This document shows, in pieces, positions 1-64,000 of a stretch of DNA of 64,000 nucleotides. The notes below the pieces were generated by a model, which was not told where the DNA came from, ran no database searches, and worked only from the letters and a program-made list of their open reading frames with translations. Location of the stretch: NCBI RefSeq assembly GCF_003569045.1, contig NZ_BFCB01000003.1, positions 1,178,001-1,242,000 of the forward strand, read 5' to 3'. Within the stretch, counting starts at the first letter, position 1, and each line of letters begins with the position of its first letter. Made by a program: the position numbers and the translations under genes. Source of the DNA: Aggregatilinea lenta. GTDB taxonomy: Bacteria; Chloroflexota; Anaerolineae; Aggregatilineales; Aggregatilineaceae.

Positions 1-293
1 AGGGTTGTGCCGCACGGCTGCCACGTCGGCGACCAAAACGCGCCGCTCTCGGCGTCACGCAGGTAGAGGTACTTGCCCCAATCGTCGCGGATCAGGTCCT
101 GATCCCAGCGCGTGATGCGATTGAGGCTGGCGTGCGTGCGCCAGCTGTAGCCGCTGCCGGTCTGGGAGAGCACCATGCCATAATCACCATTCGACAGCAC
201 GTTGATCCAGGGCATCGGCGTGTCCGCCCGCGTAATCACATATTCTTTTCCATCGTCGCTGAAACTGCCGTATCCGTTTGCTAGCTGGCCCAT
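1..293 (-). CDS. GH94 glycoside phosphorylase, N-terminal part (runs off the window)
   Basis: Only the first 97 residues are in the window; the rest lies left of position 1. The start ATG (291-293) has a GGAG about eight bases upstream. The translation carries hallmarks of the GH94 (former GT36) N-terminal beta-sandwich: GYGSFSDDGKEYVI, TPMPWINVLSN, GYSWRTHASLNRIT and YLYLRDAESGAFWSPT. GH94 enzymes phosphorolyse beta-linked gluco-oligosaccharides in the cytoplasm; members act on cellobiose, cellodextrins, laminaribiose or 1,2-beta-oligoglucan, and the fragment is too short to choose. It is the last seen gene of the operon that runs down from the LacI gene at 4422-5438, so it would process the sugar imported by that transporter. 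The nearby GH144 enzyme favours 1,2-beta-oligoglucan. Confidence 0.85.
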   Translation of the reverse strand, partial: MGQLANGYGSFSDDGKEYVITRADTPMPWINVLSNGDYGMVLSQTGSGYSWRTHASLNRITRWDQDLIRDDWGKYLYLRDAESGAFWSPTWQPCGTT

Positions 294-427
294 GTGCCTG
301 TCTCCGGGGTGTGTGTGATGGAGGGGCAATCTCATGCGTTCGCGTAATGAGCGCTCCGCTCAATTATTGTTCGTCGGAGTGCCGGGTTGGTCCACGTGAT
401 CCCGTTTGGGACGGGGCGCTGTGCGCG

Positions 428-1009
428 CTAACCGGCCTCCGGGTTTTGCTGGAGCCGCCCCAGATCTTGCCGGGCGCGCTCGATAAGCGCCGTCTCCTGC
501 GGGAAAAGGTCCGGGAACGATTCGTAAATGTCTTCGGCGTCGCGGAACTGGCCGTCTTCCTCGTAAAGCTCGCCGAGGCGCAGGTAGATCATGCCCAGGT
601 ACGGGTTGCTTCGTCCGATATTTTCCTGGACAAACTGCTCGGCCTCGTCGATCGTGAGCCGGTCATAGACAATTTCGTCAATTGCTTTCTGGGCGCGCTC
701 GGCGTCGTCCGGCACCGGAAAGGCCCGATCGTTGCTCCAGATGCGCTGAACGTAGGTATAGCCGCCGTGCTGGACGTACTGCCCCTCGGCGTCGTCGTAG
801 GTTTCATAGCCCAGCAGCGCATCCAGGTAGCGCCCATCCGCATAGCTGGCATTGGCGTCTTCCATGTAGGTGGACGACAGCCGGTAGGCGTCCCACCACG
901 CCAGGACATAGGTAAACACGAAGACCAGGATCGCGCCTGCGATCAGGATCAGGCTGCGGGAGGGCTTGAAGGAATGGGCTGGGGCTTGTGTTTGGGTTTG
1001 GGCAGCCAT
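428..1009 (-). CDS. Membrane-anchored TPR-like protein of unknown function
   Basis: 193 residues, no named family recognised. One membrane segment (about residues 18-40) follows a Gln/Thr/Ala-rich N-terminus. The remainder is acidic and helical, with TPR-like spacing (ADGRYLDALLGYE near 57-69; LGELYEEDGQFRDAEDIYESF near 148-167). It starts four bases after the MalG-type permease stops, so it is surely cotranscribed and probably coupled. The tail should face outside if the N-terminus is inside, which would fit an accessory role for the binding protein or permeases. That role is inference only; it could also be an unrelated tetratricopeptide adaptor. Confidence 0.75.
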   Translation of the reverse strand: MAAQTQTQAPAHSFKPSRSLILIAGAILVFVFTYVLAWWDAYRLSSTYMEDANASYADGRYLDALLGYETYDDAEGQYVQHGGYTYVQRIWSNDRAFPVPDDAERAQKAIDEIVYDRLTIDEAEQFVQENIGRSNPYLGMIYLRLGELYEEDGQFRDAEDIYESFPDLFPQETALIERARQDLGRLQQNPEAG

Positions 1010-1013
1010 AATG

Positions 1014-1847
1014 TCACTTGCTCAACGATACGTTGGCGAACGCTTTGACGAACTGTTCTTGAATGAAGAAGTACACCACCACGATCGGTACGATGATCAT
1101 CGTGGTCAGCGCCCAGATTTGCTCCGAGTTCTCGCCCGGCACGGTGCCCTTGAACTGGAGCAGGCCGAGCTGCAGCGTCCAGCGGTCGGGGCGGTTGAGG
1201 TAGAGCAGAGGACCAAAAAAATCGTTCCAGCTTCCCATGAACGTCAGGATGGCCACGGTGGCCAGCGCTGGGCGGGCGAGCGGCAGAATCATGCGCAAAA
1301 AGATCGTGATCTCGCCCGCGCCATCGATTCGGGCCGCTTCCACCAGCTCGTCGGGAATGCCCAGCATGAACTGGCGTACGAGGAAAATATTGAAGACCGA
1401 GATCGCGGACGGGATGATCAGCGCCTCGTAATGCCCCACCCAGCCGATCCGGTAAATGAACACGTAGGTGGGGATCAGAAACAACACGCTGGGAATCATC
1501 ATTGTCAGCAACATGAAGCCAAAGATGCGGCCTCTCCCCGGAAAAGGAATTTTCGCGAAGGCATACCCGGCCAGCGCACTGAGCAGCGTGTTGAGGAAGG
1601 TGATCGAGATACCCAGGATCAGCGAGTTTTTGAACAGCAGCAGTACGTTCAGCTCGTCAAAGACGCCCGTGTAGCCGTCCAGCGTGATCTCCGACGGCAG
1701 CGAAGATGGCGCGTGCAGGATCTCGCGTCCCGGTTTGAGAGAGTTGTTGACTGCGAAGAAGAACGGGTACACGACGACGATCGCGCCCAGAGTCAGCGCG
1801 AGGTACGTTGCCAGCAGTGAGAGTGAGTCGCGCCTGAAGATCTTCAT
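1014..1847 (-). CDS. Carbohydrate ABC transporter permease, MalG type
   Basis: 277 residues with six predicted membrane helices. The EAA loop, ELVEAARIDGAGEITIFLRMILPLARPAL, which docks to the ATPase, is shown here as its parts ELVEAARIDGAGE and ILPLARPAL near residues 170-195. An N-terminal helix and the conserved NSL(I) segment are typical of CUT1 MalG-like subunits. It lies ten bases after the MalF-type partner (1858-2802) and four before the TPR-like gene. No ATPase is encoded in this operon, so a shared MsmX/UgpC-type ATPase (one is at 13145-14206) probably powers it. Substrate is inferred to be a gluco-oligosaccharide from the GH94/GH144 context. Confidence 0.93.
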   Translation of the reverse strand: MKIFRRDSLSLLATYLALTLGAIVVVYPFFFAVNNSLKPGREILHAPSSLPSEITLDGYTGVFDELNVLLLFKNSLILGISITFLNTLLSALAGYAFAKIPFPGRGRIFGFMLLTMMIPSVLFLIPTYVFIYRIGWVGHYEALIIPSAISVFNIFLVRQFMLGIPDELVEAARIDGAGEITIFLRMILPLARPALATVAILTFMGSWNDFFGPLLYLNRPDRWTLQLGLLQFKGTVPGENSEQIWALTTMIIVPIVVVYFFIQEQFVKAFANVSLSK

Positions 1848-1857
1848 TGCATGCCTC

Positions 1858-2802
1858 TCAATCTGCCTCAGTGCGAACGAACTTGAACTGGATCGCGGTC
1901 AGAACGGCGATCAGGACGGCCAGCAGCAGCCCCAGGGTCGAGGCGTAACCCACATTCGACCGATCGAAGGCCTGCGCATACAGGTACAGCACGGGCGTGA
2001 GCGCCTGATGGTTGATGCCGCCGTAGACGTTGAAGCCAATGGCGAAGACCTCGGTGAACATCTGCAAGCCGTTGATCACGTCCACGACCAGCAGGAAAAA
2101 CAGTTGGGGCCGCAGCAGGGGCAGTGTGATGTAGCGGAACATCTGCCAACCGCGCGCGCCGTCAACCGCCGCTGCTTCGTAGAGGCGCGGATCGATGCCA
2201 TACATCCCGGCCAGCAGCACGACCATGCTGATGCCAAACCACTTCCACGTATTGATCAGCGCGATCACGATCATCGGCAGCGTGTTGTCGGACTTCCAAA
2301 ACGAGGGTTCGGAGAGCACGCCCGCATTCATCAACACGCTTTGTACCGGCCCGCCGGGGCTGGCCATCGTGTCGGCGATGGTCATCAGCACGACCGTGGA
2401 GGTGATCACGGGCAGGAAATAGATGGTTCGGAAGATGCGTCCGCCCCGCTTGATGCGAAACAGCAGCGTAGCAATGACCAGCCCCAGGCCATTCTTCAAC
2501 GTGATGAACACCACCTGATTGAGCACGATGTTGTACAGCGATTTCCAGTAGAGCGAGTCGGTGGCCCCACGCACCCAGTTGTCGATACCCACGAAGGTGC
2601 GAGTCTCAGGCGTCACGAATGAGTAGTTGAAAAACGTCAGGTAGAACGACAGCACCAGCGGGTAGAGGCCGAAGATGAGGTAGAGGATCACCCAGGGTGA
2701 CACGAACACATAGCCCCATGCGCTGCGCCGCATCCGCTGCAGCAGGGTTGTCGGGGCGGTGGGAGCCGCCGGTGGGGAATTGACTACCGCTGAAGTCGCC
2801 AT
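1858..2802 (-). CDS. Carbohydrate ABC transporter permease, MalF type
   Basis: 314 residues, six membrane helices after a short Pro/Ala/Thr-rich cytoplasmic N-terminus. The EAA motif appears as YEAAAVDGARGWQMFRYI near residue 210-230, followed by TLPLLRPQL. This is the usual CUT1 partner of the MalG-like subunit ten bases downstream. A GAGGACA ribosome site precedes the ATG. The gene is separated from the binding-protein gene by 187 bases that hold a strong hairpin (2901-2941), so permease expression may be set lower than that of the binding protein. Confidence 0.93.
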   Translation of the reverse strand: MATSAVVNSPPAAPTAPTTLLQRMRRSAWGYVFVSPWVILYLIFGLYPLVLSFYLTFFNYSFVTPETRTFVGIDNWVRGATDSLYWKSLYNIVLNQVVFITLKNGLGLVIATLLFRIKRGGRIFRTIYFLPVITSTVVLMTIADTMASPGGPVQSVLMNAGVLSEPSFWKSDNTLPMIVIALINTWKWFGISMVVLLAGMYGIDPRLYEAAAVDGARGWQMFRYITLPLLRPQLFFLLVVDVINGLQMFTEVFAIGFNVYGGINHQALTPVLYLYAQAFDRSNVGYASTLGLLLAVLIAVLTAIQFKFVRTEAD

Positions 2803-2900
2803 CGATATGTCCTCATAACGGTGTCCGGCAGATGGCTGCCGCCGGATTCGCCGCTCTGCCTCCCGTGTTCCTGGATGCCCGCTGGCAATTAGAACAGCGA

Positions 2901-2941
2901 CGAAGGGAGGGGATCCCCTCTTCGAGCACGTCGAAGAGGGG
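2901..2941 (-). promoter_or_regulatory. Intercistronic hairpins between binding-protein and permease genes
   Basis: An 11-bp perfect stem (2915-2925 with 2931-2941, 5-base loop) can form. The same 2915-2924 strand can instead pair with 2901-2912 in an imperfect GGATCC-centred hairpin, so the two are mutually exclusive. It sits after the binding-protein stop and before the MalF start. No U-run follows, so mRNA 3' end protection or partial termination is more likely than full termination. Confidence 0.6.
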
Positions 2942-2989
2942 CATTACGAATGCAATCGGCGTAACCGCTGTTGGGTTGGGTGAAGTACG

Positions 2990-4288
2990 TTACTCGGACT
3001 GGAGGGCCGCACGGGCCTGTTCGGCGGCAGTCGCAACGGCTTCGTCCAGCGGGACCGTGCCCTCGACCACGACCTGGCTATAGACGCCTTGCAGCGCCGA
3101 GGCGACCCGGTCGGCGGTGGCATACTGCTCCGGCACGACGCCGTGCTCAAGCAGCTCGACAAACGGCTGCCGGGCAGGGTCCTGGAAGTAGGGATCGTCC
3201 TTTAGACTGACGATCACGGGCAGGTAGCCCAGCTCGGTGATGAACTGGTAGTTGTTCTCGTCTTCCATCATGAACTGGAGGAAGTCCCAGGCGCGCGCCT
3301 CGCGCTCCGGTTCCGTCTTCAGGATCATCCCCGCGCGACCGCCATAGGTCGTGAAGCTGGTGTCTCCTTCTTCCGGCACCGGCACAGGCGCAACCGCCAC
3401 GTCCTCACCGATCACCATCGGCCTGTCGGCAGCGGACTCCAGGTTCGGTTCCCAGGAATAGCCGTATTGCAGCCACATGCCGATGCTGCGGCTGAAGAAA
3501 TTCGTTTCCATCGTTGGCGGGGCGTACTGCTGGGCGCTCTTGGTAAAATCGAAGAAGCTGCCGAGCGCGCATTCTTCCTGATCGAAAACGACGTCAGTCG
3601 CCAGATTGTTGAGAAGCTGGCACTCGTCCTGGTTGGCGTTGAGGTAAATGGGCTGCAGCATGTTCCAGTACCAGCCGCCCCATTGCAGCGCCTCGTTCCA
3701 GAAAACAGTCCCATAGACGTCGTCGCCGTTGTCACGCGAAGGCAGCGCGTCGATCGCTTCTGCCGCCGCCAGAAAGTCGTCCCAGGTCGCGGGCGGCGTG
3801 TCGGGATCGAGTCCGGCTTCCTCGAACAGCGCCTTGTTGTAGATCATCAGCGTCACGTCGGCGCCCATTGGGACGTAGTAGGTGTGGCCGTAGAGGGCTT
3901 GGATCGCCGCTGATTCCAGGCGTCCGAACAGCTCATCGGCGCCGGGCAAATCCTCAAGCGCGACCGCCGCTTCTTGCTCGGCGAGCGTGCCCAACTGGGG
4001 GCCAAACGAGGTAATGATCAGGTCGGGCTGGTTGCCAGCGGCGATGAGGGCCTGGAACGTGCCGCCTTCCGGTTCCAGTTCCAGGGTGATGGTGACGCCA
4101 GGGTTGGCCGCCTCGTACTTTTCGGCCAGCTTGGTGACGGTATCCTGCATCGCACCGGCCACGACCGAGACGCGGATTTCGTCCGCCATGGGCGTGTCTT
4201 GCGCGACAACGATATTGGGGACAAGAAGCGCGAGCAAAACCACGAATACGACTATAGAGCGGGCTAAAGGAGTTTTCACCACGGTCAT
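2990..4288 (-). CDS. Extracellular solute-binding protein, family 1 (sugar)
   Basis: 432 residues with a Sec signal peptide (basic MTVVKTPLARS, hydrophobic core to about residue 27, cleavage near VVAQ). No lipobox cysteine is visible, unusual for a monoderm-like binding protein but common in these loci. The mature part has the type 1 solute-binding layout (EKYEAANPGVTITLE, YNKALFEEAGLDPDTPPATWDD, late Trp/Tyr-rich ligand residues such as WGGWYWNML). It captures the substrate for permeases 1858-2802 and 1014-1847. It is preceded by the LacI gene in the same direction with a 133-base gap. Confidence 0.92.
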   Translation of the reverse strand: MTVVKTPLARSIVVFVVLLALLVPNIVVAQDTPMADEIRVSVVAGAMQDTVTKLAEKYEAANPGVTITLELEPEGGTFQALIAAGNQPDLIITSFGPQLGTLAEQEAAVALEDLPGADELFGRLESAAIQALYGHTYYVPMGADVTLMIYNKALFEEAGLDPDTPPATWDDFLAAAEAIDALPSRDNGDDVYGTVFWNEALQWGGWYWNMLQPIYLNANQDECQLLNNLATDVVFDQEECALGSFFDFTKSAQQYAPPTMETNFFSRSIGMWLQYGYSWEPNLESAADRPMVIGEDVAVAPVPVPEEGDTSFTTYGGRAGMILKTEPEREARAWDFLQFMMEDENNYQFITELGYLPVIVSLKDDPYFQDPARQPFVELLEHGVVPEQYATADRVASALQGVYSQVVVEGTVPLDEAVATAAEQARAALQSE

Positions 4289-4421
4289 GATGCCATCCTT
4301 TTCACTCGAAACGCATTCTTTGGGCTAACTATGCTTGCCTTCCCGAAGCTCGATTAACCTCCTTCTGATGGTTTATGCTCTCCACACGTTCAATATGCGA
4401 TCTGTTTGAACCCTGTGAGAT

Positions 4422-5438
4422 TCACATGCCGCATCCGCACGATTCGCGGACCACTAGCGTGGTCGGCAGCAGCAGCGCACGCGGGCCGATCAGTCCTTGC
4501 GATTGGCCATTGCCCTTTATCATGTCCAGCACCAGCTTGGCCGCGTGCCATCCCAGCTCGTAGATGGGCTGGTGCACGGTGGTGAGCGCGGGCGACACGT
4601 AGCTTGCCAGCGGGACGTCGTCGAAGCCGACGACCGCAATGTCTTCCGGCACGCGCAGCCCGCGTTCCTGGGCGGCCATAATCGCATCGACCGCCATCTG
4701 ATCGTTCGCGGCAAACACGGCCTGTGGCCAGTCGGGAAGATCGAACAACTGCTGCATGGCGCGGTGCCCGCTCCCGCGCAGGTAATCTCCCTGGACAATA
4801 TACCGCTCATGCAGCTCCAACCCGTGCTCGGCGAGCACGTCGCGCAGCCCGCGCAGGCGCTCCCGGCTGTCCGGCGTGAAGTCAGTGCCTGAGATATAGG
4901 CGATGCGCTGGTAGTCGTGTCGGGTCACCAAGTGTTCGACAAGCGTGCGCGCGCCGCCGTAGTTATCAGACAAAAACGTGGGCACATGGGTGCCTACGTC
5001 CTGTTGTACTAACCCGACGGGTATGCCGCTATCCACGACTTGTTGGAGTTCCTGCGCCAGGATGTCGATCGCCACCAGCACCATGCCGTCCACGTGGCTG
5101 CGCCGGAGCAGCTTAAGGTATTGGTGTTCGGGGGCGGGGCGGGGCTGGCTGGCGATGAGCAGTTGATAGTTCGCCGTCGTGACGGCATCTTCCACCCCAC
5201 GGACGATCTGGTAGTAATACGGATCGTTAACCTGGGGGATCACCAGACCCAACGTCTCGGTGTGCTGGTTGGCAAGGGCCTGCGCGGAAGCGTTCGCGTA
5301 GTAGTCCAGGTCGCGGATCGCCGACAGCACGCGTTCCCGCGTTTCTGGCCGCACGCGATCGCGGTTGTTCAGAACCCTGGATACCGTCCCAATCGAAACA
5401 CCGGCACGTTCGGCAACGTCAAAAATAGTTGTGGGCAT
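4422..5438 (-). CDS. LacI-family transcriptional repressor
   Basis: 338 residues. The N-terminal helix-turn-helix (residues 3-25, TIFDVAERAGVSIGTVSRVL) and hinge helix (DYYANASAQALA) are followed by a periplasmic-binding-protein-like sensor domain to the end (VGFDDVPLASYVSPALTTVHQP is the usual late motif, here cited as FDDVPLASYVSPALTTV). It probably represses the transporter operon, itself and the divergent GH144 gene in the absence of sugar. Two LacI-type operator-like sites lie upstream at 5470-5485 and 5599-5616, consistent with autoregulation and control of the glucanase. Confidence 0.93.
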   Translation of the reverse strand: MPTTIFDVAERAGVSIGTVSRVLNNRDRVRPETRERVLSAIRDLDYYANASAQALANQHTETLGLVIPQVNDPYYYQIVRGVEDAVTTANYQLLIASQPRPAPEHQYLKLLRRSHVDGMVLVAIDILAQELQQVVDSGIPVGLVQQDVGTHVPTFLSDNYGGARTLVEHLVTRHDYQRIAYISGTDFTPDSRERLRGLRDVLAEHGLELHERYIVQGDYLRGSGHRAMQQLFDLPDWPQAVFAANDQMAVDAIMAAQERGLRVPEDIAVVGFDDVPLASYVSPALTTVHQPIYELGWHAAKLVLDMIKGNGQSQGLIGPRALLLPTTLVVRESCGCGM

Positions 5439-5469
5439 AGGTCATCGGTAAGTTTCTTGTCTGAATGAC

Positions 5470-5485
5470 TGTAAACGCTTTTATA
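5470..5485. promoter_or_regulatory. LacI-family operator-like site (proximal to the repressor gene)
   Basis: TGTAAACGCTTTTATA, an imperfect palindrome centred on CG, 32 bases upstream of the repressor start codon. It resembles the second site at 5599-5616 (shared TGTAAA-CGCTTT core), so autoregulation is likely. Confidence 0.6.
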
Positions 5486-5598
5486 GTCGATAGACGAGTT
5501 TGTTACCCATCAACCTCACTTATTCGCCGTACACCGGCGGTTGCTTCAGGTCGAAGGGTGCGAAATGAGATGCTATAATTTTATCATAGCACACTTTT

Positions 5599-5616
5599 TG
5601 TAAAAGCGCTTTGACA
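5599..5616. promoter_or_regulatory. LacI-family operator overlapping the -35 box of the GH144 promoter
   Basis: TGTAAAAGCGCTTTGACA differs from its own reverse complement only at one symmetric pair and has the CG centre typical of LacI/CcpA-like operators. Its last six bases are the -35 hexamer of the promoter at 5611-5639, so bound repressor would block RNA polymerase. Confidence 0.75.
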
Positions 5617-5639
5617 ACGGATTTTTACACCCATATACT
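5611..5639 (+). promoter_or_regulatory. Sigma70-type promoter of the GH144 gene
   Basis: TTGACA (5611-5616), 17-base spacer, TATACT (5634-5639). The gene starts at 5693 behind GAGGAG. This is the best promoter match in the left half of the window. Confidence 0.75.
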
Positions 5640-5692
5640 CATAGGAAGACGATATTCAAGGGCGTGGTGTAATTGCCTGCGAGGAGATTTCT

Positions 5693-7819
5693 ATGAGCGC
5701 TGTGGATGAAACTGAGAGTTATTACAGTCACCTGATTTTTGACAACAGCCGCACGTGCGCCAGTTACTACAACAGTTGCGGCGCTTTCACGCCTCCGAGC
5801 GAGCTGACGGTGATCGCCGGTAAGCTGCCTGTGGCGGACGATCGCTTTTACAGCCCACCTAACAGCCTGACGCTGTCCTGGTGTTCGCGTGAGGGCGGCG
5901 ACTGGTCCGCCGAGATCCGCATCGAATCCTGGCGTGCCAGACCCATGCATATGCGCGGAGACACGTTGACCTTCTGGTGCTATGCCGAGGATGGCCTCGA
6001 CGCGAGCGGCCTGCCGATCCTGATACTGACGTGGAAGGACGGTCGCCGGACGCGCCCGCTGCGCCTCTCCCTGCTGCTGGATGAGGTCCCGGCGCAGCAG
6101 TGGACCTATGTACAGATACCGGTTCAGGCGTTCAGCACGGACACCGACCAGTTGGATTTCAGCCAGATCGCAAGCGTCGTGTTTGCGCAGGGCCTTGACG
6201 ACGGCACACAGCACACGCTCTATCTCGACGAAATTAAGGTGCGGTATCCGCAAACGCCATCCCCGGTCGCTGCGCCAACCGGCCTCACCGCGCGCGGCTA
6301 CGATCAGCACGTCGATTTGCAGTGGGAGCCACTTCACGATCCCCACGTTGAGTACTATCTCATCTGGCGCTCAACGGATGGAACAGCCTTCGAGCCGGTT
6401 GGTATTCAAAATCCCGACTTCAACCGGTTCACCGACACCATTGGCCGTCACACGACGGTATCTTATCGCATCACGGCGGTGGATCACGCCTATCAGGAAT
6501 CGCCACCGTCCGAGGTCGTCAGCGCCACGACCCGTCCACTGGACGATGATGCGCTGTTGACGATGGTTCAGGAGGCGCATTTTCGTTATTACTGGGCGGG
6601 TGCGCATCCCAATGCGAAGTTGGCGTTGGAATGCATTCCGGGCGATGCGCACCTGATCGCGCTGGGCGCTTCCGGCTTCGGGCTGTTGGCGCTGGTGGTT
6701 GCAGTGGAGCGCGGCTTCGTGACGCGCGACGCCGCCCTCGCTCACGTGCGCCAGGCGCTGGCGTTTCTTGACGGCGCGGACCGGTTCCACGGTGTATGGC
6801 CGCATTTCATCGATGGCCGGACGGGCAAGACGATCCCGCTGTTTGGCAAGTACGACAACGGTGGGGATCTGGTCGAAACGGCGTTCATGATGCAGGCATT
6901 GCTGGCGTTGCGGCAGTACTTCGATCGAGATACGCCGGACGAGCGCGATGTGCGCGCGACGATCACACGCTTGTGGGAAGGGGTGGAGTGGGACTGGTAT
7001 CGGAACCCCGCCGATCCCGATTATCTCTATTGGCACTGGTCGCCCGATCATGAATGGCACATCAACCACCGCTTGATCGGGTGGAACGAAACGATGATCG
7101 CCTATTTGCTCGCCGTGGCCTCCCCGACTCATCCCGTGCCCGCCTCGTTGTACACCAGCGGTTGGGCGTCGCAAGCGGAGCTGGCCCAGACCTATCGCCA
7201 GAATTGGGGCAAAACGGCGTCAGGCGATCACTACGCCAACGGGCGCCGTTACTTCGGCATTGATCTGCCCGTCGGCGTGGGAAGCGGGGGACCGCTGTTT
7301 TTCACGCACTACTCGTTTCTGGGCTTCGATCCGCGAGGCAAGCGCGACCGTTATGCGAACTACTACGACAACAACCGGCGGCTGTCGCTGATCAACCATC
7401 GCTATTGTGTGGAAAATCCGGGACACTATGAAGGGTATGGCGAGCAGTTTTGGGGCCTCACCGCCAGCGACGATCATCTCGGCTATCTGGCGCACGATCC
7501 GACCCCCAAGCAGGATAACGGCACGGTCACGCCAACCGGATCGCTCAGCGCGTTCCCTTATACGCCAGAAGAATCCATGCGGGCGCTCAAGCACTTCTAC
7601 TACGATCGAGGCGCGGAATTATGGGATATCTATGGATTCCGTGACGCCTGTAATCCAACTGAGAACTATGTCTCTTCGATCTTTATGGGTCTGAACCAGG
7701 CGCCCATCGTCGTCATGATTGAGAACCATCGGACTGGCCTGCTCTGGCGCTTGTTCATGTCAAACCCTGAAATCTCGGCGATGTTGGATGCTATTGGCTT
7801 TGTGCCCGACCGCGATTAG
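5693..7819 (+). CDS. GH144-type (glycoamylase domain) endo-beta-1,2-glucanase with carbohydrate-binding and FnIII modules
   Basis: 708 residues. Residues 1-185 form a jelly-roll carbohydrate-binding-like module, 193-282 a fibronectin III domain ([21 protein letters not shown] start), and 285-705 the glycoamylase domain (PF10091), recognised from [54 protein letters not shown] and [17 protein letters not shown]. This family includes GH144 endo-beta-1,2-glucanases. No signal peptide or membrane segment is seen at the well-supported start (GAGGAG seven bases upstream), so the enzyme appears cytoplasmic or exported non-classically. It is divergent from the LacI/transporter/GH94 operon; endo-cleavage followed by GH94 phosphorolysis is a sensible pathway. 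Exact linkage specificity is inferred. Confidence 0.85.
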
Positions 7820-7864
7820 AGGCTGTCATGACCCTTTTGAGCGAACCGGCGCGCAGAAAGAGAA

Positions 7865-7936
7865 ACCTCATCCCCACTCGCTGACGCTCGTTTCCTCCTC
7901 TCCAATCCGAGTGGAGAGGAGGCCAGGGGATGAGGT
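7865..7936. repeat. Composite palindrome between convergent genes (repeat or bidirectional terminator)
   Basis: Outer arms ACCTCATCCCC (7865-7875) and GGGGATGAGGT (7926-7936) enclose an inner 10-bp stem (7894-7903 with 7913-7922). It lies between the GH144 gene and the convergent dehydrogenase gene. The CCTCATCCCC opening resembles the dispersed repeats at 30094, 30684 and 38258. Confidence 0.65.
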
Positions 7937-8031
7937 GTTCTTGACACGGCGCTATTTTGGCTGGTAACGGTATGAAAGTGCATAACACGCGCTGGCTGCC
8001 GTGGCTAGCGCTATCTGTTGCTCGCACCCGT

Positions 8032-9228
8032 TCAGTACTTGATCGACACCGTGCGGCCAGACTGGGCCGACTCGACCACCGCATCGCAGATGACTGCATT
8101 GCGGTAGCCATCCTCAAAGGTGGCGCCGTAGGGCGCTACCCCCTTCCCGTTGACGATGGCGTCGAAGAAGTGATGGAATTCGTGAACGAACGAGTGCTCC
8201 CAGCCAAGCATATGTCCATGCGGCCACCAGTTTTCCCAGTAGGGGTGGAAGCCTTCGCTGATCAGGGCGTTGTGGAAGCCGCGCGTTTCCTTCGGCTCCT
8301 CGCCCCGCCAGAAGACGTTGAGTTCGTTGAGACGCTCCATGTTGAAGCTGATCGAACCGTTTTCGGCGTTAATCTCGAAGGCGTTGTAGTTTTTGCGCCC
8401 CGCCGCGAAACGGGTCGCTTCCAGCGTACCCAACGCGCCGTTTTCGAACTCAACTGCCGCGACGAACGCATCATCGACATCTGAGGGGATCATCCTGCTC
8501 GGATCGCCGCCGGAGGGTCGTTCTGCGATCCAGTTCTGCGTCATGGCGGCGACGGTAACCGGCTCGCCGACCAGGAACCGGGCCAGGTCGATGATATGCG
8601 ATCCAAGGTCGCCTAGCGAGCCACTGCCCGCGACATCCTTCTGGAAACGCCAACTTGTCGGCATCCTGGGATCCATGCCCCACTCTTGCAGGTACGTCGC
8701 ACGCCAGTGGTAGATGCGGCCCAACTTACCGCTCTCGATCAGCTTTCGCGCCTGAACGACGGCAGGCACAAAGCGATAGTTGAACGCGACCATGTGCTTG
8801 ACGTTCGCTTGCTGCACCGCGTCGAGCATGCCTTTGGCTTCCTCAGCGGTGCGCGCCAGCGGCTTTTCGCAGAATACATGCTTACCGGCCCTGGCGGCGG
8901 CGATGCACGGCTCGGCATGGGCGTCGTTTGGACCGCCGTTGTCGAAGACGTCCACCGCGTCGTTTTCCAACATCTTTCGCCAGTCGGCATAGACGTTCTC
9001 GTAGCCGTACCGTTTGGCCGCTTCGCGCGCCGCGTCCTCATTCCGCCCGGCAATCGCGACCAGGCGCGGGATGGCGACCGGCGGGTACATCATGTAGGGA
9101 ATCTTTTTGAAGGCGTTGGAATGGGCCTTACCCATAAACGCATAGCCCAGCATTCCGATGCCCAGCGTGGGCGCGTCATGCTCCGCTTTGGCACCCGCCA
9201 TGCTGGTGAATCCAACTTCGTCCGACAT
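8032..9228 (-). CDS. Gfo/Idh/MocA-family NAD(P)-dependent sugar dehydrogenase
   Basis: 398 residues from the ATG at 9226-9228, chosen because GGGAGGA lies just upstream; a start ten codons earlier has no such site. The N-terminal Rossmann fold begins LGIGMLGYAFMGKAHSNA, with CEKPLARTAEEA (catalytic lysine motif EKP) near residue 110 and the GFO_IDH_MocA C-terminal sheet domain after it (GSLGDLGSHIIDLARFLVG). These enzymes oxidise a ring hydroxyl of a sugar, inositol or glycoside. It is the last gene of the ten-gene minus-strand operon and follows the isomerase gene by 13 bases. Confidence 0.92.
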   Translation of the reverse strand: MSDEVGFTSMAGAKAEHDAPTLGIGMLGYAFMGKAHSNAFKKIPYMMYPPVAIPRLVAIAGRNEDAAREAAKRYGYENVYADWRKMLENDAVDVFDNGGPNDAHAEPCIAAARAGKHVFCEKPLARTAEEAKGMLDAVQQANVKHMVAFNYRFVPAVVQARKLIESGKLGRIYHWRATYLQEWGMDPRMPTSWRFQKDVAGSGSLGDLGSHIIDLARFLVGEPVTVAAMTQNWIAERPSGGDPSRMIPSDVDDAFVAAVEFENGALGTLEATRFAAGRKNYNAFEINAENGSISFNMERLNELNVFWRGEEPKETRGFHNALISEGFHPYWENWWPHGHMLGWEHSFVHEFHHFFDAIVNGKGVAPYGATFEDGYRNAVICDAVVESAQSGRTVSIKY

Positions 9229-9241
9229 GCTATCCTCCCAT

Positions 9242-10246
9242 TTACGATTTCGACGCAAACGCCGCGTCGAACGCCTGCTCTGACGGCGTGAACTCGGTCC
9301 GCTTCACGTACGCGCACGCGTCCTTCGCGCCCCACTCGCGGTCCATGCCGCTGTCTTCCCACTCCACAGAGAGCGGCCCAGTGTAGCCGACGCGGTTCAG
9401 CGCCCGGACGATCCCTTCCAGGTCCACGTCACCGTGACCGGGCGAAACGAAGTTCCAGCCGCGACGATGATCGCCGAACTGAATGTGCGAGCCGAGGATG
9501 CTGTTGCGCCCGGTCAGCTTGACCTTGGAGTCCTTGACGTGCACATGGTAGATCCGGTCCGGAAAGGCGTTGACAAACTCAACCGGATCAAAGAACTGGT
9601 GCACGAAGTGGCTCGGGTCGAAGTTGAAGCCAAAGGCTCTACGGTGATCGAGTGCGTCGAGGGTTCGTTGCGCCGTGTAGATGTCGTACGCGATCTCGCT
9701 GGGGTGGGCTTCGAGCGCATAGCGCACGCCTACCTCGTCGAACACGTCTAGGATAGGGTTCCAGCGATCGGCGAACTCGCGGTAACCGGCGTCGATCATG
9801 ACGTCGGTGGTCGGCGGGAAGAAGTAGAGCAGGTGCCATACCGGGCTGCCGGTGAAGCCGTTGACGACATTCACGCCCATCAGCTTCGCCGCACGCGCGG
9901 TGTTTTTGACCTCGTCCGCAGCGCGCTGGCGCACGCCTTCGGGGTCGCCATCGCCCCACAGCCGGTCAGGCAGGATGCTGCGGTGGCGTTCGTCAATGAT
10001 GGCGTCGGCCACGCACTGCCCGACGAGATGCGTGCTGACTGCAAAACATTCCAGGCCGTGTTCGGCAAGGATGTCTTTGCGGCCCTGGACGTAGCCGTCC
10101 TGTTCAAGGGCCTTATCGACCTCGAAGTGGTCGCCCCAGCAGGCCAGCTCCAGCCCATCATAGCCGAAGGAGGCGGCTTTTTCCGCGACGACTTGGAGGG
10201 GAAGATCCGCCCACTGGCCGGTGAAAAGTGTGACTGGTCGTGCCAT
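9242..10246 (-). CDS. Sugar phosphate isomerase/epimerase-like TIM-barrel protein
   Basis: 334 residues of the xylose isomerase-like TIM barrel (AP endonuclease 2 superfamily). Likely metal ligands can be placed in ALEAHPSE (Glu), FNFDPSHF (Asp and His), YHVHVKDSK (His) and LSVEWEDSG (Glu). AGGAGG precedes the ATG. Paired with the dehydrogenase 13 bases downstream, it could epimerise, isomerise or eliminate from a keto-sugar made by that enzyme, as in E. coli YcjR/YcjS-like or IolE/IolG-like pairs. Substrate not determinable. Confidence 0.9.
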
Positions 10247-10295
10247 GATTCCAATCCTCCTAAGCTGATAGACGCTCTACTCGGCACAAGCGCGC

Positions 10296-11054
10296 TCAAG
10301 GCGCTGTTACGTCCGATACCTCCGCCGGACCGGTTGGGGCCACGAGATCCGCTTCAGGTCCCGCGCCGCTCGGCCCAGCCAATTCGCGGGCGGCGAGGTA
10401 GACCAGTCCGGCAGGCAGCAGGCTGATCAGGATGAAGACCGGGATGCGCGTGGTACGATACTCGCTCTCAGCCTGATCGGCGGTCGCCTGTTGCTCCTCG
10501 TCATCCATCATCAGTTCCCAAATTTGACGCCCGATCCCGTATGGCTCGACGGGGCGTGCATCCACGATGAGCGCTCCGGCCAACGCGATCCAGACGATCG
10601 CACCTGCGACCAGCCCGATGACGTGCGCGCGGCGCGGCAGGGGGGGCACGTGGGCGCGGGCGCTCAGCGGTGTGATGTGGCTCCAGACGATGAAGGCCAG
10701 GGTCGAGAACAGCAGCAGCAAAAAGCCGTACTCGTACGCAAACATCTTCCAGCCCTGGAACAGCGCCACGATGCCGAGCAAAATCCCCGCGATGATGATG
10801 GCCTCGATGGGGCGATAGGCGCGCTGCGGTACGCGCCCGCTGACGACGACCGCCAGGGCCACGATGGAGTAGATATAGACAAGCAAGATCGAGACAAAAA
10901 CTGCGACGAACGGGATCGCTTTGATCAGCACGTCATCCTGGCGTTCCTGGGAAAGTACCTCCGACGCATACACGCTGAACAGCCCGCCGAAGGCCAGGAT
11001 GACGGCGATGGCGATCCCGAACCGGATGCCAATACGAACGAGTTTAGACGTCAT
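10296..11054 (-). CDS. Uncharacterised six-helix membrane protein
   Basis: 252 residues from the ATG at 11052-11054; this start avoids a 100-base overlap with the upstream dehydrogenase gene and places a hydrophobic helix at residues 9-27. About six membrane helices are visible, with a charged acidic loop (MMDDEEQQATADQAESEY) before the last helix and a Pro/Ala-rich tail. No family is recognised. It is sandwiched inside the sugar-catabolic operon between an isomerase and a dehydrogenase gene, so it may be a sensor, transporter accessory or membrane anchor. Confidence 0.7.
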   Translation of the reverse strand: MTSKLVRIGIRFGIAIAVILAFGGLFSVYASEVLSQERQDDVLIKAIPFVAVFVSILLVYIYSIVALAVVVSGRVPQRAYRPIEAIIIAGILLGIVALFQGWKMFAYEYGFLLLLFSTLAFIVWSHITPLSARAHVPPLPRRAHVIGLVAGAIVWIALAGALIVDARPVEPYGIGRQIWELMMDDEEQQATADQAESEYRTTRIPVFILISLLPAGLVYLAARELAGPSGAGPEADLVAPTGPAEVSDVTAP

Positions 11055-11085
11055 CGCTGCTGACTTTCCGGGGCCACAGCGGCCC

Positions 11086-12195
11086 TCACGACAGGCTCCA
11101 GTCGGGCAGGTACAGCCGCTCACCACCCTTGAGCGCGGACTCGTGCGCCAGGATGCCAACCGCCGTCCAGTTGGCGGATTGGCGTGCATCGGGGAACGGC
11201 TTGCGATCTTCGGCGATGCTCATCAGGAACTGGTGCGCCAGATGCGGGTGTGACCCACCGTGGCCCGATCCCTGAATGAACGAGAGATGCTGCTGCTCGC
11301 CGCCGTAAACGCCCTTAGTCGTGAAGCGCTGGATCGGCTCCGGCAGACGATGTGCGAAGTCGAGCACGCTGACGTGGTGGGGCGTCTCGCCGATATGCAC
11401 GACCGGGTGATCGTGTTCGATCAACGGCCATTCGAACGACATCTTGCTGCCATAAACGTCGAAGCTTTCGCGGTACTGCCGGGCCGTGTTGAACAGCGAG
11501 CGCATGACCTCAGCGACGAGATCCGAGTCTTTCATCTTGATGTGCGCCGTCTCGATGGCAAACGGCGAACTGTACTTGGGAATCAGGTCTTCCTGGATGC
11601 GCCCGGATCCGAAACACGCGACGTACTCGGCGTCGTGTCCGGCGAGCGCCAGGCACGGGCTGACGACATGGGTCGCATAGTGCATGGGCGGCAGTCCCTC
11701 CCAGTACCCAGGCCAGCCGAGCATTTCCTGCTGGTGCGTCGCGCGCAGATATTGAATGCGCCCCAGTTTCCCGGTGTCGTACAGCTCTTTGACATAGAGG
11801 AACTCGCGCGAGTAGATGACGGTCTCCATCATCATGTACTTCTTGCCCGACTCCGCTTGCGCGTCGACGATCGCCTTGAGTTCGTCGAGCGTGGTACCCA
11901 TCGGCACGGTGCAGGCCACATGTTTGCCCGCGCGCAGTCCGGCTACGCTCATCCGGGCGTGCTCGTGGATGGGTGTGTTGATATGCACCGCGTCGATCTC
12001 GGGATCTTTCAGCAGTTCATCGTAGTCGGTATAGCGTTTCTCAATACCGAAGGCATCACCGACCGCGTTGAGTTTGTCTTCGCGGCGCTGGCAGATCGCG
12101 GCCATGTTCGCGTTGGGGTGGCGCTGGTAGATCGGAATGAATTCCGCGCCGAAGCCTAGACCGATGATCGCGACATTCACTTTTTTCTCGGCCAT
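11086..12195 (-). CDS. Gfo/Idh/MocA-family dehydrogenase (second in operon)
   Basis: 369 residues. Rossmann start VNVAIIGLGFGAEFIPIYQ; the usual EKP lysine motif is replaced by ACTVPMGTTLDELKAIV around residue 95-110, so the canonical EKP lysine is not obvious here, and catalytic competence may differ from the first dehydrogenase. The C-terminal part has MHYATHVVSPCLALAG and a His-rich segment near the end (GSGHGGSHPHLAHQF). AAGGAG precedes the ATG. It is followed by the membrane protein and preceded by a TIM-barrel isomerase, giving a second dehydrogenase/isomerase pair in the same operon. Confidence 0.9.
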   Translation of the reverse strand: MAEKKVNVAIIGLGFGAEFIPIYQRHPNANMAAICQRREDKLNAVGDAFGIEKRYTDYDELLKDPEIDAVHINTPIHEHARMSVAGLRAGKHVACTVPMGTTLDELKAIVDAQAESGKKYMMMETVIYSREFLYVKELYDTGKLGRIQYLRATHQQEMLGWPGYWEGLPPMHYATHVVSPCLALAGHDAEYVACFGSGRIQEDLIPKYSSPFAIETAHIKMKDSDLVAEVMRSLFNTARQYRESFDVYGSKMSFEWPLIEHDHPVVHIGETPHHVSVLDFAHRLPEPIQRFTTKGVYGGEQQHLSFIQGSGHGGSHPHLAHQFLMSIAEDRKPFPDARQSANWTAVGILAHESALKGGERLYLPDWSLS

Positions 12196-12234
12196 CAGAA
12201 TGCTCCTTGAGAGGTATTGTCCCTGGGGGCGCTG

Positions 12235-13083
12235 TTAGCCCAACAACTGCTTCAGGAAGCGCAGGCCATCGCGCGCCAGCGCGTCCTGCGACTCGGCCAG
12301 CGGGCGCCAGATGGCGGCGGCGCGGGCGATGCTCTTGACTTGGGCGGTGAAGGACTCGATCACGACCGGGCCATCGTAGCCGATCTCCTTGATGGCGGTC
12401 GCCACGTCATCCCACGGTACGTGCCCCGACCCTGGTGCGCTCCGGTCGTTCTCGCACGCATGGACATGCTGCAAACGCGGCCCAACGGCGCGGAAGGCGT
12501 CGCCCATCGCTTGCTCTTCGATGTTCATGTGGAAGGTATCGAGCATGATCTTACAGGCGGGGTGATCGACGCGGTCCACCACCTCGATGGCCTGGGCCGC
12601 CAGGTTGATGAAGCTGGTTTCGAAGCGGTTCAGCGGCTCGACGCACAACACCGCACCGTGACCGCCCGCATACTCGGCCAGCTCGCGCAGCTGCTGCACC
12701 AGCAGGTCCGTGTCGCGGCGGCGCTCGTCGGCGGTGGACTGCCATACGCGCCCAACGGACGAGTAGAGCGGCCCGGCGACGTTGGTCCCGCCCAGCCTCT
12801 GTACTGCGTCCACGCACTGCATGAGGTAGGCCATGCCGTTGTCACGGATGGCGGCATCCTCGTGGATCAGGTCCCGATCCGGCCCCATCGCCGCGCAGAC
12901 GCTGGTTCCCATGCCGAGGTCACGGATGATCGCGCCCGCTTCCGCCGCGTCGATCAGCCCTGGGTCCTCCAGCGGCACTTCGAACCATTCAGCACCGAGC
13001 GATTTCGCCAGTGGAGCCAGTTCCGCGACATCGCGGGTGGTCAGGGGCGACACCCAAATCCAGGAATTGACGCCAAATTTCAT
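12235..13083 (-). CDS. Sugar phosphate isomerase/epimerase-like TIM-barrel protein (second in operon)
   Basis: 282 residues from the ATG at 13081-13083, which has GGGAGG seven bases upstream. Features of the D-tagatose 3-epimerase/IolE-like branch are present: MKFGVNSWIWVSPLT, LCVEPLNRFETSFIN (Glu ligand), IMLDTFHMNIEE (Asp, His), HVHACENDRSAPGSGHVPW (His) and PVVIESFTA (Glu). The LNRFET and HMNIEE signatures are those of metal-dependent ketose 3-epimerases. It lies directly downstream of the two ATPase genes and probably acts on the imported sugar or its keto derivative. Confidence 0.9.
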   Translation of the reverse strand: MKFGVNSWIWVSPLTTRDVAELAPLAKSLGAEWFEVPLEDPGLIDAAEAGAIIRDLGMGTSVCAAMGPDRDLIHEDAAIRDNGMAYLMQCVDAVQRLGGTNVAGPLYSSVGRVWQSTADERRRDTDLLVQQLRELAEYAGGHGAVLCVEPLNRFETSFINLAAQAIEVVDRVDHPACKIMLDTFHMNIEEQAMGDAFRAVGPRLQHVHACENDRSAPGSGHVPWDDVATAIKEIGYDGPVVIESFTAQVKSIARAAAIWRPLAESQDALARDGLRFLKQLLG

Positions 13084-13144
13084 CTTTGCCTCCCTAAAAG
13101 TAGTTTTCAAACACTATCAAACTGGCCCCATACCCATACTATAA

Positions 13145-14206
13145 TCAGGCGGGCACGCGGCTGCCGTCCGGGTCAAAGAAATGCATGCGCTCGCGCACAA
13201 TGTCGAACATAACGGCATCGCCGATCTTCAGGTCAGTGATGCCGGAAACAAGGCTGAGGAAAGTTTGCTCTCCCGACCGGATGTGTACCACCGTCTCGAC
13301 GCCGAGCGGCTCGGTCAGTGCTACCTCACCGCGCAGGGCGCCATCGGGCGCAGGGCGTACATCCTCAGGCCGGATACCTACGAGCAGTTCGGGCGGGATC
13401 GCGGCTTGCGGTTCGATCGGCAGGCGGATCGTGCTGTCCTTGATGAATAAGCTGCCGTCTTCCCGCACCGCCCCGACCAGATTGATTCTTGGGATGCCGA
13501 CGAGCTGTGCGACGAAGGTCGTCGCCGGGCGGTCATAGATGTCGTGCGGAGTCCCGATCTGCACGAGCTTGCCCTTGCGCAGCACGCCGATCTTGTCGGC
13601 CATTGTGAGCGCTTCGATCTGGTCGTGGGTCACGAACAGGGTGGTGCTGTTTTGGGTCTTCTGTAAGCGCTGGATCTCAATGCGCAGCGCTTCGCGCAGC
13701 TTGGCGTCCAGGTTCGAAAGCGGCTCGTCCATCAAAAACACGCGCGGCTCGCGCACGATGGCGCGCCCGATCGAGACGCGCTGCATCTCGCCGCCGGACA
13801 GGTGCGCCGTTTTCCGGTCGAGCAGGTGCGTGATACGCAGCTTCTCGGCGGCATCGCGCACCCGACGGTCGATCTCATCCTTGGGCAGCTTACGCAGCGG
13901 CGAGCGCAGCGGAAAGGCGAGGTTGTCGTAGACCGACTTGCCGGGGTAGAGCGAATACTGCTGGAAGACGAAGGCCACGTCACGGTCGGCGGGCGTCAGT
14001 ATGTTGATGTTTTCTCCATCAAACAGCACGTCGCCCGCATCCTGGCGTTCCAGGCCCGCGATGATACGCAGCGTGGTGGTTTTGCCTGCGCCGGTGTGCC
14101 CCAGCAAGACGAAAAACTCGCCCGATTGGATCGAGAAGGACACATCGTCGAGCGCCACGACATCCTTGAAGCGTTTGGAGATGTGTTGGAGCGTGACGTT
14201 GCTCAT
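13145..14206 (-). CDS. ABC transporter ATP-binding protein, UgpC/MalK type (second)
   Basis: 353 residues. Walker A is GHTGAGKTT (about 35-43), signature LSGGEMQRVSIGR, Walker B VFLMDEPLSNLD, H-loop THDQIEA; the C-terminal OB-fold (TOBE) regulatory domain contains VGIRPEDVR. The start overlaps the stop of the first ATPase gene by four bases (ATGA). Having two non-identical ATPases in one CUT1 operon resembles the GlpS/GlpT glycerol transporter of rhizobia, where a heterodimer drives transport. It may also serve the ATPase-less operons elsewhere in the window. Confidence 0.93.
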   Translation of the reverse strand: MSNVTLQHISKRFKDVVALDDVSFSIQSGEFFVLLGHTGAGKTTTLRIIAGLERQDAGDVLFDGENINILTPADRDVAFVFQQYSLYPGKSVYDNLAFPLRSPLRKLPKDEIDRRVRDAAEKLRITHLLDRKTAHLSGGEMQRVSIGRAIVREPRVFLMDEPLSNLDAKLREALRIEIQRLQKTQNSTTLFVTHDQIEALTMADKIGVLRKGKLVQIGTPHDIYDRPATTFVAQLVGIPRINLVGAVREDGSLFIKDSTIRLPIEPQAAIPPELLVGIRPEDVRPAPDGALRGEVALTEPLGVETVVHIRSGEQTFLSLVSGITDLKIGDAVMFDIVRERMHFFDPDGSRVPA

Positions 14207-15297
14207 GCCTGCGCCTCCCGCGTAAGGGCAAGTTCAGTGCGGGGGTCGAAGAACCGCACCATCGCCGGATTCAGATCGAAGTGCACAGCCGCGTCGAGCG
14301 GGTAGTGTTCCTGGCGGCTGCTGCGGGCGTGCACGATCTTGTTGTCGCACAGGTTCAGGTGCAGCATAGTATAACTGCCATGCAGATCGCTGGCGTAAAC
14401 CGTTGCGGGTAGAGTGCCACCGGCGGTTACCATTGCGGCTTCGGGACGGAAGCCCAGGATCACCTCGCCGCTGCCATCAAAGGTGCGATCCAGCACGGAA
14501 ACCCACTCGGCGGGGACGGAATAGTCTCCGCAGTCCGGCAGAGACACGACCCCGCCCGCGTAGTGACCGTGCAGCAGATTCATGCCGGGGCTGCCGATGA
14601 AGGCGGCCACGAACAGGTTTGCCGGGTCATGATAGACCTCGGCGGGCGTGCCGATCTGCTGCACGGCGGCGTTGGACATCACCACGATCCGGTCGCCCAT
14701 TGCCATCGCCTCGATCTGGTCGTGCGTGACATAGACGGTCGTCGCGTGCTGGTCGATGTGCAGCCCCTTGATTTCGGCACGCATGGTCTCGCGGAAGTCC
14801 GCGTCCAGCGCGCCCAACGGCTCGTCCATCAGGAAGGCCGCGGGCCGTCGCACCAGCGCCCGCGCCAGCGCCACGCGCTGCTGATCGCCACCACTTAGCG
14901 CTCCCGGACGCTGGTGCAGCACGTCTTCAATCTGAAGCAGCGAGGCGACTTCCGCGACGCGCTGGCCGACCGTCTCTTTGGATTCACCCTGTGCTTGCAG
15001 CGGGAACGCGATGTTCTGCCGCACGCTGAGGTGCGAGTAGAGCGCGAAGAACTGGAAAACGAACGCAATGTCGCGCTCGCTGGGATGCGCCCAGGTGACG
15101 TTGCGCCCGTTCAACAAGATTTCGCCGCCGGTGACCGCTTCCAGGCCGGAGATCATGCGCAGCGTCGTTGTTTTGCCGCAGCCGGACGGCCCCAGGAGCA
15201 CGACAAACTCCCCATCGTGAATGGTGAGATCCATCGGCTTGACGGCATGGACCTCGCCGAACTTCTTTTCAACCTGTCTAAGCTCAATGGTTGCCAT
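14203..15297 (-). CDS. ABC transporter ATP-binding protein, UgpC/MalK type (first)
   Basis: 364 residues. Walker A GPSGCGKTT, signature LSGGDQQRVALAR, Walker B AAFLMDEPLGALD, switch histidine in YVTHDQIEAMAMGD, then a TOBE domain (LGFRPEAAM). The conventional MalK-like Walker A contrasts with the GHTGAGKTT version in its partner gene, supporting an asymmetric ATPase pair. It follows the extended permease gene by 42 bases. Confidence 0.93.
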   Translation of the reverse strand: MATIELRQVEKKFGEVHAVKPMDLTIHDGEFVVLLGPSGCGKTTTLRMISGLEAVTGGEILLNGRNVTWAHPSERDIAFVFQFFALYSHLSVRQNIAFPLQAQGESKETVGQRVAEVASLLQIEDVLHQRPGALSGGDQQRVALARALVRRPAAFLMDEPLGALDADFRETMRAEIKGLHIDQHATTVYVTHDQIEAMAMGDRIVVMSNAAVQQIGTPAEVYHDPANLFVAAFIGSPGMNLLHGHYAGGVVSLPDCGDYSVPAEWVSVLDRTFDGSGEVILGFRPEAAMVTAGGTLPATVYASDLHGSYTMLHLNLCDNKIVHARSSRQEHYPLDAAVHFDLNPAMVRFFDPRTELALTREAQA

Positions 15298-15339
15298 GTG
15301 TTGGTCCAGTAGGTGTCAAAACCATGACCGTGCTCATCC

Positions 15340-16656
15340 CTAACCCTGGCGGATCGCGCCGAACGTGACGCCGCGCAGCAGGTATTTGCGCAGGACAAAC
15401 GTGACGATGACCACAGGGATCAGGAAGCCAAGCGAGCCAGCGGCAATCGTGGCCCACTCGATGCCACCTGTGCCGAGCACCGAGGGGATGCTGGGCGGTG
15501 CGGTGCGCGCGTTGTCAGCGGTTAGCATGAGCGCAAAGGCATATTCGTTCCAGGCGAAAATGAAACAGAAGACGGTGGTGGCGGCGATGCCGGTGACGGC
15601 CTGCGGCAGTACGATCTTGACGAATGCCTGCATCCGTGTGTAACCATCCACCAGGGCCGCCTCTTCATACTCGCGCGGGATCTCGTCGATGAAGCCCTTC
15701 AATAACCACACCGAGAACGAGAGGTTGAAGGCCGTATAGAGGATGACCATGCCCACGTGCGTATCGTACAGTCCCAGCTCGCGGTACATGAGAAAGATCG
15801 GGATGGTCACGACGACCGGCGGCAACATGCGGGTGCTGAGGATAAAAAACAGCAGGTCCCCTTCGCCGGGTATCTTGAACCGGCTGAACGCGTAGGCGGC
15901 GAGCAGCCCCATGCCCACGGACGTAATGGTGGAAGCGATGCCGATGATCAGGGAATTGGTGAGGCGCTTGACATAATCGCTCTGACCGATGATCGCCTGG
16001 CCGCGTTCCAGCATGACCTCATCCGCCCAGTTCAGATCGTCGCGCTGCTTGTATTCCTCGATTTGCTGGTCGGTAAGCTGGCGGCGCTTGGTCAGCAGGC
16101 CGATGAACCCCTCCATCGTCGGGTCGAAAACGACCTTCGGCGGCGACGCGACCGCGTCCGAGCGCGACTTGAACGCCGTCATGCTCATCCAGACGACCGG
16201 GATCAGCGTGAGCAGCGCCAGCATCAAGGCCAGGCTGGCGCGCATGGATTTGCCGATCAACCACGACGGAGCCACTTTGTCGACGCGCGTCGAGTAGTTG
16301 ACCGCCTGCGAAGGACCGCCCTGTGTAGCACGGTTCGCGACAGTCACCGCCGGAACGAACCGCCAGAACGCAAACAGCGCGGCGAAGGCCAGCCCGTTTG
16401 CGACCAGCACCCCCAGCAGCGTGCCGAGCGCCGACTCTGCGCCGACAGCATCCAGCAGCGCGTCCCCGAACGCGAACATCGCCACGAACGCGGCAGCGGT
16501 CAGGATTCCCGCCAGCAGGCCGATGGCGATCCCCAACAGGTAGTTTTGCCCCTTCACGCGGAAGATAATGGGCGTCGTGCTGATGCCGACGAAGATCCAG
16601 AATACACTGACATAGACCAACCAGAAATCGGGCAGGGAAGTATTGATGTCAAACAT
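15340..16656 (-). CDS. Carbohydrate ABC transporter permease, MalG type with extra N-terminal membrane domain
   Basis: 438 residues, roughly 150 longer than a standard MalG subunit (about 280). Residues 1-125 add three to four helices (FWLVYVSVFWIFVGI, LLGIAIGLLAGILTAAAF, NGLAFAALFAFW) before the usual six-helix core. The EAA loop is EEAALVDGYTRMQAFVKIVL near residues 345-365. A charged periplasmic-side insert (about 195-230) links the first and second core helices. The gene begins four bases after the MalF-type gene ends. Similar extended subunits occur in two-ATPase transporters, but I cannot assign a ligand. Confidence 0.9.
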   Translation of the reverse strand: MFDINTSLPDFWLVYVSVFWIFVGISTTPIIFRVKGQNYLLGIAIGLLAGILTAAAFVAMFAFGDALLDAVGAESALGTLLGVLVANGLAFAALFAFWRFVPAVTVANRATQGGPSQAVNYSTRVDKVAPSWLIGKSMRASLALMLALLTLIPVVWMSMTAFKSRSDAVASPPKVVFDPTMEGFIGLLTKRRQLTDQQIEEYKQRDDLNWADEVMLERGQAIIGQSDYVKRLTNSLIIGIASTITSVGMGLLAAYAFSRFKIPGEGDLLFFILSTRMLPPVVVTIPIFLMYRELGLYDTHVGMVILYTAFNLSFSVWLLKGFIDEIPREYEEAALVDGYTRMQAFVKIVLPQAVTGIAATTVFCFIFAWNEYAFALMLTADNARTAPPSIPSVLGTGGIEWATIAAGSLGFLIPVVIVTFVLRKYLLRGVTFGAIRQG

Positions 16657-16660
16657 CGCC

Positions 16661-17605
16661 TTAGCCCTCCCGGACCCGGTTCAGGGCGCGAATGTAGAGA
16701 TTGCTGGCCGCGATGATGATGACTAGTACGATGTACGCCAGTGCGCTCGACTCACCCGTTTTGAACTTGCCCAGGAATGCTTCGCGGTAGAGACGTACAG
16801 CGACAGTTTCGGTCGCGTCACCGGGCGTGCCGCCGGTCAGGCCCATCACCAGATCGAAGGCTTTGAACGCCTCGATCGTGCGGAACAGAACCGCGATCAG
16901 CAGCAGCGGCGCGACCTGGGGCAGCGTGATGCGCCGGAACTGAAACCACGCGCTCGCCCGGTCGATAGCGGCAGCCTCGTACAGGTAGCCGGGAATGGCG
17001 CTGAGGCCGGACAGACACAACAGCATGACGAACGGACTCCACATCCAGACGTCGACGATGACGATAGACCACAGCGCCAGCGTTGAATTGGAGAGCCATT
17101 GTGTGCCGCCCGCCGCGTTGGTGTAAATCAGGTAGTTAAAGATGCCCTTGGACGGGTCAAAGATCAGCTTCCAAAACAAACCCACCACGACCGGAGACAG
17201 CATCATTGGGATCAGGAGCAGCGTCGTGATCAGCCCGCTGCCCCGGAACTTTTCGCGCAGCAGCATCGCTAGACCAAAGCCAATGATCATTTGCAGCCCG
17301 ACCGAAAGCACGGCGTACGTACCGGTTACTGTGAAATTGTGCCAGTACCGGCTGCGTTCGGCGGTCAGAATCTGCTCGTAATTGTCGAATGCCAGCCATT
17401 GGGGGGCCTGGTTCGCGATCACCGAAAAATCGGTGAAGCTGAGATACAGGCTGTAAAACAGGGGAAACACGTTAACGACGATCAACAGAATCAGGGTGGG
17501 CCAGATGAAAAGATTGGCAATCGTCCTATCCCCAATCTGCCGGCGTTTGCGACGCTGCGAGGACTGGGTCGAGCCAGGTATCACTTGAGCGTGTGCTTGA
17601 GACAT
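16661..17605 (-). CDS. Carbohydrate ABC transporter permease, MalF type
   Basis: 314 residues with six membrane helices after a basic N-terminus (SSQRRKRRQIGDR). EAA loop: YEAAAIDRASAWFQFRRITL near 208-228. Partner of the extended permease that starts four bases downstream. A hairpin (17640-17682) separates it from the binding-protein gene. Confidence 0.93.
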   Translation of the reverse strand: MSQAHAQVIPGSTQSSQRRKRRQIGDRTIANLFIWPTLILLIVVNVFPLFYSLYLSFTDFSVIANQAPQWLAFDNYEQILTAERSRYWHNFTVTGTYAVLSVGLQMIIGFGLAMLLREKFRGSGLITTLLLIPMMLSPVVVGLFWKLIFDPSKGIFNYLIYTNAAGGTQWLSNSTLALWSIVIVDVWMWSPFVMLLCLSGLSAIPGYLYEAAAIDRASAWFQFRRITLPQVAPLLLIAVLFRTIEAFKAFDLVMGLTGGTPGDATETVAVRLYREAFLGKFKTGESSALAYIVLVIIIAASNLYIRALNRVREG

Positions 17606-17639
17606 GTGGCTACCCCTGGTGTCAAAGAAATCTATTAAA

Positions 17640-17682
17640 TAGGCGGAAGGGAGGCGAGGAGTTTGCCCTCGCCTCGCGCCTA
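17640..17682 (-). promoter_or_regulatory. Intercistronic hairpin after the binding-protein gene
   Basis: GAGGCGAGG (17651-17659) pairs with CCTCGCCTC (17667-17675), and TAGGCG/CGCCTA (17640-17645 with 17677-17682) closes an outer stem. It lies between the binding-protein stop and the first permease start, the same place as the hairpins at 2901-2941 and 33210-33239. Confidence 0.65.
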
Positions 17683-17701
17683 TAAACTCTAGTTGACGGG
17701 G

Positions 17702-19048
17702 TTATTCTTCGATGTATCCGGCGTCGACCAGGATCTCGTACTGCTCAAGCGCCGTGTTGTCGAGCGCTTCCTTAGCCGTGCCTTCGCCACCGACGACATA
17801 GGCATTCAGGTTGCGTTGAACCGGCTCCAGCAGCTCGCCAAACTCCGGGATGTTCCAGAAGTCCTTGACGAAGTTCATGGAGTCAGCAAACGCCGGGTTG
17901 TAGGGCGTGTTGTTCAGGAACTCGGCTGATGCGAGCACTTCCGTGTTGCAGGTGTAGCCGCCGATGGACGCCCACTGCTCCTGAACATCCTTGGACGCGA
18001 ACCACTCGATGAAGTCCAGGGACGCCTGCTTGCGCTCGTCGCTGATGTAGTTGATGACGCTTAGCCCCTGGCCGCCGAGTGACGTGTAACGGTCGCCGTA
18101 GGGGCCTTCAGGCGTAGCGAAGAAGCCGGTACTTTCGGCGAAGGGATTCACGCCGGGGTTGATCAGCGCCGGGAAGAAGGCGAAGTAGTTCATGATCATC
18201 GCCGCCTGGCCGTTGATGAACACGTCGTTCATTTCGGCGTAGAACGCATTGTTCGTGCCGGGCGGTGCGAAGCTGTACAGGCCCTTGTAGAACTCAAGCG
18301 CTTCAACCGCGCGGTCCGAGTTCACGACGTCGATCACCTGATAGTCTTCACCCCACCAGTCTACGCCCCAACTGAACATTGCCGTTTCATAGCCCATCGT
18401 CAGGCCGTCGTAGTCGATTTGGGTGTAGACGCCAACGCCATAGAGGTTATCGTCAGGACGGGTGAAGAACTCGGCGATGTCACGCAGTTGCATCCAGGTT
18501 GTCGGGATTTCCAGCGGATAGCCGTACTGCTCTTCGAACGCCGCCATGTTGTCCGGATCTTCGAACAGGTCCTTGCGATACGCCCAACCTACGGCGTCAC
18601 CTTCGGTAGGGTAGGCGTAATACGCGCCGGAGCCAGCAGGATATTCACCGTAGAACTGAAGCGTGGCGGGCGTTACAGTGTCCTTGATGCCATTGTCAAC
18701 CATGAAATCGGTCAGGTCCATGTAGTGACCTTCCGTCACACCCTGGCCGATCCACTGGCTGTCGCCCACGACCATGTCGTAGGCGTCACCCTTCGCGGCC
18801 CACTCAGCGGCCATGCGGTCATAGAAGCTACCCCAAGGTTCCTGAATAACGTTCACCTTGATGCCGGTTTCTTCTTCGTATCGATTGCCAATTTCTTGAA
18901 GATAGTTGGCGGGGTCCCATTCTGCCCAGAGAATGGTCAACTCATCGACCTGACGTGCATGGGGGCCGGCGGCGACGCTTCCGACGCCGATAATTGAGGT
19001 GAGAACGAGAGTGCCCAGGATCACGATACGGGCGGCTTTCTTCAACAT
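17702..19048 (-). CDS. Extracellular solute-binding protein, family 1 (sugar or polyol)
   Basis: 448 residues with a signal peptide (MLKKAARIVILG, core to residue 24, cleavage near SVAAG). Mature part: ELTILWAEWDPANYLQEI, RYEEETGIKVNVIQEPWGSF, YAYPTEGDAVGWAYRKDLF, WFASKDVQEQWASIGG. The EGDAVGWAYRKDLF arrangement is typical of binding proteins that work with the two-ATPase CUT1 systems. GGAGGATAAGAG precedes the ATG. It is the first gene of the ten-gene operon down to 8032. Confidence 0.92.
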   Translation of the reverse strand: MLKKAARIVILGTLVLTSIIGVGSVAAGPHARQVDELTILWAEWDPANYLQEIGNRYEEETGIKVNVIQEPWGSFYDRMAAEWAAKGDAYDMVVGDSQWIGQGVTEGHYMDLTDFMVDNGIKDTVTPATLQFYGEYPAGSGAYYAYPTEGDAVGWAYRKDLFEDPDNMAAFEEQYGYPLEIPTTWMQLRDIAEFFTRPDDNLYGVGVYTQIDYDGLTMGYETAMFSWGVDWWGEDYQVIDVVNSDRAVEALEFYKGLYSFAPPGTNNAFYAEMNDVFINGQAAMIMNYFAFFPALINPGVNPFAESTGFFATPEGPYGDRYTSLGGQGLSVINYISDERKQASLDFIEWFASKDVQEQWASIGGYTCNTEVLASAEFLNNTPYNPAFADSMNFVKDFWNIPEFGELLEPVQRNLNAYVVGGEGTAKEALDNTALEQYEILVDAGYIEE

Positions 19049-19600
19049 CTCTTATCCTCCATAAAGTTGTCTTTTAGGGTTCGCTGCCTACATCGGACGA
19101 TATTGTATGCGGCGGACGATTGGGTGGAGGCCATTTTTGGGGAGCTTGCCTCCGGTAAATCCTCCTTTCAGCGACGTCGTTATCCGGAAGCCAAAAATCC
19201 GGCTCGGGGCATAAATTTAGTGTGGCAGAGGCCCGCTAATGGGCGAGTTAATTATTTTCAATCTATTGTATGCGAGCGTTCTCAGAAGGGCAAGCAGCTG
19301 GTTTTGACGGGTGCATTTCACGAAAATTCACGGTAGGGAACGAAACCAGCAGAGTTGCTTCAACCCGCTCTGGCTCGTGAACCAAACTGAAATGCACCCA
19401 TTTTGACATTTTGACGTGACGTTTTGACATCATTCTCCACGAAAATGGGGCTGACCTGCCGCTTACGTAGTTTTTGCGTGCTTAACCTACAATCCGCGTC
19501 TGACTCCACGCTTGCTTTTTCTCTCCAATTGGATTAAAGGACGACCCCAATGGTGGTAACTTTGGAAGGCGGAGAAGCAACATCGTGCGCGGTCTTCAAC
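19049..19600. promoter_or_regulatory. Long leader/promoter region with TTTTGAC direct repeats and a spaced inverted repeat
   Basis: No credible gene. TTTTGAC occurs four times (19302-19308, 19401-19407, 19409-19415, 19422-19428). The inverted repeat GGGTGCATTTCA (19309-19320) / TGAAATGCACCC (19388-19399) spans a 67-base interval. The operon 19048-8032 must start from a promoter here or upstream of the GntR gene. The repeats are candidate regulator sites. Confidence 0.45.
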
Positions 19601-19601
19601 G

Positions 19602-19633
19602 GGTGAGAGCCAGGGGAAACGCTGGCTCTCACC
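19602..19633 (-). terminator. Hairpin after the GntR gene
   Basis: 12-bp perfect stem (19602-19613 with 19622-19633) and 8-base loop, 45 bases downstream of the GntR stop. No U-run on the minus strand, so termination may be partial. Confidence 0.5.
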
Positions 19634-19677
19634 GGCCTCAGATCGCCAGAACGACGCTACGAGGTTTAATGGTAGTC

Positions 19678-20439
19678 CTAGATTCGGAACCGGAACCGGT
19701 CGCCTCGCAGGAGGATTTTGACATACTCGATCGGTTTTTCTTCGCCATGCACTTGCGCGCGCACGAGAAACAGCGGCGAACCCTGGGGTACATTCAGGTA
19801 TTTGGCTTCCCAGGCATTGGCCGTGGTCAGTTCCAGGGTTTTCTCGGACTTGACCGGATACAGGCCATAGCGTTCGTCCAGCACCTGATAAAGCGACGAG
19901 GTGTTGAAATCGACCTGATCCAGGTCGGGGCATGTCAAGAGGCTGACGTAGGAATTCTCAATCGCGACCGGCGTTTGGTTCGAGAACCGGAGGCGTACCA
20001 GCGCAAGCACAGCGCTGTCCTGCTCGACGCCCAGCTCGCGTGACAGGCGAGGCGTCGCAACGACGACTTTGGTAACCAAAACCTGGGAGCTAGCCTGAAG
20101 ACCCAGGGCCTCCATGCGCTTGCTGAAGCTGGAGACATTGACCAACTGCCGCTCGATCTTGGGCGCGGCCACAAACGTCCCTTTGCCTGCCTTGCGTACC
20201 AGTCGCCCTTCCTGCACCATCTCCGCAATCGCACGCCGCACCGTGATACGCGCCACGTCGTACTTATCGACGAGTTCGAGTTCGGCTGGAAAGCGATCTC
20301 CGGGCTTGAGATCGCTGTTGGACAAAAAGTCGCACAACTCCTCATAGATCTGAAGATAGAGCGGCTTCGAGCTGTCGCGATCCAATGCTAAGGCTGCAGG
20401 CATCAGGGTGTTGTCAGCTTTGGACACTGGGATCTCCAC
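19678..20439 (-). CDS. GntR-family regulator with UTRA ligand domain
   Basis: 253 residues. Winged helix-turn-helix at about 25-95 (LYLQIYEELCDFLSNSDL, RFPAELELVDKYDVARITVRRAI parts, GKGTFVA) and a UTRA effector domain to the end (LALVRLRFSNQTPVAIENSY). It is the last gene of the deglycase/kinase/Hyu cluster, 53 bases after hyuB, and E. coli FrlR is also a GntR/UTRA protein, so it probably controls fructosamine use. It also stands upstream of the 19048-8032 operon in the same direction, so control of that operon cannot be excluded. Confidence 0.9.
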   Translation of the reverse strand: MEIPVSKADNTLMPAALALDRDSSKPLYLQIYEELCDFLSNSDLKPGDRFPAELELVDKYDVARITVRRAIAEMVQEGRLVRKAGKGTFVAAPKIERQLVNVSSFSKRMEALGLQASSQVLVTKVVVATPRLSRELGVEQDSAVLALVRLRFSNQTPVAIENSYVSLLTCPDLDQVDFNTSSLYQVLDERYGLYPVKSEKTLELTTANAWEAKYLNVPQGSPLFLVRAQVHGEEKPIEYVKILLRGDRFRFRI

Positions 20440-20492
20440 AGGGTAACCGTCTGTTTCTACTGAACTTACAACGTATTTTTCCTCCTGGCAAA

Positions 20493-22283
20493 TCAGCAGC
20501 GAGTGTCGCGCAGTTCGCGCGTGTGGTCTTCATCCACCGCGCTCAGGTCACTTGTCACCACAACGCCATACAGTTCGCATGCGGCGTCTAAAGACACTTT
20601 GCCTTCGACGACATCGTGCAGCACGGCCAGAGGGTCGCGGTCCAGCGGCGATCCATAGCCGCCGGAGCCGGGCGTCTGCACACTGATGACGTCTTCGGCC
20701 TTCAGCCGTATATCGGACGCTTTGGAACTCAACCGCGTTTCAGAGCCATCGCTCCGCCAAAGGAGATAGCGCCCGGTCATACCGGCCAGTCCGTCGTTGA
20801 TGCCCCAGGGCGCGATCTTCTGCCGGTCCGCCAAACCGGAGAAAACGACGCCGTCGTGCAGCACGCGAATGTCGCGCCGGATGCCCAGCCCGCCGCGATG
20901 GCGCCCCGCGCCGCCTGAATCAATGCGAAGCTGGTAGCGGTCGATTAGCAAGGGGTACTCGCGTTCCAGCGCTTCTACGGCCAGATTCGACGTGTTCGTC
21001 ATGTGCACTTGCACGCCACTCAGCCCATCCCCGCGCGCATGTGCCCCCGATCCTCCGGCAATGGTCTCCAGGTAGACGTAAAAGTTGCCGGTGTCGGGGT
21101 GCGTGCCCGAAAACGTCGCGGTCGTCACGCTGCTATTGCTGGCGGCGAGCACGCGTTCCGGTGCGGCGGCGGCCATCGCGCCGAAGAACGCGTCAGCGAC
21201 GCGCTGGCACGTATCGATGCGCTCGCCGACCGGCGCGGGCGACTGGCAGTTCACGATGCTGCGCTCAGGCGCGACGACGGTCAGCGCCCGGTAGATGCCC
21301 TGATTCGAGGGGATATCCGGCCCAACCAGCGCTTTGAAACAGTAGAATACGGTCGCCAGCGTGCCGTTGATCGGCACGTTGATCGGCCCGGAGACCTGCG
21401 GGCTGGACCCTTCGAAATCGACATGCGCGGAATCCGCATCGATCGTGACCGTCACCCGGATGGGGACCGGCTGGCCCAGGTTGATCCCGTCGTCATCCAG
21501 GTAGTCCGTGAAGGTGTACCGTCCCGGTTTCAGCCGGGCGATGCCCGCCCGCATCATGGTTTCGGCGTAGTCGAGCAGGGCTGCCAGAATCACCCCGTAC
21601 CGCTCGATCCCATACCGCGCGACGACTTCGCTCAGACGGCGCGCGCCGACACGGTTCGCGGCGATTTGTGCAGCCAGGTCGCCTTCGCGTTCCGCCGGGG
21701 TGCGGCTGTTGAGCGCAATGAAGTCGATCACATCCTTAATCAGCTCGCCGCGATCGCACAACTTGACCAGCGGAATCCGCAGCCCTTCCTGAAAAACACT
21801 CACCGCATCGCCGGATGTGCTGCCCGGTACCTTGCCGCCCACGTCGGCGTGGTGCGCAATGCTGGCGACGAACCCCACGACTGAATCGTCGACGAAGACC
21901 GGCGTCACGACCGCGATGTCCGGCAGGTGGGTGCCGCCGCCAGAGTAGGGATCGTTGGCGATGAACATATCGCCGGGATGAAGCGTTTCGCGCGGATGCT
22001 TCTCCAGGGTTGCCGTGACCGATCCCAGCAGTGATCCGAGGTGCATGGGGATCTGTTCCGCCTGCGCGATCATCTGCCCTCCGGCGTCGAACACCGCCGT
22101 CGAGCAGTCGCGCCGTTCCTTGATGTTGGTGGAATACGCGGTACGGATCAGCACCGCGCCCATTTCCTCCGCTACCGAGAGCAGCCGGTTGCTCAGAATC
22201 TCCAGCGTCACCGCGTCCACGGCGGTAGATTCGGCGCGGACCCCGGCTACGTTCTGAGAAGAAAGCGTTTCCGCCGCCATCAT
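20493..22283 (-). CDS. hyuB: Hydantoinase B / oxoprolinase B-type subunit
   Basis: 596 residues of the HyuB family (N-methylhydantoinase B, 5-oxoprolinase C-terminal half). Recognised from VTLEILSNRLLSVAEEMG, LIRTAYSTNIKERRDCS, MFIANDPYSGGGTHLPDI and the Gly-rich end GSGGYGSPLDRDP. With HyuA it hydrolyses a cyclic amide (hydantoin, 5-oxoproline or similar) at the expense of ATP. It overlaps hyuA by four bases (ATGA), so translation is coupled. Its presence among Amadori-sugar genes suggests a lactam-containing substrate or by-product. Confidence 0.92.
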   Translation of the reverse strand: MMAAETLSSQNVAGVRAESTAVDAVTLEILSNRLLSVAEEMGAVLIRTAYSTNIKERRDCSTAVFDAGGQMIAQAEQIPMHLGSLLGSVTATLEKHPRETLHPGDMFIANDPYSGGGTHLPDIAVVTPVFVDDSVVGFVASIAHHADVGGKVPGSTSGDAVSVFQEGLRIPLVKLCDRGELIKDVIDFIALNSRTPAEREGDLAAQIAANRVGARRLSEVVARYGIERYGVILAALLDYAETMMRAGIARLKPGRYTFTDYLDDDGINLGQPVPIRVTVTIDADSAHVDFEGSSPQVSGPINVPINGTLATVFYCFKALVGPDIPSNQGIYRALTVVAPERSIVNCQSPAPVGERIDTCQRVADAFFGAMAAAAPERVLAASNSSVTTATFSGTHPDTGNFYVYLETIAGGSGAHARGDGLSGVQVHMTNTSNLAVEALEREYPLLIDRYQLRIDSGGAGRHRGGLGIRRDIRVLHDGVVFSGLADRQKIAPWGINDGLAGMTGRYLLWRSDGSETRLSSKASDIRLKAEDVISVQTPGSGGYGSPLDRDPLAVLHDVVEGKVSLDAACELYGVVVTSDLSAVDEDHTRELRDTRC

Positions 22284-24343
22284 CCAACCTCCGTGATATG
22301 AATGAGCATGTTGCCGAATTCATCCACTGCTGCGCTGACCGCCGGGGGAATCAATATCGTGCTGTCCATTTGCTCGACGACTGCCGGACCGGCGAGCGTA
22401 TCCCCGGCGCAAAACTGGCTGCGCTGGTACAGATCGCACGGGACGTAAGCTCCGGCTTCTTTGAAGTAGACCGGGCGCTGCCCCACCGGAACCAAACTCT
22501 CACCTGCTGCGCGCCGGTCCCAACGCGGCACCGGGGCCTTGGGCAGGATGCCAACTGCCGCCAGACGGTAGTTGACGAATTCAATCGGCGCGCCGGGGCG
22601 CGCATAATCGTACAGTCGTGCGTGTTCCGCGTGGAAGCGCTCGATCAGGTCCGGCAGCTTCTCGGCGGTCAGGTCACCCGCTTCGACCGGCACCGACAAC
22701 TCATAGTTCTGGCGCTGGTAGCGCGCCTCGATCCACCTGGTCAAGCGACGGTTTTCCGGCAGGACGCCTTCCTTGTCCAGCACGGCCTGTCCTTCCGCCG
22801 TCAGTTCGTCGAACAAGGCCGCGACGGTGGGCAGTGATGCTTCGGTAGGCGCGACCGGCAGACTGCGAACATGATAGGTACGGATGTCCGTCACCAGCAG
22901 GCCCAGCGAGCACAGTGTCCCCGGCGATGGGGGGATCAGCACCTGCGGAATGCCCAACTCCTGGGCGACTGCGACGGCATGCAGTGGGCCTGCGCCGCCG
23001 AACGCCATCAGCGTGAACTCGCGCGGATCGTAGCCGCGCTCCACCGATACGAGCCGCATGGCGCGGACCATGTTGGCGTTCACCACGTCGATGATGCCGT
23101 TGGCCGCTTCGACGTTGGACAGGCCGGTGCGGGCCTCAAGCTGCGTCTCAATTGCCGTCGACGCCGCGCCGGTGTCCAACGCCATCGAGCCGCCCAGAAT
23201 CCGCTCCGGATTCATGCGCCCCAGCACGACATTCGCGTCGGTGACCGTCGGCTGCGTGCCGCCGAAGCCATAACAGGCCGGGCCAGGGCTGGCCCCGGCG
23301 CTCTGTGGCCCCACCTTGAGCGCGCCGCCGTCGTCGATCCATGCAATCGAACCGCCGCCCGCGCCGATGGTGACGATATCCAGCATCGGGATGCGTGAGG
23401 GCCATCCCTCAATCGTGCGTTCGACCGAGATCAGCGGCTCGCCCTGATAAATCAGGCTGATGTCCGCGCTGGTCCCGCCCAGGTCGAGCGTCAGCAGGTT
23501 GTCCAGGCCCGTCATCTCGCCGATGTGCGCCGCCGCGACAACCCCGGCGCTTGGCCCGGATACCGCCGTGCGTACCGGGGTCTGGATGGTTTCCTCGATC
23601 GACAGGATGCCCCCGTTGGACTGCGTGATGTACGGACTTTTCTCGATGCCCACCGCGTGCACGGCGTTCTTAAAATTGGTCAGGTACGTTTCCATCACCG
23701 GGCCGAGATAGGCGTTGAGCACGGTCGTGCTCAGGCGTGGAAATTCGCGAAATTCGGGCACGACTTCGTGCGAAACCGACACATACGCTTCGGGGAACAT
23801 GTCGCGCACGATTTGGGCGGCGGCACGTTCGTGCTGGGGGTTGATATACGAAAACAGGAAGCAGATCGCAATCGATCGGACGCCCGCTTCACGCAGCTCC
23901 GAGACGGCCTGCCTGACCGTGCTTTCGTCTAGCTCTGTGCGAACCTGCCCGTCAAAGTACACTCGTTCGGTGACTTCTTTGCGATATTGGCCCTGCACCA
24001 GTGGCGTGGGCTTCTCTTGCTGCAAGTCGTAGAGCGAGGGGCGCACCTGCCGCCCAATTTCAAGCAGATCGCGAAAGCCCTCCGTGACGAGCAGCCCGGT
24101 CCTGGCCCCTTTCTTTTCGATTAACGCATTGGTCGCCACCGTCGTGCCGTGAGCGAGGTAGTCTACAAGGGTGTAGGGCACGTGCTCGCGCGCCAGAAGC
24201 TCGGCTATGCCCTTCATGATCGCCACAGAGGGATCGGAAGGGGTCGATAAGACTTTGTGCGTATAGACCGCCTGAGCGTCGATATCGACCAGCGTCAGGT
24301 CGGTAAATGTGCCGCCAACATCGACACCAATCATGTTGCGCAT
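22280..24343 (-). CDS. hyuA: Hydantoinase A / oxoprolinase A-type ATP-binding subunit
   Basis: 687 residues from ATG at 24341-24343, preceded by AAGGAG and directly followed by the nucleotide-binding start IGVDVGGTFTDLTLVD. Later landmarks are YLAHGTTVATNALIEKKGA, DLGGTSADISLI, GAGGGSIAWID and the C-terminal HyuA domain. It supplies ATP-dependent activation for HyuB. The gene follows the frlD-like kinase gene by 44 bases and starts hyuAB within the same minus-strand operon. Confidence 0.92.
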   Translation of the reverse strand: MRNMIGVDVGGTFTDLTLVDIDAQAVYTHKVLSTPSDPSVAIMKGIAELLAREHVPYTLVDYLAHGTTVATNALIEKKGARTGLLVTEGFRDLLEIGRQVRPSLYDLQQEKPTPLVQGQYRKEVTERVYFDGQVRTELDESTVRQAVSELREAGVRSIAICFLFSYINPQHERAAAQIVRDMFPEAYVSVSHEVVPEFREFPRLSTTVLNAYLGPVMETYLTNFKNAVHAVGIEKSPYITQSNGGILSIEETIQTPVRTAVSGPSAGVVAAAHIGEMTGLDNLLTLDLGGTSADISLIYQGEPLISVERTIEGWPSRIPMLDIVTIGAGGGSIAWIDDGGALKVGPQSAGASPGPACYGFGGTQPTVTDANVVLGRMNPERILGGSMALDTGAASTAIETQLEARTGLSNVEAANGIIDVVNANMVRAMRLVSVERGYDPREFTLMAFGGAGPLHAVAVAQELGIPQVLIPPSPGTLCSLGLLVTDIRTYHVRSLPVAPTEASLPTVAALFDELTAEGQAVLDKEGVLPENRRLTRWIEARYQRQNYELSVPVEAGDLTAEKLPDLIERFHAEHARLYDYARPGAPIEFVNYRLAAVGILPKAPVPRWDRRAAGESLVPVGQRPVYFKEAGAYVPCDLYQRSQFCAGDTLAGPAVVEQMDSTILIPPAVSAAVDEFGNMLIHITEVG

Positions 24344-24387
24344 TGAATGATCCACTCTCCTTGGGATGCCGAATTGCTGTAACGCCG

Positions 24388-25191
24388 TCAAATCGAAGCG
24401 TGACCGTGTCCGAACCCACCGAGGCTGCCGCAGGCCTGTGCAGCACCAACGGCCCCCACTTCAAGCGCGCGGGCGATATCTTCGCCGCGCAGATAGGCCA
24501 CCATAAACGCGGCCTGGAACGCATCCCCGGCGCCCAGCGTGTCCACTGCTTTCGCCTCGATCGCACGCTGAAAGAAGCTCTGCTTACCGTCGAAGGCCAG
24601 ACTGCCCCGTGCGCCGAGCGTCATCACGATGACGCGCGCGCCCTCATTATGCAGCCGCTCGATCTGCTCGCGCGCTGCTTCGACATCGAAGAACTGCCCT
24701 GAGAAAAACGCGACCTCGATATGCGGCAGCAGCGCGAGCTGCGCGGGCGTCGCGCGGTGGCTGAAGTCGTAGGAGATGCACCGCCCGGCAGCGTGCCAAC
24801 CTGGCACATGGGCGTCAACGCAGCCGTCAAGCGTCGTATGGATCAGGCCGGCTCCGGCCAGGTAAGCGTCGATTTCCGGCGTGATCACGAGCTGCTCGCG
24901 TACGCCGTGGTCGCTGCGCAGAAAGATGCGCTCATGGTCCTCAACCTTCACCCAGGCGCGCGCCGTTGTGCCGGGCAGCCGCATAAGGAACCGGGTATCG
25001 ATGCCTTCTGATACTAGCGCCCCGGCCATCCAGTCGCCGTGAAGATCGTCGCCGATCACGCCTACATACGCTGCCGGGATGCCCTGGCGACGCACCTGTA
25101 CGGCAAAATTGACCGGTCCACCTCCCGGAAACGTCCGGTTCAGGTGGGTATAAATGTCAACACAGTTGTCGCCAACCGCCGCGATGTGCAT
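24388..25191 (-). CDS. frlD: PfkB-family kinase, fructoselysine 6-kinase (FrlD) type
   Basis: 267 residues from ATG 25189-25191, which gives the FrlD-like start MHIAAVGDNCVDIY. Ribokinase-fold motifs: GGGPVNFAVQVRRQG near 24-38 and the catalytic-base motif DTLGAGDAFQAAF near 222-234. E. coli FrlD starts with the similar IGDNCVDIYP and has DTMGAGDSF, so phosphorylation of an N-linked 1-deoxyfructosyl compound at O6 is the likely reaction. It begins six bases after the frlB-like gene, its expected partner. Confidence 0.85.
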   Translation of the reverse strand: MHIAAVGDNCVDIYTHLNRTFPGGGPVNFAVQVRRQGIPAAYVGVIGDDLHGDWMAGALVSEGIDTRFLMRLPGTTARAWVKVEDHERIFLRSDHGVREQLVITPEIDAYLAGAGLIHTTLDGCVDAHVPGWHAAGRCISYDFSHRATPAQLALLPHIEVAFFSGQFFDVEAAREQIERLHNEGARVIVMTLGARGSLAFDGKQSFFQRAIEAKAVDTLGAGDAFQAAFMVAYLRGEDIARALEVGAVGAAQACGSLGGFGHGHASI

Positions 25192-25197
25192 ATCCAA

Positions 25198-26220
25198 TCA
25201 GTACGCTACCTTCCCCATATAACGCCGCGTCGAAACGGGATGGTCGTGCTCGATGCCCAGATACCAGTTTAACCACTGCAAGGGCAGGTGCAGGCCAAAT
25301 GGCGCGAACCAGGGATGGATGTTGGGCATGCTCTTGAGGTCCAACACAATCGTACGCGCGCCGTAGCGCTGCGAAAAGGCCAACGCGCGCTCCGTCACGG
25401 GACGCGACTCGTCCGTGCCAAGCAGGAAGATCATGGGCAGGCCGGGACGCACGATCTCCAGCGGACCGTGCTGGAACTCGGACGCGTTGATCGACGCCGC
25501 GTCGAGCCACTGCATTTCGAGCAGGTTGCACACCGTGAACTGGTACGCCAGCCCCATCAGCGGACCGGTGCTGACCACGTAAAACTGTGACGCGTCACGA
25601 TACTCGGCAGCCAGGTCGCGCCCGACTTGTTCCGTCTCTGCGCGAACGGCGTGCAGTGCGTCCGGCAAGTCATGCAGCGCCGCGCGCACGCCCGCCTCAT
25701 CGGGCATTTCGCCGCGCTGGATCAGGATCTCTATCGCGATCAAATAGCTGAGCAGCAGCTTGGAGAGATTCGTCGCCGGAGAGTCGTAAGTCAGCGCGTC
25801 CGTCGTGTGCCGGGTGAGGAGTGTATCTGGCTTCGTCAGCCCTACGGTGAACGCGCCGCGCTCCGTCGCGAGATCGGCTGCCGTCAGAATTTCCTCTGTC
25901 CTGCCCGAATGCGATCCGAGGACGACTGCGGCGTTGGCGTTCAGCCGCGCGGGCGCGCGGGTCACGAACTCGTACCCGGAGAAGCGATCAACCGCCAGGG
26001 TAGAATAGCGATCCAGGAGCCACTTGGGCGGCAGGGTGGTTGCATACGATCCGCCGCAACCCACCAGATAAAGGTGTTCCAAACCGCCACCCAACCAGCG
26101 CGCTACCAACTCGGAGATGTGCTCGCTTTGGCGCGTGAGGATGTCGGCCATCGCGTCACGCACGATAGTGCCTTCCATGTAGTTGAGTGGTTGGGTGGTC
26201 GGCTGTACCTGTTCAGCCAT
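25198..26220 (-). CDS. frlB: SIS-domain fructosamine-6-phosphate deglycase (FrlB type)
   Basis: 340 residues with two SIS domains. Strong family features are VGCGGSYATTLPPKWLLDR, GSHSGRTEEILTAADLA, EFQHGPLEIVRPGLPMIFLL, DESRPVTERALAF and the C-terminus HPVSTRRYMGKVAY; E. coli FrlB has EFRHGPLEIVEPGVPFLFLL and DESRHTTERA at the same places. It splits a 6-phospho-Amadori compound into glucose 6-phosphate and a free amine or amino acid. It is the first gene of the minus-strand operon and divergent from the peptide-type transporter, so imported glycated amino acids or peptides are the likely feedstock. Confidence 0.88.
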   Translation of the reverse strand: MAEQVQPTTQPLNYMEGTIVRDAMADILTRQSEHISELVARWLGGGLEHLYLVGCGGSYATTLPPKWLLDRYSTLAVDRFSGYEFVTRAPARLNANAAVVLGSHSGRTEEILTAADLATERGAFTVGLTKPDTLLTRHTTDALTYDSPATNLSKLLLSYLIAIEILIQRGEMPDEAGVRAALHDLPDALHAVRAETEQVGRDLAAEYRDASQFYVVSTGPLMGLAYQFTVCNLLEMQWLDAASINASEFQHGPLEIVRPGLPMIFLLGTDESRPVTERALAFSQRYGARTIVLDLKSMPNIHPWFAPFGLHLPLQWLNWYLGIEHDHPVSTRRYMGKVAY

Positions 26221-26251
26221 TCGTTTCTTCCCTTCAGTAGTCCGAAAGTCG

Positions 26252-26286
26252 GGACAAATTTGTCCTATTGTTCTATTTTGTCCTAT
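26252..26286. promoter_or_regulatory. Palindrome and half-site in the divergent frlB / transporter promoter
   Basis: GGACAAATTTGTCC (26252-26265) is a perfect 14-base palindrome. TTTTGTCCTAT is repeated at 26276-26286 as a second half-site. It is a candidate operator for the GntR/UTRA protein and would control both directions. Confidence 0.6.
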
Positions 26287-26296
26287 CCGGTTTTCG

Positions 26297-26305
26297 TGCT
26301 ATTAT
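26297..26305 (+). promoter_or_regulatory. Extended -10 box of the transporter promoter
   Basis: TGCTATTAT, directly downstream of the half-site at 26276-26286; a -35 would overlap the half-site. Confidence 0.45.
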
Positions 26306-26415
26306 ATTGCCCAGAACGCCAAACGTCAATTGAAAAGTAGCCTTTCACTTTATTTCAGACCTGCTTGGGGCAGCCATGCCTCGCACGGCGCTCCGTCTCG
26401 TTTTGGAGAGATTTC

Positions 26416-27369
26416 TTGCACAAGTTCATTGCTAAGCGCCTGGTCTTTGCCGTTTTTCAACTCTTCCTGGTTGGAACAGGTGTGTTTGCATTGCTGCATC
26501 TGCTGCCCGGCGACCCGGTGATGATCGTGCTCGGCTCGGAACAGTCTACGCCGGACCCCAAAGTGGTGGCGGCTGTGCGTGAGCGCTTGGGACTGAACGA
26601 CCCCCTACCGGTCCAATATGCGCATTGGGTGAAAGGGTTGGTGCAGGGGGATCTGGGTACATCGCTGGCTGACGATAGCTCGGTGTCCGACAAGATCGCC
26701 AGCCGTTTGCCGCGCACGATCCAGCTTGTCACGGCAGGCATCATCCTGGCGGTGCTGGTGGGGCTGCCGCTCGGCATCATCTCCGCCCTGACGTGGAATT
26801 CCATTTGGGACCGGCTGCTGTCCTTAGTGGGGGCTGCCGGAATATCACTGCCGGTTTACGTCGTGGGTATGCTGCTCGTGCTACTGATGGGGATCGAGCT
26901 GCACTGGCTGCCGGTTGCTGGTTACACCGCCCCCTCTGAAGACCTGAAGGGCTTCTTCGAGAAGCTAGCTCTGCCCGCCGTGACGCTTGCGCTCAGCCCG
27001 GCGGCGATCATCACGCGTATGACGCGTTCGTCCATGCTTGAGGCCCGCAGCCAGGATTATATCCGTACCGCGCGCGCTAAGGGCCTGCGCGAACGGATCG
27101 TGGTTACCCGGCACATGCTGCGCAATGCCTTGATCCCCATCGTGACGGTGATCGGCCTGCAAATGGGCACCCTGATCGGCGGCGCGGTGCTGGTTGAATA
27201 CATCTTCAACTGGCCCGGCCTGTCGACTTTGCTGGTCACCTCGATTGGGCGGCGGGATTACCCGATGGTTCAGGGCGTCGTGCTCGTATCGGCCAGCCTG
27301 TTCATTTTGATTAATCTGGTCATGGACCTTCTGTACGGCATTCTTGACCCACGCATTCGCGTGTCGTGA
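26416..27369 (+). CDS. Dipeptide/oligopeptide-type ABC permease, DppB/OppB family
   Basis: 317 residues from TTG 26416-26418, chosen for GGAGAG five bases upstream and the classical DppB start HKFIAKRLVFAVFQLFLV; an earlier TTG at 26365 lacks this fit. LLPGDPVMIVLG near 28-40 and the permease loop RTARAKGLRERIVVTRHMLR near 225-245 are typical. Six membrane helices. It works with the DppC-like gene 35 bases downstream. The divergent deglycase and kinase genes suggest glycated amino acids or peptides as cargo. Confidence 0.92.
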   Translation: MHKFIAKRLVFAVFQLFLVGTGVFALLHLLPGDPVMIVLGSEQSTPDPKVVAAVRERLGLNDPLPVQYAHWVKGLVQGDLGTSLADDSSVSDKIASRLPRTIQLVTAGIILAVLVGLPLGIISALTWNSIWDRLLSLVGAAGISLPVYVVGMLLVLLMGIELHWLPVAGYTAPSEDLKGFFEKLALPAVTLALSPAAIITRMTRSSMLEARSQDYIRTARAKGLRERIVVTRHMLRNALIPIVTVIGLQMGTLIGGAVLVEYIFNWPGLSTLLVTSIGRRDYPMVQGVVLVSASLFILINLVMDLLYGILDPRIRVS

Positions 27370-27404
27370 ACCGCCTTCGTGCCGGAGTCTGAGGGAGAAC
27401 GCAG

Positions 27405-28226
27405 TTGTCACCGCACAAAGTCAGGCTGCTGTGGTTAATTGCAAGCGGAGTGGTGGTGCTGACGATCATCATTCTGGCGCTGCTCGCCCCGGTGCTGGCT
27501 CCCCACGATCCGCTGGAAATTAACTATCAGGAAGTGTTGAAGCCGTCTTCGTCACACTATCTCCTGGGCACCGATGAATTCGGGCGCGACATCTTCAGCC
27601 GTTTGCTTTATGGCGCGCGTCCCTCGTTGGAGGTGGCGGGCGTCGCAACCGTGGTGGCCCTCGTGTTCGGCTCCATCACGGGCGTGACGGCGGGTTATTT
27701 CGGCGGTTGGGTCGAGCAGGTGCTCATGCGCCTGGTGGATACGCTTCTGTGCTTCCCGCCCATCCTGCTGGCGATGGTCATCGTGGGCTTCATGGGCGGT
27801 GGAGTGACTAACCTGATTGTCGTGATCGGCATTCTCTATTCCACGTCGTTCGCACGGCTGGCCTATTCAGCCACACTGCAGGTCAAAGAGATGGAATATA
27901 TGACGGCGGCGCGTGCTATCGGCGCATCGTCGGTGCGCATCATCGGCCAATACGTTTTCCCGAACATCCTCACCGTGCTGATCGTGCAGGCCAGCCTGAC
28001 CGTGGCCGCATCCATTCTGCTGGAGTCGGGATTGAGCTTCCTGGGGCTGGGCGTCGTCCCGCCGACGGCCTCGTGGGGGCTGATGATCGGCGCCGCGCGC
28101 GGGTACATGTATCAGGCGCCGACTTACGTGCTCTGGCCTTCGCTTGTGATCGCGGTCACGGTGCTGGCGGTAAATACGTTCGGGGACGCACTGCGTGACG
28201 TGCTGGACCCGCGCCTCAAACAATGA
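27405..28226 (+). CDS. Dipeptide/oligopeptide-type ABC permease, DppC/OppC family
   Basis: 273 residues from TTG 27405 behind GAGGGAGA. Six helices; the DppC-type LLGTDEFGRDIFSRLLYGAR appears near residues 47-66, and the ATPase-docking loop reads MTAARAIGASSVRIIGQYVF. No DppD/DppF ATPase genes follow, so the ATPases must be encoded elsewhere. The next gene is the binding protein. Confidence 0.92.
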   Translation: MSPHKVRLLWLIASGVVVLTIIILALLAPVLAPHDPLEINYQEVLKPSSSHYLLGTDEFGRDIFSRLLYGARPSLEVAGVATVVALVFGSITGVTAGYFGGWVEQVLMRLVDTLLCFPPILLAMVIVGFMGGGVTNLIVVIGILYSTSFARLAYSATLQVKEMEYMTAARAIGASSVRIIGQYVFPNILTVLIVQASLTVAASILLESGLSFLGLGVVPPTASWGLMIGAARGYMYQAPTYVLWPSLVIAVTVLAVNTFGDALRDVLDPRLKQ

Positions 28227-28359
28227 TCTTTGGACGCACCGGCCAGGTTGCCTCATTTGTGGAGAAAGGAAGCCGCAGCATCGCCCGTGGTTGACGCTGG
28301 CAATCATCAAAATATACCACCCGTTCGTCCCTTATATAAGCATAACAGGAGGTTTGTCG

Positions 28360-29910
28360 ATGTTCAGAAAGCTCGTCCAGTCCGCACTCAGCCTCACTCT
28401 TCTTGCGATCTTGATTGCGGGCGTGGCACTCCCCAGTGCGTCCGCACAAGACGGGTCCCGGATCGTCATGGCTATTTCCGGCGAGCCGCCGAATCTTGAT
28501 CCGCACATCAATGCTGGAACCCCAGCCCGCACCGTCCGTCTGGTGGTCTACCGGGGCCTGTTCAACTACGACAAAGAGGGTGTTGCCTCCCCGGAACTGG
28601 CCGAATCCTATACGATTTCGGAAGATGGTCTCACTTACACCTTCGTGCTACGCGATGCGCAGTTCCACAACGGCGATCCGGTGACTGCCGAGGACGTGAA
28701 GTATTCGTTCGAGCGGATTCTCAACCCTGAAACCGGCGCGACGTTCTTCACCCAGATGTCGGTCATCGACGGCGTTACCGCCATCGACGAGAAGACCGTG
28801 GAAGTCAAGCTGAGCAAGGTCACTGCGCCGTTCATTGACTACCTCGCTCTGCCCGAGTCCGCGATCGTATCGAAGTCCTGGGCCGAAGAACACGACGGCG
28901 ACCTGAGCGGCAACCCGATGGGCGCCGGGCCGTACATGTTCAAGGAATACGTCGAGGGACAGCGGATCGTCGTCGAGAAGTTCGACAACTTCTACAAAGA
29001 GGGTCTGCCCGTTACGGACGAGATCGTCTTCGAGTTCTATCCCGACGAAACGACGCGCGTGAACGCGCTGCTCAGCGGGGATGTGGACCTGATCTCCTAC
29101 GTGCCGTGGAAAGATATCCCGATGCTCCAGGCGGACGACAACCTCCAGATCCTGGGCGGTACGGGTCCATTCATGGGGCTGATCTTCAACACCAACTTCG
29201 AGCCGTTCGCGGATGCACGCGTCCGCGAGGCGGTTGCTTACGCTATCGACCGCTACGCCGTGATCAATACGGCTCTTTCCGGCCAGGGTCAGCCTATCTA
29301 CGGCATGGCTGTGCCGCAGAATTCGATTGCATATGACCCGCAGTTTGACAGCTACTTCGAATATGATCCTGACAAGGCGAAGGAATTGCTGGCCGAGGCA
29401 GGCTATGCGGACGGATTCAGTGCGCGTCTGCTCTCGACGTCGCAGTACGGTATGCACGAGCAGACGGCAGTCGCGGTGCAGGCCGAGCTGGCCAAGATTG
29501 GCATCGATCTGGAACTGGACCTGCCCGACTGGGCCACGCGCATCGAACAGAACCTGGCCGGTGACTACGACTTACTCGTCGTCGGCACGGCGGGCGATGT
29601 GGCGGACCCGGATTACCTGAGCGACTACTACCAGAGCGGTGACATCCGCCTCAATAACGCGCCCGGTTATGCGAACGCGCGCGTGGACGAACTGCTCGAG
29701 CTGGGCCGGACCACCATCGACCCTGAAGAACGTAAGGCGATCTACGGCGAACTGCAAGAAATCGTGCTGGAAGACTCGCCGCTGGTGTTCCTGGCGTGGC
29801 GCGACCAAAGCTACGCGGCTGTCAAGGACCTCCAGGGGTTCGCGAATCTGCCAGGTTTCCTGTCGTTCCAGTCCGGCATCACACTCGAAGAAGCATATCT
29901 GGCGGGCTGA
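28360..29910 (+). CDS. ABC transporter substrate-binding protein, family 5 (peptide/nickel/opine type)
   Basis: 516 residues from ATG 28360 with AGGAGG seven bases upstream. Signal peptide to about residue 30 (cleavage near SASAQ). Family 5 landmarks: GEPPNLDPHINAGTPARTVR, LAESYTISEDGLTYTFVLRD, FHNGDPVTAEDVKYSFERIL, GAGPYMFKEYVEGQ, DARVREAVAYAIDR and the late WRDQSYAAVKDLQGF. It delivers peptides, opines or glycated amino acids to the two permeases upstream. A terminator-like hairpin follows at 29989-30020. Confidence 0.93.
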   Translation: MFRKLVQSALSLTLLAILIAGVALPSASAQDGSRIVMAISGEPPNLDPHINAGTPARTVRLVVYRGLFNYDKEGVASPELAESYTISEDGLTYTFVLRDAQFHNGDPVTAEDVKYSFERILNPETGATFFTQMSVIDGVTAIDEKTVEVKLSKVTAPFIDYLALPESAIVSKSWAEEHDGDLSGNPMGAGPYMFKEYVEGQRIVVEKFDNFYKEGLPVTDEIVFEFYPDETTRVNALLSGDVDLISYVPWKDIPMLQADDNLQILGGTGPFMGLIFNTNFEPFADARVREAVAYAIDRYAVINTALSGQGQPIYGMAVPQNSIAYDPQFDSYFEYDPDKAKELLAEAGYADGFSARLLSTSQYGMHEQTAVAVQAELAKIGIDLELDLPDWATRIEQNLAGDYDLLVVGTAGDVADPDYLSDYYQSGDIRLNNAPGYANARVDELLELGRTTIDPEERKAIYGELQEIVLEDSPLVFLAWRDQSYAAVKDLQGFANLPGFLSFQSGITLEEAYLAG

Positions 29911-29988
29911 TCTGCTCCGAAGGTATGGAGCCAGACTGAAGAAGGTCTGCCCGGTACCGCACATTGAGGTAAGTACACAGAAGACATT

Positions 29989-30020
29989 GCCCCGTTGGCA
30001 CAGTGTGCTCGCGGGGCTTT
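29989..30020 (+). terminator. Rho-independent terminator after the peptide transporter operon
   Basis: GCCCCG (29989-29994) pairs with CGGGGC (30012-30017); an inner GCAC/GTGC can extend it, and TTT follows. It lies 79 bases after the binding-protein stop. Confidence 0.55.
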
Positions 30021-30078
30021 GTATTGGCGACCTTATTGGCGTCTTTCCACCCCAGGCCTGCCGAGGCTATATCTCTTT

Positions 30079-30201
30079 GAGCGTGTACGGAAACCCTCAT
30101 CCCCCGGCCCCTTCTCCCTCAGGGAGAAGGGGAGCAAGACAGCGGAAGGCGCTTGCGGTGAGTAACGCGAAGGAGTGTGAAGCCGCTTTCCATACACGCT
30201 C
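30079..30201 (+). mobile_element. MITE-like element, copy 1
   Basis: 123 bp bounded by GAGCGTGTACGGAAA (30079-30093) and TTTCCATACACGCTC (30187-30201), which match in inverted orientation at 14 of 15 bases. Next to the left end is CCCTCATCCCCCGGCC and a 12-bp perfect stem (30108-30119 with 30121-30132). No coding capacity. Copy 2 at 30614-30737 has the same plan in the opposite orientation. Confidence 0.7.
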
Positions 30202-30480
30202 TTTCACGCGCTGGTGATTCCTTCGTTTTTCCAACAGCTGCCCGAAGTATGTCCCACACGCACACGAGCTTGCCCTGTATGGGCCATTATGGAAGCGCGG
30301 ACGCAGCCTCTGCGCGATCGGTTTTGGTGGCGTGGAGGGCCTTGCCGCCGCCAGATACGGCCCCATGCCCGGCCCAATGAGATCGCCCTATTGCGGTGCC
30401 CTCAGGCAGCTTTGACGCCCTATAGTAATATGCTCTCCCGATCATGAAGCATCCTGCACCACACCGTTTATATGTCCTGC
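30202..30480. other. Non-coding gap between MITE copy 1 and the LacI promoter
   Basis: No gene with a ribosome site or recognisable family is seen. It contains no further copy of the repeat. Confidence 0.5.
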
Positions 30481-30510
30481 TTGACTTCTCCCATTCCGGT
30501 GTGATATTGT
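30481..30510 (+). promoter_or_regulatory. Candidate promoter of the LacI gene at 30772
   Basis: TTGACT (30481-30486), 18-base spacer, TATTGT (30505-30510). The operator at 30519-30532 would cover the transcription start. Confidence 0.5.
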
Positions 30511-30518
30511 GATGTTAC

Positions 30519-30532
30519 CGGTTGCGCAACCG
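30519..30532. promoter_or_regulatory. LacI-family operator
   Basis: CGGTTGCGCAACCG is a perfect 14-base palindrome with a central CG, of the type bound by many LacI-family repressors. It stands 240 bases upstream of the LacI gene, just beyond a candidate -10 box, so autoregulation by the protein at 30772-31788 is likely. Confidence 0.65.
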
Positions 30533-30613
30533 CTTAAGTAGATGTTTGAACCAAAGACAGTTGTTACCCGCCCGCCTACCATCAGCAACGTTCGTGAAAC
30601 TGAAAACACCCTA

Positions 30614-30737
30614 GAGCGTGTCTGCAAAGGGGCTTTTGGTATGATCCTTATCCCTCAAGACCCGGAGCGTTAATAGAGTGGTTCCCCTTCTCCCCCGGGG
30701 AGAAGGGGCCGGGGGTTGAGGGTTTGCGGACACACTC
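30614..30737 (-). mobile_element. MITE-like element, copy 2 (inverted relative to copy 1)
   Basis: 124 bp bounded by GAGCGTGTCTGCAAA (30614-30628) and TTTGCGGACACACTC (30723-30737); 13 of 15 bases match in inverted orientation. The right half, read on the minus strand, repeats the CCCTCAnCCCCCGGCCCC and hairpin part of copy 1 (stem 30684-30695 with 30697-30708). It lies between the promoter/operator and the start codon of the LacI gene, so it is part of that leader. Confidence 0.7.
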
Positions 30738-30771
30738 TTAGCCGGATGCCAGTGAGTTTACGGATAGCCCC

Positions 30772-31788
30772 ATGTCTCGATTTCCCAAACGCGCAACAAT
30801 GGCAGATGTCGCCCAATACGCGGGCGTGACCAAAACGACGGTTTCTCGCGTCTTGAACAATAAGGGTGAACTCAGCCCTGAGACGCGCGAAAAAGTCCTC
30901 AACGCGGTTCAGCAGCTCGGTTACCGGCGCAGCCGGATAGCGCGCAGCCTCGCGACTGACCAGACCTTTCTTCTGGGCCTTATTGTCCCCAGCATTTCCT
31001 ACGAGTTCTTCACCGACATTGCGCGCGGCGCAGAAAATGCCGCCTGGGAGAACGACTACAAGATCCTGCTCTGCACGACCGAGGGCGACTGGGATCGGGA
31101 AGAGGGTATGTTCCTCTTTTTGGAAGATATTCAGGCCGATGGCATTGTGGTCTGCGCCCCTCGTCTGCCGGAAGAGCGACTCGTCCCATTGGTCGAGCAG
31201 TTTCAGAATGTGGTGGTCGTCAATGGTCAGGGTATTGGGTGGCACGAACTGGCAGGCGCCATCGAAACCGACGATGCCGGGGGGATGAAGCTGGCGGTCA
31301 ACCATTTGATCTCGACCGGACGCCGCCACCTGACCTATTTGGGCGGTCCCCCAGATGCGCGCGTCAGCACCGAGCGCTATCACGGGTTTGTGAACGCGCT
31401 TCAAGCGGCGGGGTACACCCCGAATCCCGCCTGGCATACCGCCTGCCATCCGGCCACCCTGCAGGAGGGCTATGCCTCCGTCATGCGGTTGAAGAGCGTG
31501 CTTTCCGAGATCGACGGCATGGTGTGCTTCAACGATCTCGTGGCCGCGGGCGCTCTGCGGGCTTGCCTCGAATTGGGCGTGCGTGTGCCGGACGACATCG
31601 CGATCACCGGCTGTGATGACATTCAAGTTGCCACGCTCGTCCAGCCCAGTCTGACCACCCTACAAACACCCAAAGAAGAGATTGGCATGCTGGCGGTCAA
31701 TATGCTCCTTGAGCGTATCAGCGGCCAGCGTCAACACGAGGATGTCGTTCTTCAACAGCAGTTGATCATTCGGGAGAGTGCGCCCTAG
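30772..31788 (+). CDS. LacI-family transcriptional regulator
   Basis: 338 residues. Helix-turn-helix at about 9-30 (MADVAQYAGVTKTTVSRVLN), hinge YRRSRIARSLA, then the sugar-sensing domain (GLIVPSISYEFFTDIARGAE; ITGCDDIQVATLVQPSLTTL). The first gene of the plus-strand uronide locus; it likely represses the transporter and hydrolase genes that follow. Operator candidates are the palindrome at 30519-30532 and GTCCTATAGGAC at 31834-31845. Confidence 0.93.
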   Translation: MSRFPKRATMADVAQYAGVTKTTVSRVLNNKGELSPETREKVLNAVQQLGYRRSRIARSLATDQTFLLGLIVPSISYEFFTDIARGAENAAWENDYKILLCTTEGDWDREEGMFLFLEDIQADGIVVCAPRLPEERLVPLVEQFQNVVVVNGQGIGWHELAGAIETDDAGGMKLAVNHLISTGRRHLTYLGGPPDARVSTERYHGFVNALQAAGYTPNPAWHTACHPATLQEGYASVMRLKSVLSEIDGMVCFNDLVAAGALRACLELGVRVPDDIAITGCDDIQVATLVQPSLTTLQTPKEEIGMLAVNMLLERISGQRQHEDVVLQQQLIIRESAP

Positions 31789-31833
31789 TCCGGTGCGCTC
31801 TCCGCTACCTGTTTACCCAATGGAGAGAAGGAG

Positions 31834-31845
31834 GTCCTATAGGAC
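31834..31845. promoter_or_regulatory. Palindrome in the leader of the binding-protein gene
   Basis: GTCCTATAGGAC, perfect 12-base palindrome 60 bases before the binding-protein start. It lacks the central CG of a LacI site, so its role is uncertain. Confidence 0.35.
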
Positions 31846-31904
31846 TTAGCGATACACACCCGCGTATATTGCATTCGCTTAACTTATTATGAGGAGTAGC
31901 AAAA

Positions 31905-33182
31905 ATGAATAAGTGGCTAAACCGGCGAACCGCGAATGTCTGTGTGGCGCTGCTCGTCATACTCGCTGTCAGTGGCGGCTTCATTTCCAACCGGGCATCG
32001 GCTCAGGACGAGATTACGCTCACCATGTCGGCCTGGGATGTCGCCACGACGCCCTACTGGCAGGCCGTGATTGATGCATATGAAGCCGAACACCCGAACG
32101 TGACGGTCGAGCTTATCGACGTGCCGTCCGCCGATTATCAGGACACCATGAATATCCGCCTGTCGGGTGGTGATGACACGGACATCATTACCGTCAAGGA
32201 CATCCCCGGCTATTCGGCCATGCTGACGCGCGGCCAGATCGTTCCCCTGAACGACCTTATCGAAGCCAGCGGTGTCGATCTGAGCGCCTACAGCGGGGCC
32301 GCCGAAGAACTGACGTACGAGGGATCGATCTATGCGCTGCCGTTCCGCAGCGACATCTGGATCCTGTACTACAACAAGACGATCTTTGACGCCGCCGGGC
32401 TTGACTACCCCACGAATGACATGACCTGGGGCGAGTTCGGTGCCCTGGCCCGCGAACTGACGAGCGGCAGCGGTGCGGACAAGATCTACGGCGCGCACTT
32501 CCACGTATGGCGCTCGGCGGTTCAGTTGGGCACCGTCCAGGATGGCCTGAATACCATCATCTCCGATGACTACAGTTTCATGGCTCCCATGTACGACATG
32601 GTGACGGCGATGCAAAAAGACGGCATCATCATGGACTATGGCGAATTGAGAGCCGGAAACATCCACTATTCTGGCCCGTTCGAAAACGGCCAGGTTGCGA
32701 TGCTCCCTATGGGCTCCTGGTTCATCGGGACCCTGGTCGCGGCGCAAGCTGATGGCGTGTTCGACTTCGACTGGGGCGTGGCCTCCTACCCCCATCCTGA
32801 AGGCGTGGCCGCTGGTACGACCGCCGGTACGCTGACCTCGCTGGCGATCAATGAAGAGTCGGATAACAAGGACGCCGCCTGGGACTTTGTTCAGTTCTAC
32901 ACGGGCGAAGAGGGCGCTAAGGTTCTGGCCGGTACGGGCAACCTGCCTGCGCTTCGCACGCCCGAAATTCTGGAAATCTTCGCGTCGAAAGATGGCGTGC
33001 CCGTCGAAGCAACGGATGCGTTGCAGACCACGACCGTCCGTCTCGAACTCCCCATGCACCCGAATGTGGGCGAGGTCGAGCAGATCTTGAACGAAGAGCA
33101 CGAGTTGATTATGACCGACTCCCTGTCCGTTGAGGAGGGCCTCGAAGAGACAACCAGCCGCATCAGCGAGGTGTTGCAGTAG
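31905..33182 (+). CDS. Extracellular solute-binding protein, family 1 (uronide oligosaccharide?)
   Basis: 425 residues with a signal peptide (MNKWLNRRTANVC, core to about 30, cleavage RASAQ). Mature type 1 features: ITLTMSAWDVATTPYWQAV, YEAEHPNVTVELIDV, LPFRSDIWILYYNKTIFDAAG, and many aromatic residues that could hold sugar rings. GAGGAG precedes the ATG. It heads a CUT1 transporter whose neighbours are a beta-glucuronidase, an unsaturated glucuronyl hydrolase and a lyase-like protein, so uronic-acid-containing oligosaccharides are the inferred ligand. No ATPase is encoded nearby. Confidence 0.92.
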   Translation: MNKWLNRRTANVCVALLVILAVSGGFISNRASAQDEITLTMSAWDVATTPYWQAVIDAYEAEHPNVTVELIDVPSADYQDTMNIRLSGGDDTDIITVKDIPGYSAMLTRGQIVPLNDLIEASGVDLSAYSGAAEELTYEGSIYALPFRSDIWILYYNKTIFDAAGLDYPTNDMTWGEFGALARELTSGSGADKIYGAHFHVWRSAVQLGTVQDGLNTIISDDYSFMAPMYDMVTAMQKDGIIMDYGELRAGNIHYSGPFENGQVAMLPMGSWFIGTLVAAQADGVFDFDWGVASYPHPEGVAAGTTAGTLTSLAINEESDNKDAAWDFVQFYTGEEGAKVLAGTGNLPALRTPEILEIFASKDGVPVEATDALQTTTVRLELPMHPNVGEVEQILNEEHELIMTDSLSVEEGLEETTSRISEVLQ

Positions 33183-33209
33183 TTCGCACGCCGGATTGAC
33201 GGTCCCTCT

Positions 33210-33239
33210 AGGGATGCCCCCGCGCGCGGGGGCATCCCT
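33210..33239 (+). promoter_or_regulatory. Perfect 30-base palindrome between binding-protein and permease genes
   Basis: AGGGATGCCCCCGCG (33210-33224) is followed directly by its reverse complement (33225-33239), so a 13-15 bp GC-rich stem can form 27 bases after the binding-protein stop. No clean U-run follows. Like the hairpins at 2901-2941 and 17640-17682, it likely stabilises the upstream message or lowers read-through into the permease genes. Confidence 0.75.
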
Positions 33240-33359
33240 GTACAAAACTTTTATACGCCTCCCAGGAAACGTTCAAACGAGAGCATTCCTACTCGTTCGC
33301 ACTCCTGGCACCGGCAGCGGCCTTCAGGATGGTAAGGAAAAAAGGGAAGTCTTTTTATC

Positions 33360-34298
33360 ATGGGACTCATGAAACTAGGCGTCAAGGCAGCCCATCCCAA
33401 CACTCCCAGCAAAAGGAGAAAAGAGCTTAGAAAAAATCTGATTGCTTACTCCTTCATTCTTCCTAACCTGCTCGGCTTCGCAATATTTACGCTGGTCCCC
33501 ATGGTGTTCTCACTCGGGCTGGCCCTGACGAGCTGGGACGGGGCGAATCAAGTGAGCTGGGTGGGCCTGCAGAACTTCAAAGACCTGTTGGATGACAGCA
33601 CCTTCAGAATTTCCCTGGAAAACACGCTCTGGTATGTGGGCGGCACGGTACCCTTGACGATGGTTTGCGCGCTGGGGCTGGCGGTGCTGCTCAACCAACC
33701 TATACGCGGCAGAAATTTGTTCCGTACCATCTACTTCTTCCCCTACGTCGCCTCTTTGGTCGCGGTCGCCGTGGTGTGGAATATGCTGTTCTTTCCCTCG
33801 GCAGGCCCGGTGAACGAGTTCCTCCGGGCGTTGGGCGTGGCGAATCCGCCTCGCTGGTCCGCGTCGGTGGATTGGGCGATGCCCACGGTTATTATGGCGA
33901 GCATCTGGCGCAACATGGGCTACTACATGATCATCTATCTCGCGGCGCTCCAGGGGATTCCATCGATCCTCTATGAAGCGGCGGCGATCGATGGCGCGAA
34001 CGCATGGCAAAAATTCCGTTACGTCACCGTGCCCATGCTGACCCCGGCCACGTTCTTCATCAGCATTATGCTCACGATTACGTCCTTCAAAGTCTTCGAC
34101 CTGATCCTGGTCATGACCAACGGCGGGCCGGGACGCGCGACAAACGTGCTGGTGATGCACACCTATAACACGGCATTCCGGCAGTTCAAGTTTGGCTATT
34201 CCAGTGCCATCGCGATGGTGCTGTTTGCTCTGGTGATGATCATCACCATCGTCCAGTTCACCATGGAACGACGGTGGGTTGAATACTCACAACTATAG
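33360..34298 (+). CDS. Carbohydrate ABC transporter permease, MalF type
   Basis: 312 residues with six helices after a basic N-terminus (NTPSKRRKELRKN). EAA loop: YEAAAIDGANAWQKFRYVTV near residues 203-222. Typical CUT1 subunit following the binding-protein gene after 177 bases that hold the 33210-33239 palindrome. Confidence 0.93.
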   Translation: MGLMKLGVKAAHPNTPSKRRKELRKNLIAYSFILPNLLGFAIFTLVPMVFSLGLALTSWDGANQVSWVGLQNFKDLLDDSTFRISLENTLWYVGGTVPLTMVCALGLAVLLNQPIRGRNLFRTIYFFPYVASLVAVAVVWNMLFFPSAGPVNEFLRALGVANPPRWSASVDWAMPTVIMASIWRNMGYYMIIYLAALQGIPSILYEAAAIDGANAWQKFRYVTVPMLTPATFFISIMLTITSFKVFDLILVMTNGGPGRATNVLVMHTYNTAFRQFKFGYSSAIAMVLFALVMIITIVQFTMERRWVEYSQL

Positions 34299-34311
34299 GA
34301 TGGGGCCGCTG

Positions 34312-35199
34312 ATGGACAGCCGATCACTACACATTGCCTCGAATCAGAGCGAAACGCTCTCCCCACGATCCATACTGAGACGCGGCACGGTTCGTATGGC
34401 CCTGACCTACATCCTTTTGATCGCGCTGGCGCTGATCATGCTGCTGCCGTTCATCTGGATGTTTTCCGCGTCGTTGAAGCTGGACAAAGATGTCTTCCGG
34501 TTCCCCATCGCGTGGATTCCACAGAATCCCCAATGGAGCAACTACCAGACTATCTGGACCCGGATTCCATTCCTGACGTTCTTTTACAATTCGTTGAAGC
34601 TCACCGCGATTATCACATTCCTTCAGGTGGCGACCAGCAGCTTCGCGGCCTACGCCTTTGCCAAGCTTGAGTTCAGGGGCAGGAATATTCTTTTCCTGGC
34701 CTATATTGCGAGTATTGCCGTGCCCTGGCAGGTCTACATGATCCCGCAGTTTATCCTGATGCGGGAACTCGGTCTGGTGGATAACCACATGTCCCTGATC
34801 TTGTTGCAGGCCTTTACCGCCTTTGGTGTGTTCTTGCTGCGCCAGTTCTTTATCAGCGTCCCCAACGAGCTGCTTGACGCGGCGCGCATCGACGGATTGA
34901 GCGAATACGGGATCTATTTCCGCATTATGCTCCCGATGTCAAAGCCCGCCCTGGCGACTCTGACCATCTTTTCCGCCGTCTTCGTCTGGAACGATTTTAT
35001 GGGGCCGCTGATCTACCTGCATTCGGAATCGCTGAAGACCATTCAGTTGGGGTTACGTATGTTCATCCAACAGTACTCCGCTGATTACTCGCTGATCATG
35101 GCGGCGTCGCTGGTGTCGGTCATTCCGGTGGCGATTCTCTTCCTGGCGTTCCAGCGCTACTTTGTCGAGGGGATCGGGACCTCCGGGATCAAAGGCTAA
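34312..35199 (+). CDS. Carbohydrate ABC transporter permease, MalG type
   Basis: 295 residues from ATG 34312 (GGGG seven bases upstream); ATG 34300 is also possible and adds four residues. Six helices, EAA loop LLDAARIDGLSEYGIYFRIM near residue 195-214. Next to the MalF-type gene with 13 bases between, so the pair forms the channel of the uronide transporter. Confidence 0.92.
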   Translation: MDSRSLHIASNQSETLSPRSILRRGTVRMALTYILLIALALIMLLPFIWMFSASLKLDKDVFRFPIAWIPQNPQWSNYQTIWTRIPFLTFFYNSLKLTAIITFLQVATSSFAAYAFAKLEFRGRNILFLAYIASIAVPWQVYMIPQFILMRELGLVDNHMSLILLQAFTAFGVFLLRQFFISVPNELLDAARIDGLSEYGIYFRIMLPMSKPALATLTIFSAVFVWNDFMGPLIYLHSESLKTIQLGLRMFIQQYSADYSLIMAASLVSVIPVAILFLAFQRYFVEGIGTSGIKG

Positions 35200-35278
35200 G
35201 ACGCCTTCGGGACAGGCACTGCCCTGACATTGTTGTCTACCCTAGTGCTCTTGCATGTCGCTCAAAGGACGCTGTACG

Positions 35279-37084
35279 ATGCTCTACCCCCAGTCAAATG
35301 CTTGCCGTCAAATGGCGGATTTATCCGGGTTTTGGGAGTTTCGCTTTGATCCCGACGAAGTGGGAGCGGGGCAGGGTTGGAGCGCGGGCTTCGATCCGGC
35401 TGAGATCATCGCCGTGCCCGCCAGTTGGAACGACCAGTTCGCCGACTGGCGCGACTACATCGGCCTGGCGTGGTATCAGACCACGTTCGATCTGCCCTGG
35501 GGCTGGCGCGGGCAAAAAATCCTGGTACGTTTCAACGCCGTCAGCTACCTGGCTGAAGTGTGGCTGAACGGGGAGCGCCTCGGCGAGCACGAGGGCGGTC
35601 ACCTGCCGTTCGTGTTCGATGTCACCGGGCGCGTCAAGGACGCGGGTAACGTGCTGATCGTGCGCGTCGATGGCAAGCTCGCGCCGGACCGCGTGCCGCC
35701 CGGGGAGTTGAAGGGCCGCCCAGGCGCCGCTTTCCCGACGGTGAGCTACCCCGACACCACGTACGACTTTTTCCCCTTCTGCGGCATCGAGCGCCCGGTC
35801 TTGATCTACACCGAGCCACAGGCCGCGATCACCGATCTGACCGTGGTGACGGAGATCGACGGCGCGGATGGGGTGGTTCGCGTGCGGCTTGCATGCGCCG
35901 CAGATGAGCCGCTGGCGGCGCGCGTCACGCTCGACGGGCACGGGTTCAGCGGCGGCACGGAGGAGGCGGTCGAGGGCGGCGCGGCGGCGCTGACAGTGAC
36001 CGTGCCGGATGCCCTGTTGTGGTCGCCGGACGCGCCCAGTCTCTACGATCTACGCGTCGAGCTGCGGCGCGACGGGGCGGTGGCGGACTGCTACACGCTG
36101 CCCGTCGGCATCCGCACGATTGCGGTCGAGGGCGACCGGCTGCTGCTCAACGGGGAGCCGGTGAAGCTGCTGGGGTTCGGGCGGCACGAGGACTTCCCTG
36201 TGGTGGGCAAAGGGCTGCTGCCCGCGCTGATCGTCAAGGATTACGCGCTGATGCACTGGATGGGCGCGAACTCGTTCCGCACGTCGCACTATCCCTATTC
36301 CGAGCAAATGCTGGACATGGCGGATCGCCTGGGCTTCATGGTGATCGACGAAACGCCCGCCGTGGGCCTGTTCTTCTTCGAAGACGGGCTGGAAAAGCGC
36401 GACCGCCTGTGCCAGCAGATGATCCGTGAGATGATCGACCGGGACAAGAACCATCCCAGCGTGATCATGTGGTCTATCGCCAACGAGCCGCACACCGCTT
36501 CCCTGGAGGCGCGCGAAGCCTACTATCGCGATTTCACCGTGATCGATCATCCCAGCCGTCCCGAAGCGGTCGCATCCTTCAAAGCGATGGCGGACCTGGC
36601 CCGCGACCTCGATCCCACTCGCCCAGTGACGCTGATCAGTCATGAAGGCGCGCTCGAAGAATCGTTCGAATTCGTGGACGTGGTCGGGCTGAACCGCTAT
36701 TTCGGGTGGTACACGCAGTCCGGCCAGATCGATTTGGGGCTGGGCTATCTCGACCGGGAAATCGAGCTGATTCACACGCTGTACCCCAAGCCGTTGATTT
36801 TCGCTGAATTCGGCACGGATACGATCCCCGGCCACCACGCGCAGCCGCCTGAAATGTTCAGCGAAGAATATCAGGCGGAGTTCCTCACGAAGCAGATCAA
36901 GCTGGCCGACACCAAGCCGTTTGTCGTCGGCCAGCACATCTGGAACCTGTGCGATTTCAAGACGGGGCAGGCGGTCCATCGTATGGGCGGCTACAACTAC
37001 AAAGGCGTCTTCACGCGCGACCGGCGGCCCAAACTGGCGGCGCACCGGGTCCGCGCGCTGTGGCGGGGTGAGGATGGATCGTGA
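35279..37084 (+). CDS. GH2 beta-glucuronidase
   Basis: 601 residues from ATG 35279 (AAAGGA upstream), matching the usual start MLYPQSNA of beta-glucuronidases. Jelly-roll sugar-binding domain 1-180 (DLSGFWEFRFDPDE), immunoglobulin-like domain 181-280, TIM barrel 281-590. Acid/base Glu403 lies in WSIANEPHT and nucleophile Glu510 in FAEFGTDT. Asn573 and Lys575 form the N-x-K motif (GYNYKGVFTR) that binds the glucuronate carboxylate in this family. No signal peptide, so it acts in the cytoplasm on imported glucuronides, releasing glucuronic acid. It overlaps the GH88 gene by four bases (GTGA). Confidence 0.92.
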   Translation: MLYPQSNACRQMADLSGFWEFRFDPDEVGAGQGWSAGFDPAEIIAVPASWNDQFADWRDYIGLAWYQTTFDLPWGWRGQKILVRFNAVSYLAEVWLNGERLGEHEGGHLPFVFDVTGRVKDAGNVLIVRVDGKLAPDRVPPGELKGRPGAAFPTVSYPDTTYDFFPFCGIERPVLIYTEPQAAITDLTVVTEIDGADGVVRVRLACAADEPLAARVTLDGHGFSGGTEEAVEGGAAALTVTVPDALLWSPDAPSLYDLRVELRRDGAVADCYTLPVGIRTIAVEGDRLLLNGEPVKLLGFGRHEDFPVVGKGLLPALIVKDYALMHWMGANSFRTSHYPYSEQMLDMADRLGFMVIDETPAVGLFFFEDGLEKRDRLCQQMIREMIDRDKNHPSVIMWSIANEPHTASLEAREAYYRDFTVIDHPSRPEAVASFKAMADLARDLDPTRPVTLISHEGALEESFEFVDVVGLNRYFGWYTQSGQIDLGLGYLDREIELIHTLYPKPLIFAEFGTDTIPGHHAQPPEMFSEEYQAEFLTKQIKLADTKPFVVGQHIWNLCDFKTGQAVHRMGGYNYKGVFTRDRRPKLAAHRVRALWRGEDGS

Positions 37085-38196
37085 CCTATTCGGAGACGCT
37101 CGCACTTGTGTTCGACCATATCCGGCGCACGATTCCCCGGATGGGCACGGATCGTCCGGCCATTGGGCGCGGCGACTGGACCTACGAACGCTGCCACGAC
37201 AATCACTGGGTAGACGGCTTCTGGATCGGCCAGTTGTGGCTGGCGTATGCTGAAACGCGGGAGGCCGTGTTTTTGGAGGCGGCCCGCGCGCAGCGTCCGT
37301 ATTTCCTCGCGCGGCTGGACCGGCCCGACTCGCACGATCACGACCTGGGCTTCCTGTACTCGCTGTCACTGGTCGCGGACTTCAAGCTGACCGGTGACGA
37401 GACGGCCCGTCGCGGCGCGCTGCGTGCGGCGGACTTTCTGACGGGGCGTTATAACCCGCACGGGCGCTTCATTCAGGCGTGGAACTCGCAGTCCGAGCAC
37501 GATCGCAACCGGGGCCGGATCATCATCGACTGCCTGGAAAACCTCGGCTTGCTGTTCTGGGCGAGCAAGCAAACCGGGCAGCCGCGCTACCGGGAGATCG
37601 CGGTGGCGCACGCGGCGACCACGCTGGAAACCATCATCCGGCCCGACAACTCCACCTATCACTCGTTCGTGTTCGATCCCGACACAGGCGAGCGGTTGTG
37701 CGGCGAGACGGTGCAGGGCTTCGCGGACGACTCCTGCTGGAGTCGCGGCCAATCGTGGGGCATTCACGGCTTCGCGGTGGCCCACCAGTATACGGGTGAC
37801 GCGCGGTTTCGTGAGGCGGCGGTGCGGCTGGCGGAGTATGCGCTGGCCCATCTGCCGGGGGATGGCGTCCCGTACTGGGATTACCGCCTGACGGATGATG
37901 CGCCGCATTACCGCGACAGTTCGGCGGGCGCGATCATGGCGGCGGGGCTGTTTCTGCTGGCCGATCAGGTGGCGGATGAGGCCCAAGCCGCACGTTACCG
38001 TGACGCGGCGCGCGCCATGCTGCACGCGCTGATCGCGGACTATGCGCTGCTTGATCACCCTGAGGCCGAGGGGCTGCTGGCGCATGGGGCGAGCCACGTG
38101 CGCCAGGGCTATACGGATAACATGCTGCCCTACGGGGACTATTTCTTTGTCGAGGCACTGCTGCGCGCGTCAGGACGCACGGCATTTTTCTGGTAG
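37081..38196 (+). CDS. GH88 unsaturated glucuronyl hydrolase
   Basis: 371 residues starting with GTG inside the stop of the glucuronidase gene. Alpha/alpha-barrel family GH88: WTYERCHDNHWVDGFWIGQL, HDHDLGFLYSLSL and RIIIDCLENLGLLFWAS. The likely catalytic aspartates are Asp88 and Asp150, in the same places as Asp88/Asp149 of the Bacillus enzyme. It removes the delta-4,5-unsaturated uronic acid left at the non-reducing end by polysaccharide lyases, in the cytoplasm. The lyase-like gene 138 bases downstream would make this substrate. Confidence 0.9.
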   Translation: MTYSETLALVFDHIRRTIPRMGTDRPAIGRGDWTYERCHDNHWVDGFWIGQLWLAYAETREAVFLEAARAQRPYFLARLDRPDSHDHDLGFLYSLSLVADFKLTGDETARRGALRAADFLTGRYNPHGRFIQAWNSQSEHDRNRGRIIIDCLENLGLLFWASKQTGQPRYREIAVAHAATTLETIIRPDNSTYHSFVFDPDTGERLCGETVQGFADDSCWSRGQSWGIHGFAVAHQYTGDARFREAAVRLAEYALAHLPGDGVPYWDYRLTDDAPHYRDSSAGAIMAAGLFLLADQVADEAQAARYRDAARAMLHALIADYALLDHPEAEGLLAHGASHVRQGYTDNMLPYGDYFFVEALLRASGRTAFFW

Positions 38197-38250
38197 CGCG
38201 CAGCCATTCGCGTGATGCGCGCGAGTACATGGTTGCACATACCTGCCACC

Positions 38251-38300
38251 AGGGTTTCCCCTTCCCCACAGCGGGGAAGGGGCCGGGGGATAGGGGGTAG
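38251..38300 (-). repeat. Dispersed GC-rich palindrome (core without MITE ends)
   Basis: CCCCTTCCCC (38258-38267) pairs with GGGGAAGGGG (38273-38282). On the minus strand the sequence TATCCCCCGGCCCCTTCC matches the CCCTCATCCCCCGGCCCCTTCTCC core of the elements at 30079 and 30614, but the GAGCGTGT ends are absent. It lies between the GH88 and lyase-like genes. Confidence 0.6.
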
Positions 38301-38333
38301 GTGAAGAGCTATCTGGTAGGTCAAGGAGCCTGT

Positions 38334-40160
38334 ATGTTAAGCCGATACGATCCGATCGGGGTGGAATTGATCCTGCGCGACGAGACGGCTCCACCGCCGT
38401 TTCCGCCTGCCGCCGATCGCGCCGCGTGGAACGCGCTCAAAGATGAACTTGGCCCGGCGCAGGTTCGCGCGCTGATCGAGGCGGGCGAACGGGCCGCCCA
38501 GACCGCGATTCCGCCGCTCCCGGCGGCGCTGTTCCTCGAATTTTTCCGCAGCGGCGACCGCCTGGAATACGAAACGCCCTGGTTCGAGCGGCGGAATATC
38601 CTGGCGGATCTGGCGCTGGCGGAGTGTTTGGAATATGAGGGGCGCTTCCTCGACGCGCTGCTGAACGTCGGGTGGGCGATCTGCGAGGAAAGCGGGTGGG
38701 AGTTCCCGGCGCATCACGACGATCTGCCGGACGTCGAATACCCGGTGGTGGGGCTGTTCGCGGCGCTGACCGGGACGCATCTGGCGGAACTGGTCCTGCT
38801 GCTCGGCCCGGAACTGCATCCGCTGCTGGAAAAACGCATTCGCCACGAAGTCGATGTGCGCATCCTGACGCCGTTCCTGACACGGCACGATCACTGGTGG
38901 CTGCATCCCACGCCGGGGCATACGACGTGCAACTGGACGGCGGTGTGCTCCGGCAACATCATTGCGACGGCGCTGTACCTGGAACGCGATCCGGCGCGGC
39001 TGGCGGAGATCATCGCGCGTGGAGCGCGCTCGCTGGACGACTACCTGGCGACGTTCGACGCGGACGGCGGCAGCACCGAGGGGCCGAGCTATTGGGGCTT
39101 CGGCTTCGGAAATTACGTGCTGGCGGGGCACCTGCTCTACCAGCGGACGAACGGGCGGATCGATTTCTTTGCGGACGATCTGATTCGTAAGGCGTCGGTG
39201 TTCCCGTTGCGCACGCTGCTGGCGGCGAACCGCTTTGCGAATTTCTCCGACTGCGAGCCGGATATCACGCTGCCCGCGCCGCTGCTGGCCTTCCTGGCGC
39301 GGCACTACCGGAACGACGACCTGATGCGGCTGGCGAACGCGCAGCAGGCAGTGGGGTCGCACCCGAATCACAGCCCGCTGCTGTGGAAGCTGCGCGGCCT
39401 GTTCTGGCGGCCCGATCCGGCGGTCGCGCCGCCGGTGGTCCCGGCTGTGCACGACTGGTATCCCGAAATGCAGTGGATGATCGCGCGGGTTGATCCCACC
39501 GATCCCGACGCGCTGGTGGTGGCGGTGAAGGGCGGCCACAACGACGAGATGCACAACCAGAACGACGTGGGCAACGTGATCGTGATGCACGATCAGACGG
39601 CGCTGGTGGTGGACATCGGGCGCGGGCGGTATACGCGGCAGTATTTTTCCGCCGGGCGCTACGAGGTGTTCGTGAATACCTCGCTGGCGCATTCCGTGCC
39701 CGTCGTGAACGGCTGCGCGCAGCCGCCCGGCCAGCAGTATGCCGCGCGCACGCTCGATCATCAGGCGGGGGACGAGGCGGACCGGCTGCGCCTGGACCTG
39801 ATGGCAGCGTATCCACCGGACGCGGATCTGGCCGCCCTGACGCGCACGGTGACGCTGCATCGCGCCGCGCCGCATGGCTGGGTGGAGCTGGTGGACGAGG
39901 TGACTTTCGGGTCAGCGCCGGGAACTTTCGAATCGGTCCTGACCAGCTTTGGCCGTGCGACGATCAGGCCGGACGAGGTTTGCATCGAGCAGAACGGCTC
40001 TGTGCTGCACGTGCAGTACGATCCGGCAGTGGTGGCTGCGCGCGCGGAGGTGGTGAAGGATGTCGATCTCGCCACCGGGCCGCGCGACGTCACGCGCGTG
40101 ATCTTCGCGCTGGCGGCTCCGGCGCAAACGGCCCAGGTGCGGCTGCGGATGACGGTGTGA
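38334..40160 (+). CDS. Heparinase II/III-like polysaccharide lyase
   Basis: 608 residues from ATG 38334 (AAGGAG six bases upstream). An alpha-helical toroid domain (about 1-360; HPTPGHTTCNWTAVCSGNII, STEGPSYWGFGFGNYVLAG) is followed by the heparinase II/III-type beta-sandwich (GGHNDEMHNQNDVGNVIVMH near 400-420), whose His and Asn residues are typical of this superfamily. No signal peptide is visible, so it is predicted cytoplasmic and would act on short imported oligosaccharides as an exo- or oligo-lyase. Working order with neighbours: transporter, lyase, GH88, beta-glucuronidase. Exact polymer (heparan, chondroitin, ulvan-like or other) cannot be told. Confidence 0.85.
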   Translation: MLSRYDPIGVELILRDETAPPPFPPAADRAAWNALKDELGPAQVRALIEAGERAAQTAIPPLPAALFLEFFRSGDRLEYETPWFERRNILADLALAECLEYEGRFLDALLNVGWAICEESGWEFPAHHDDLPDVEYPVVGLFAALTGTHLAELVLLLGPELHPLLEKRIRHEVDVRILTPFLTRHDHWWLHPTPGHTTCNWTAVCSGNIIATALYLERDPARLAEIIARGARSLDDYLATFDADGGSTEGPSYWGFGFGNYVLAGHLLYQRTNGRIDFFADDLIRKASVFPLRTLLAANRFANFSDCEPDITLPAPLLAFLARHYRNDDLMRLANAQQAVGSHPNHSPLLWKLRGLFWRPDPAVAPPVVPAVHDWYPEMQWMIARVDPTDPDALVVAVKGGHNDEMHNQNDVGNVIVMHDQTALVVDIGRGRYTRQYFSAGRYEVFVNTSLAHSVPVVNGCAQPPGQQYAARTLDHQAGDEADRLRLDLMAAYPPDADLAALTRTVTLHRAAPHGWVELVDEVTFGSAPGTFESVLTSFGRATIRPDEVCIEQNGSVLHVQYDPAVVAARAEVVKDVDLATGPRDVTRVIFALAAPAQTAQVRLRMTV

Positions 40161-40606
40161 CGACCGGAAGCCCGTTATGAACTTGTAGTCCCCTTTTCCC
40201 ACACAAGCGCTCCGGTTGACAAACACGCGCGGCGCGCTCAGAACCTGCTGCGGCTGGATAAGCATTTTTGATAGCGCGTAGAGCTTATATCCTACGGTGC
40301 GGCGTTGATATCTACAGAGTTACGGCTTCTTGGATCCATGGAAGCGCTATTGAGTTTGCGCGTTCACCACGACGCGATCATCCACACGCCCCGTGTGGCG
40401 GTGCTTCTGCTGAGTTCAGAATTCGCGTGTTCAATCACTACGGGCCATTGCGATAGCACTGCCGGAACGTCCAGGTGTGGCCACGCGTCTATTGTCGGGC
40501 CACCCACCGAGCTTTTGGATCGTGCATGAGGGATATTTCCGGTGCATTCGTCTTGTGGTACGCTAGGGTTCTCGGTAACGGACCGGAGCCGACTGAATGA
40601 TCGACA
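40161..40606. other. Gap without recognised gene
   Basis: 446 bases of lower coding quality. Short open frames have no convincing ribosome sites or family features. The promoter of the Crp/Fnr gene should lie in the right part, but no clear hexamers were found. Confidence 0.5.
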
Positions 40607-41290
40607 ATGACTCGTTCTAACCCTGCCTCGTCGCTAAATGAGTATCTGGCAAAAACGCCCTACTTAAGTGTCCTGGCACCCGCAGAACTGAACGCGCTCG
40701 TGCGTGATTGCATGCATCTCATGTTCTCGCCCGACGAGGTGATCTTCCTGGAGGGTGACTCGTCGCGCGGCCTATGGATCATTGAAGACGGCAACGTGAA
40801 GATCACTAAGCTCGGCGTCGAGGGCAACGAGTACATCCTTCACCTGCTGGGTCCCGGCGACACATTCAACGACATCGCAGCCCTGGCGGGCGGGCCAACT
40901 CCGGCCAATGCGCTGGCAATGGGACTGGTATCCGTGTGGCTGCTGCCGGGCGAGGTGATGGATCGAGCCTTGGATCGTTACCCTGCCATAGCCCGTGCCG
41001 CCCTGGCGATGATGGGTGCGCGCATTCGAGCGCTGGGGCACCAGATCGAAGACCTGACCTTATATCCGGTGATGGTGCGGCTGGCGCGGTTTCTGCTCAC
41101 CCAGGCCGAAAATCCCTCCCTCAGCGGTCCGGGCGTGACGCGCGCCGCCATTGCGGCTCATCTTGCCACTACGCCCGAAACGATCAGCCGCGCGTTAGCC
41201 AAGCTTCAGGACACCGGAACGATCCGCTTTGACCGCCACAACATCATCATCGTCAACGTCGAGCTGCTGAAGTCCGTGGCGGTGCTCTAG
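40607..41290 (+). CDS. Crp/Fnr-family regulator, DNR/NNR-like
   Basis: 227 residues: cyclic-nucleotide-binding-like sensor fold (25-115), long dimerisation helix (about 118-150) and winged helix-turn-helix (175-225). The recognition helix has Glu191, Ser194 and Arg195 in TPETISRALAKL; this E-x-x-S-R pattern is that of FNR and DNR, which read TTGAT half-sites, and not of CRP (R-E-x-x-x-R). The N-terminal iron-sulfur cysteine cluster of FNR is missing (one cysteine, Cys35), so oxygen sensing by Fe-S is unlikely; heme-based NO sensing as in DNR is possible. TTGAT-N4-ATCAA boxes lie at 43330-43343 and 49373-49386. Confidence 0.9.
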   Translation: MTRSNPASSLNEYLAKTPYLSVLAPAELNALVRDCMHLMFSPDEVIFLEGDSSRGLWIIEDGNVKITKLGVEGNEYILHLLGPGDTFNDIAALAGGPTPANALAMGLVSVWLLPGEVMDRALDRYPAIARAALAMMGARIRALGHQIEDLTLYPVMVRLARFLLTQAENPSLSGPGVTRAAIAAHLATTPETISRALAKLQDTGTIRFDRHNIIIVNVELLKSVAVL

Positions 41291-41502
41291 GTTCGCTTGA
41301 CGTTTGACAAAAATCTGTTAGGGTAAGTTTCGTGGCCGATGTGAGACTAACCGACGATCAAAGGACAAAATTCGGGGCTTCTTGCGACAAGACCCGAATG
41401 TTTACGTGGGAAACGAGGCTGAATGCTGCCGTTTCGTTGAAGCCGGGAAGTGGCTAAAAGAAATGGGTTTCCATTTCTGTGTATTAGAAAAGGACCTGCT
41501 CT

Positions 41503-42420
41503 ATGAACGGCCCCGTCATTCAAGTTAGAGATTTTCGAAAGGTCTACGGTGATTTCGTTGCGGTAGACGGTATCAGCTTTGACGTGCGACGTGGCGAAAT
41601 CTTCGGGCTGCTCGGCCCGAACGGCGCGGGCAAGACGAGCACGTTGGAGAGCCTGGAAGGGCTGCGCGCTCCCGACGGCGGATCATTGCGCGTCATGGAT
41701 GTTGACCCTGCTCACCAGGCGCGTAAGCTGCATAACCTGATCGGCGTGCAGTTACAAACTTCAGCGCTGCCGGAGAGTATCCACGTGGACGAAGCCATGA
41801 AGTTCTTCTGTGCCTACCATGACGTGGACCCTCGTTATGACCTGCTGGATCGACTGGGTCTGACAGAGAAAAGAAAATCACAGTATCACCAACTGTCTAC
41901 CGGCCAACAGCGCCGCCTGTTGCTGGCACTGGCGGTGGCCCATAATCCACCAGTACTCTTTTTGGATGAGCCTACTGCCGGTCTCGACGTGGCGACAAGG
42001 GTCGAATTGCACGACCTGATGCGCGAGCTTCAAACCGGAGGCACGACCATTGTCCTCGCCACGCACGACATGGCGGAAGCGGAGGAGATGACGGACCGCG
42101 TGGCTATCCTGCTCGCCGGGAAGATCGCGGTAACCGGCACCCCGCTGGAACTTACCGCGGCAGGGGCCGGACTGACCAAAGTCTCCGTCCGCACCGAAAA
42201 CGCCAGTCTAGCTGGCTCTGGGCCGGCGTTCCCCGCAGTCCAACATCAAACCTTCAAAGAGGATTACCACATCTACTTCAGCGTCGATATCGGCCCCACC
42301 GTTTCGACCATTATCGATTACGTTGACGCGCAACAGGACACACTGATCGATCTGCGGGTGGAACGACCCTCTCTCGAAGACCGTTTCCTTGAAATTACCA
42401 CGAGCGGAGTCTCTCAATGA
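41503..42420 (+). CDS. ABC-2 type exporter ATP-binding protein
   Basis: 305 residues of the DrrA/CcmA-like class. Walker A GPNGAGKTS (about 41-49), signature LSTGQQRRLLLALA, Walker B VLFLDEPTAGLD, H-loop ATHDMAEAEEM. The C-terminal DUF4162-like extension follows. AAAAGGA precedes the ATG. It overlaps its permease gene by four bases. Export cargo unknown; position next to the regulator and nitrite reductase suggests, but does not show, a link with nitrogen-oxide stress. Confidence 0.92.
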   Translation: MNGPVIQVRDFRKVYGDFVAVDGISFDVRRGEIFGLLGPNGAGKTSTLESLEGLRAPDGGSLRVMDVDPAHQARKLHNLIGVQLQTSALPESIHVDEAMKFFCAYHDVDPRYDLLDRLGLTEKRKSQYHQLSTGQQRRLLLALAVAHNPPVLFLDEPTAGLDVATRVELHDLMRELQTGGTTIVLATHDMAEAEEMTDRVAILLAGKIAVTGTPLELTAAGAGLTKVSVRTENASLAGSGPAFPAVQHQTFKEDYHIYFSVDIGPTVSTIIDYVDAQQDTLIDLRVERPSLEDRFLEITTSGVSQ

Positions 42421-43220
42421 ACGCCTTTGCCAATCACTTCCGGTTCGGGTTCCGCACGGGTATCCGCAATGTTACGTTGCTCGCGCTGACCTACCTGATA
42501 CCGCTGGGACTCACGGTCATGATGGGGTTTGTCTTGATCGATATTGACCCGGCATTTGGCGAAATGTTCATTCCGTTGATGGTTATTATTGCCATCCTGT
42601 TGGCGACGCTGATGGGTTTGCCCGAGCCCCTGGTGAAGGCCCGCGAAGCCGGTGTTTTTCGTAATTACAAAATCAACGGTGTGCCCACCCTTTCGCTTTT
42701 GAGCATCCCGGCGCTGACCACGATCTTTCATCTGGTGATTGTGACCCTCATCTTCATCGTTGCAGCGCCCCCGCTCTTCTCCGCGTCCGTGCCCGTCGAT
42801 TGGCTGGGCTTTGGCGTGACCTTCATCGCGACGGCGTTTGCACTGGCCGGGCTTGGCGTGCTGATCGGCGTGATTTCGGCCAGTTCGCAGATGACGGTGC
42901 TGTGGGCACAAGCGATCTTTATTCCGACGATGGTCGTGATGTGGATCCCCACCAGTGCCTTGCCCGACGCGGTGAGCCGGGTTGCTCAGATCTTGCCGCC
43001 GACTCACGCTGTGAACGCCTTTCGCGGGCTGGCGATGGGTTTAACGCCCGAATTTGATGGGCTGGGGTCACTCGTCATCCTGGCGGCGGGCGGTGTGCTG
43101 GCCTTTGGGCTGGCGATCTATCTCTTCAGCTGGGATAGCCACAACGAAACGCGGCGCGGCCATCCAGCACTGGCGCTATTGGCACTACTCCCTTATGTCA
43201 TCGGGGTCATCCTATTTTGA
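42417..43220 (+). CDS. ABC-2 type exporter permease
   Basis: 267 residues, six helices (ALTYLIPLGLTVMMGFVLI, LMVIIAILLATLMGLP and later segments), with the ABC-2 family loop EPLVKAREAGVFRNYKINGV after helix 2. Translation is coupled to the ATPase gene through ATGA. A hairpin starts directly at the stop codon (43221-43242). Confidence 0.9.
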   Translation: MNAFANHFRFGFRTGIRNVTLLALTYLIPLGLTVMMGFVLIDIDPAFGEMFIPLMVIIAILLATLMGLPEPLVKAREAGVFRNYKINGVPTLSLLSIPALTTIFHLVIVTLIFIVAAPPLFSASVPVDWLGFGVTFIATAFALAGLGVLIGVISASSQMTVLWAQAIFIPTMVVMWIPTSALPDAVSRVAQILPPTHAVNAFRGLAMGLTPEFDGLGSLVILAAGGVLAFGLAIYLFSWDSHNETRRGHPALALLALLPYVIGVILF

Positions 43221-43242
43221 TGACCGAAGTCGGCTTCGGTCA
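43221..43242 (+). terminator. Hairpin after the ABC-2 operon
   Basis: TGACCGAAG (43221-43229) pairs with CTTCGGTCA (43234-43242) over a four-base loop. No U-run, so termination strength is uncertain. Confidence 0.5.
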
Positions 43243-43329
43243 AACAGCGTATAGTGACGACAGCAGAGGAACCCTATGGGGTAATCCTTAGCGCGCGGTC
43301 CGTCAAACTCCTGCTATTCTACGCTCCAC

Positions 43330-43343
43330 TTGATCCAGATCAA
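43330..43343. promoter_or_regulatory. FNR/DNR box upstream of ferredoxin-nirK
   Basis: TTGATCCAGATCAA, a perfect TTGAT-N4-ATCAA site. It stands 94 bases before the ferredoxin gene and fits the E-x-x-S-R recognition helix of the regulator at 40607-41290. Confidence 0.8.
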
Positions 43344-43348
43344 CTCGC

Positions 43349-43362
43349 TTGACGCCCATCAA
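43349..43362. promoter_or_regulatory. Second FNR/DNR-like box upstream of ferredoxin-nirK
   Basis: TTGACGCCCATCAA matches TTGAT-N4-ATCAA at nine of ten positions. Its centre is 19 bases from that of the first box, about two helical turns, so two dimers could bind on the same face. Confidence 0.6.
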
Positions 43363-43423
43363 GGCGGTAGTGGCGTGCGCGTTTTATCCTTGCATCACAA
43401 TGCTTGATAAAAGGCGCACTCAG

Positions 43424-43657
43424 ATGAACGACTATCCGCAGTGGATTCCTCAAATTGATCGCAGCCGCTGCACCAACTGCGGCGACTGCATCGGCGCGTG
43501 CCCGGCAGGAACGCTGGCCGAGATCAACGGCAAAGTCGCCGTCGTGCGACCCGCCGCCTGTACCTACTGCGCCATCTGCGAAACCATCTGTCCGGTAAGC
43601 GCCATCGGCCTGCCCTACCGGATCAGCTTCATCACCGAACCGTCTGGATCACACTAA
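43424..43657 (+). CDS. 2[4Fe-4S] ferredoxin
   Basis: 77 residues from ATG 43424. Two CxxCxxCxxxCP motifs, CTNCGDCIGACP near 17-28 and CTYCAICETICP near 47-58, bind two cubane clusters. Sits 12 bases before nirK and shares the FNR-box promoter, so it may pass electrons in nitrogen-oxide metabolism, or report on the redox state of the cell. A longer start (43400) is possible. Confidence 0.85.
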   Translation: MNDYPQWIPQIDRSRCTNCGDCIGACPAGTLAEINGKVAVVRPAACTYCAICETICPVSAIGLPYRISFITEPSGSH

Positions 43658-43669
43658 GGAAAGGTATCA

Positions 43670-45082
43670 ATGACACGCAACACACGCTTTCCGCTCGCTC
43701 TTGCCCTCGTCCTTGCCGCCGCGATGTTCGTCACGCTGACAACCGGCTTCGCGTTGGCGAAGACGTCCGATCCCGCCGCGAATGCGGGCGCAGCGGCCGC
43801 CGCCGCGACACTCGAGTACACGCTGCTGACCGGCGGCGACACCGGACAACTGGTCTTCGTCGGCGTCGGCGGTGATATTGACGGCGTCATTAATCCCACC
43901 CTGACCGCCAATCCCGGCGACGTGGTCAAGATCACGATGATCAATGGCGATGGCATGCTGCACGACGTCGTGATTGACGAATTCGACGTCCGCACCGAGC
44001 AGATCGCAGATGTGGACGCACAGGACTCCATCACGTTCACCGTCGACGAAGTGGGCGAGTACGTGTACTACTGCTCCGTGCCCGGCCACCGTCAGGCGGG
44101 GATGTGGGGTAAGCTGATCGTCGGCACGCCCACTGGCGATAGCGCGACCGGTGCGGACATCGTCCGCAATCCGGCGGACGTTCCCGCCCCCGTAGGCGAC
44201 CGCGAGCCGCAAACGGTCCGCGTCGATCTGGTCGCCGAAGAAGTGATCGGCCAGCTCGCCGACGGTACGACCATGACGTATTTTACGTTCAACGGCCAGG
44301 TTCCCGGCCCGATGCTGCGCGTGCGCGTGGGTGACACGGTCGAAGTCCACCTGAGCAACGAAACCAGCAGCCAGTTTCCGCACTCGATCGACTTCCATGC
44401 GGCGACCGGGCCGGGGGGTGGGGCCGTATACAGCAACATCAATCCAGGCGAGACAGCCGTGTTCAGCTTCAAGACGCTGGCACCGGGGCTGTTCGTCTAC
44501 CACTGCGCCACGCCGAGTGTTGCGCATCACATCGCCAGCGGTATGTACGGCATGATCCTGGTCGAGCCGGAAGGCGGCCTGGACCCCGTCGATCGCGAGT
44601 TCTACGTCATGCAGGGCGAGATCTACACTGAAGAACCGTACGGCACGCAGGGCTTCGTGCACTTCGATCATGACAAGATGCTGGCTGAAGCGCCCGAATA
44701 CTTCGTGTTTAACGGGGCGGCAGCGGGACTGACGGCGGACGACACGGCCCTGCATGCCGCCGTGGGCGAAACAGTGCGTATTTTCTTCGGCGTCGGCGGG
44801 CCGAACTTCACCTCATCGTTCCACGTCATCGGCGAGATCATGGACCGGGTATACGACCAGGCGTCGCTCACCAGCGCGCCGCTGACCGACGTACAGACGA
44901 CTCTCGTGCCGCCCGGCGGCGCGACGATGGTCGAATTCTCGCTGGACGTACCGGGGCGTTTCATCCTGGTGGACCACGCGCTGAGCCGCCTGGAGCGCGG
45001 GCTGGTCGGGTACCTGATGGTCGATGGCGACCCTGATCCGGCGATCTTCGACGGCGAACTCACCGAAGGGTCCGGTCACTAG
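43670..45082 (+). CDS. nirK: Copper-containing nitrite reductase with fused N-terminal cupredoxin
   Basis: 470 residues with a signal peptide (1-30, cleavage near ALA-K). Residues 45-155 form an extra cupredoxin domain with a type 1 copper set His98, Cys135, His140, Met145. Residues 175-460 form the two-domain NirK core: type 1 ligands His238, Cys279, His287, Met292; type 2 ligands His243, His278, His436; catalytic Asp241 and His385. All expected residues are present. It reduces nitrite to NO outside the membrane; the fused cupredoxin probably acts as a built-in electron donor. Three-domain NirK of this kind is known in some Chloroflexota and in Hyphomicrobium. Preceded by FNR/DNR boxes. Confidence 0.95.
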   Translation: MTRNTRFPLALALVLAAAMFVTLTTGFALAKTSDPAANAGAAAAAATLEYTLLTGGDTGQLVFVGVGGDIDGVINPTLTANPGDVVKITMINGDGMLHDVVIDEFDVRTEQIADVDAQDSITFTVDEVGEYVYYCSVPGHRQAGMWGKLIVGTPTGDSATGADIVRNPADVPAPVGDREPQTVRVDLVAEEVIGQLADGTTMTYFTFNGQVPGPMLRVRVGDTVEVHLSNETSSQFPHSIDFHAATGPGGGAVYSNINPGETAVFSFKTLAPGLFVYHCATPSVAHHIASGMYGMILVEPEGGLDPVDREFYVMQGEIYTEEPYGTQGFVHFDHDKMLAEAPEYFVFNGAAAGLTADDTALHAAVGETVRIFFGVGGPNFTSSFHVIGEIMDRVYDQASLTSAPLTDVQTTLVPPGGATMVEFSLDVPGRFILVDHALSRLERGLVGYLMVDGDPDPAIFDGELTEGSGH

Positions 45083-45097
45083 ACCGCGACAGGTAAA

Positions 45098-45125
45098 GGT
45101 GGCGAGGAAATCAACCCTCGCCACC
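45098..45125 (+). terminator. Hairpin after nirK
   Basis: GGTGGCGAGG (45098-45107) pairs with CCTCGCCACC (45116-45125), eight-base loop. No U-run, so partial read-through into the DUF2249 gene is possible. Confidence 0.55.
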
Positions 45126-45204
45126 CATTCAGGGTACGAATGCGCACCCGTCCATGCCCATTGAAGTCAAACAACAATCTGGATTGAAAAGGAGCCAGTA
45201 GACA

Positions 45205-45450
45205 ATGTCTCAGATAGCAACCGAAACCCTCGATGTACGCGATCTTATCCCGCTGATCCGGCACCGGACGATTTTTCAGGTGTTTGATCAACTGAAGCCC
45301 GGCGAAGCGTTCATGCTCGTCAACGATCACGATCCCAAGCCGCTGTACTACCAGTTCCTGCACGAGCGGACGGACCAGTTCTCATGGGAATACGTTGAAG
45401 AAGGGCCTGAAGATTGGCGCGTATACATCGGACGGGTTGCCGCGAGTTAG
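45205..45450 (+). CDS. DUF2249-domain protein
   Basis: 81 residues covering one DUF2249 domain: LDVRDLIPLIRHRTIFQVFD, then GEAFMLVNDHDPKPLYYQF and a C-terminal WEYVEEGPEDWRVYIGR. The DHDPKPL and W-x-V-x-I signatures are typical. The family often accompanies nitrite, nitrate or NO genes and hemerythrin-like proteins; no reaction is established. It stands 122 bases after nirK. Confidence 0.88.
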   Translation: MSQIATETLDVRDLIPLIRHRTIFQVFDQLKPGEAFMLVNDHDPKPLYYQFLHERTDQFSWEYVEEGPEDWRVYIGRVAAS

Positions 45451-45484
45451 GTCCGGCAGCACGCCGTACTGCTGAGGAAAGCAA

Positions 45485-45513
45485 CAGGGGCGCATGGCTA
45501 ACATGCGCCCCTG
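45485..45513. terminator. Bidirectional terminator between convergent genes
   Basis: CAGGGGCGCATG (45485-45496) pairs with CATGCGCCCCTG (45502-45513), 12-bp perfect stem and five-base loop. It lies between the DUF2249 gene and the convergent membrane-protein gene. Confidence 0.7.
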
Positions 45514-45523
45514 TACACAATTG

Positions 45524-46444
45524 TCATGAGCGAGTTGAGCGCCCCAGCACCTCGGAACGCGGATCGAGCAGCACGAGCAGCCCCAGCATGCCCATGTTGG
45601 CGAAGAGCAGCGGCGCAAGGAACGGCGCGCCCCGGATGAAGCGTTCTGCTACGAATGCGCCGCGCGACGTCAGGTTATCGTCCACGTGCAGCACCGCGCC
45701 GATCAGCCCCGTCACGGTCAGCAGCACCATCGCCACCACGTATACCGTGAGATCGCCCCGGTTGGGCCGGTCGATCCAACCCAGCCCCAGCGCCGTCACC
45801 GTCGCAAAAGTCCCGACGACCGTCGGAATCCACAGCGCTGGCGTGTCGAAGCCGGTGCGCGCATGGTCCAGAACGCTGCTCAGCAGCGTCGCCAGAGTGC
45901 CCAGCGCGATGATCAGGAAGTAGGCGCGCGTCTTGCTCAACGGGAGCTGCAGGAACGCGCCGCCGAACAGCCGCAAACGCCCGCTGTCCGGCGGATCTTC
46001 GACCCAGGCCGCGCTGATACCCAACAACCCGACCATCGCAAACATCAGCGGGCCAAGGATGGGCGGCCCCCAGACCAGCAGTTGTACCGTGATCTGCTCG
46101 CCTTCGGGTCCGGACGGCAGCGTCGCGCGGACAAGGTGAAAATACGCACCCAGCACGCCCACGACGATGCTGCCGATCAGCACCAACGTCGCCAGCAGCG
46201 TCGCCGCCGGGCGGTTCCGCAGCGCGATCGCCCCGGCCACCAGCAGTAGCGCCCCGGCAACCGGGCCGAAGATGATCGGGATCCACTCGCGTGGCACGAT
46301 CGTGCCGCTGATCTGGTGTGCCAAGTAGATGTCTACGCCGAGGAAGATCTCGTTGATCGCCGCCATCAGCAGCATGAGCTGGTCGCGCGAAAACGGCAGC
46401 CGGACGCGCTGAACCGGGGGCGCGAGCGTCGCCAAGTGGTACAT
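45524..46444 (-). CDS. Polytopic membrane protein paired with the octaheme cytochrome
   Basis: 306 residues, about eight membrane helices (LMLLMAAINEIFLGVDIYL first). His residues near helix starts (YLAHQ, YFHLVRA, VLDHAR, VLHVDDN) could bind heme or a quinol head group, but no known family is recognised. It starts two bases after the octaheme cytochrome gene ends, so the two are almost certainly made together. A membrane quinol-oxidising or anchoring partner is the simplest reading, by analogy with other multiheme cytochrome/membrane-subunit pairs. Confidence 0.75.
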   Translation of the reverse strand: MYHLATLAPPVQRVRLPFSRDQLMLLMAAINEIFLGVDIYLAHQISGTIVPREWIPIIFGPVAGALLLVAGAIALRNRPAATLLATLVLIGSIVVGVLGAYFHLVRATLPSGPEGEQITVQLLVWGPPILGPLMFAMVGLLGISAAWVEDPPDSGRLRLFGGAFLQLPLSKTRAYFLIIALGTLATLLSSVLDHARTGFDTPALWIPTVVGTFATVTALGLGWIDRPNRGDLTVYVVAMVLLTVTGLIGAVLHVDDNLTSRGAFVAERFIRGAPFLAPLLFANMGMLGLLVLLDPRSEVLGRSTRS

Positions 46445-46446
46445 GG

Positions 46447-47937
46447 CTAGTCTCCCGCCTCAGTTGCTTCGGCAGTCGCCGCACCGGACGGTTCGGCGGG
46501 CATGCCTTGAGGCGCGCCGTTCGTATCCTGCGGCGCTTCGCCCGTCGCTTCCACACTGGGGGCGCTTTCCGGTGCTCCGCCCGGCAGCCCGGCATCGGCG
46601 GTTCCGTCATTGACGACGCGCGACTCCGGCCCGATCTCGTCATCGGTGATGACGCCGCCCGCGATGAGCTTCTCATTGACCATCGCCTGAAGCTCCTCCA
46701 GATCGGAGAGCATCTCATAGGCGCCGTGCCACTGGGTGTAGTCCGGCCCTTGCATCCACGCGCCGAACTTCGCCGTCCGGCCCCAGTGGTGCCACAGCTC
46801 GAAGTACACGAAGTCGATCTCCTCATCAAACGGCGTTGAGGTCAGCAGATCGTTGTCTTTGAGCGGCTGCAGCATCGCTGTACTCTCGTTGACCCACTGG
46901 TTGATCGATTCCACCAGCGCGTCGCCATCGGTGTAGAAGTCGTCAATGTAGTTCGCGTTGTGGCACTCCGAGCACACATTCTGCATGCGGACCTTGTTGT
47001 CTTCCCAACTGGGCCGCCGCTCGCTGACCGGCGAGAACAGATACCACGTCAGGCGCTCGCCGACGTCATGCGTGGTCCCTGCCGCGCCGAAGCCACTCAT
47101 GTGGCACACCGCACAGGTGGCCGCCGGGAAATCCTCGACCGTCAGCGTGCCGGGTTCCGCGTCCCAGTTCCACGTGTCACCGCTGGTCATGTAGGCGATG
47201 CCATGCGGCGATTCCTGGTAAATCTCCCACTGGGGATGGTCCGGCCCGATGTGGCAGGCGTTGCACGTTTCGGGCTTGCGCGCCTGTTCCAGGCTAAATT
47301 CATGGCGCAGGTGGCATTTCTGGCACTGCCCCACCGATCCATCCTCGGCGGGCGCGCCAACGCTATGGCAGCTTTCGCACGCGAAACGCGTCACCGCAGG
47401 GCCTTCGATAGCGAACAGGGCGTTGCGCATCTCGTTCGGCGCGGGCTGCGCTTCGGGGATGGAATGATAAAGCGCAAACTCCTCCTCGGTCAGCCCTTCC
47501 AGGCCGACCATCGCAACATAGGCGGGAATCGAGTGGCGGGATTGATTGTACTGCGCCACTTCAGCCTGATGGCATGTCTCGCACTTGGCAGCCGTCGGCG
47601 AGCGCAGCACAAACGTGCCCTCGTGCTCGACCGCGCCGGGGTAGTCTTCGTCTACCTCGTGGCAGTCTTCGCACTCGACCTCCGCCGCCGCCATCGAACT
47701 CATGCCGTACTGCTGCACGATGCCCGGCGTGGTGCGGCGGTGGCACTCGACGCACTCGTTATCACTGCTGGCCAGCGCATCGACACGCGCCGGTTCCTCG
47801 CCTTCGGTCTCACCCACCGCGATCGCCACCAGGATGAGGCCAAGCACGACGATGACTCCGGCTGCACCAAGAATCAGGATGCGCCCTGTAGAGAGCCAAT
47901 TTCGGTTGGTGGGAGCAGGCGGATTTATATCAGACAT
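46447..47937 (-). CDS. Membrane-anchored octaheme cytochrome c, HAO/ONR-like
   Basis: 496 residues. A single membrane anchor (about 19-42) is followed by eight CxxCH heme sites with cysteines at 62/65, 89/92, 119/122, 187/190, 205/208, 225/228, 275/278 and 322/325. Number and spacing, plus later WHHWGRTAKFGAW and YTQWHGAYE motifs, suit the hydroxylamine oxidoreductase-like octaheme superfamily. Members oxidise hydroxylamine or hydrazine or reduce nitrite/hydroxylamine. I cannot identify the cross-linking tyrosine of oxidative HAO, so a reductive role is favoured. The last ~70 residues are Glu/Ala/Pro-rich and low-complexity. Confidence 0.88.
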   Translation of the reverse strand: MSDINPPAPTNRNWLSTGRILILGAAGVIVVLGLILVAIAVGETEGEEPARVDALASSDNECVECHRRTTPGIVQQYGMSSMAAAEVECEDCHEVDEDYPGAVEHEGTFVLRSPTAAKCETCHQAEVAQYNQSRHSIPAYVAMVGLEGLTEEEFALYHSIPEAQPAPNEMRNALFAIEGPAVTRFACESCHSVGAPAEDGSVGQCQKCHLRHEFSLEQARKPETCNACHIGPDHPQWEIYQESPHGIAYMTSGDTWNWDAEPGTLTVEDFPAATCAVCHMSGFGAAGTTHDVGERLTWYLFSPVSERRPSWEDNKVRMQNVCSECHNANYIDDFYTDGDALVESINQWVNESTAMLQPLKDNDLLTSTPFDEEIDFVYFELWHHWGRTAKFGAWMQGPDYTQWHGAYEMLSDLEELQAMVNEKLIAGGVITDDEIGPESRVVNDGTADAGLPGGAPESAPSVEATGEAPQDTNGAPQGMPAEPSGAATAEATEAGD

Positions 47938-48047
47938 AGTTCCCCCTTTAATAAATAGTTTAAAAACAAAAGGGCGGGGTGTTAGCCTCGCTTAAAAACT
48001 GACGGCCCAACTCTAGCGTACTGCCTTCAGTGACTACTATTATTCAA

Positions 48048-48060
48048 ATTGTATAACAAT
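48048..48060. promoter_or_regulatory. Short inverted repeat before the octaheme cytochrome gene
   Basis: ATTGT-ATA-ACAAT, 111 bases upstream of the cytochrome start. No TTGAT-N4-ATCAA box is present in this gap, so the octaheme gene may be controlled differently from nirK. Confidence 0.3.
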
Positions 48061-48116
48061 GCAGCAGAAACTGGCGACCGCTGGTAGCCGTTACTGCTGC
48101 GGCGACACTCTCCCCG

Positions 48117-48443
48117 CTACTTGAACATGAGCAGCAGCATCACCATGTCGGTGCGCGCGACGATGCTGTGCGACAGGCGTGGGGTCATATGGACCCATAA
48201 GCCGGGCCGCCCATCCAGCACATCCCCGCCAACCGTAACGTCCGCTTCCCCCCGTAAGATATGGATAACCGCCGGCATAGATGCTGTGTGTTCAGACAAC
48301 TCTTGCCCGGCAGCAAACCCGAAGACGATCACCTTGACTTTGTCGTCCGTGTACAGCGTCCGGCTGACGATCGTATCCGGCGTGATTTCCGGGATGCTGC
48401 CAGCTAAACTTGCGAAGTGAATGTAAGGCGCTGATTGGTCCAC
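48117..48443 (-). CDS. Cupin-domain protein
   Basis: 108 residues, single cupin barrel: GFAAGQELSEHTASMPAVIH (motif 1, with Glu and two His) and GRPGLWVHMTPRLSHSI (motif 2). One metal site is likely. The third gene of the operon led by the CcoN-like proteins and under the FNR box at 49373-49386. Small cupins in such places may be NO-protective or regulatory; no function can be assigned. Confidence 0.85.
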   Translation of the reverse strand: MDQSAPYIHFASLAGSIPEITPDTIVSRTLYTDDKVKVIVFGFAAGQELSEHTASMPAVIHILRGEADVTVGGDVLDGRPGLWVHMTPRLSHSIVARTDMVMLLLMFK

Positions 48444-48474
48444 TGCTTCTCCGTCCTGTCTACGATTTTAGGTT

Positions 48475-48894
48475 TTATGCTTCACGAGATCCGAGTGGTT
48501 TAACACGCGGCCAGATGTAGCCTGCAAAAGCGGCTGCGGCAAGCAGTTGGCAGATGCGTCCAACCGCCACCAGCGGCGACGCGCGCTCTGCTACCTGTCC
48601 CAGACTGGCGGCCAGAACGCCGATGTTGAGCATCATGAGGGCGGCCCACGCCAGCCAGACGCGCCGCCCATAACGTCGTGCTCCCGTAAAGCGGGGCAGA
48701 ATCCAGTACGCAACGCCCATGACCAGTTGCATCGTCCAACCGATCAACGTCAGTTCGACGTGGACCGGCCACAGTCGCCAGAGCTGCGGGTCGAGCGGTA
48801 CGCCTTTGTTGAACAGGAGCAGCCCGCCCACCGTAAATCCTACGCCGAAGTACACCAGGGCCAACCGGATCAGCCAAACACTTACGCGCGGCAT
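48475..48894 (-). CDS. Small heme-copper-oxidase-like (CcoN/NorB half) membrane protein, copy 2
   Basis: 139 residues, four helices. PVHVELTLIGWTMQLVMG-AYWILPRF (split here) near residues 43-70 resembles the His-containing helix of CcoN/NorB subunits. It lacks the remaining helices and the binuclear-site histidines of a full oxidase. Its ATG begins one base after the preceding paralogue ends. Paralogue of 48896-49300; the two may form a heterodimer that carries heme between them. Confidence 0.75.
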   Translation of the reverse strand: MPRVSVWLIRLALVYFGVGFTVGGLLLFNKGVPLDPQLWRLWPVHVELTLIGWTMQLVMGVAYWILPRFTGARRYGRRVWLAWAALMMLNIGVLAASLGQVAERASPLVAVGRICQLLAAAAFAGYIWPRVKPLGSREA

Positions 48895-48895
48895 C

Positions 48896-49300
48896 TCAAC
48901 GTTCCTTGATGCGCGGCCAGGTGTTGATCACAAACAGCCACCCCGCGATGACCTGGAGCACGGCAGACAGCGCCACGACCCAGCCAAACTCCGGCTGCAT
49001 GCCGCTGGCGACACGCGGCTCACCGATTGCCCTCAGAATCAGCCCCGCGTTCAACAACACGAAGCTGGCCCATCCAAGCCGCTCGCTGCCGCGCGGGCGC
49101 GCCTTCGTAACCTTTGGGAACATCCAATACCCGACGCCGATGATCAGCTGCGTGATCCAGCCCACAGTCAGCAGGTGCACGTAGACCGGACGCAGTCGCC
49201 CCGCCCATGCGGGATGAACCGCCAGCACGACCCCCGCCACCAGCGCCAGCACAAAGTACACCAGCCCCGCTTTGATATACCACCGTGCCAAAACCGGCAT
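48896..49300 (-). CDS. Small heme-copper-oxidase-like (CcoN/NorB half) membrane protein, copy 1
   Basis: 134 residues from ATG 49298-49300, giving a first helix at about 6-26 (WYIKAGLVYFVLALVAGVVL). Contains YVHLLTVGWITQLIIGVGYW, again CcoN/NorB-like, then KVTKARPRGSERLGW, like the PRFTGARRYGRR part of its partner. Four helices. The operon (this gene, its paralogue and the cupin) is preceded by a perfect FNR/DNR box 73 bases upstream. Confidence 0.75.
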   Translation of the reverse strand: MPVLARWYIKAGLVYFVLALVAGVVLAVHPAWAGRLRPVYVHLLTVGWITQLIIGVGYWMFPKVTKARPRGSERLGWASFVLLNAGLILRAIGEPRVASGMQPEFGWVVALSAVLQVIAGWLFVINTWPRIKER

Positions 49301-49372
49301 GATTTGAGTGATCGCCCCGTTTATCTCGTGTACGATTTGAGTTAATTGTACGAGGTGACAGGATGCAATACC

Positions 49373-49386
49373 TTGATCTGCATCAA
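49373..49386. promoter_or_regulatory. FNR/DNR box upstream of the CcoN-like/cupin operon
   Basis: TTGATCTGCATCAA, a perfect TTGAT-N4-ATCAA; with one more base on each side CTTGAT..ATCAAG is still symmetric. It shares this pattern with 43330-43343, so nirK and this operon probably belong to one regulon. Confidence 0.8.
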
Positions 49387-49685
49387 GTCGAGATGGACGA
49401 TAAGTTACGGGAGTCGATACAACAGAGTGGGGCCTAACGCGGACAACGAGAAAAACTGTCGCTCCGTGAAAGGGTAAGAGGCCAAGGACCGGCACGACGG
49501 GGCCTCTCAACGACGTGTGTTTGAATAACGTTGATCAGGTATGCGCGCACCCGGAAGGCGCGCCATTCAAGGCCGCCGCCTTAGGCGGTGGATATTTCCT
49601 TGTGCGCGGTCAGCCGGAGTTGGTGAAATGACAAGTGTAACAATTTAATTGACTCATCGATCCCTTCAACTTATACTGAAAATAA

Positions 49686-49701
49686 TGTGATTTTAGTCAC
49701 A
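49686..49701. promoter_or_regulatory. CRP-type box in the mop leader
   Basis: TGTGATTTTAGTCACA, perfect TGTGA-N6-TCACA. It stands 234 bases upstream of the mop start codon. The window encodes no protein with the matching CRP recognition helix, so the cognate factor lies elsewhere. The region 49301-49934 holds no recognised gene. Confidence 0.65.
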
Positions 49702-49934
49702 AAGCACCGGATATTTTGTGTGTTGCGAGATTATTTTGCCCAGTCTACCACCTCCACTCCTGCTGGTAGTTCAGGTACACCGTACGGTCAAGTTGAAGGA
49801 AAACATGATCTGACGGCAGCTTGGGTCTCGATCAGGATATTTTTCGATTGGCTCCTTAAGAAGTGCATGAGGTTATAGATTGTACGTCCTAAGATAAGAA
49901 ATAGCTTTTTGTTATCACTTCATTGGAGGATAGA

Positions 49935-52658
49935 ATGCGAAAAATAATGTTGTATGTCAACGACGTGCCCAGGACGCTCGTCGTTGATCCGGCAGCCAAC
50001 TTGATGGATGTGCTTCGAAGGCAGCTTTTGCTGACCGGCACCAAGGACGGTTGCGAAGACGGTCACTGTGGCGCGTGTGCCGTTCTGGTGGATGGGAAGT
50101 ATACGCTGGCGTGCGTTACCAAGATGAGCAAGATCCCGGATGGTGCCCATGTTTTGACCGTCGAGGGTATCGGCACGCCGGACAAGCTGCATCCCATTCA
50201 GAAGGCTTTTATTCTGCACGGGGCCGCCCAGTGTGGCTTCTGCTCGCCGGGTTTCGTGGTGTCGGCCAAGGCCCTGCTCGATGCTAATCCCGCACCGACA
50301 CGGGCAGAGGTACGTGACTGGTTCCAGAAACGGCACAACGTCTGCCGCTGCAACGGGTACAAGCCGTATGTCGATGCGGTGATGGATGCTGCCAGGGTGC
50401 TGCGCGGCGAGATGCCGGAGACGGCGCTTGAGTATAAGCCGGAAAACGGCAGAGTATGGGGAACCAACCATCCGCGCCCAACCGCCGTTGCCAAGGTGAC
50501 GGGCACCCTGGATTATGGGTCTGACCTCGGTCTGAAGATGCCTCCCGACACGCTGCGGCTGGCGTTGGTTCAGGCTAAGGTGTCACATGCCAATATCCTG
50601 TCGATTGACACGTCCGAAGCCGAGACCATGCCGGGTGTGCATGCCGTGCTGACTCATAAGGACGTCAAGGGCAAGAACCGTATCACGGGGCTGATCACGT
50701 TCCCGACGAACAAGGGCGACGGGTGGGATCGTCCGATCCTTTGCGATGAGAAAGTCTTCCAGTACGGCGACGCGATCGCCATCGTGTGCGCCGATACCGA
50801 GGACCACGCTCGCGCCGCCGCCGAAAAAGTGGTCGTTGAGCTGGAGGAACTCCCGGCTTATATGAGCGCCCCGGCAGCCATGGCCGAGGATGCAATCGAA
50901 ATCCACCCCGGTACCCCCAACGTATACTACGAGCAGCGCATCGCCAAGGGCGAAGAGACCGGTCCTCTGATGGAATCGGCAGGGTACGTGGTTGAGGATG
51001 AATTCTATCTTCAGCGCCAACCCCATCTGACCGTCGAGCCGGACGTGGGTCTTGCCTACTATGATGAAGAAGGTCGGCTGACGATTCACTCGAAGAGCAT
51101 CGGCCTTTATCTGCATCATGCGATGATTGCACCGGGCCTGGGCATCGAGCCGGAGAAGCTGCGCCTCGTGCAGAACCCGGCGGGCGCAACCTTCGGCTAC
51201 AAGTTCAGCCCAACGATGGAAGCCTTGTTGGGTGTTGCGGCGATGGCAACCGGACGTTCGGTTTTCCTGCGCTACAACTACCAGCAGCACATGACCTACA
51301 CCGGTAAGCGGTCGCCGTTCTTTGTCAAGATGAAGTTCGGGGCGGATAAAGATGGCAAGCTGATCGCCATGGAAAGCGATTGGTCGGTTGACCACGGCCC
51401 GTACTCCGAGTTTGGCGACCTGCTGACGCTGCGCGGCGCGCAGTTCATGGGGGCCGGTTACGACATCCCCAATATCCGGGGACTTGGACGCACGGTCGCG
51501 ACGAACCACGTCTGGGGATCAGCCTTCCGCGCTTATGGCTCGCCGCAGGCGTTCCTGGCGTCGGAGAGCCTGATGGACGAACTGGCCGAAAAGATGGGCG
51601 TGGACCCGTTCGAGCTGCGGTATAAGAACATCTACCGGCCCGGCGCGACAACCCCTACCGGGCAGGCACCGGAAGTCTACAGCTTCGAGGAGATGTTCGA
51701 CCTTCTGCGTCCGAAGTATCAGGCGGCGCTCCAACGCGCCGAAGAAAACTCCACTGACGCCCACAAGAAGGGTGTCGGTATTTCGCTCGGCATCTACGGT
51801 TGTGGTTTGGATGGGCCGGACGGCGCCGAGGCCTGGGCTGAGCTGACGGAAGCGGGCGTCACGATCTACAATAGCTGGCAGGATCACGGTCAGGGCGCGG
51901 ACATGGGCACGCTGGGCACGGCGCACGAGGCGCTGCTGCCGCTTGAGATCGGCCCCGAACAGATCAAGCTGGTGATGAATGACACGGCCAGGGTGCCCAA
52001 CAGTGGGCCATCCGGCGGCAGTCGCAGCCAGGTGATGACCGGCAACGCGATCCGGGTTGCCTGCGAAAATCTGATGGAGGGCATGTGCAAGCCGGATGGC
52101 AGCTTCCGCACCTATCAGGAGATGGTGGCCGAGGGCTTGCCGCTGCGCTACGTGGGCAAGTGGACGGCGTCCATGGCGAGCAACTGTGATGAGAACGCAC
52201 AGGGGGCGCCGTTTGCCATCTATATGTATGGCGTGTTCATGGCGGAAGTAGACGTCGAGGTGAAGACGGGCAAGACCACGGTCGATAAATTCACCATCGT
52301 CGCGGACGTGGGCAAGATCAATAACAAGCTGGTCGTGGATGGCCAGATCTATGGCGGCATCGCCCAGGGTATCGGGCTGGCGCTATCGGAAGATTTCGAA
52401 GACATCAAGAAGCACTCGACGATGCTGGGTGCGGGGGTGCCCTTCGCCAGGGATATCCCGGATGACATCGAGATCTTGTATGTGGAAACGCCCCGCCAAA
52501 ACGGCCCCTTCGGGGCGGCTGGCGTGGGCGAGCTGCCGTTGACCTCGCCCCATGTGGCGATCGTCAATGCCATCAAGAACGCGACCGGCGTGCGCATCAC
52601 GCACCTTCCGGCGCGCCCCGAAAAGGTGTTGGCGGGGCTTAACAACGGCAGCCACTAG
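49935..52658 (+). CDS. mop: Molybdenum aldehyde oxidoreductase, single-chain Mop type
   Basis: 907 residues from ATG 49935 (GGAGGA upstream), the same length as Desulfovibrio gigas Mop. Two [2Fe-2S] domains with cysteines 40, 45, 48, 60 and 100, 103, 137, 139, identical in number to D. gigas. The molybdopterin-cytosine-dinucleotide domains follow (about 190-900; FGAAGVGELPL holds the likely catalytic Glu866). It oxidises aldehydes to carboxylic acids with water, in the cytoplasm. It opens a tight cluster of redox, radical SAM and CoA ligase genes, so the acid may be activated to a CoA ester by the ligase at 57816. A terminator-like hairpin follows it. Confidence 0.95.
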   Translation: MRKIMLYVNDVPRTLVVDPAANLMDVLRRQLLLTGTKDGCEDGHCGACAVLVDGKYTLACVTKMSKIPDGAHVLTVEGIGTPDKLHPIQKAFILHGAAQCGFCSPGFVVSAKALLDANPAPTRAEVRDWFQKRHNVCRCNGYKPYVDAVMDAARVLRGEMPETALEYKPENGRVWGTNHPRPTAVAKVTGTLDYGSDLGLKMPPDTLRLALVQAKVSHANILSIDTSEAETMPGVHAVLTHKDVKGKNRITGLITFPTNKGDGWDRPILCDEKVFQYGDAIAIVCADTEDHARAAAEKVVVELEELPAYMSAPAAMAEDAIEIHPGTPNVYYEQRIAKGEETGPLMESAGYVVEDEFYLQRQPHLTVEPDVGLAYYDEEGRLTIHSKSIGLYLHHAMIAPGLGIEPEKLRLVQNPAGATFGYKFSPTMEALLGVAAMATGRSVFLRYNYQQHMTYTGKRSPFFVKMKFGADKDGKLIAMESDWSVDHGPYSEFGDLLTLRGAQFMGAGYDIPNIRGLGRTVATNHVWGSAFRAYGSPQAFLASESLMDELAEKMGVDPFELRYKNIYRPGATTPTGQAPEVYSFEEMFDLLRPKYQAALQRAEENSTDAHKKGVGISLGIYGCGLDGPDGAEAWAELTEAGVTIYNSWQDHGQGADMGTLGTAHEALLPLEIGPEQIKLVMNDTARVPNSGPSGGSRSQVMTGNAIRVACENLMEGMCKPDGSFRTYQEMVAEGLPLRYVGKWTASMASNCDENAQGAPFAIYMYGVFMAEVDVEVKTGKTTVDKFTIVADVGKINNKLVVDGQIYGGIAQGIGLALSEDFEDIKKHSTMLGAGVPFARDIPDDIEILYVETPRQNGPFGAAGVGELPLTSPHVAIVNAIKNATGVRITHLPARPEKVLAGLNNGSH

Positions 52659-52692
52659 GTTTCGTGAGTTAGAGGTTCAGTGTCACCATGCG

Positions 52693-52726
52693 GTGAGCGG
52701 CACAACGCGTTGTGCCGCTCACTTTT
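52693..52726 (+). terminator. Rho-independent terminator/attenuator between mop and the dicluster gene
   Basis: GTGAGCGGCACAA (52693-52705) pairs with TTGTGCCGCTCAC (52710-52722), four-base loop, followed by TTTT. All criteria of an intrinsic terminator are met, 17 bases before the next start codon. Confidence 0.85.
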
Positions 52727-52743
52727 AACAGGCGATATGCCCT

Positions 52744-55062
52744 ATGATTAACCTGACCGATCAAAAAAAGCTGCGCGAACTGGAAGCCCAGTGCATTCAA
52801 GACCACGCTCCCCCCTGCCGGGCCGCTTGCCCGGTGCACGTTGATGTGCGCGCTCTGCTCGCCGCCGCAGGCCAGGGTGACTTTGCCGGGGCTTATCGGA
52901 TTTTGGCCAGAGCCGTACCGTTCCCTGGCGTGATCGGCCATGTGTGCGATCAACCGTGCCGGAGCGTTTGTACGCGAGGCGAAGTCGGAGAACCGATTGA
53001 GATCGCGGCCCTGGAGCGCGCGTGCGTCGAACTGAACCCCAGCGGCCTCGAACCCTTGAAAAGACTACCGGCTCGCGGGCAGCGAGTGGCCGTCGTCGGG
53101 GCGGGACTCAGCGGCCTGACCGTGGCCTTTGATCTGGCGCGCAAGGGCTACGATGTGACTGTGTTTGAAGCGACGGATCGCCTGGGTGGTAGTCTGTGGC
53201 AGGTGCCGGAGCTGGATTTGCCGCGTGATGTCATTCTGGCTGATCTGGCTGTCCTGGATACCTTGGGTCTGGACATACGCCTGAATACACCTGTCTCCGG
53301 CGAGGGCGCGCTGGAAGCCCTGCTGGAGACCTACGCGGCGGTCTATATCGGCACCGGCCTTGCCTCGGCAGCAGAAAAAGCGTTCTTTGGGGGTGAAGCC
53401 GGACATAACCCGCGAACCTTCCAGACCAGCCGGGCGGGCGTGTTTCTCGGCGGCAGTTTGCTGCGTCCGGCGGCCAGCCGCTCCTACATCACCGCGATTT
53501 CTGACGGACGGCGCGCGGCCATCTCGATCGATCGCTACGCGCAGCGTGTCTCGCTTGAAGCCTCGCGCACGAACGAAGGACCTTATACCACACAGCTTTA
53601 CACCAACACCGAGGAGGTTACCCCGTCGGGCAGCGTGCCGGTTGCGGATCCCCGGCGTGGTTACGACGCAGACGCCGCCATTCAGGAAGCGCGGCGCTGC
53701 CTGCAATGCGAGTGCATGGAATGCGTGAAGGTGTGCGAGTACCTCGCGCACTATGGGGGTTATCCCAGGCGCTACGTGCGGGAAATATACAACAATCTGT
53801 CCATCGTGATGGGCGAGCGCCACGCCAACCGGCTGATCAACTCGTGCGCGTTGTGTGGTTTGTGTGCGGAGGTGTGCCCAACCGATCTGGATATGGGCGC
53901 GATCTGCGCGGAGGCGCGCCGGGTCATGGTGTCGCAGAACCGGATGCCAGCCTCGGCGCACGAATTCGCGCTGCGCGACATGGCTTTTAGCCAGAGCGAC
54001 CAGTGCACCGTGGTGCGTCACCAACCCGACTTCGCCGCCAGCCGCTACGTGTTTTTTCCGGGTTGCCAGTTGAGCGGCTCCGATCCGCAGCACGTCGCCG
54101 CCGTCTATGGCTACCTGCGATCAACTTTGTCCGGCGGCGTGGGTCTGTGGCTGGATTGCTGCGGCGCGCCAGCCGAGTGGGCGGGACGCACGGACCTGAT
54201 GCAGACATCGTTGGAAGCGTTCCAGGCCCAGTACGACGCGCTGGGAAGCCCCACACTGGTGTTAGCCTGTTCGACCTGCTATCAGGTGTTCAAGACCCAT
54301 TTACCAGACGTAGCGCTGGTATCGCTGTGGGAAGTCTTCGATGAGCACGGGCTGCCAGAAACCAGGCCCGCGAGTCGGGTGGGCGTCGTGTCCATCCATG
54401 ACCCCTGTACCACACGCCACGAACCGCAGATGCATGACAGTGTCCGGCGTATCGTGGGGCAGTTGGGGTATGCTATTGACGAACTGGCCTTGAGCCGCGA
54501 GCGGACCACCTGTTGCAGTTATGGCGGGCTGATGTGGTTTGCTAACCATGAGCTGGCCCAGAACGTCATCCGGCGGCGCGTCACCGAAAATCAGGCCGAC
54601 TACGTCACTTACTGCGCTATGTGCCGCGACCTTTTTGCCTCGCAGGGCAAACGCACGTTGCACGTACTCGACCTTATATTTGGCGAGGAACAGGCTTCAA
54701 GGCCGGGCTATTCGCAGCGCCGTGAAAACCGCGCACGGCTCAAACGTACCGTGCTTAACGCGTTATGGGGAGAAACGGTGACCGGACAGGAAGACTACGA
54801 ACGGCTCAACGTGACGATGAGCGCGGATGTTTTGGCGCGTTTGGAGGAGCGCTTGATTCTCCGGTCGGACGTGGAACAGGTGATTGCCTACGCCGAACGC
54901 ACCGGCAATTGGCTGTTGAACCCAGAAACCGGCCACCGGCTGGCCCATTACCGGCCCGCGACGGTGACGTACTGGGTTGAATATGCCCCGGAAGAAAGCG
55001 CCCATGTCGTTTTTAATGCCTATTGCCATCGCATGGACGTGGCGGAGGATGTAAAGCCGTGA
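52744..55062 (+). CDS. FAD- and Fe-S-dependent oxidoreductase with fused dicluster and CCG domains
   Basis: 772 residues in three parts. 1-95: GltD/DPYD-like Fe-S segment (CRAACPVHVDV, CDQPCRSVCTRG). 110-310: FAD-binding fold (RVAVVGAGLSGLTVAFDLA) with a shortened second Rossmann part. 318-420: two-cluster ferredoxin (CLQCECMECVKVCEY, CALCGLCAEVCP). 430-640: heterodisulfide-reductase-like CCG domains (FFPGCQLSGSDPQH, LDCCGAPAEW; HDPCTTRHEP, TTCCSYGGLMW, CAMCRD). It probably moves electrons from Mop to a disulfide or pyridine nucleotide. NCBI names a similar family pyridine nucleotide-disulfide oxidoreductase/dicluster-binding protein, from memory. Overlaps the next gene by four bases. Confidence 0.88.
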   Translation: MINLTDQKKLRELEAQCIQDHAPPCRAACPVHVDVRALLAAAGQGDFAGAYRILARAVPFPGVIGHVCDQPCRSVCTRGEVGEPIEIAALERACVELNPSGLEPLKRLPARGQRVAVVGAGLSGLTVAFDLARKGYDVTVFEATDRLGGSLWQVPELDLPRDVILADLAVLDTLGLDIRLNTPVSGEGALEALLETYAAVYIGTGLASAAEKAFFGGEAGHNPRTFQTSRAGVFLGGSLLRPAASRSYITAISDGRRAAISIDRYAQRVSLEASRTNEGPYTTQLYTNTEEVTPSGSVPVADPRRGYDADAAIQEARRCLQCECMECVKVCEYLAHYGGYPRRYVREIYNNLSIVMGERHANRLINSCALCGLCAEVCPTDLDMGAICAEARRVMVSQNRMPASAHEFALRDMAFSQSDQCTVVRHQPDFAASRYVFFPGCQLSGSDPQHVAAVYGYLRSTLSGGVGLWLDCCGAPAEWAGRTDLMQTSLEAFQAQYDALGSPTLVLACSTCYQVFKTHLPDVALVSLWEVFDEHGLPETRPASRVGVVSIHDPCTTRHEPQMHDSVRRIVGQLGYAIDELALSRERTTCCSYGGLMWFANHELAQNVIRRRVTENQADYVTYCAMCRDLFASQGKRTLHVLDLIFGEEQASRPGYSQRRENRARLKRTVLNALWGETVTGQEDYERLNVTMSADVLARLEERLILRSDVEQVIAYAERTGNWLLNPETGHRLAHYRPATVTYWVEYAPEESAHVVFNAYCHRMDVAEDVKP

Positions 55063-55271
55063 CCACTCATGCCGATCTGGCGGACTCTCATGACTGGGTC
55101 TGTGGCCGGTGCAACTGTGCGCTGGAAATCAAAAAGGTCAATGTCTCATATATGGGCAGCAGCTTCCCCGTCGATCTGCCCATCTGCCCCCAATGCGGGC
55201 AGGTATTTGTACCCGAAGCGCTGGCTACGGGCAAAATGGCCCAGGTGGAGCAGACCCTGGAAGACAAATGA
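55059..55271 (+). CDS. Small CxxC redox/zinc protein (DVU_1557-like)
   Basis: 70 residues from GTG 55059, which overlaps the stop of the previous gene (GTGA). Two CxxC pairs (CGRC near 14-17 and CPQC near 46-49) in a short beta-rich sequence would bind zinc or iron or form disulfides. It lies exactly where Desulfovibrio-type clusters carry a small protein named the DVU_1557 family. Overlaps the methyltransferase start by four bases. No function known. Confidence 0.8.
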   Translation: MTTHADLADSHDWVCGRCNCALEIKKVNVSYMGSSFPVDLPICPQCGQVFVPEALATGKMAQVEQTLEDK

Positions 55272-55996
55272 GCCACGACTGCTGCCGTGTCTATGAACAC
55301 GACGCCACGCGCACGATCACGGGCAATACGATTCGCCCAGGTGGGATCGCGCTGACTGAGGTTGCGCTGGGTCATTGCACGCTGCTGTCAGGAACCCGCG
55401 TGCTGGATGTGGGCTGTGGCGCTGCGGCCACCATCGAGTATTTGACCGATACCCGGCGTGTTCGTGCCATCGGGCTGGACCTCTCGTGGGCGCTGTTGTC
55501 GGCAAGCTGCCAACGCCGCCGCGACTTACCGGTTACACAGGCCAATGGCGAGAACTTGCCCTTTCCGAGTGGTTCGTTTGATATCTTACTGGCCGAGTGC
55601 TGCCTGTCGCTTATGGATGACGGTGATCGTGCGTTGGCCGAATTCGCTCGTGTCCTGCGCGCTGGCGGAACCCTGATCCTCAGCGATATATATGCGCGTA
55701 ATAGCGATGAAATCCCAATCGCGCGTCGTCTGCCGCTGGCATGTTGTTTGAGCAAGGCCCTGTCGCTCGAGTGGCTTCAAACCCGGCTCATCCACCACCA
55801 TCTGAGGATGACGCTGTGGGAAGACCATACGGCAGCTCTCAACAGCCTCGCCGCGCAGATCATTTTCGCTCATGGGTCACTGGAGCACTTTTGGAGAACG
55901 CTGGTGGGTGATAGCCTGAACGCACACGCGTTGACCGGAGTGACAGCGCGCCTCAAGCCGGGTTACTTCTTGTTGTTAGCCCAAAAAGAAACGTGA
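55268..55996 (+). CDS. trsM: SAM-dependent methyltransferase (DVU_1556/TrsM-like)
   Basis: 242 residues from ATG 55268. Class I methyltransferase fold: RVLDVGCGAAATIEYL (motif I near 44-58), IGLDLSWALLSAS, ENLPFPSGSFDILLAE, then LRAGGTLILSDIY. The N-terminus has a His/Cys pair (MSHDCCRVYEHDA) and residues ECCLS and ACCLS further on, unusual cysteine richness. Start and stop overlap neighbours, so it belongs to this operon. Substrate unknown; gene symbol is from memory of the NCBI family and should be checked. Confidence 0.8.
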   Translation: MSHDCCRVYEHDATRTITGNTIRPGGIALTEVALGHCTLLSGTRVLDVGCGAAATIEYLTDTRRVRAIGLDLSWALLSASCQRRRDLPVTQANGENLPFPSGSFDILLAECCLSLMDDGDRALAEFARVLRAGGTLILSDIYARNSDEIPIARRLPLACCLSKALSLEWLQTRLIHHHLRMTLWEDHTAALNSLAAQIIFAHGSLEHFWRTLVGDSLNAHALTGVTARLKPGYFLLLAQKET

Positions 55997-56018
55997 CAAT
56001 CGGGGAGAATAAGCATCC

Positions 56019-56462
56019 ATGGACGATCTGATGCGTATGCTGAAACTCAAACAGCAGGGGTTTTATTGCAGCCAGATCCTGGTGAGTATGGGGCTAGACG
56101 ATCTGGGAAAAACCAATCTGGATGTAGTCCGGGCCGCACGTGGATTGGCCGGAGGACTGGGTTTTGCTGGTGAGACCTGTGGGGCACTGACCGGTGGGGC
56201 CTGTTTGCTAGGATTGCATTTCGGTAAAGGCACAGTGGAGGAAAAAGAGGATCCACGCCTGGATCCGATGGTGCAGGCGCTGGTCAGTTGGTTTAAGGAC
56301 GAATACGGGCAGCAGTACGGCGGCATTCGGTGTAACGACATCCTGGCGAATGATCCATCCAATATGCCTGCGCGCTGTCCGGGCATGGTGGTAGGGACCT
56401 ATCAGAAGGTGCAGGCATTGCTGGCTGAGGCTGATTCTGAATTTGGTGATCAGGAGTTATGA
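56019..56462 (+). CDS. C_GCAxxG_C_C-family protein
   Basis: 147 residues. Recognised by GFYCSQILVSMGLDDLG near 13-29, GLAGGLGFAGETCGALTGG near 43-62, IRCNDIL and ARCPGMV. Four to five conserved cysteines probably hold a redox cofactor or make disulfides. It follows the methyltransferase by 22 bases and overlaps the radical SAM start by four bases. The family often accompanies redox enzymes and is biochemically uncharacterised to my knowledge. Confidence 0.88.
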   Translation: MDDLMRMLKLKQQGFYCSQILVSMGLDDLGKTNLDVVRAARGLAGGLGFAGETCGALTGGACLLGLHFGKGTVEEKEDPRLDPMVQALVSWFKDEYGQQYGGIRCNDILANDPSNMPARCPGMVVGTYQKVQALLAEADSEFGDQEL

Positions 56463-57865
56463 CCTCCAGTAGGGACCTTGCCGGAGCCAAAACTGAGAGC
56501 GTTTGTCCTGAATGTCTGGCGCGTATTTCCGCAGAGCGCGTCGTACATGGCGACAATGTTTATCTCAAGAAGCGTTGTCCGCAACATGGGGAATTCGAGA
56601 CGATTATCTGGCGCGGTGATCCAGCCTATGTGACCTGGAGCCATCCTAAAACGCCGTCATACCCGCAAACTCCTTTCACGCCGGTTGGCCAGGGCTGCCC
56701 CTTTGACTGTGGATTGTGCCCCGAACATCGTCAGCAAACCTGCACAGCGTTATTGGAAGTCACACAGCGCTGCAATTTACGGTGCCCGGTCTGTTTTGCC
56801 GACGCGGGCAGCCGCGACCCGGATCCCTCTCTGGACGTGATCGCCGGGTGGTACCAGCGCTTGCTCGACGCCGGAGGCCCCTATAACGTTCAGCTCTCCG
56901 GTGGCGAACCGACCCTGCGCGATGATTTGCCCGATATTGTGGCGCTCGGACGGTCGCGGGGATTTGGCTTCATCCAGATTAACACGAATGGGTTGCGCCT
57001 GGCTGACGATCCGGACTATGTCGCAGCGCTAAAACAGGCGGGATTATCTTCGGTGTTTTTGCAGTTCGATGGCACAGACGACAGCATTTACCAGAACCTG
57101 CGCGGCGCCAGCCTGCTGTCGAAAAAAATCGCCGCCATCGACCACTGCGCGCAGCACCAGATCGGCGTGATCCTGGTGCCAACCCTCGTGCCCGGCGTGA
57201 ACGTGTCGGCTGTCGGCGCGATCATCGATTTCGCCCTCAACCGCATACCGGCAGTGCGGGGTGTTCATTTTCAACCCGTCAGCTACTTTGGCCGTTACCC
57301 ACGCATGCCCGGCGACGATCAGCGTATTACTATTCCGGAGGTCATCCGCGCCATCGAAACCCAGACCGGTGGCCGTATCCCACGGACTGTTTTTGAACCG
57401 CCCGGATGCGAAAATGCGCGCTGTTCGTTTCATGGCAATTTTGTGCTGATGCCGGACGGTCGTTTACACTCCTGGTCGCAGCATGCCCCGACTCAATCAG
57501 GCTGCTGCCAACCGGGCAGCGCTGCCGACGGGGCGGCGCGAGCGCGCAGCTTCGTTGCGACCAGGTGGATCTCACCGGACGCTATCCAGCCACTGTCAAA
57601 GGGGCCGAGCCTGGGACAGTGGGATGTGGTTCTGGAACGCACTCGCACGCACACGTTCACTATCTCTGGCATGGCATTTCAGGACGCCTGGACACTCGAT
57701 CTGGAACGCCTGCGCGACTGCTGCATTCATACCGTCAGCCCTGATGGCCGGATCATTCCCTTCTGTGCATATAACCTGACCAGCCGCGAGGGGCAAGCGC
57801 TGTATCGAGGTCGCCATGAATCTGACGCCGCTCGAACCCTGGATCGCCACCAAGATCGGAGTTGA
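56459..57865 (+). CDS. trsS: Radical SAM protein of the TrsS type
   Basis: 468 residues starting at ATGA shared with the previous stop. N-terminal Cys pair (SVCPECLARI, Cys16/19) and Cys40; then GCPFDCGLCPEH with Cys80, 84, 87 (a C-x3-C-x2-C); and the canonical CNLRCPVCF with Cys105, 109, 112. The core barrel includes NVQLSGGEPTLRDDLPDI. A late region (ENARCSFHGNF, ERLRDCCIHTV, IPFCAYNLTS) carries more cysteines. NCBI labels this family a radical SAM (seleno)protein because some members carry selenocysteine; here the frame is open and uses Cys. The substrate may be a small protein or cofactor made for Mop. Confidence 0.85.
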   Translation: MTSSRDLAGAKTESVCPECLARISAERVVHGDNVYLKKRCPQHGEFETIIWRGDPAYVTWSHPKTPSYPQTPFTPVGQGCPFDCGLCPEHRQQTCTALLEVTQRCNLRCPVCFADAGSRDPDPSLDVIAGWYQRLLDAGGPYNVQLSGGEPTLRDDLPDIVALGRSRGFGFIQINTNGLRLADDPDYVAALKQAGLSSVFLQFDGTDDSIYQNLRGASLLSKKIAAIDHCAQHQIGVILVPTLVPGVNVSAVGAIIDFALNRIPAVRGVHFQPVSYFGRYPRMPGDDQRITIPEVIRAIETQTGGRIPRTVFEPPGCENARCSFHGNFVLMPDGRLHSWSQHAPTQSGCCQPGSAADGAARARSFVATRWISPDAIQPLSKGPSLGQWDVVLERTRTHTFTISGMAFQDAWTLDLERLRDCCIHTVSPDGRIIPFCAYNLTSREGQALYRGRHESDAARTLDRHQDRS

Positions 57866-59144
57866 GCCAACGCGGCTTGCCCGGTCTGACCTGGAGGCAT
57901 ATCAGCTCGCGAAATTGCAGGAAACGATCCAGATTCTGCGGGAGAAAAGCCCGTTTTATCGCAACCATCTGGCAGACTATCCCACCGAGCTAACCAGTCT
58001 GGATGACCTGGCGACGTTTCCGTTTACCACCGCGAACGATCTGCAGCGAGAGCCTTTGCAGTTTCTGTGCGTCTCACAGAGCGACGTCCGGCGTGTGGTC
58101 ACCTTGCAGAGTTCAGGAACCACCGGATCGCCGAAGCGTCTCTTCTTCTCCCACGCCGATCAAGAACTCACGCTCGATTTCTTCCATATCGGGATGTCCA
58201 CCTTTGCGAACCCTGGCGATCGCGTGCTCATTCTACTACCTGCGGAACGCTCCGGCAGCGTGGGCGATCTGCTGGCCCTTGCGCTCGGACGCCGGGGTGC
58301 ACATGGCATCCGGCACGGCCTTGTGCGCGATGTTGCGCATACACTCGACACATTGTTCAGCGAGGGCGCGAATTCTCTGGTAGGTGTGCCAACCCAGGTG
58401 CTGGCGCTGGCCCGATCAGTGGAAGCCCGGCGTTTCCCGATCCCACCCGTGCAGACGGCGCTGCTGACGATGGATCACGTCCCTGTGAGTATCGTAAACC
58501 ATCTGGAGCAGGTGTGGCCCTGTACGGTTTACAATCACTACGGCATGACGGAAATGGGGCTGGGCGGAGGGGTTGAGTGCGAAGCCCGGCGCGGCTACCA
58601 TTGGCGCGAAGCAGACTTATACATTGAGATCGTCGACCCACGTTCGGGCATGCCGGTTGCCGAGGGGGAGCTGGGTGAGATTGTGTTCACGACGCTGACC
58701 CGTCAGGCAATGCCTCTCCTGCGTTATCGAACAGGCGATATGAGCTGCGTTATACCCGATCCGTGCCCCTGTGGAACGTGTCTGAAAACGCTGGCGCGTG
58801 TCCATAGCCGCATCCGGAACTCTGTTCCGATCGGCACCGCATCCTACCTTGCGATGGCCGATCTGGACGAAATCCTTTTTCCCGTTGATCCCGTTCTGGA
58901 TTTCACCGCTTCGCTGGAAACGGCGGGCGGTCAAAACCACCTCAAGCTGCATGTTCATCTCACCGAGACACCGCACGAACACGCTCTGACAATGATACGC
59001 GCGGCCCTTGACGCGATTCCGGCCATTCGTTCCGGTCAACTGGGCCTCACCCTGACTGCCGAAGACGGTTGTGGTAACCTGTCACCCAACCACGGGAAGC
59101 GAGCTATCAGGTTCCATCCAGAAGATCCGGGCGCTGGTCAGTAA
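57816..59144 (+). CDS. PaaK-like AMP-dependent CoA ligase (DVU_1553-like)
   Basis: 442 residues; the start lies 50 bases inside the radical SAM frame. Features: AMP-binding signature SSGTTGSPKRLFFS near 98-111, VYNHYGMTEMGLGG near 240-253, GELGEIVFTTLTRQAMPLLRYRTGDM split here as GELGEIVFTTL and MPLLRYRTGDM, then the shorter C-terminal domain with a CxCGxC (CPCGTC). It activates a carboxylic acid to its CoA ester with ATP. In this operon it could handle the acid formed by Mop. The frame runs in tight coupling from the preceding genes; this is the last gene of the cluster. Confidence 0.85.
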   Translation: MNLTPLEPWIATKIGVEPTRLARSDLEAYQLAKLQETIQILREKSPFYRNHLADYPTELTSLDDLATFPFTTANDLQREPLQFLCVSQSDVRRVVTLQSSGTTGSPKRLFFSHADQELTLDFFHIGMSTFANPGDRVLILLPAERSGSVGDLLALALGRRGAHGIRHGLVRDVAHTLDTLFSEGANSLVGVPTQVLALARSVEARRFPIPPVQTALLTMDHVPVSIVNHLEQVWPCTVYNHYGMTEMGLGGGVECEARRGYHWREADLYIEIVDPRSGMPVAEGELGEIVFTTLTRQAMPLLRYRTGDMSCVIPDPCPCGTCLKTLARVHSRIRNSVPIGTASYLAMADLDEILFPVDPVLDFTASLETAGGQNHLKLHVHLTETPHEHALTMIRAALDAIPAIRSGQLGLTLTAEDGCGNLSPNHGKRAIRFHPEDPGAGQ

Positions 59145-59413
59145 CCCACTCCTGATTTGAGCACCTGCGGCGCAGGCATGACCGCGACCAATGGTGACGT
59201 CAATCACGCCGTTTTCCACTACGATCCACCAAATCGCGGCCTCTACAAAGCGCCGGTAATGCTCGTCGCCGCCAGCCCATGCGCGCGGATCGTCGCACAG
59301 AAAGTCGTGTCTCTTGGCCCTATGCGATGACTTCCCTTGTTGACGAACGGCCCCGTGGCAGGGACAGCCGAGCACCCTCCGTGAAATTAATTGCATCCCG
59401 ATAGATAAATAGC
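59145..59413. other. Gap after the Mop cluster, no gene recognised
   Basis: A minus-strand open frame passes through (about 168 codons, ending near 59082) with a stretch AWAGGDEHYRRFVEAAIWW and VENGVIDVTIGRGHAC that looks coding-like, but it has no ribosome site and overlaps the ligase end. It is left unassigned. Confidence 0.4.
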
Positions 59414-59456
59414 TTGACTTGAGCCAATTAAGTACATAGAATGAAATTATTGGCTC
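59414..59456 (+). promoter_or_regulatory. Promoter with inverted repeat for the DegT aminotransferase gene
   Basis: TTGACT (59414-59419), 17-base spacer, TAGAAT (59437-59442). GAGCCAAT (59421-59428) and ATTGGCTC (59449-59456) form an inverted repeat around the -10 box. A dimeric repressor, for example the ROK protein at 61106, could bind here. Confidence 0.65.
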
Positions 59457-59510
59457 CGGCAAATAGCGATTAATTAGCAATACACCTTCTGCGGAAAGGG
59501 ATTTAAGGCG

Positions 59511-60740
59511 ATGGAAAAACTGGCGATCCTGGGGGGAACTCCCGTCAAACAGACCCCATTTCCAGCGTGGCCGCAGTATGATGATCACGAGCGGCAGGCG
59601 TTGTCAGGCGTCCTTGACAGCGGGGTATGGTGGCGCACGCCAGGCACACAAACGTTGAATTTTGAGCGTGAGTTTGCGCAGTACCATCAGGCGAAACACG
59701 GTATCGCCTGCACCAATGGGACGGCGGCGCTTGAAATCGCGATGGCAGCGCTGGGCATTGGGCCGGGCGACGAGGTCATTGTTCCCGACTACACCTTTAT
59801 CGCGACGGTCAGCGCGGTTTTGTTCGCGGGCGCGCTGCCGGTGTTGGTGGATGTGGACCCTGACACGTATTGCCTGGACCCGGACTGTGTGGAAGCGGCC
59901 ATCACGGAACGAACCAGGGCGATTATCCCGGTGCACGTGGGCGGTCATCCCGCTGACCTGGACCGGCTGATGGCCATCGCCAAAAAGCATAAGCTCTACC
60001 TGGTTGAGGACAGCTCTCACGCCCACGGCAGCGAATGGAAAGGCCACAAAGTTGGCTCCATCGGCGATGTGGGCACGTTTAGCTTCCAGCAAAGCAAGCT
60101 GATGACGGCGGGCGAGGGCGGCGTTATCGTCACCAACGACGACGATCTCGAAGTCCGGCTTCGTTCGGTGCACGACTGCGGACGTATGCCCGGCGAGTGG
60201 TTCTATTCCCATTTCATTTACGGCTCCAACTATCGCCTGAGCGAGTGGCAGGGCGCGGTGCTCCGCCAGCAGCTTCAGCGCCTGGATGCCCAGGCCGCGA
60301 TCCGGACCCGGAATGCGGCGGTTCTTGACGCGGCGCTGGCAGAGATTGAAGGCATCGTGCCGCAAAAGTCGGACGAGCGCTGCACGCGCAACGGTCACTA
60401 TTGCTACATCTTCAGATACGACAAAGCCGCATTCGCGGGTGTGCCTACCGGGCGATTTATCGAGGCGCTTGCCGCAGAAGGCATGCCCACGCAGGCAAGT
60501 TACCCGCCCATTCACGACCTGGATCTATTCAAAAATGGCGCTTACCGCCAGCGGCTGGCCCCCGAACAGGCCCGCGAAGATCATGCCTTTCTCACCGCTG
60601 AGTTTCCGCACACGAACCGGCTGGCAGAGGATACGGTGTGGGTCGTGCATCGTGCTTTGCTGGGGTCGGACGAAGATACGGCGCAGCTTGTGGACGCCGT
60701 CAAGAAGATTCAACGCCATGCTGGGGAGCTATTGGCGTGA
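59511..60740 (+). CDS. DegT/DnrJ/EryC1/StrS-family PLP aminotransferase
   Basis: 409 residues. PLP-binding lysine Lys196 lies in TFSFQQSKLMTAGEGG; CTNGTAALEIAMAALGI near 67-83 binds phosphate, and YLVEDSSHAHGS (Asp167) the pyridine nitrogen. The family transaminates keto-sugars, inosose or related rings with glutamate or glutamine as donor. It is followed directly by the URO-D remnant and convergent ROK gene; in this sugar-rich genome, an inosose or amino-sugar role is plausible. A strong promoter precedes it. Confidence 0.92.
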   Translation: MEKLAILGGTPVKQTPFPAWPQYDDHERQALSGVLDSGVWWRTPGTQTLNFEREFAQYHQAKHGIACTNGTAALEIAMAALGIGPGDEVIVPDYTFIATVSAVLFAGALPVLVDVDPDTYCLDPDCVEAAITERTRAIIPVHVGGHPADLDRLMAIAKKHKLYLVEDSSHAHGSEWKGHKVGSIGDVGTFSFQQSKLMTAGEGGVIVTNDDDLEVRLRSVHDCGRMPGEWFYSHFIYGSNYRLSEWQGAVLRQQLQRLDAQAAIRTRNAAVLDAALAEIEGIVPQKSDERCTRNGHYCYIFRYDKAAFAGVPTGRFIEALAAEGMPTQASYPPIHDLDLFKNGAYRQRLAPEQAREDHAFLTAEFPHTNRLAEDTVWVVHRALLGSDEDTAQLVDAVKKIQRHAGELLA

Positions 60741-60741
60741 T

Positions 60742-61109
60742 GGCGAGCGATGTGTGATCGCCGAGTGGGAGTTGGCACGCATTGAGCTGCTCCTCGAAGA
60801 AGACGTCGATGTCATCGTCCACATGGCATGGTACGAAACGTCCGATTTCTGGACACTCGCCAACTATCGCAGGCTGCCGAAGCCGCGCTTGACGCGCGAG
60901 ATTGAGCGCGTGTACCAGGCGGGCAAACAGTTTCGCTACATCATTACCAAAGCCTGGACGCCGTACGTTCCGGATTTGCTCGACATGGGGTTGACTGCCT
61001 GACCAGGATTGACCCGGTGCAGGACAGGATCGATCTGGCGCGGGTCAGGCAGCAGCTTGGAAATCATGTCTGCGTAATGGGCGGGTTGAATGCGGCGGTG
61101 AAGGGTTAA
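60742..61109 (+). pseudogene. Remnant of a URO-D-family (uroporphyrinogen decarboxylase-like) gene
   Basis: Two frames carry consecutive parts of one URO-D-like protein. In frame to 61002: VIVHMAWYETSDFWTLANYR, KPRLTREIERVYQAGKQFRY, TKAWTPYVPDLLDMGL. In another frame from 61011: DPVQDRIDLARVRQQLGN, VCVMGGLNAAV, then a stop at 61107-61109. The 5' two-thirds is missing and a frameshift lies near 61000-61011. It abuts the aminotransferase stop and overlaps the ROK stop, so an older deletion joined them. A short translated peptide from GTG 60754 cannot be excluded. Confidence 0.75.
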
Positions 61110-62287
61110 TCGTCGCCCTGGATAAAGCTTCCGTTGGCCCAGGCGGCATCTAACACCTGGGCGGCGACGCCCCAGGCCCCAGCATGTAACGGCAGCGCCG
61201 CATACTTGATTTCCAGTCGTTGGGCGAGGGCGGGAAGGACCTGCTGGTGGAGTGCGCTTCGGAGGTCGGCAAGAAAGCTGTCGCCCGCCATCCGCAGTTG
61301 ACCGCCAACCAGCACCAGCGTCGAGCCTACAATATTGACGGTGCCTGACAGGGCTTCGGCCAGGTAATGCGCGAGTTCGTCCAAAGCGATGTGCGCTGCC
61401 TTGTCCCCTGCACGGGCGGCTTCGCACATCCGGGCAAACGAGAGGTCCGCATCATTTTTCAGGGTGGACATCACGCCTTGTTCGAGCTGAACGCGCAGGC
61501 GTTCGACGACTGCGTCGTGGGTAGCGACGGTTTCAAGGCACCCTCGGTTTCCACACTGGCACAACACGCCATCTTTGGCAACCATCAAATGTCCGATTTC
61601 TCCGCAAACGCCTAGTGAGCTTTTGAGCAGCATGTTATTCACGAAGATTCCCGCGCCAATGCCCCGACTTCCAATGAAGATGTAAATCATATCCGGGCTG
61701 CCAACGCCCGCGCCAAACCGGTGCTCGGCTTCGGCAAAGGCGCGCGAGATGTCCTCGACGTAGACCAGCCGGTTGAATCGCTGCGTGAGATAGCGTTGGG
61801 CGGGATACGGATCGTGCGTCCAGGGGAACCAATCGCCCTGAGCGCTTGCGACGCCGTGCAATGCCACTCCGACCGCCCGCACTTTTAGCCAGGGGATGTG
61901 CGCCGACTCGACCATTTGGGTGACAGTGTTACTCAAAGCGTCCATCACGCTGTCTGTTGGCTCAAACGGAAGACCGCGCCCAGTCGCATTGTGCACGACG
62001 TCGCCAGTCGCGTCGGCAATACAGAGCGTAATATGGTCATGGCCGAACTCTACACCCACGACATAGCCAGCCTCAGGATTGATGCTCAATGCAACCGAAG
62101 GCCTCCCGCGCCCGGCATAAGGTTCGCTGAGACGGTCTTCGGTCACATAGTTTCGCTCGCGCAGGTCGCCGACCAGACGAGCAATTGTAGCAGCGCTCAA
62201 CTGCGTGAGGTCGCCCAGATCAGTTCGCGTAATCTCAGGCTGACGGTGGATATGTTGAAGCACAAGGAGATGATTGGCCGATAACAT
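61106..62287 (-). CDS. ROK-family (NagC/XylR-type) transcriptional regulator
   Basis: 393 residues. N-terminal winged helix (about 1-60; ITRTDLGDLTQLSAATIARL) followed by the ROK fold: VVGVEFGHDHITLCIADATG near 75-94, GVCGEIGHLMV and the zinc motif CQCGNRGCLE near 252-261. Such proteins repress sugar genes and sense free or phosphorylated sugars. Convergent with the DegT gene and its URO-D remnant, whose promoter has a dimeric operator-like repeat. A palindrome TTACCGGTAA lies about 42 bases before its own start. Confidence 0.92.
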   Translation of the reverse strand: MLSANHLLVLQHIHRQPEITRTDLGDLTQLSAATIARLVGDLRERNYVTEDRLSEPYAGRGRPSVALSINPEAGYVVGVEFGHDHITLCIADATGDVVHNATGRGLPFEPTDSVMDALSNTVTQMVESAHIPWLKVRAVGVALHGVASAQGDWFPWTHDPYPAQRYLTQRFNRLVYVEDISRAFAEAEHRFGAGVGSPDMIYIFIGSRGIGAGIFVNNMLLKSSLGVCGEIGHLMVAKDGVLCQCGNRGCLETVATHDAVVERLRVQLEQGVMSTLKNDADLSFARMCEAARAGDKAAHIALDELAHYLAEALSGTVNIVGSTLVLVGGQLRMAGDSFLADLRSALHQQVLPALAQRLEIKYAALPLHAGAWGVAAQVLDAAWANGSFIQGDD

Positions 62288-62328
62288 GTGAACACCAGGG
62301 TGGTATCTGGAGGGCTAATAATTTCATC

Positions 62329-62338
62329 TTACCGGTAA
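62329..62338. promoter_or_regulatory. Short palindrome upstream of the ROK gene
   Basis: TTACCGGTAA, perfect but only ten bases. Possible autoregulatory site. Confidence 0.3.
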
Positions 62339-62730
62339 ATCGACCTTTAGTCAAGGGACTTAACAATCATGTTGAAATTAAATTTTCGGGCATGTGATGT
62401 GACAACGATCTTGCGCTAAGGTGGTGACAGCATATGCACTCAAGCCGCGTAAGGCAAATGCGTGGAACAAACACGCCGCGACTTGCCGCTGCGTCAGTTG
62501 GGCAAACCTGGGCGACGGTCCTGGAGAACCGCGCCAGTGCAATCTGGACATGCGATTTCGTGCGAGGCTACGACCTGTTCTCCGCCCCATCTTCGTTTTC
62601 TTCATCATTGAGTTGGGTTCACGCCGAGTCGTACGCTCCGGCGTGACACGGTCATCGAGTGACTTGTGGGTTGCTCAACACCTGCGCAGCTCAACACCAA
62701 TCGGGGAGGGGCCGCGATTGGTGCGTCGTG
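62339..62730. other. Gap with no recognised gene
   Basis: No convincing gene. The minus-strand terminator of the next gene lies at its right border. Confidence 0.5.
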
Positions 62731-62771
62731 AACAGACATCTCCCCGGCCATCACCCGGGGAGATGTTTGTT
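62731..62771 (-). terminator. Terminator of the SH3-like protein gene
   Basis: ACATCTCCCC (62736-62745) pairs with GGGGAGATGT (62757-62766), and outer AACA/TGTT extends it (62731-62734 with 62768-62771). It lies 17 bases past the stop codon of the gene at 62788. Confidence 0.65.
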
Positions 62772-62787
62772 ATAGAACCGTTTTTGG

Positions 62788-64000
62788 CTATGGTGCCGGA
62801 CAGCGGAAGCGCTCGCAGATGTTATCCGGCAGATTGCCCCGGTTGCACAACCGGCATACCGGGCGCAGTGACAATGGCGGCAGGATGATGGTGATAATCA
62901 CAATCCCGACACCAGATCCCACGATAATGATCGGGATGACGATGCGATAGTGCAGAATGTTGATCGGCAGCAGATTCAGGAAGATGAGAAACTGCAGGTT
63001 GGCTTCCGTGAGCGGATCGGGCGGGCCGAACGGGCAGAGTGCATTCTGGGCGGCGGCGCCATTCGTGCCACCCGGTAGGCTGCGATTCACCTGACAGCCA
63101 ACGGAGCGATGCCCTGGCGGAACAATGACTTGCCGCAGCGTGCCGGGGAACAGGTAGAGCAGCCCGTCCAGCACGATGACCTCGAGGGTATCTCCGGGCG
63201 GCAGCACTCGGAGCAGGACCGTCGATTCCAGGCGCATGTCGATATCGTTGATGCGCAGGTCAACCTGGGTGTTCTCCGGGGCCTGGATGAGCATCATGGG
63301 CGCGAGGGCTTCAGAGCAGTCGGGCGTATCGTACCCATTGCTTAAGTAGATATTCTGCATCGACGCAAAGGTATCTGCGTCAACCGTAGGCAGAGAGTCG
63401 AGATTGAGACTTGCATCGAGCGCCGCAAGCTGTACCCACGCGGTATACGTCACCAGCTCGTCGCTGTAGAGAATGCGTCCCCACTGGCCGTTCGGGCTGA
63501 CCGCATCGACCTGGACTTCAGTCCCTTCGAGCACAACGCCGAGTTGTTCCGACGTGGCATCCGCCGCGCGGTAGACGTCCGCATCCGACGTCGTGGTCGC
63601 GCTGACCGGTTCGACCGGTTGCAGCGCATCCTCTGGAGCAACCCGGTTCTCTATCTCCACATCCCCAAACAGAATGTAGGTGACGTTCTCGTCGAGGGCA
63701 TTGTGAATGTTGGCGCGGGTATTGACGAGGGCGAGGCCCCACTCAGAGTCGTCCGGATTGAAGGGCGCGGTGGAAATACTCGCCAACGACGTGATATCAG
63801 TCTGGTTCCCTGGCTCGCTGAAGACATCGTCTGTGGTGGTTTCATCGACAAACAGCCGACTAACCCGTTGCGAGGCGTAGCAAGCGGTATTGGGTCCGAT
63901 GTCGGCGCAGTTTGTCCCCATGTCGGTTAGCACTTGCTGGACGAGTTGACCGCAGCTCTCTGATTCTTCGTCGCCTTGCGCCAGGGCAGGGTTGACGGTC
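62788..64000 (-). CDS. Secreted SH3-like domain protein, 5' end cut by the window
   Basis: 404 residues in the window; the frame is open past 64000. The first visible residues include VNPALAQGDEESESCGQ, a likely signal peptidase site (ALA-Q), so only the signal peptide is missing. Domains: Cys-containing head (CGQLVQQVLTDMGTNC), bacterial SH3-like domain (ADVYRAADATSEQLGVVLEG... WVQLAAL), then a FecR-like beta part (LIQAPENTQVDLRINDIDM) and a C-terminal Ile/Leu-rich hydrophobic segment (NLLPINILHYRIVIPIIIV) with Cys-rich tail (PVCRLCNRGNLPDNIC). Proteins of this plan are frequent in Chloroflexota. Possible cell-surface or wall-associated role. Confidence 0.75.
   Translation of the reverse strand, partial: TVNPALAQGDEESESCGQLVQQVLTDMGTNCADIGPNTACYASQRVSRLFVDETTTDDVFSEPGNQTDITSLASISTAPFNPDDSEWGLALVNTRANIHNALDENVTYILFGDVEIENRVAPEDALQPVEPVSATTTSDADVYRAADATSEQLGVVLEGTEVQVDAVSPNGQWGRILYSDELVTYTAWVQLAALDASLNLDSLPTVDADTFASMQNIYLSNGYDTPDCSEALAPMMLIQAPENTQVDLRINDIDMRLESTVLLRVLPPGDTLEVIVLDGLLYLFPGTLRQVIVPPGHRSVGCQVNRSLPGGTNGAAAQNALCPFGPPDPLTEANLQFLIFLNLLPINILHYRIVIPIIIVGSGVGIVIITIILPPLSLRPVCRLCNRGNLPDNICERFRCPAP

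What the first reader, a model, noticed from the sequence alone, without database searches (positions are those of the whole stretch)
49935..59144. Mop aldehyde oxidoreductase cluster with radical SAM, methyltransferase, C_GCAxxG_C_C and CoA ligase genes: best candidate for an undescribed system
Seven genes in the order Mop, dicluster oxidoreductase, CxxC mini-protein, methyltransferase, C_GCAxxG_C_C protein, radical SAM protein and PaaK-like ligase match, from memory, the Desulfovibrio vulgaris DVU_1553-1559 type neighbourhood, but here in a Chloroflexota-like genome. Most are coupled by ATGA/GTGA overlaps. The genes suggest oxidation of an aldehyde, CoA activation of the acid, and a radical SAM/methyltransferase step that may build or repair a cofactor or modify a cysteine protein. 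No published function for the set is known to me.
Basis: partly seen in the sequence, partly recalled or inferred. Interest (0 to 1): 0.85.

Follow-up and report, generated by a model that had tools for sequence, protein, structure and literature searches.

The report
Aldehyde oxidoreductase with mystery carrier module
Seven neighbouring genes combine a well-known molybdenum enzyme that oxidises aldehydes with a widely shared but unexplained set of genes, one of which makes a tiny protein that nearly always ends in the same amino acids and may be a carrier on which an unknown helper molecule is built.

Summary
All seven genes are present and each passes the cut-off of its own NCBIfam model, the DVU_1553-1559/TrsS set. 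Curators know the set; my literature searches found no function for it.

Among 80 TrsS-selected loci plus the window, 53 of 81 hold all seven, and 43 of 49 loci of 18 kb or more. In 301 genomes of the window's phylum, TrsS, mini-protein and ligase occur in the same two.

New findings: the zinc-ribbon-like mini-protein ends in Lys-stop in 74 of 74 separate copies, 70 in Glu-Asp-Lys, with free synonymous codons; one degenerate fused copy does not. Outside complete sets it occurs both in Mop loci lacking TrsS and in TrsS loci lacking Mop. TrsS has the fold and metal sites of tetraether lipid synthase. The dicluster protein has two HdrB-type motifs.

Best reading (inferred, 0.35): ligase, TrsS and methyltransferase build a group on the mini-protein's C-terminus, which the dicluster protein and Mop use. 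A plain aldehyde-to-acyl-CoA pathway seems less likely.

The parts
49935..52658 (+). Mop: molybdenum aldehyde oxidoreductase, 907 aa (two 2Fe-2S domains, two MoCo-binding domains)
   Evidence: NF045668 1671 bits over cut-off 1100; Pfam domains; phmmer 1469 bits to 1sij and 1395 to 1dgj, solved aldehyde oxidoreductases; GGAGG 5 bp before the ATG
52744..55062 (+). DIC: FAD/dicluster protein, 772 aa: GltD-like FAD domain that appears to lack the NAD(P) part, 4Fe-4S dicluster, two HdrB-type CCG motifs, unnamed C-terminal domain
   Evidence: NF045663 1076 bits; conserved Cys and motifs; missing NAD(P) part judged by reading the sequence
54064..54279 (+). first CCG motif of DIC (residues 441-512)
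   Evidence: 59 of 63 DIC proteins over 650 aa have two CCG motifs
54406..54624 (+). second CCG motif of DIC (residues 555-627)
54811..55062 (+). C-terminal domain of DIC (about 80 aa); a similar separate small protein lies beside the mini-protein in L035 and L110, and a similar stretch precedes the mini-protein in one frame in L102
   Evidence: similarity by eye; no Pfam hit over a cut-off
55059..55271 (+). mini: zinc-ribbon-like 70-aa protein (DVU_1557, DUF7479), proposed carrier
   Evidence: NF045645 104 bits, PF24292; GTG start overlapping the DIC stop; alignment A4
55257..55268 (+). codons of the conserved C-terminal Leu-Glu-Asp-Lys
   Evidence: 74 of 74 separate copies end in Lys-stop, 70 in EDK
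55268..55996 (+). MT: UbiE-like SAM-dependent methyltransferase (DVU_1556)
   Evidence: NF045667 235 bits; Cys108 of the seed sequence present in 71 of 71
56019..56462 (+). CGC: C_GCAxxG_C_C protein (DVU_1555), four conserved Cys
   Evidence: NF045669 172 bits; C17 in 76, C54, C105 and C120 in 77 of 77; model pLDDT 94.9, best Foldseek match split-Soret cytochrome c 1h21 (prob 1.00, TMq 0.63, E 0.072)
56459..57865 (+). TrsS: radical SAM protein of the tetraether-lipid-synthase fold
   Evidence: NF045646 701 bits over cut-off 490; model pLDDT 89.7; VIA Z 44.5 over 400 residues to 7tom; metal-ligand residues conserved
57816..59144 (+). LIG: PaaK-like adenylate-forming ligase (DVU_1553); start uncertain, overlaps TrsS by 50 bp
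   Evidence: NF045666 469 bits; PaaK structures are the best PDB matches; C-terminal Lys-Arg in 70 and 67 of 78

Best explanation
The locus holds two modules joined by the mini-protein. Mop oxidises an aldehyde and passes electrons to DIC, whose FAD, 4Fe-4S and HdrB-type clusters suit exchange with a thiol/disulfide-like or protein-bound partner. The mini-protein is that partner, or its carrier. The PaaK-like ligase adenylates a carboxylate and joins it to the mini-protein (most likely at the conserved C-terminal lysine). TrsS then does radical chemistry on the attached group, MT methylates it, and CGC is an iron-sulfur redox helper. Shown here: gene content, order, co-occurrence, the fixed C-terminus, the TrsS fold and metal sites, and the CCG motifs of DIC. 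Inferred: everything about reactions, substrate and attachment.
For: (1) C-terminus: 74 of 74 separate mini ORFs end in Lys-stop and 70 in EDK. Codons are free (AAG 41/AAA 33; GAG 43/GAA 31; stops TAG 25, TGA 25, TAA 24), also where MT does not follow, so selection is on the protein. Control: in the other six families the commonest last residue is at most 25 of 66. The nine mini ORFs of the extra loci also end in Lys (L120 repeats L035 and L124 repeats L064, so seven are new), as do L136 and the copy fused to DIC in L103. (2) The mini-protein is the shared part. Without TrsS in the locus it lies with Mop-DIC in L133, L127, L126 (with CGC), L123 (with a ligase) and L131 (with MT, CGC, ligase). 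Without Mop in the locus it lies with TrsS and ligase in L035, L068, L104 and L110; L102 is the same but starts at a contig end. (3) 48 genomes with a TrsS locus: mini found in 48 (46 over cut-off), ligase 47, DIC 46, MT 46 (45 over cut-off), Mop 45. G264, with a divergent Mop and no TrsS over cut-off, has none of mini, MT, DIC or ligase at the limits used. (4) 301-genome phylum sample: TrsS, mini (G121's copy below cut-off) and ligase in the same 2, G000 and G121. (5) The core occurs without Mo-hydroxylase: G345 has a TrsS locus (L110), mini, MT, ligase and DIC, and no MoCoBD_1 hit; its DIC seems to keep a GltD-like NAD(P) domain (by reading the sequence). (6) Ligase has the adenylation motif and a conserved C-terminal Lys. 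(7) Precedents: LysW, a small Zn protein loaded at its C-terminal residue (PMC10433800, passages); Hdr-like proteins with a lipoyl carrier, dedicated ligase and radical SAM pair (PMC10332631, passages).
Against: No modification has been seen; a fixed C-terminus could be a docking tail. One mini-like domain, fused to DIC beside Mop in L132 (49 bits, below cut-off), does not end in Lys; that genome has a second, ordinary mini (L136). PaaK-like ligases normally make CoA thioesters. The mini profile found no LysW in the PDB, mainly weak zinc-finger and LIM hits. The role of MT is not explained, and MT is missing from G337 and G339. Other gaps: ligase in G322, Mop and DIC in G121 and G338. Mop without DIC or mini occurs in L122 and at the first Mop of L128. 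L131 and L123 have a ligase with Mop and no TrsS. Apparent separation of Mop from TrsS in L130/L094 is only a contig break inside the mini gene and is not used. The 80 loci were chosen by TrsS, so in-locus and genome counts are not an unbiased sample.
Confidence: 0.35

Rival explanations
1. Catabolic pathway: Mop oxidises an aldehyde to an acid, the PaaK-like ligase makes its CoA ester, DIC takes the electrons; TrsS, MT and CGC serve a further substrate-specific step.
For: Mop is close to biochemically known aldehyde oxidoreductases; DVU_1559 is listed under ethanol metabolism in a proteomics table (PMC10920352, passage); the ligase's best PDB matches are phenylacetate-CoA ligases; L131 and L123 keep Mop and ligase without TrsS in the locus; L104 has an enoyl-CoA hydratase-like and other fatty-acid-type genes upstream (by eye).
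Against: Ligase is adjacent to TrsS in 72 of 76 loci and stays with TrsS where Mop is elsewhere in L104 and L101 (L101 starts at a contig end). Core genes occur in G345, which has no MoCoBD_1 hit. Of 19 neighbour clusters shared by four or more loci, I annotated 10: cofactor genes, a sigma-54 regulator, an ABC ATPase, a cysteine desulfurase, a DUF364 protein, one unknown, and no clear catabolic enzyme; the other 9 were not annotated.
Confidence: 0.2
2. Maturation of Mop: TrsS, MT, CGC and ligase modify the molybdenum cofactor or the Mop protein, together with XdhC and a MocA-type transferase.
For: Operons often carry an XdhC-type maturation factor (33 of 81 loci), a MocA-HD fusion (34), an alpha-ribazole-phosphatase-like protein (28) and a MoeA-like protein (19). 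A cysteine-desulfurase-like gene (cluster c6) lies close before TrsS, with c13 between them, in L049, L050, L060 and L068. Some XdhC-type protein is found in 48 of 49 genomes, over the family cut-off in 22.
Against: Core genes occur in a genome without MoCoBD_1 hits (G345). A divergent Mop lives without them (G264). From memory, crystals of the D. gigas enzyme show only molybdopterin cytosine dinucleotide and two 2Fe-2S clusters; whether D. gigas has TrsS was not tested. I saw no XdhC or MocA beside the window's cluster.
Confidence: 0.2
3. The set makes a diffusible lipid- or quinone-like electron carrier for Mop-DIC, and the mini-protein is a rubredoxin-like electron carrier.
For: TrsS is closest to a lipid-coupling enzyme; MT is UbiE-like; the mini-protein has two CxxC pairs (C5 and C8 in 73, C33 and C36 in 74 of 74).
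Against: TrsS is shorter than the bacterial Tes-like proteins sampled (median about 449, mostly match regions, against 514 residues), and Tyr459 of archaeal Tes is Val, Thr or Ile in 75 of 79. A rubredoxin-like role does not explain the conserved C-terminal Lys.
Confidence: 0.15

Closest known systems
NCBIfam DVU_1553-1559 / TrsS gene set
   Same: All seven window proteins pass the curated cut-offs; order as in most related loci.
   Different: I saw no XdhC, MocA-HD or MoeA-like gene beside the window cluster, which many relatives have.
Tetraether lipid synthase Tes (GDGT-MAS, MJ0619)
   Same: Whole fold (Z 44.5, 400 aligned residues); rubredoxin-type C-X2-C-X20-C-X2-H, N-cluster Cys3-His, CX3CX2C, and the labile-Met position of the C-cluster all conserved (ligands of Tes from PMC9433317, passages).
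   Different: Scores 360 bits against the Tes cut-off of 450; Tes Tyr459 not conserved; sits with a ligase, methyltransferase and mini-protein.
LysW/ArgW amino-group carrier proteins
   Same: Small protein with two CxxC pairs and a conserved residue at the very end.
   Different: Ends in LEDK, not EDWGE; the acidic Glu is replaced by Lys; partner here is a PaaK-like ligase; no LysW hit with the mini profile.
sHdr-LbpA lipoyl-carrier system with sLpl(AB) and LipS1/LipS2
   Same: Architecture: Hdr-like proteins, small carrier, dedicated adenylating ligase, radical SAM enzyme, FAD protein (PMC10332631, passages).
   Different: The proposed carrier is a zinc-ribbon-like mini-protein, the ligase is PF00501 not PF03099 (PF03099), the radical SAM enzyme is Tes-like, and Mop is the usual partner.
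Mop aldehyde oxidoreductases of D. gigas (1sij) and D. desulfuricans (1dgj)
   Same: End-to-end homologues, 1469 and 1395 bits (source organisms recalled).
   Different: Mop itself is ordinary; the novelty is in what it travels with.

Membership tests
NCBIfam DVU_1553-1559 / TrsS set | each protein passes its curated score cut-off | tested here: met
   seven of seven
NCBIfam DVU_1553-1559 / TrsS set | genes lie together | tested here: met
   49935-59144, order as in most relatives
Molybdenum aldehyde oxidoreductase (Mop) | two 2Fe-2S domains, hammerhead domain, two MoCo-binding domains, close match to solved enzymes | tested here: met
Tetraether lipid synthase (Tes) | fold and four metal-binding sites | tested here: met
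   (residues present; metals not tested)
Tetraether lipid synthase (Tes) | curated NCBIfam cut-off (450 bits) | tested here: not met
   360 bits
Tetraether lipid synthase (Tes) | Tyr459, reported as completely conserved in archaeal homologues | tested here: not met
   V 54, T 12, I 9 of 79; the window has Thr425
Tetraether lipid synthase (Tes) | coupling of lipid chains | not testable with these tools
   needs biochemistry
LysW/ArgW carrier protein | four (or three) Zn-binding Cys in a small protein | tested here: met
   four conserved Cys; metal not tested
LysW/ArgW carrier protein | C-terminal EDWGE | tested here: not met
   LEDK instead
LysW/ArgW carrier protein | ATP-grasp ligase LysX/ArgX as partner | not tested
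   no search for LysX was made
sHdr-LbpA lipoyl system | GcvH-like lipoyl carrier | tested here: not met
   the small protein matches DUF7479 only
sHdr-LbpA lipoyl system | PF03099 ligase | tested here: not met
   the ligase matches PF00501 only
HdrB/HdrD-type proteins | CCG cluster-binding motifs | tested here: met
   two in the window protein, two in 59 of 63 relatives; clusters not tested
PaaK-type adenylate-forming ligase | AMP-binding domain and C-terminal catalytic Lys | tested here: met
   PF00501; Lys in 70 of 78; its role as catalytic Lys is inferred

The most novel reading that the evidence does not exclude
The mini-protein carries a new, lipoyl-like organosulfur redox group on its C-terminal lysine. 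The PaaK-like ligase attaches an acyl chain. TrsS inserts sulfur from its C-terminal iron-sulfur cluster into an unreactive C-H bond, using the carbon-sulfur step already shown for the tetraether lipid synthase. MT finishes the group where present; in a variant operon (L068; L136 with L101) MT is absent and a cysteine desulfurase stands near TrsS, as if to replace the spent sulfur. DIC, through its HdrB-type clusters, exchanges electrons between this group and either Mop (aldehyde) or NAD(P)H (the Mop-less form in L110). This would be a new protein-bound redox cofactor with its own assembly line.
Probability: 0.13. Interest if true: 0.92.

Novelty: new variant of a known kind. Interest (0 to 1): 0.62.

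Why it matters
Mop is a long-studied molybdenum enzyme, yet in the TrsS-selected genomes examined here it sits beside six genes whose job is unknown. The nearly invariant C-terminus of the mini-protein turns a vague puzzle into one mass-spectrometry measurement. If a group is built there, it would be a new kind of carrier protein and possibly a new redox cofactor, and would give a job to a bacterial branch of the tetraether-synthase fold. D. vulgaris Hildenborough, after whose genes the models are named, has a barcoded mutant library (PMC10102598, abstract), so the question is directly testable.

Tried and rejected
Plain chance neighbourhood: rejected. C-terminal LEDK as a by-product of an overlapping start or ribosome site: rejected, because codons and stop codons vary and the tail stays when the next gene differs.

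Selenocysteine as the key to TrsS: in 79 TrsS sequences the only in-frame TGA codons lie beyond the conserved region, past the gene end as far as I can tell, so nothing was learned about Sec.

Lipid-chain coupling by TrsS in this genome: not supported (Tyr459 position, length, curated score), not excluded. The labile Met of Tes is present in all 79 TrsS, but the Tes paper reports that the M439A variant stays active (PMC9433317), so this says little on mechanism.

Mini-protein against the PDB: 54 sequences at E up to 10; the best are zinc-finger (E 1e-4, each stretch weak) and LIM proteins, and MasE at E 0.035; treated as generic zinc-ribbon similarity. No LysW or rubredoxin is named in the list; this absence excludes nothing.

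CGC: the profile matches split-Soret cytochrome c at E 9e-4 (domain E 0.016) and the model matches it best (Foldseek E 0.072, prob 1.00). I use it only as a hint of an iron-sulfur site.

Distance correlations: highest DIC-TrsS 0.81 and DIC-ligase 0.80, lowest Mop-MT 0.43, Mop-ligase 0.44, Mop-TrsS 0.50 among the Mop pairs quoted. Shared ancestry confounds them, so they carry little weight.

L130/L094 looked like a Mop-DIC-mini unit apart from TrsS; L094's contig begins inside a mini gene and L130's ends just after one, so I take it as one operon cut by a contig break and dropped it. L124 proved to be the same place as L064.

Fitness paper on D. vulgaris (PMC10102598, passages): its chlorate result concerns the tungsten enzyme DVU1179; the terms I searched for genes 1553, 1554, 1556 and 1557 gave no gene mention. 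Plasmid copies: none in PLSDB at E 1e-60.

Rows dropped: 10 of 28 Tes-like sequences had stops in the stretch taken and were left out. Three of the 80 TrsS loci (L096, L097, L107) were not in the 79-sequence TrsS alignment. In one search only the best 30 matches became loci. For some searches, 46 of the 80 named loci were taken to genome level.

Full report
WHAT IS THERE. The seven genes are real and complete. NCBIfam has a model for each and all seven pass their cut-offs. Pfam adds little beyond domains: the mini-protein is DUF7479, TrsS has a 'HMPTM zinc ribbon' and a radical SAM domain, the ligase has an AMP-binding domain. Starts were refined by reading the sequence: mini 55059 (GTG overlapping the stop of DIC) and MT 55268 (ATGA).

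HOW WIDESPREAD. By record title these come from Anaerolineae and other Chloroflexi, Bacillota (Sporomusa, Acetobacterium, Desulfosporosinus, Petroclostridium), Deltaproteobacteria and other groups. The order Mop-DIC-mini-MT-CGC-TrsS-ligase is the usual one. All seven are in 53 of 81 loci and in 43 of 49 loci of 18 kb or more, window included. Of the 20 loci without Mop, 15 have their first operon gene within 600 bp of the locus start, where the contig ends. Relatives often add XdhC (33), MocA-HD (34), a histidine phosphatase like alpha-ribazole phosphatase (28) and a MoeA-like protein (19 of 81).

LESS BIASED CHECK. The loci were chosen by TrsS, so I also used a sample of 301 genomes of the window's phylum. 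TrsS over cut-off: 2 (G000, G121). Mini: the same 2, G121 below cut-off. Ligase over cut-off: the same 2. Mop over cut-off: 2, G000 and G264. So TrsS, mini and ligase go together, and Mop less strictly: G121 has TrsS without Mop, and G264 has a divergent Mop (1122 bits) without TrsS, mini, MT, DIC or ligase at the limits used.

GENOME LEVEL. In 48 genomes with a TrsS locus: mini in 48 (46 over cut-off), ligase 47 (missing G322), DIC 46 (missing G121, G338), MT 46 at E 1e-30, 45 over cut-off (missing G337, G339), Mop over cut-off 45 (missing G121, G338, G345). G345 has no MoCoBD_1 match at all. Its completeness is not known, so this is suggestive, not final.

TWO MODULES AND A LINK. Extra Mop genes in TrsS genomes show which genes can part. 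Mop-DIC-mini without TrsS in the locus: L133 and L127 (two Mop-DIC pairs, one mini). DIC-Mop-CGC-mini: L126. Mop-DIC-mini with a ligase: L123. Mop-DIC-mini-MT-CGC-ligase with TrsS elsewhere: L131. Mop without DIC or mini: L122 and the first Mop of L128. L043 has a further Mop-DIC-mini set beside its complete set. The reverse, mini with TrsS and ligase and no Mop in the locus: L035, L068, L104, L110, and L102 at a contig end. In Desulfovibrio sp. An276 (G337), DIC-mini-CGC-cysteine desulfurase runs to a contig end (L136), c13-TrsS-ligase starts another contig (L101), and Mop-DIC lies elsewhere (L132). The mini-protein is thus on both sides. This is what one expects of something made by one module and used by the other, though a subunit needed by both would look the same. 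L130/L094 was dropped as a contig break.

THE C-TERMINUS. Mini-proteins have a median pairwise identity of 47%, yet 74 of 74 separate copies end in Lys-stop, 70 in Glu-Asp-Lys. Glu at position 58 of the 60-residue seed is also 74 of 74. Codons vary freely and the three stop codons are used about equally. The commonest last residue of the other six families reaches at most 25 of 66. The copy fused to DIC in L103 also ends in LEDK. The exception is a degenerate mini-like domain fused to DIC in L132 (49 bits, below cut-off), which ends otherwise. This is the strongest new observation here. It says that the exact end matters; it does not say why.

TRSS. The AlphaFold model (pLDDT 89.7) matches the tetraether lipid synthase over nearly its whole length: Z 44.5, 400 residues, 2.4 A, next family 21.7; Foldseek E 4e-43. 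In 79 TrsS sequences the rubredoxin-type ligands (C16 in 78; C19, C40, H43 in 79), the N-cluster (C80, C84, C87, H90), the radical SAM Cys (C105, C109, C112) and the C-cluster (C322, M405, C421 in 79; C436 in 78) are conserved. Assignment of the C-cluster Cys as ligands is inferred. In Tes the reaction goes through a bond between substrate carbon and a cluster sulfur (PMC9433317, passages). Tyr459 of archaeal Tes is Val, Thr or Ile in 75 of 79. So TrsS has the hardware of a Tes-type enzyme, but is not a Tes by score.

DIC, LIGASE, MT, CGC. DIC has a GltD-like FAD domain, a dicluster domain and two CCG motifs of the HdrB type (window 441-512 and 555-627; 59 of 63 relatives over 650 aa have two). 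In L110 the DIC relative has a longer GltD part that reads as a full NAD(P) domain (by eye). One reading is that Mop took over from NAD(P)H as electron donor. The ligase has an adenylation domain and the C-terminal Lys (70 of 78). MT has an invariant Cys108 (71 of 71). CGC has four conserved Cys and a model resembling split-Soret cytochrome c.

MECHANISM. My best reading, at 0.35, is a carrier: ligase, TrsS, MT and CGC build a group on the mini-protein, and DIC with Mop uses it. Two systems show that each element is possible: LysW is a small zinc protein loaded at its last residue (PMC10433800), and in sulfur oxidisers Hdr-like proteins work with a lipoyl carrier made by a dedicated ligase and radical SAM pair (PMC10332631). 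Neither is a homologous system. The organosulfur version is bolder still (0.13).

WHAT WOULD CHANGE MY MIND. An unmodified native mini-protein, or Mop-DIC activity without TrsS and ligase, ends the carrier reading.

LITERATURE. TrsS appears in one selenoproteome table (PMC13188914, passages). DVU_1559 appears in two proteomics tables (PMC10920352 and PMC11784015, passages); DVU1558 occurs once in PMC3114432 (search listing only). The 'TrsM' in PMC11588087 is named among enzymes that methylate cobalamin (passage); I take it as a different protein. No functional study was found in the searches, all in an open-access library only.

Noticed in passing
54811-55062; L035 10465-10725; L110 8729-8998; L102 212-685: The C-terminal domain of DIC looks like a mobile unit of about 80 aa: a similar separate small protein in L035 and L110, and a similar stretch in frame before the mini-protein in L102. 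No Pfam model passes its cut-off.
   Followed up: partly
L060 9636-9950; L101 167-553; also L049, L050, L068: A small protein of unknown family (104 and 128 aa in the two read) lies between a cysteine-desulfurase-like gene and TrsS in Sporomusa and L068, and directly before TrsS in a Desulfovibrio; no Pfam or NCBIfam hit for the L060 copy.
   Followed up: no
L068; L136 (G337:C42) with L101: A variant operon, DIC-mini-CGC-cysteine desulfurase-c13-TrsS-ligase, lacks Mop and MT; in G337 it is split over two contigs and their order is inferred.
   Followed up: partly
28 of 81 loci, e.g. L050 12724-13350: An alpha-ribazole-phosphatase-like histidine phosphatase often lies near the MocA-HD fusion; its role in a molybdenum operon is unexplained.
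   Followed up: no
L119 (G264), L134, L135: Divergent Mop-like enzymes live without DIC, mini or TrsS in the locus and have a cysteine-desulfurase-like gene nearby.
   Followed up: partly
L007-L034 (18 of 28 usable): Tes-like proteins of this phylum keep the C-cluster Cys but have mostly Gln (12 of 18) where archaeal Tes and TrsS have the labile Met.
   Followed up: partly
46447-47937 (-): A 496-aa protein with many Cys-x-x-Cys-His haem motifs, a probable multihaem cytochrome, lies upstream on the other strand.
   Followed up: no
G000:C2:1562974-1563966: The window's genome has its closest XdhC-type protein on another contig, below the cut-off for the aldehyde oxidoreductase type (180 of 350 bits).
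   Followed up: no
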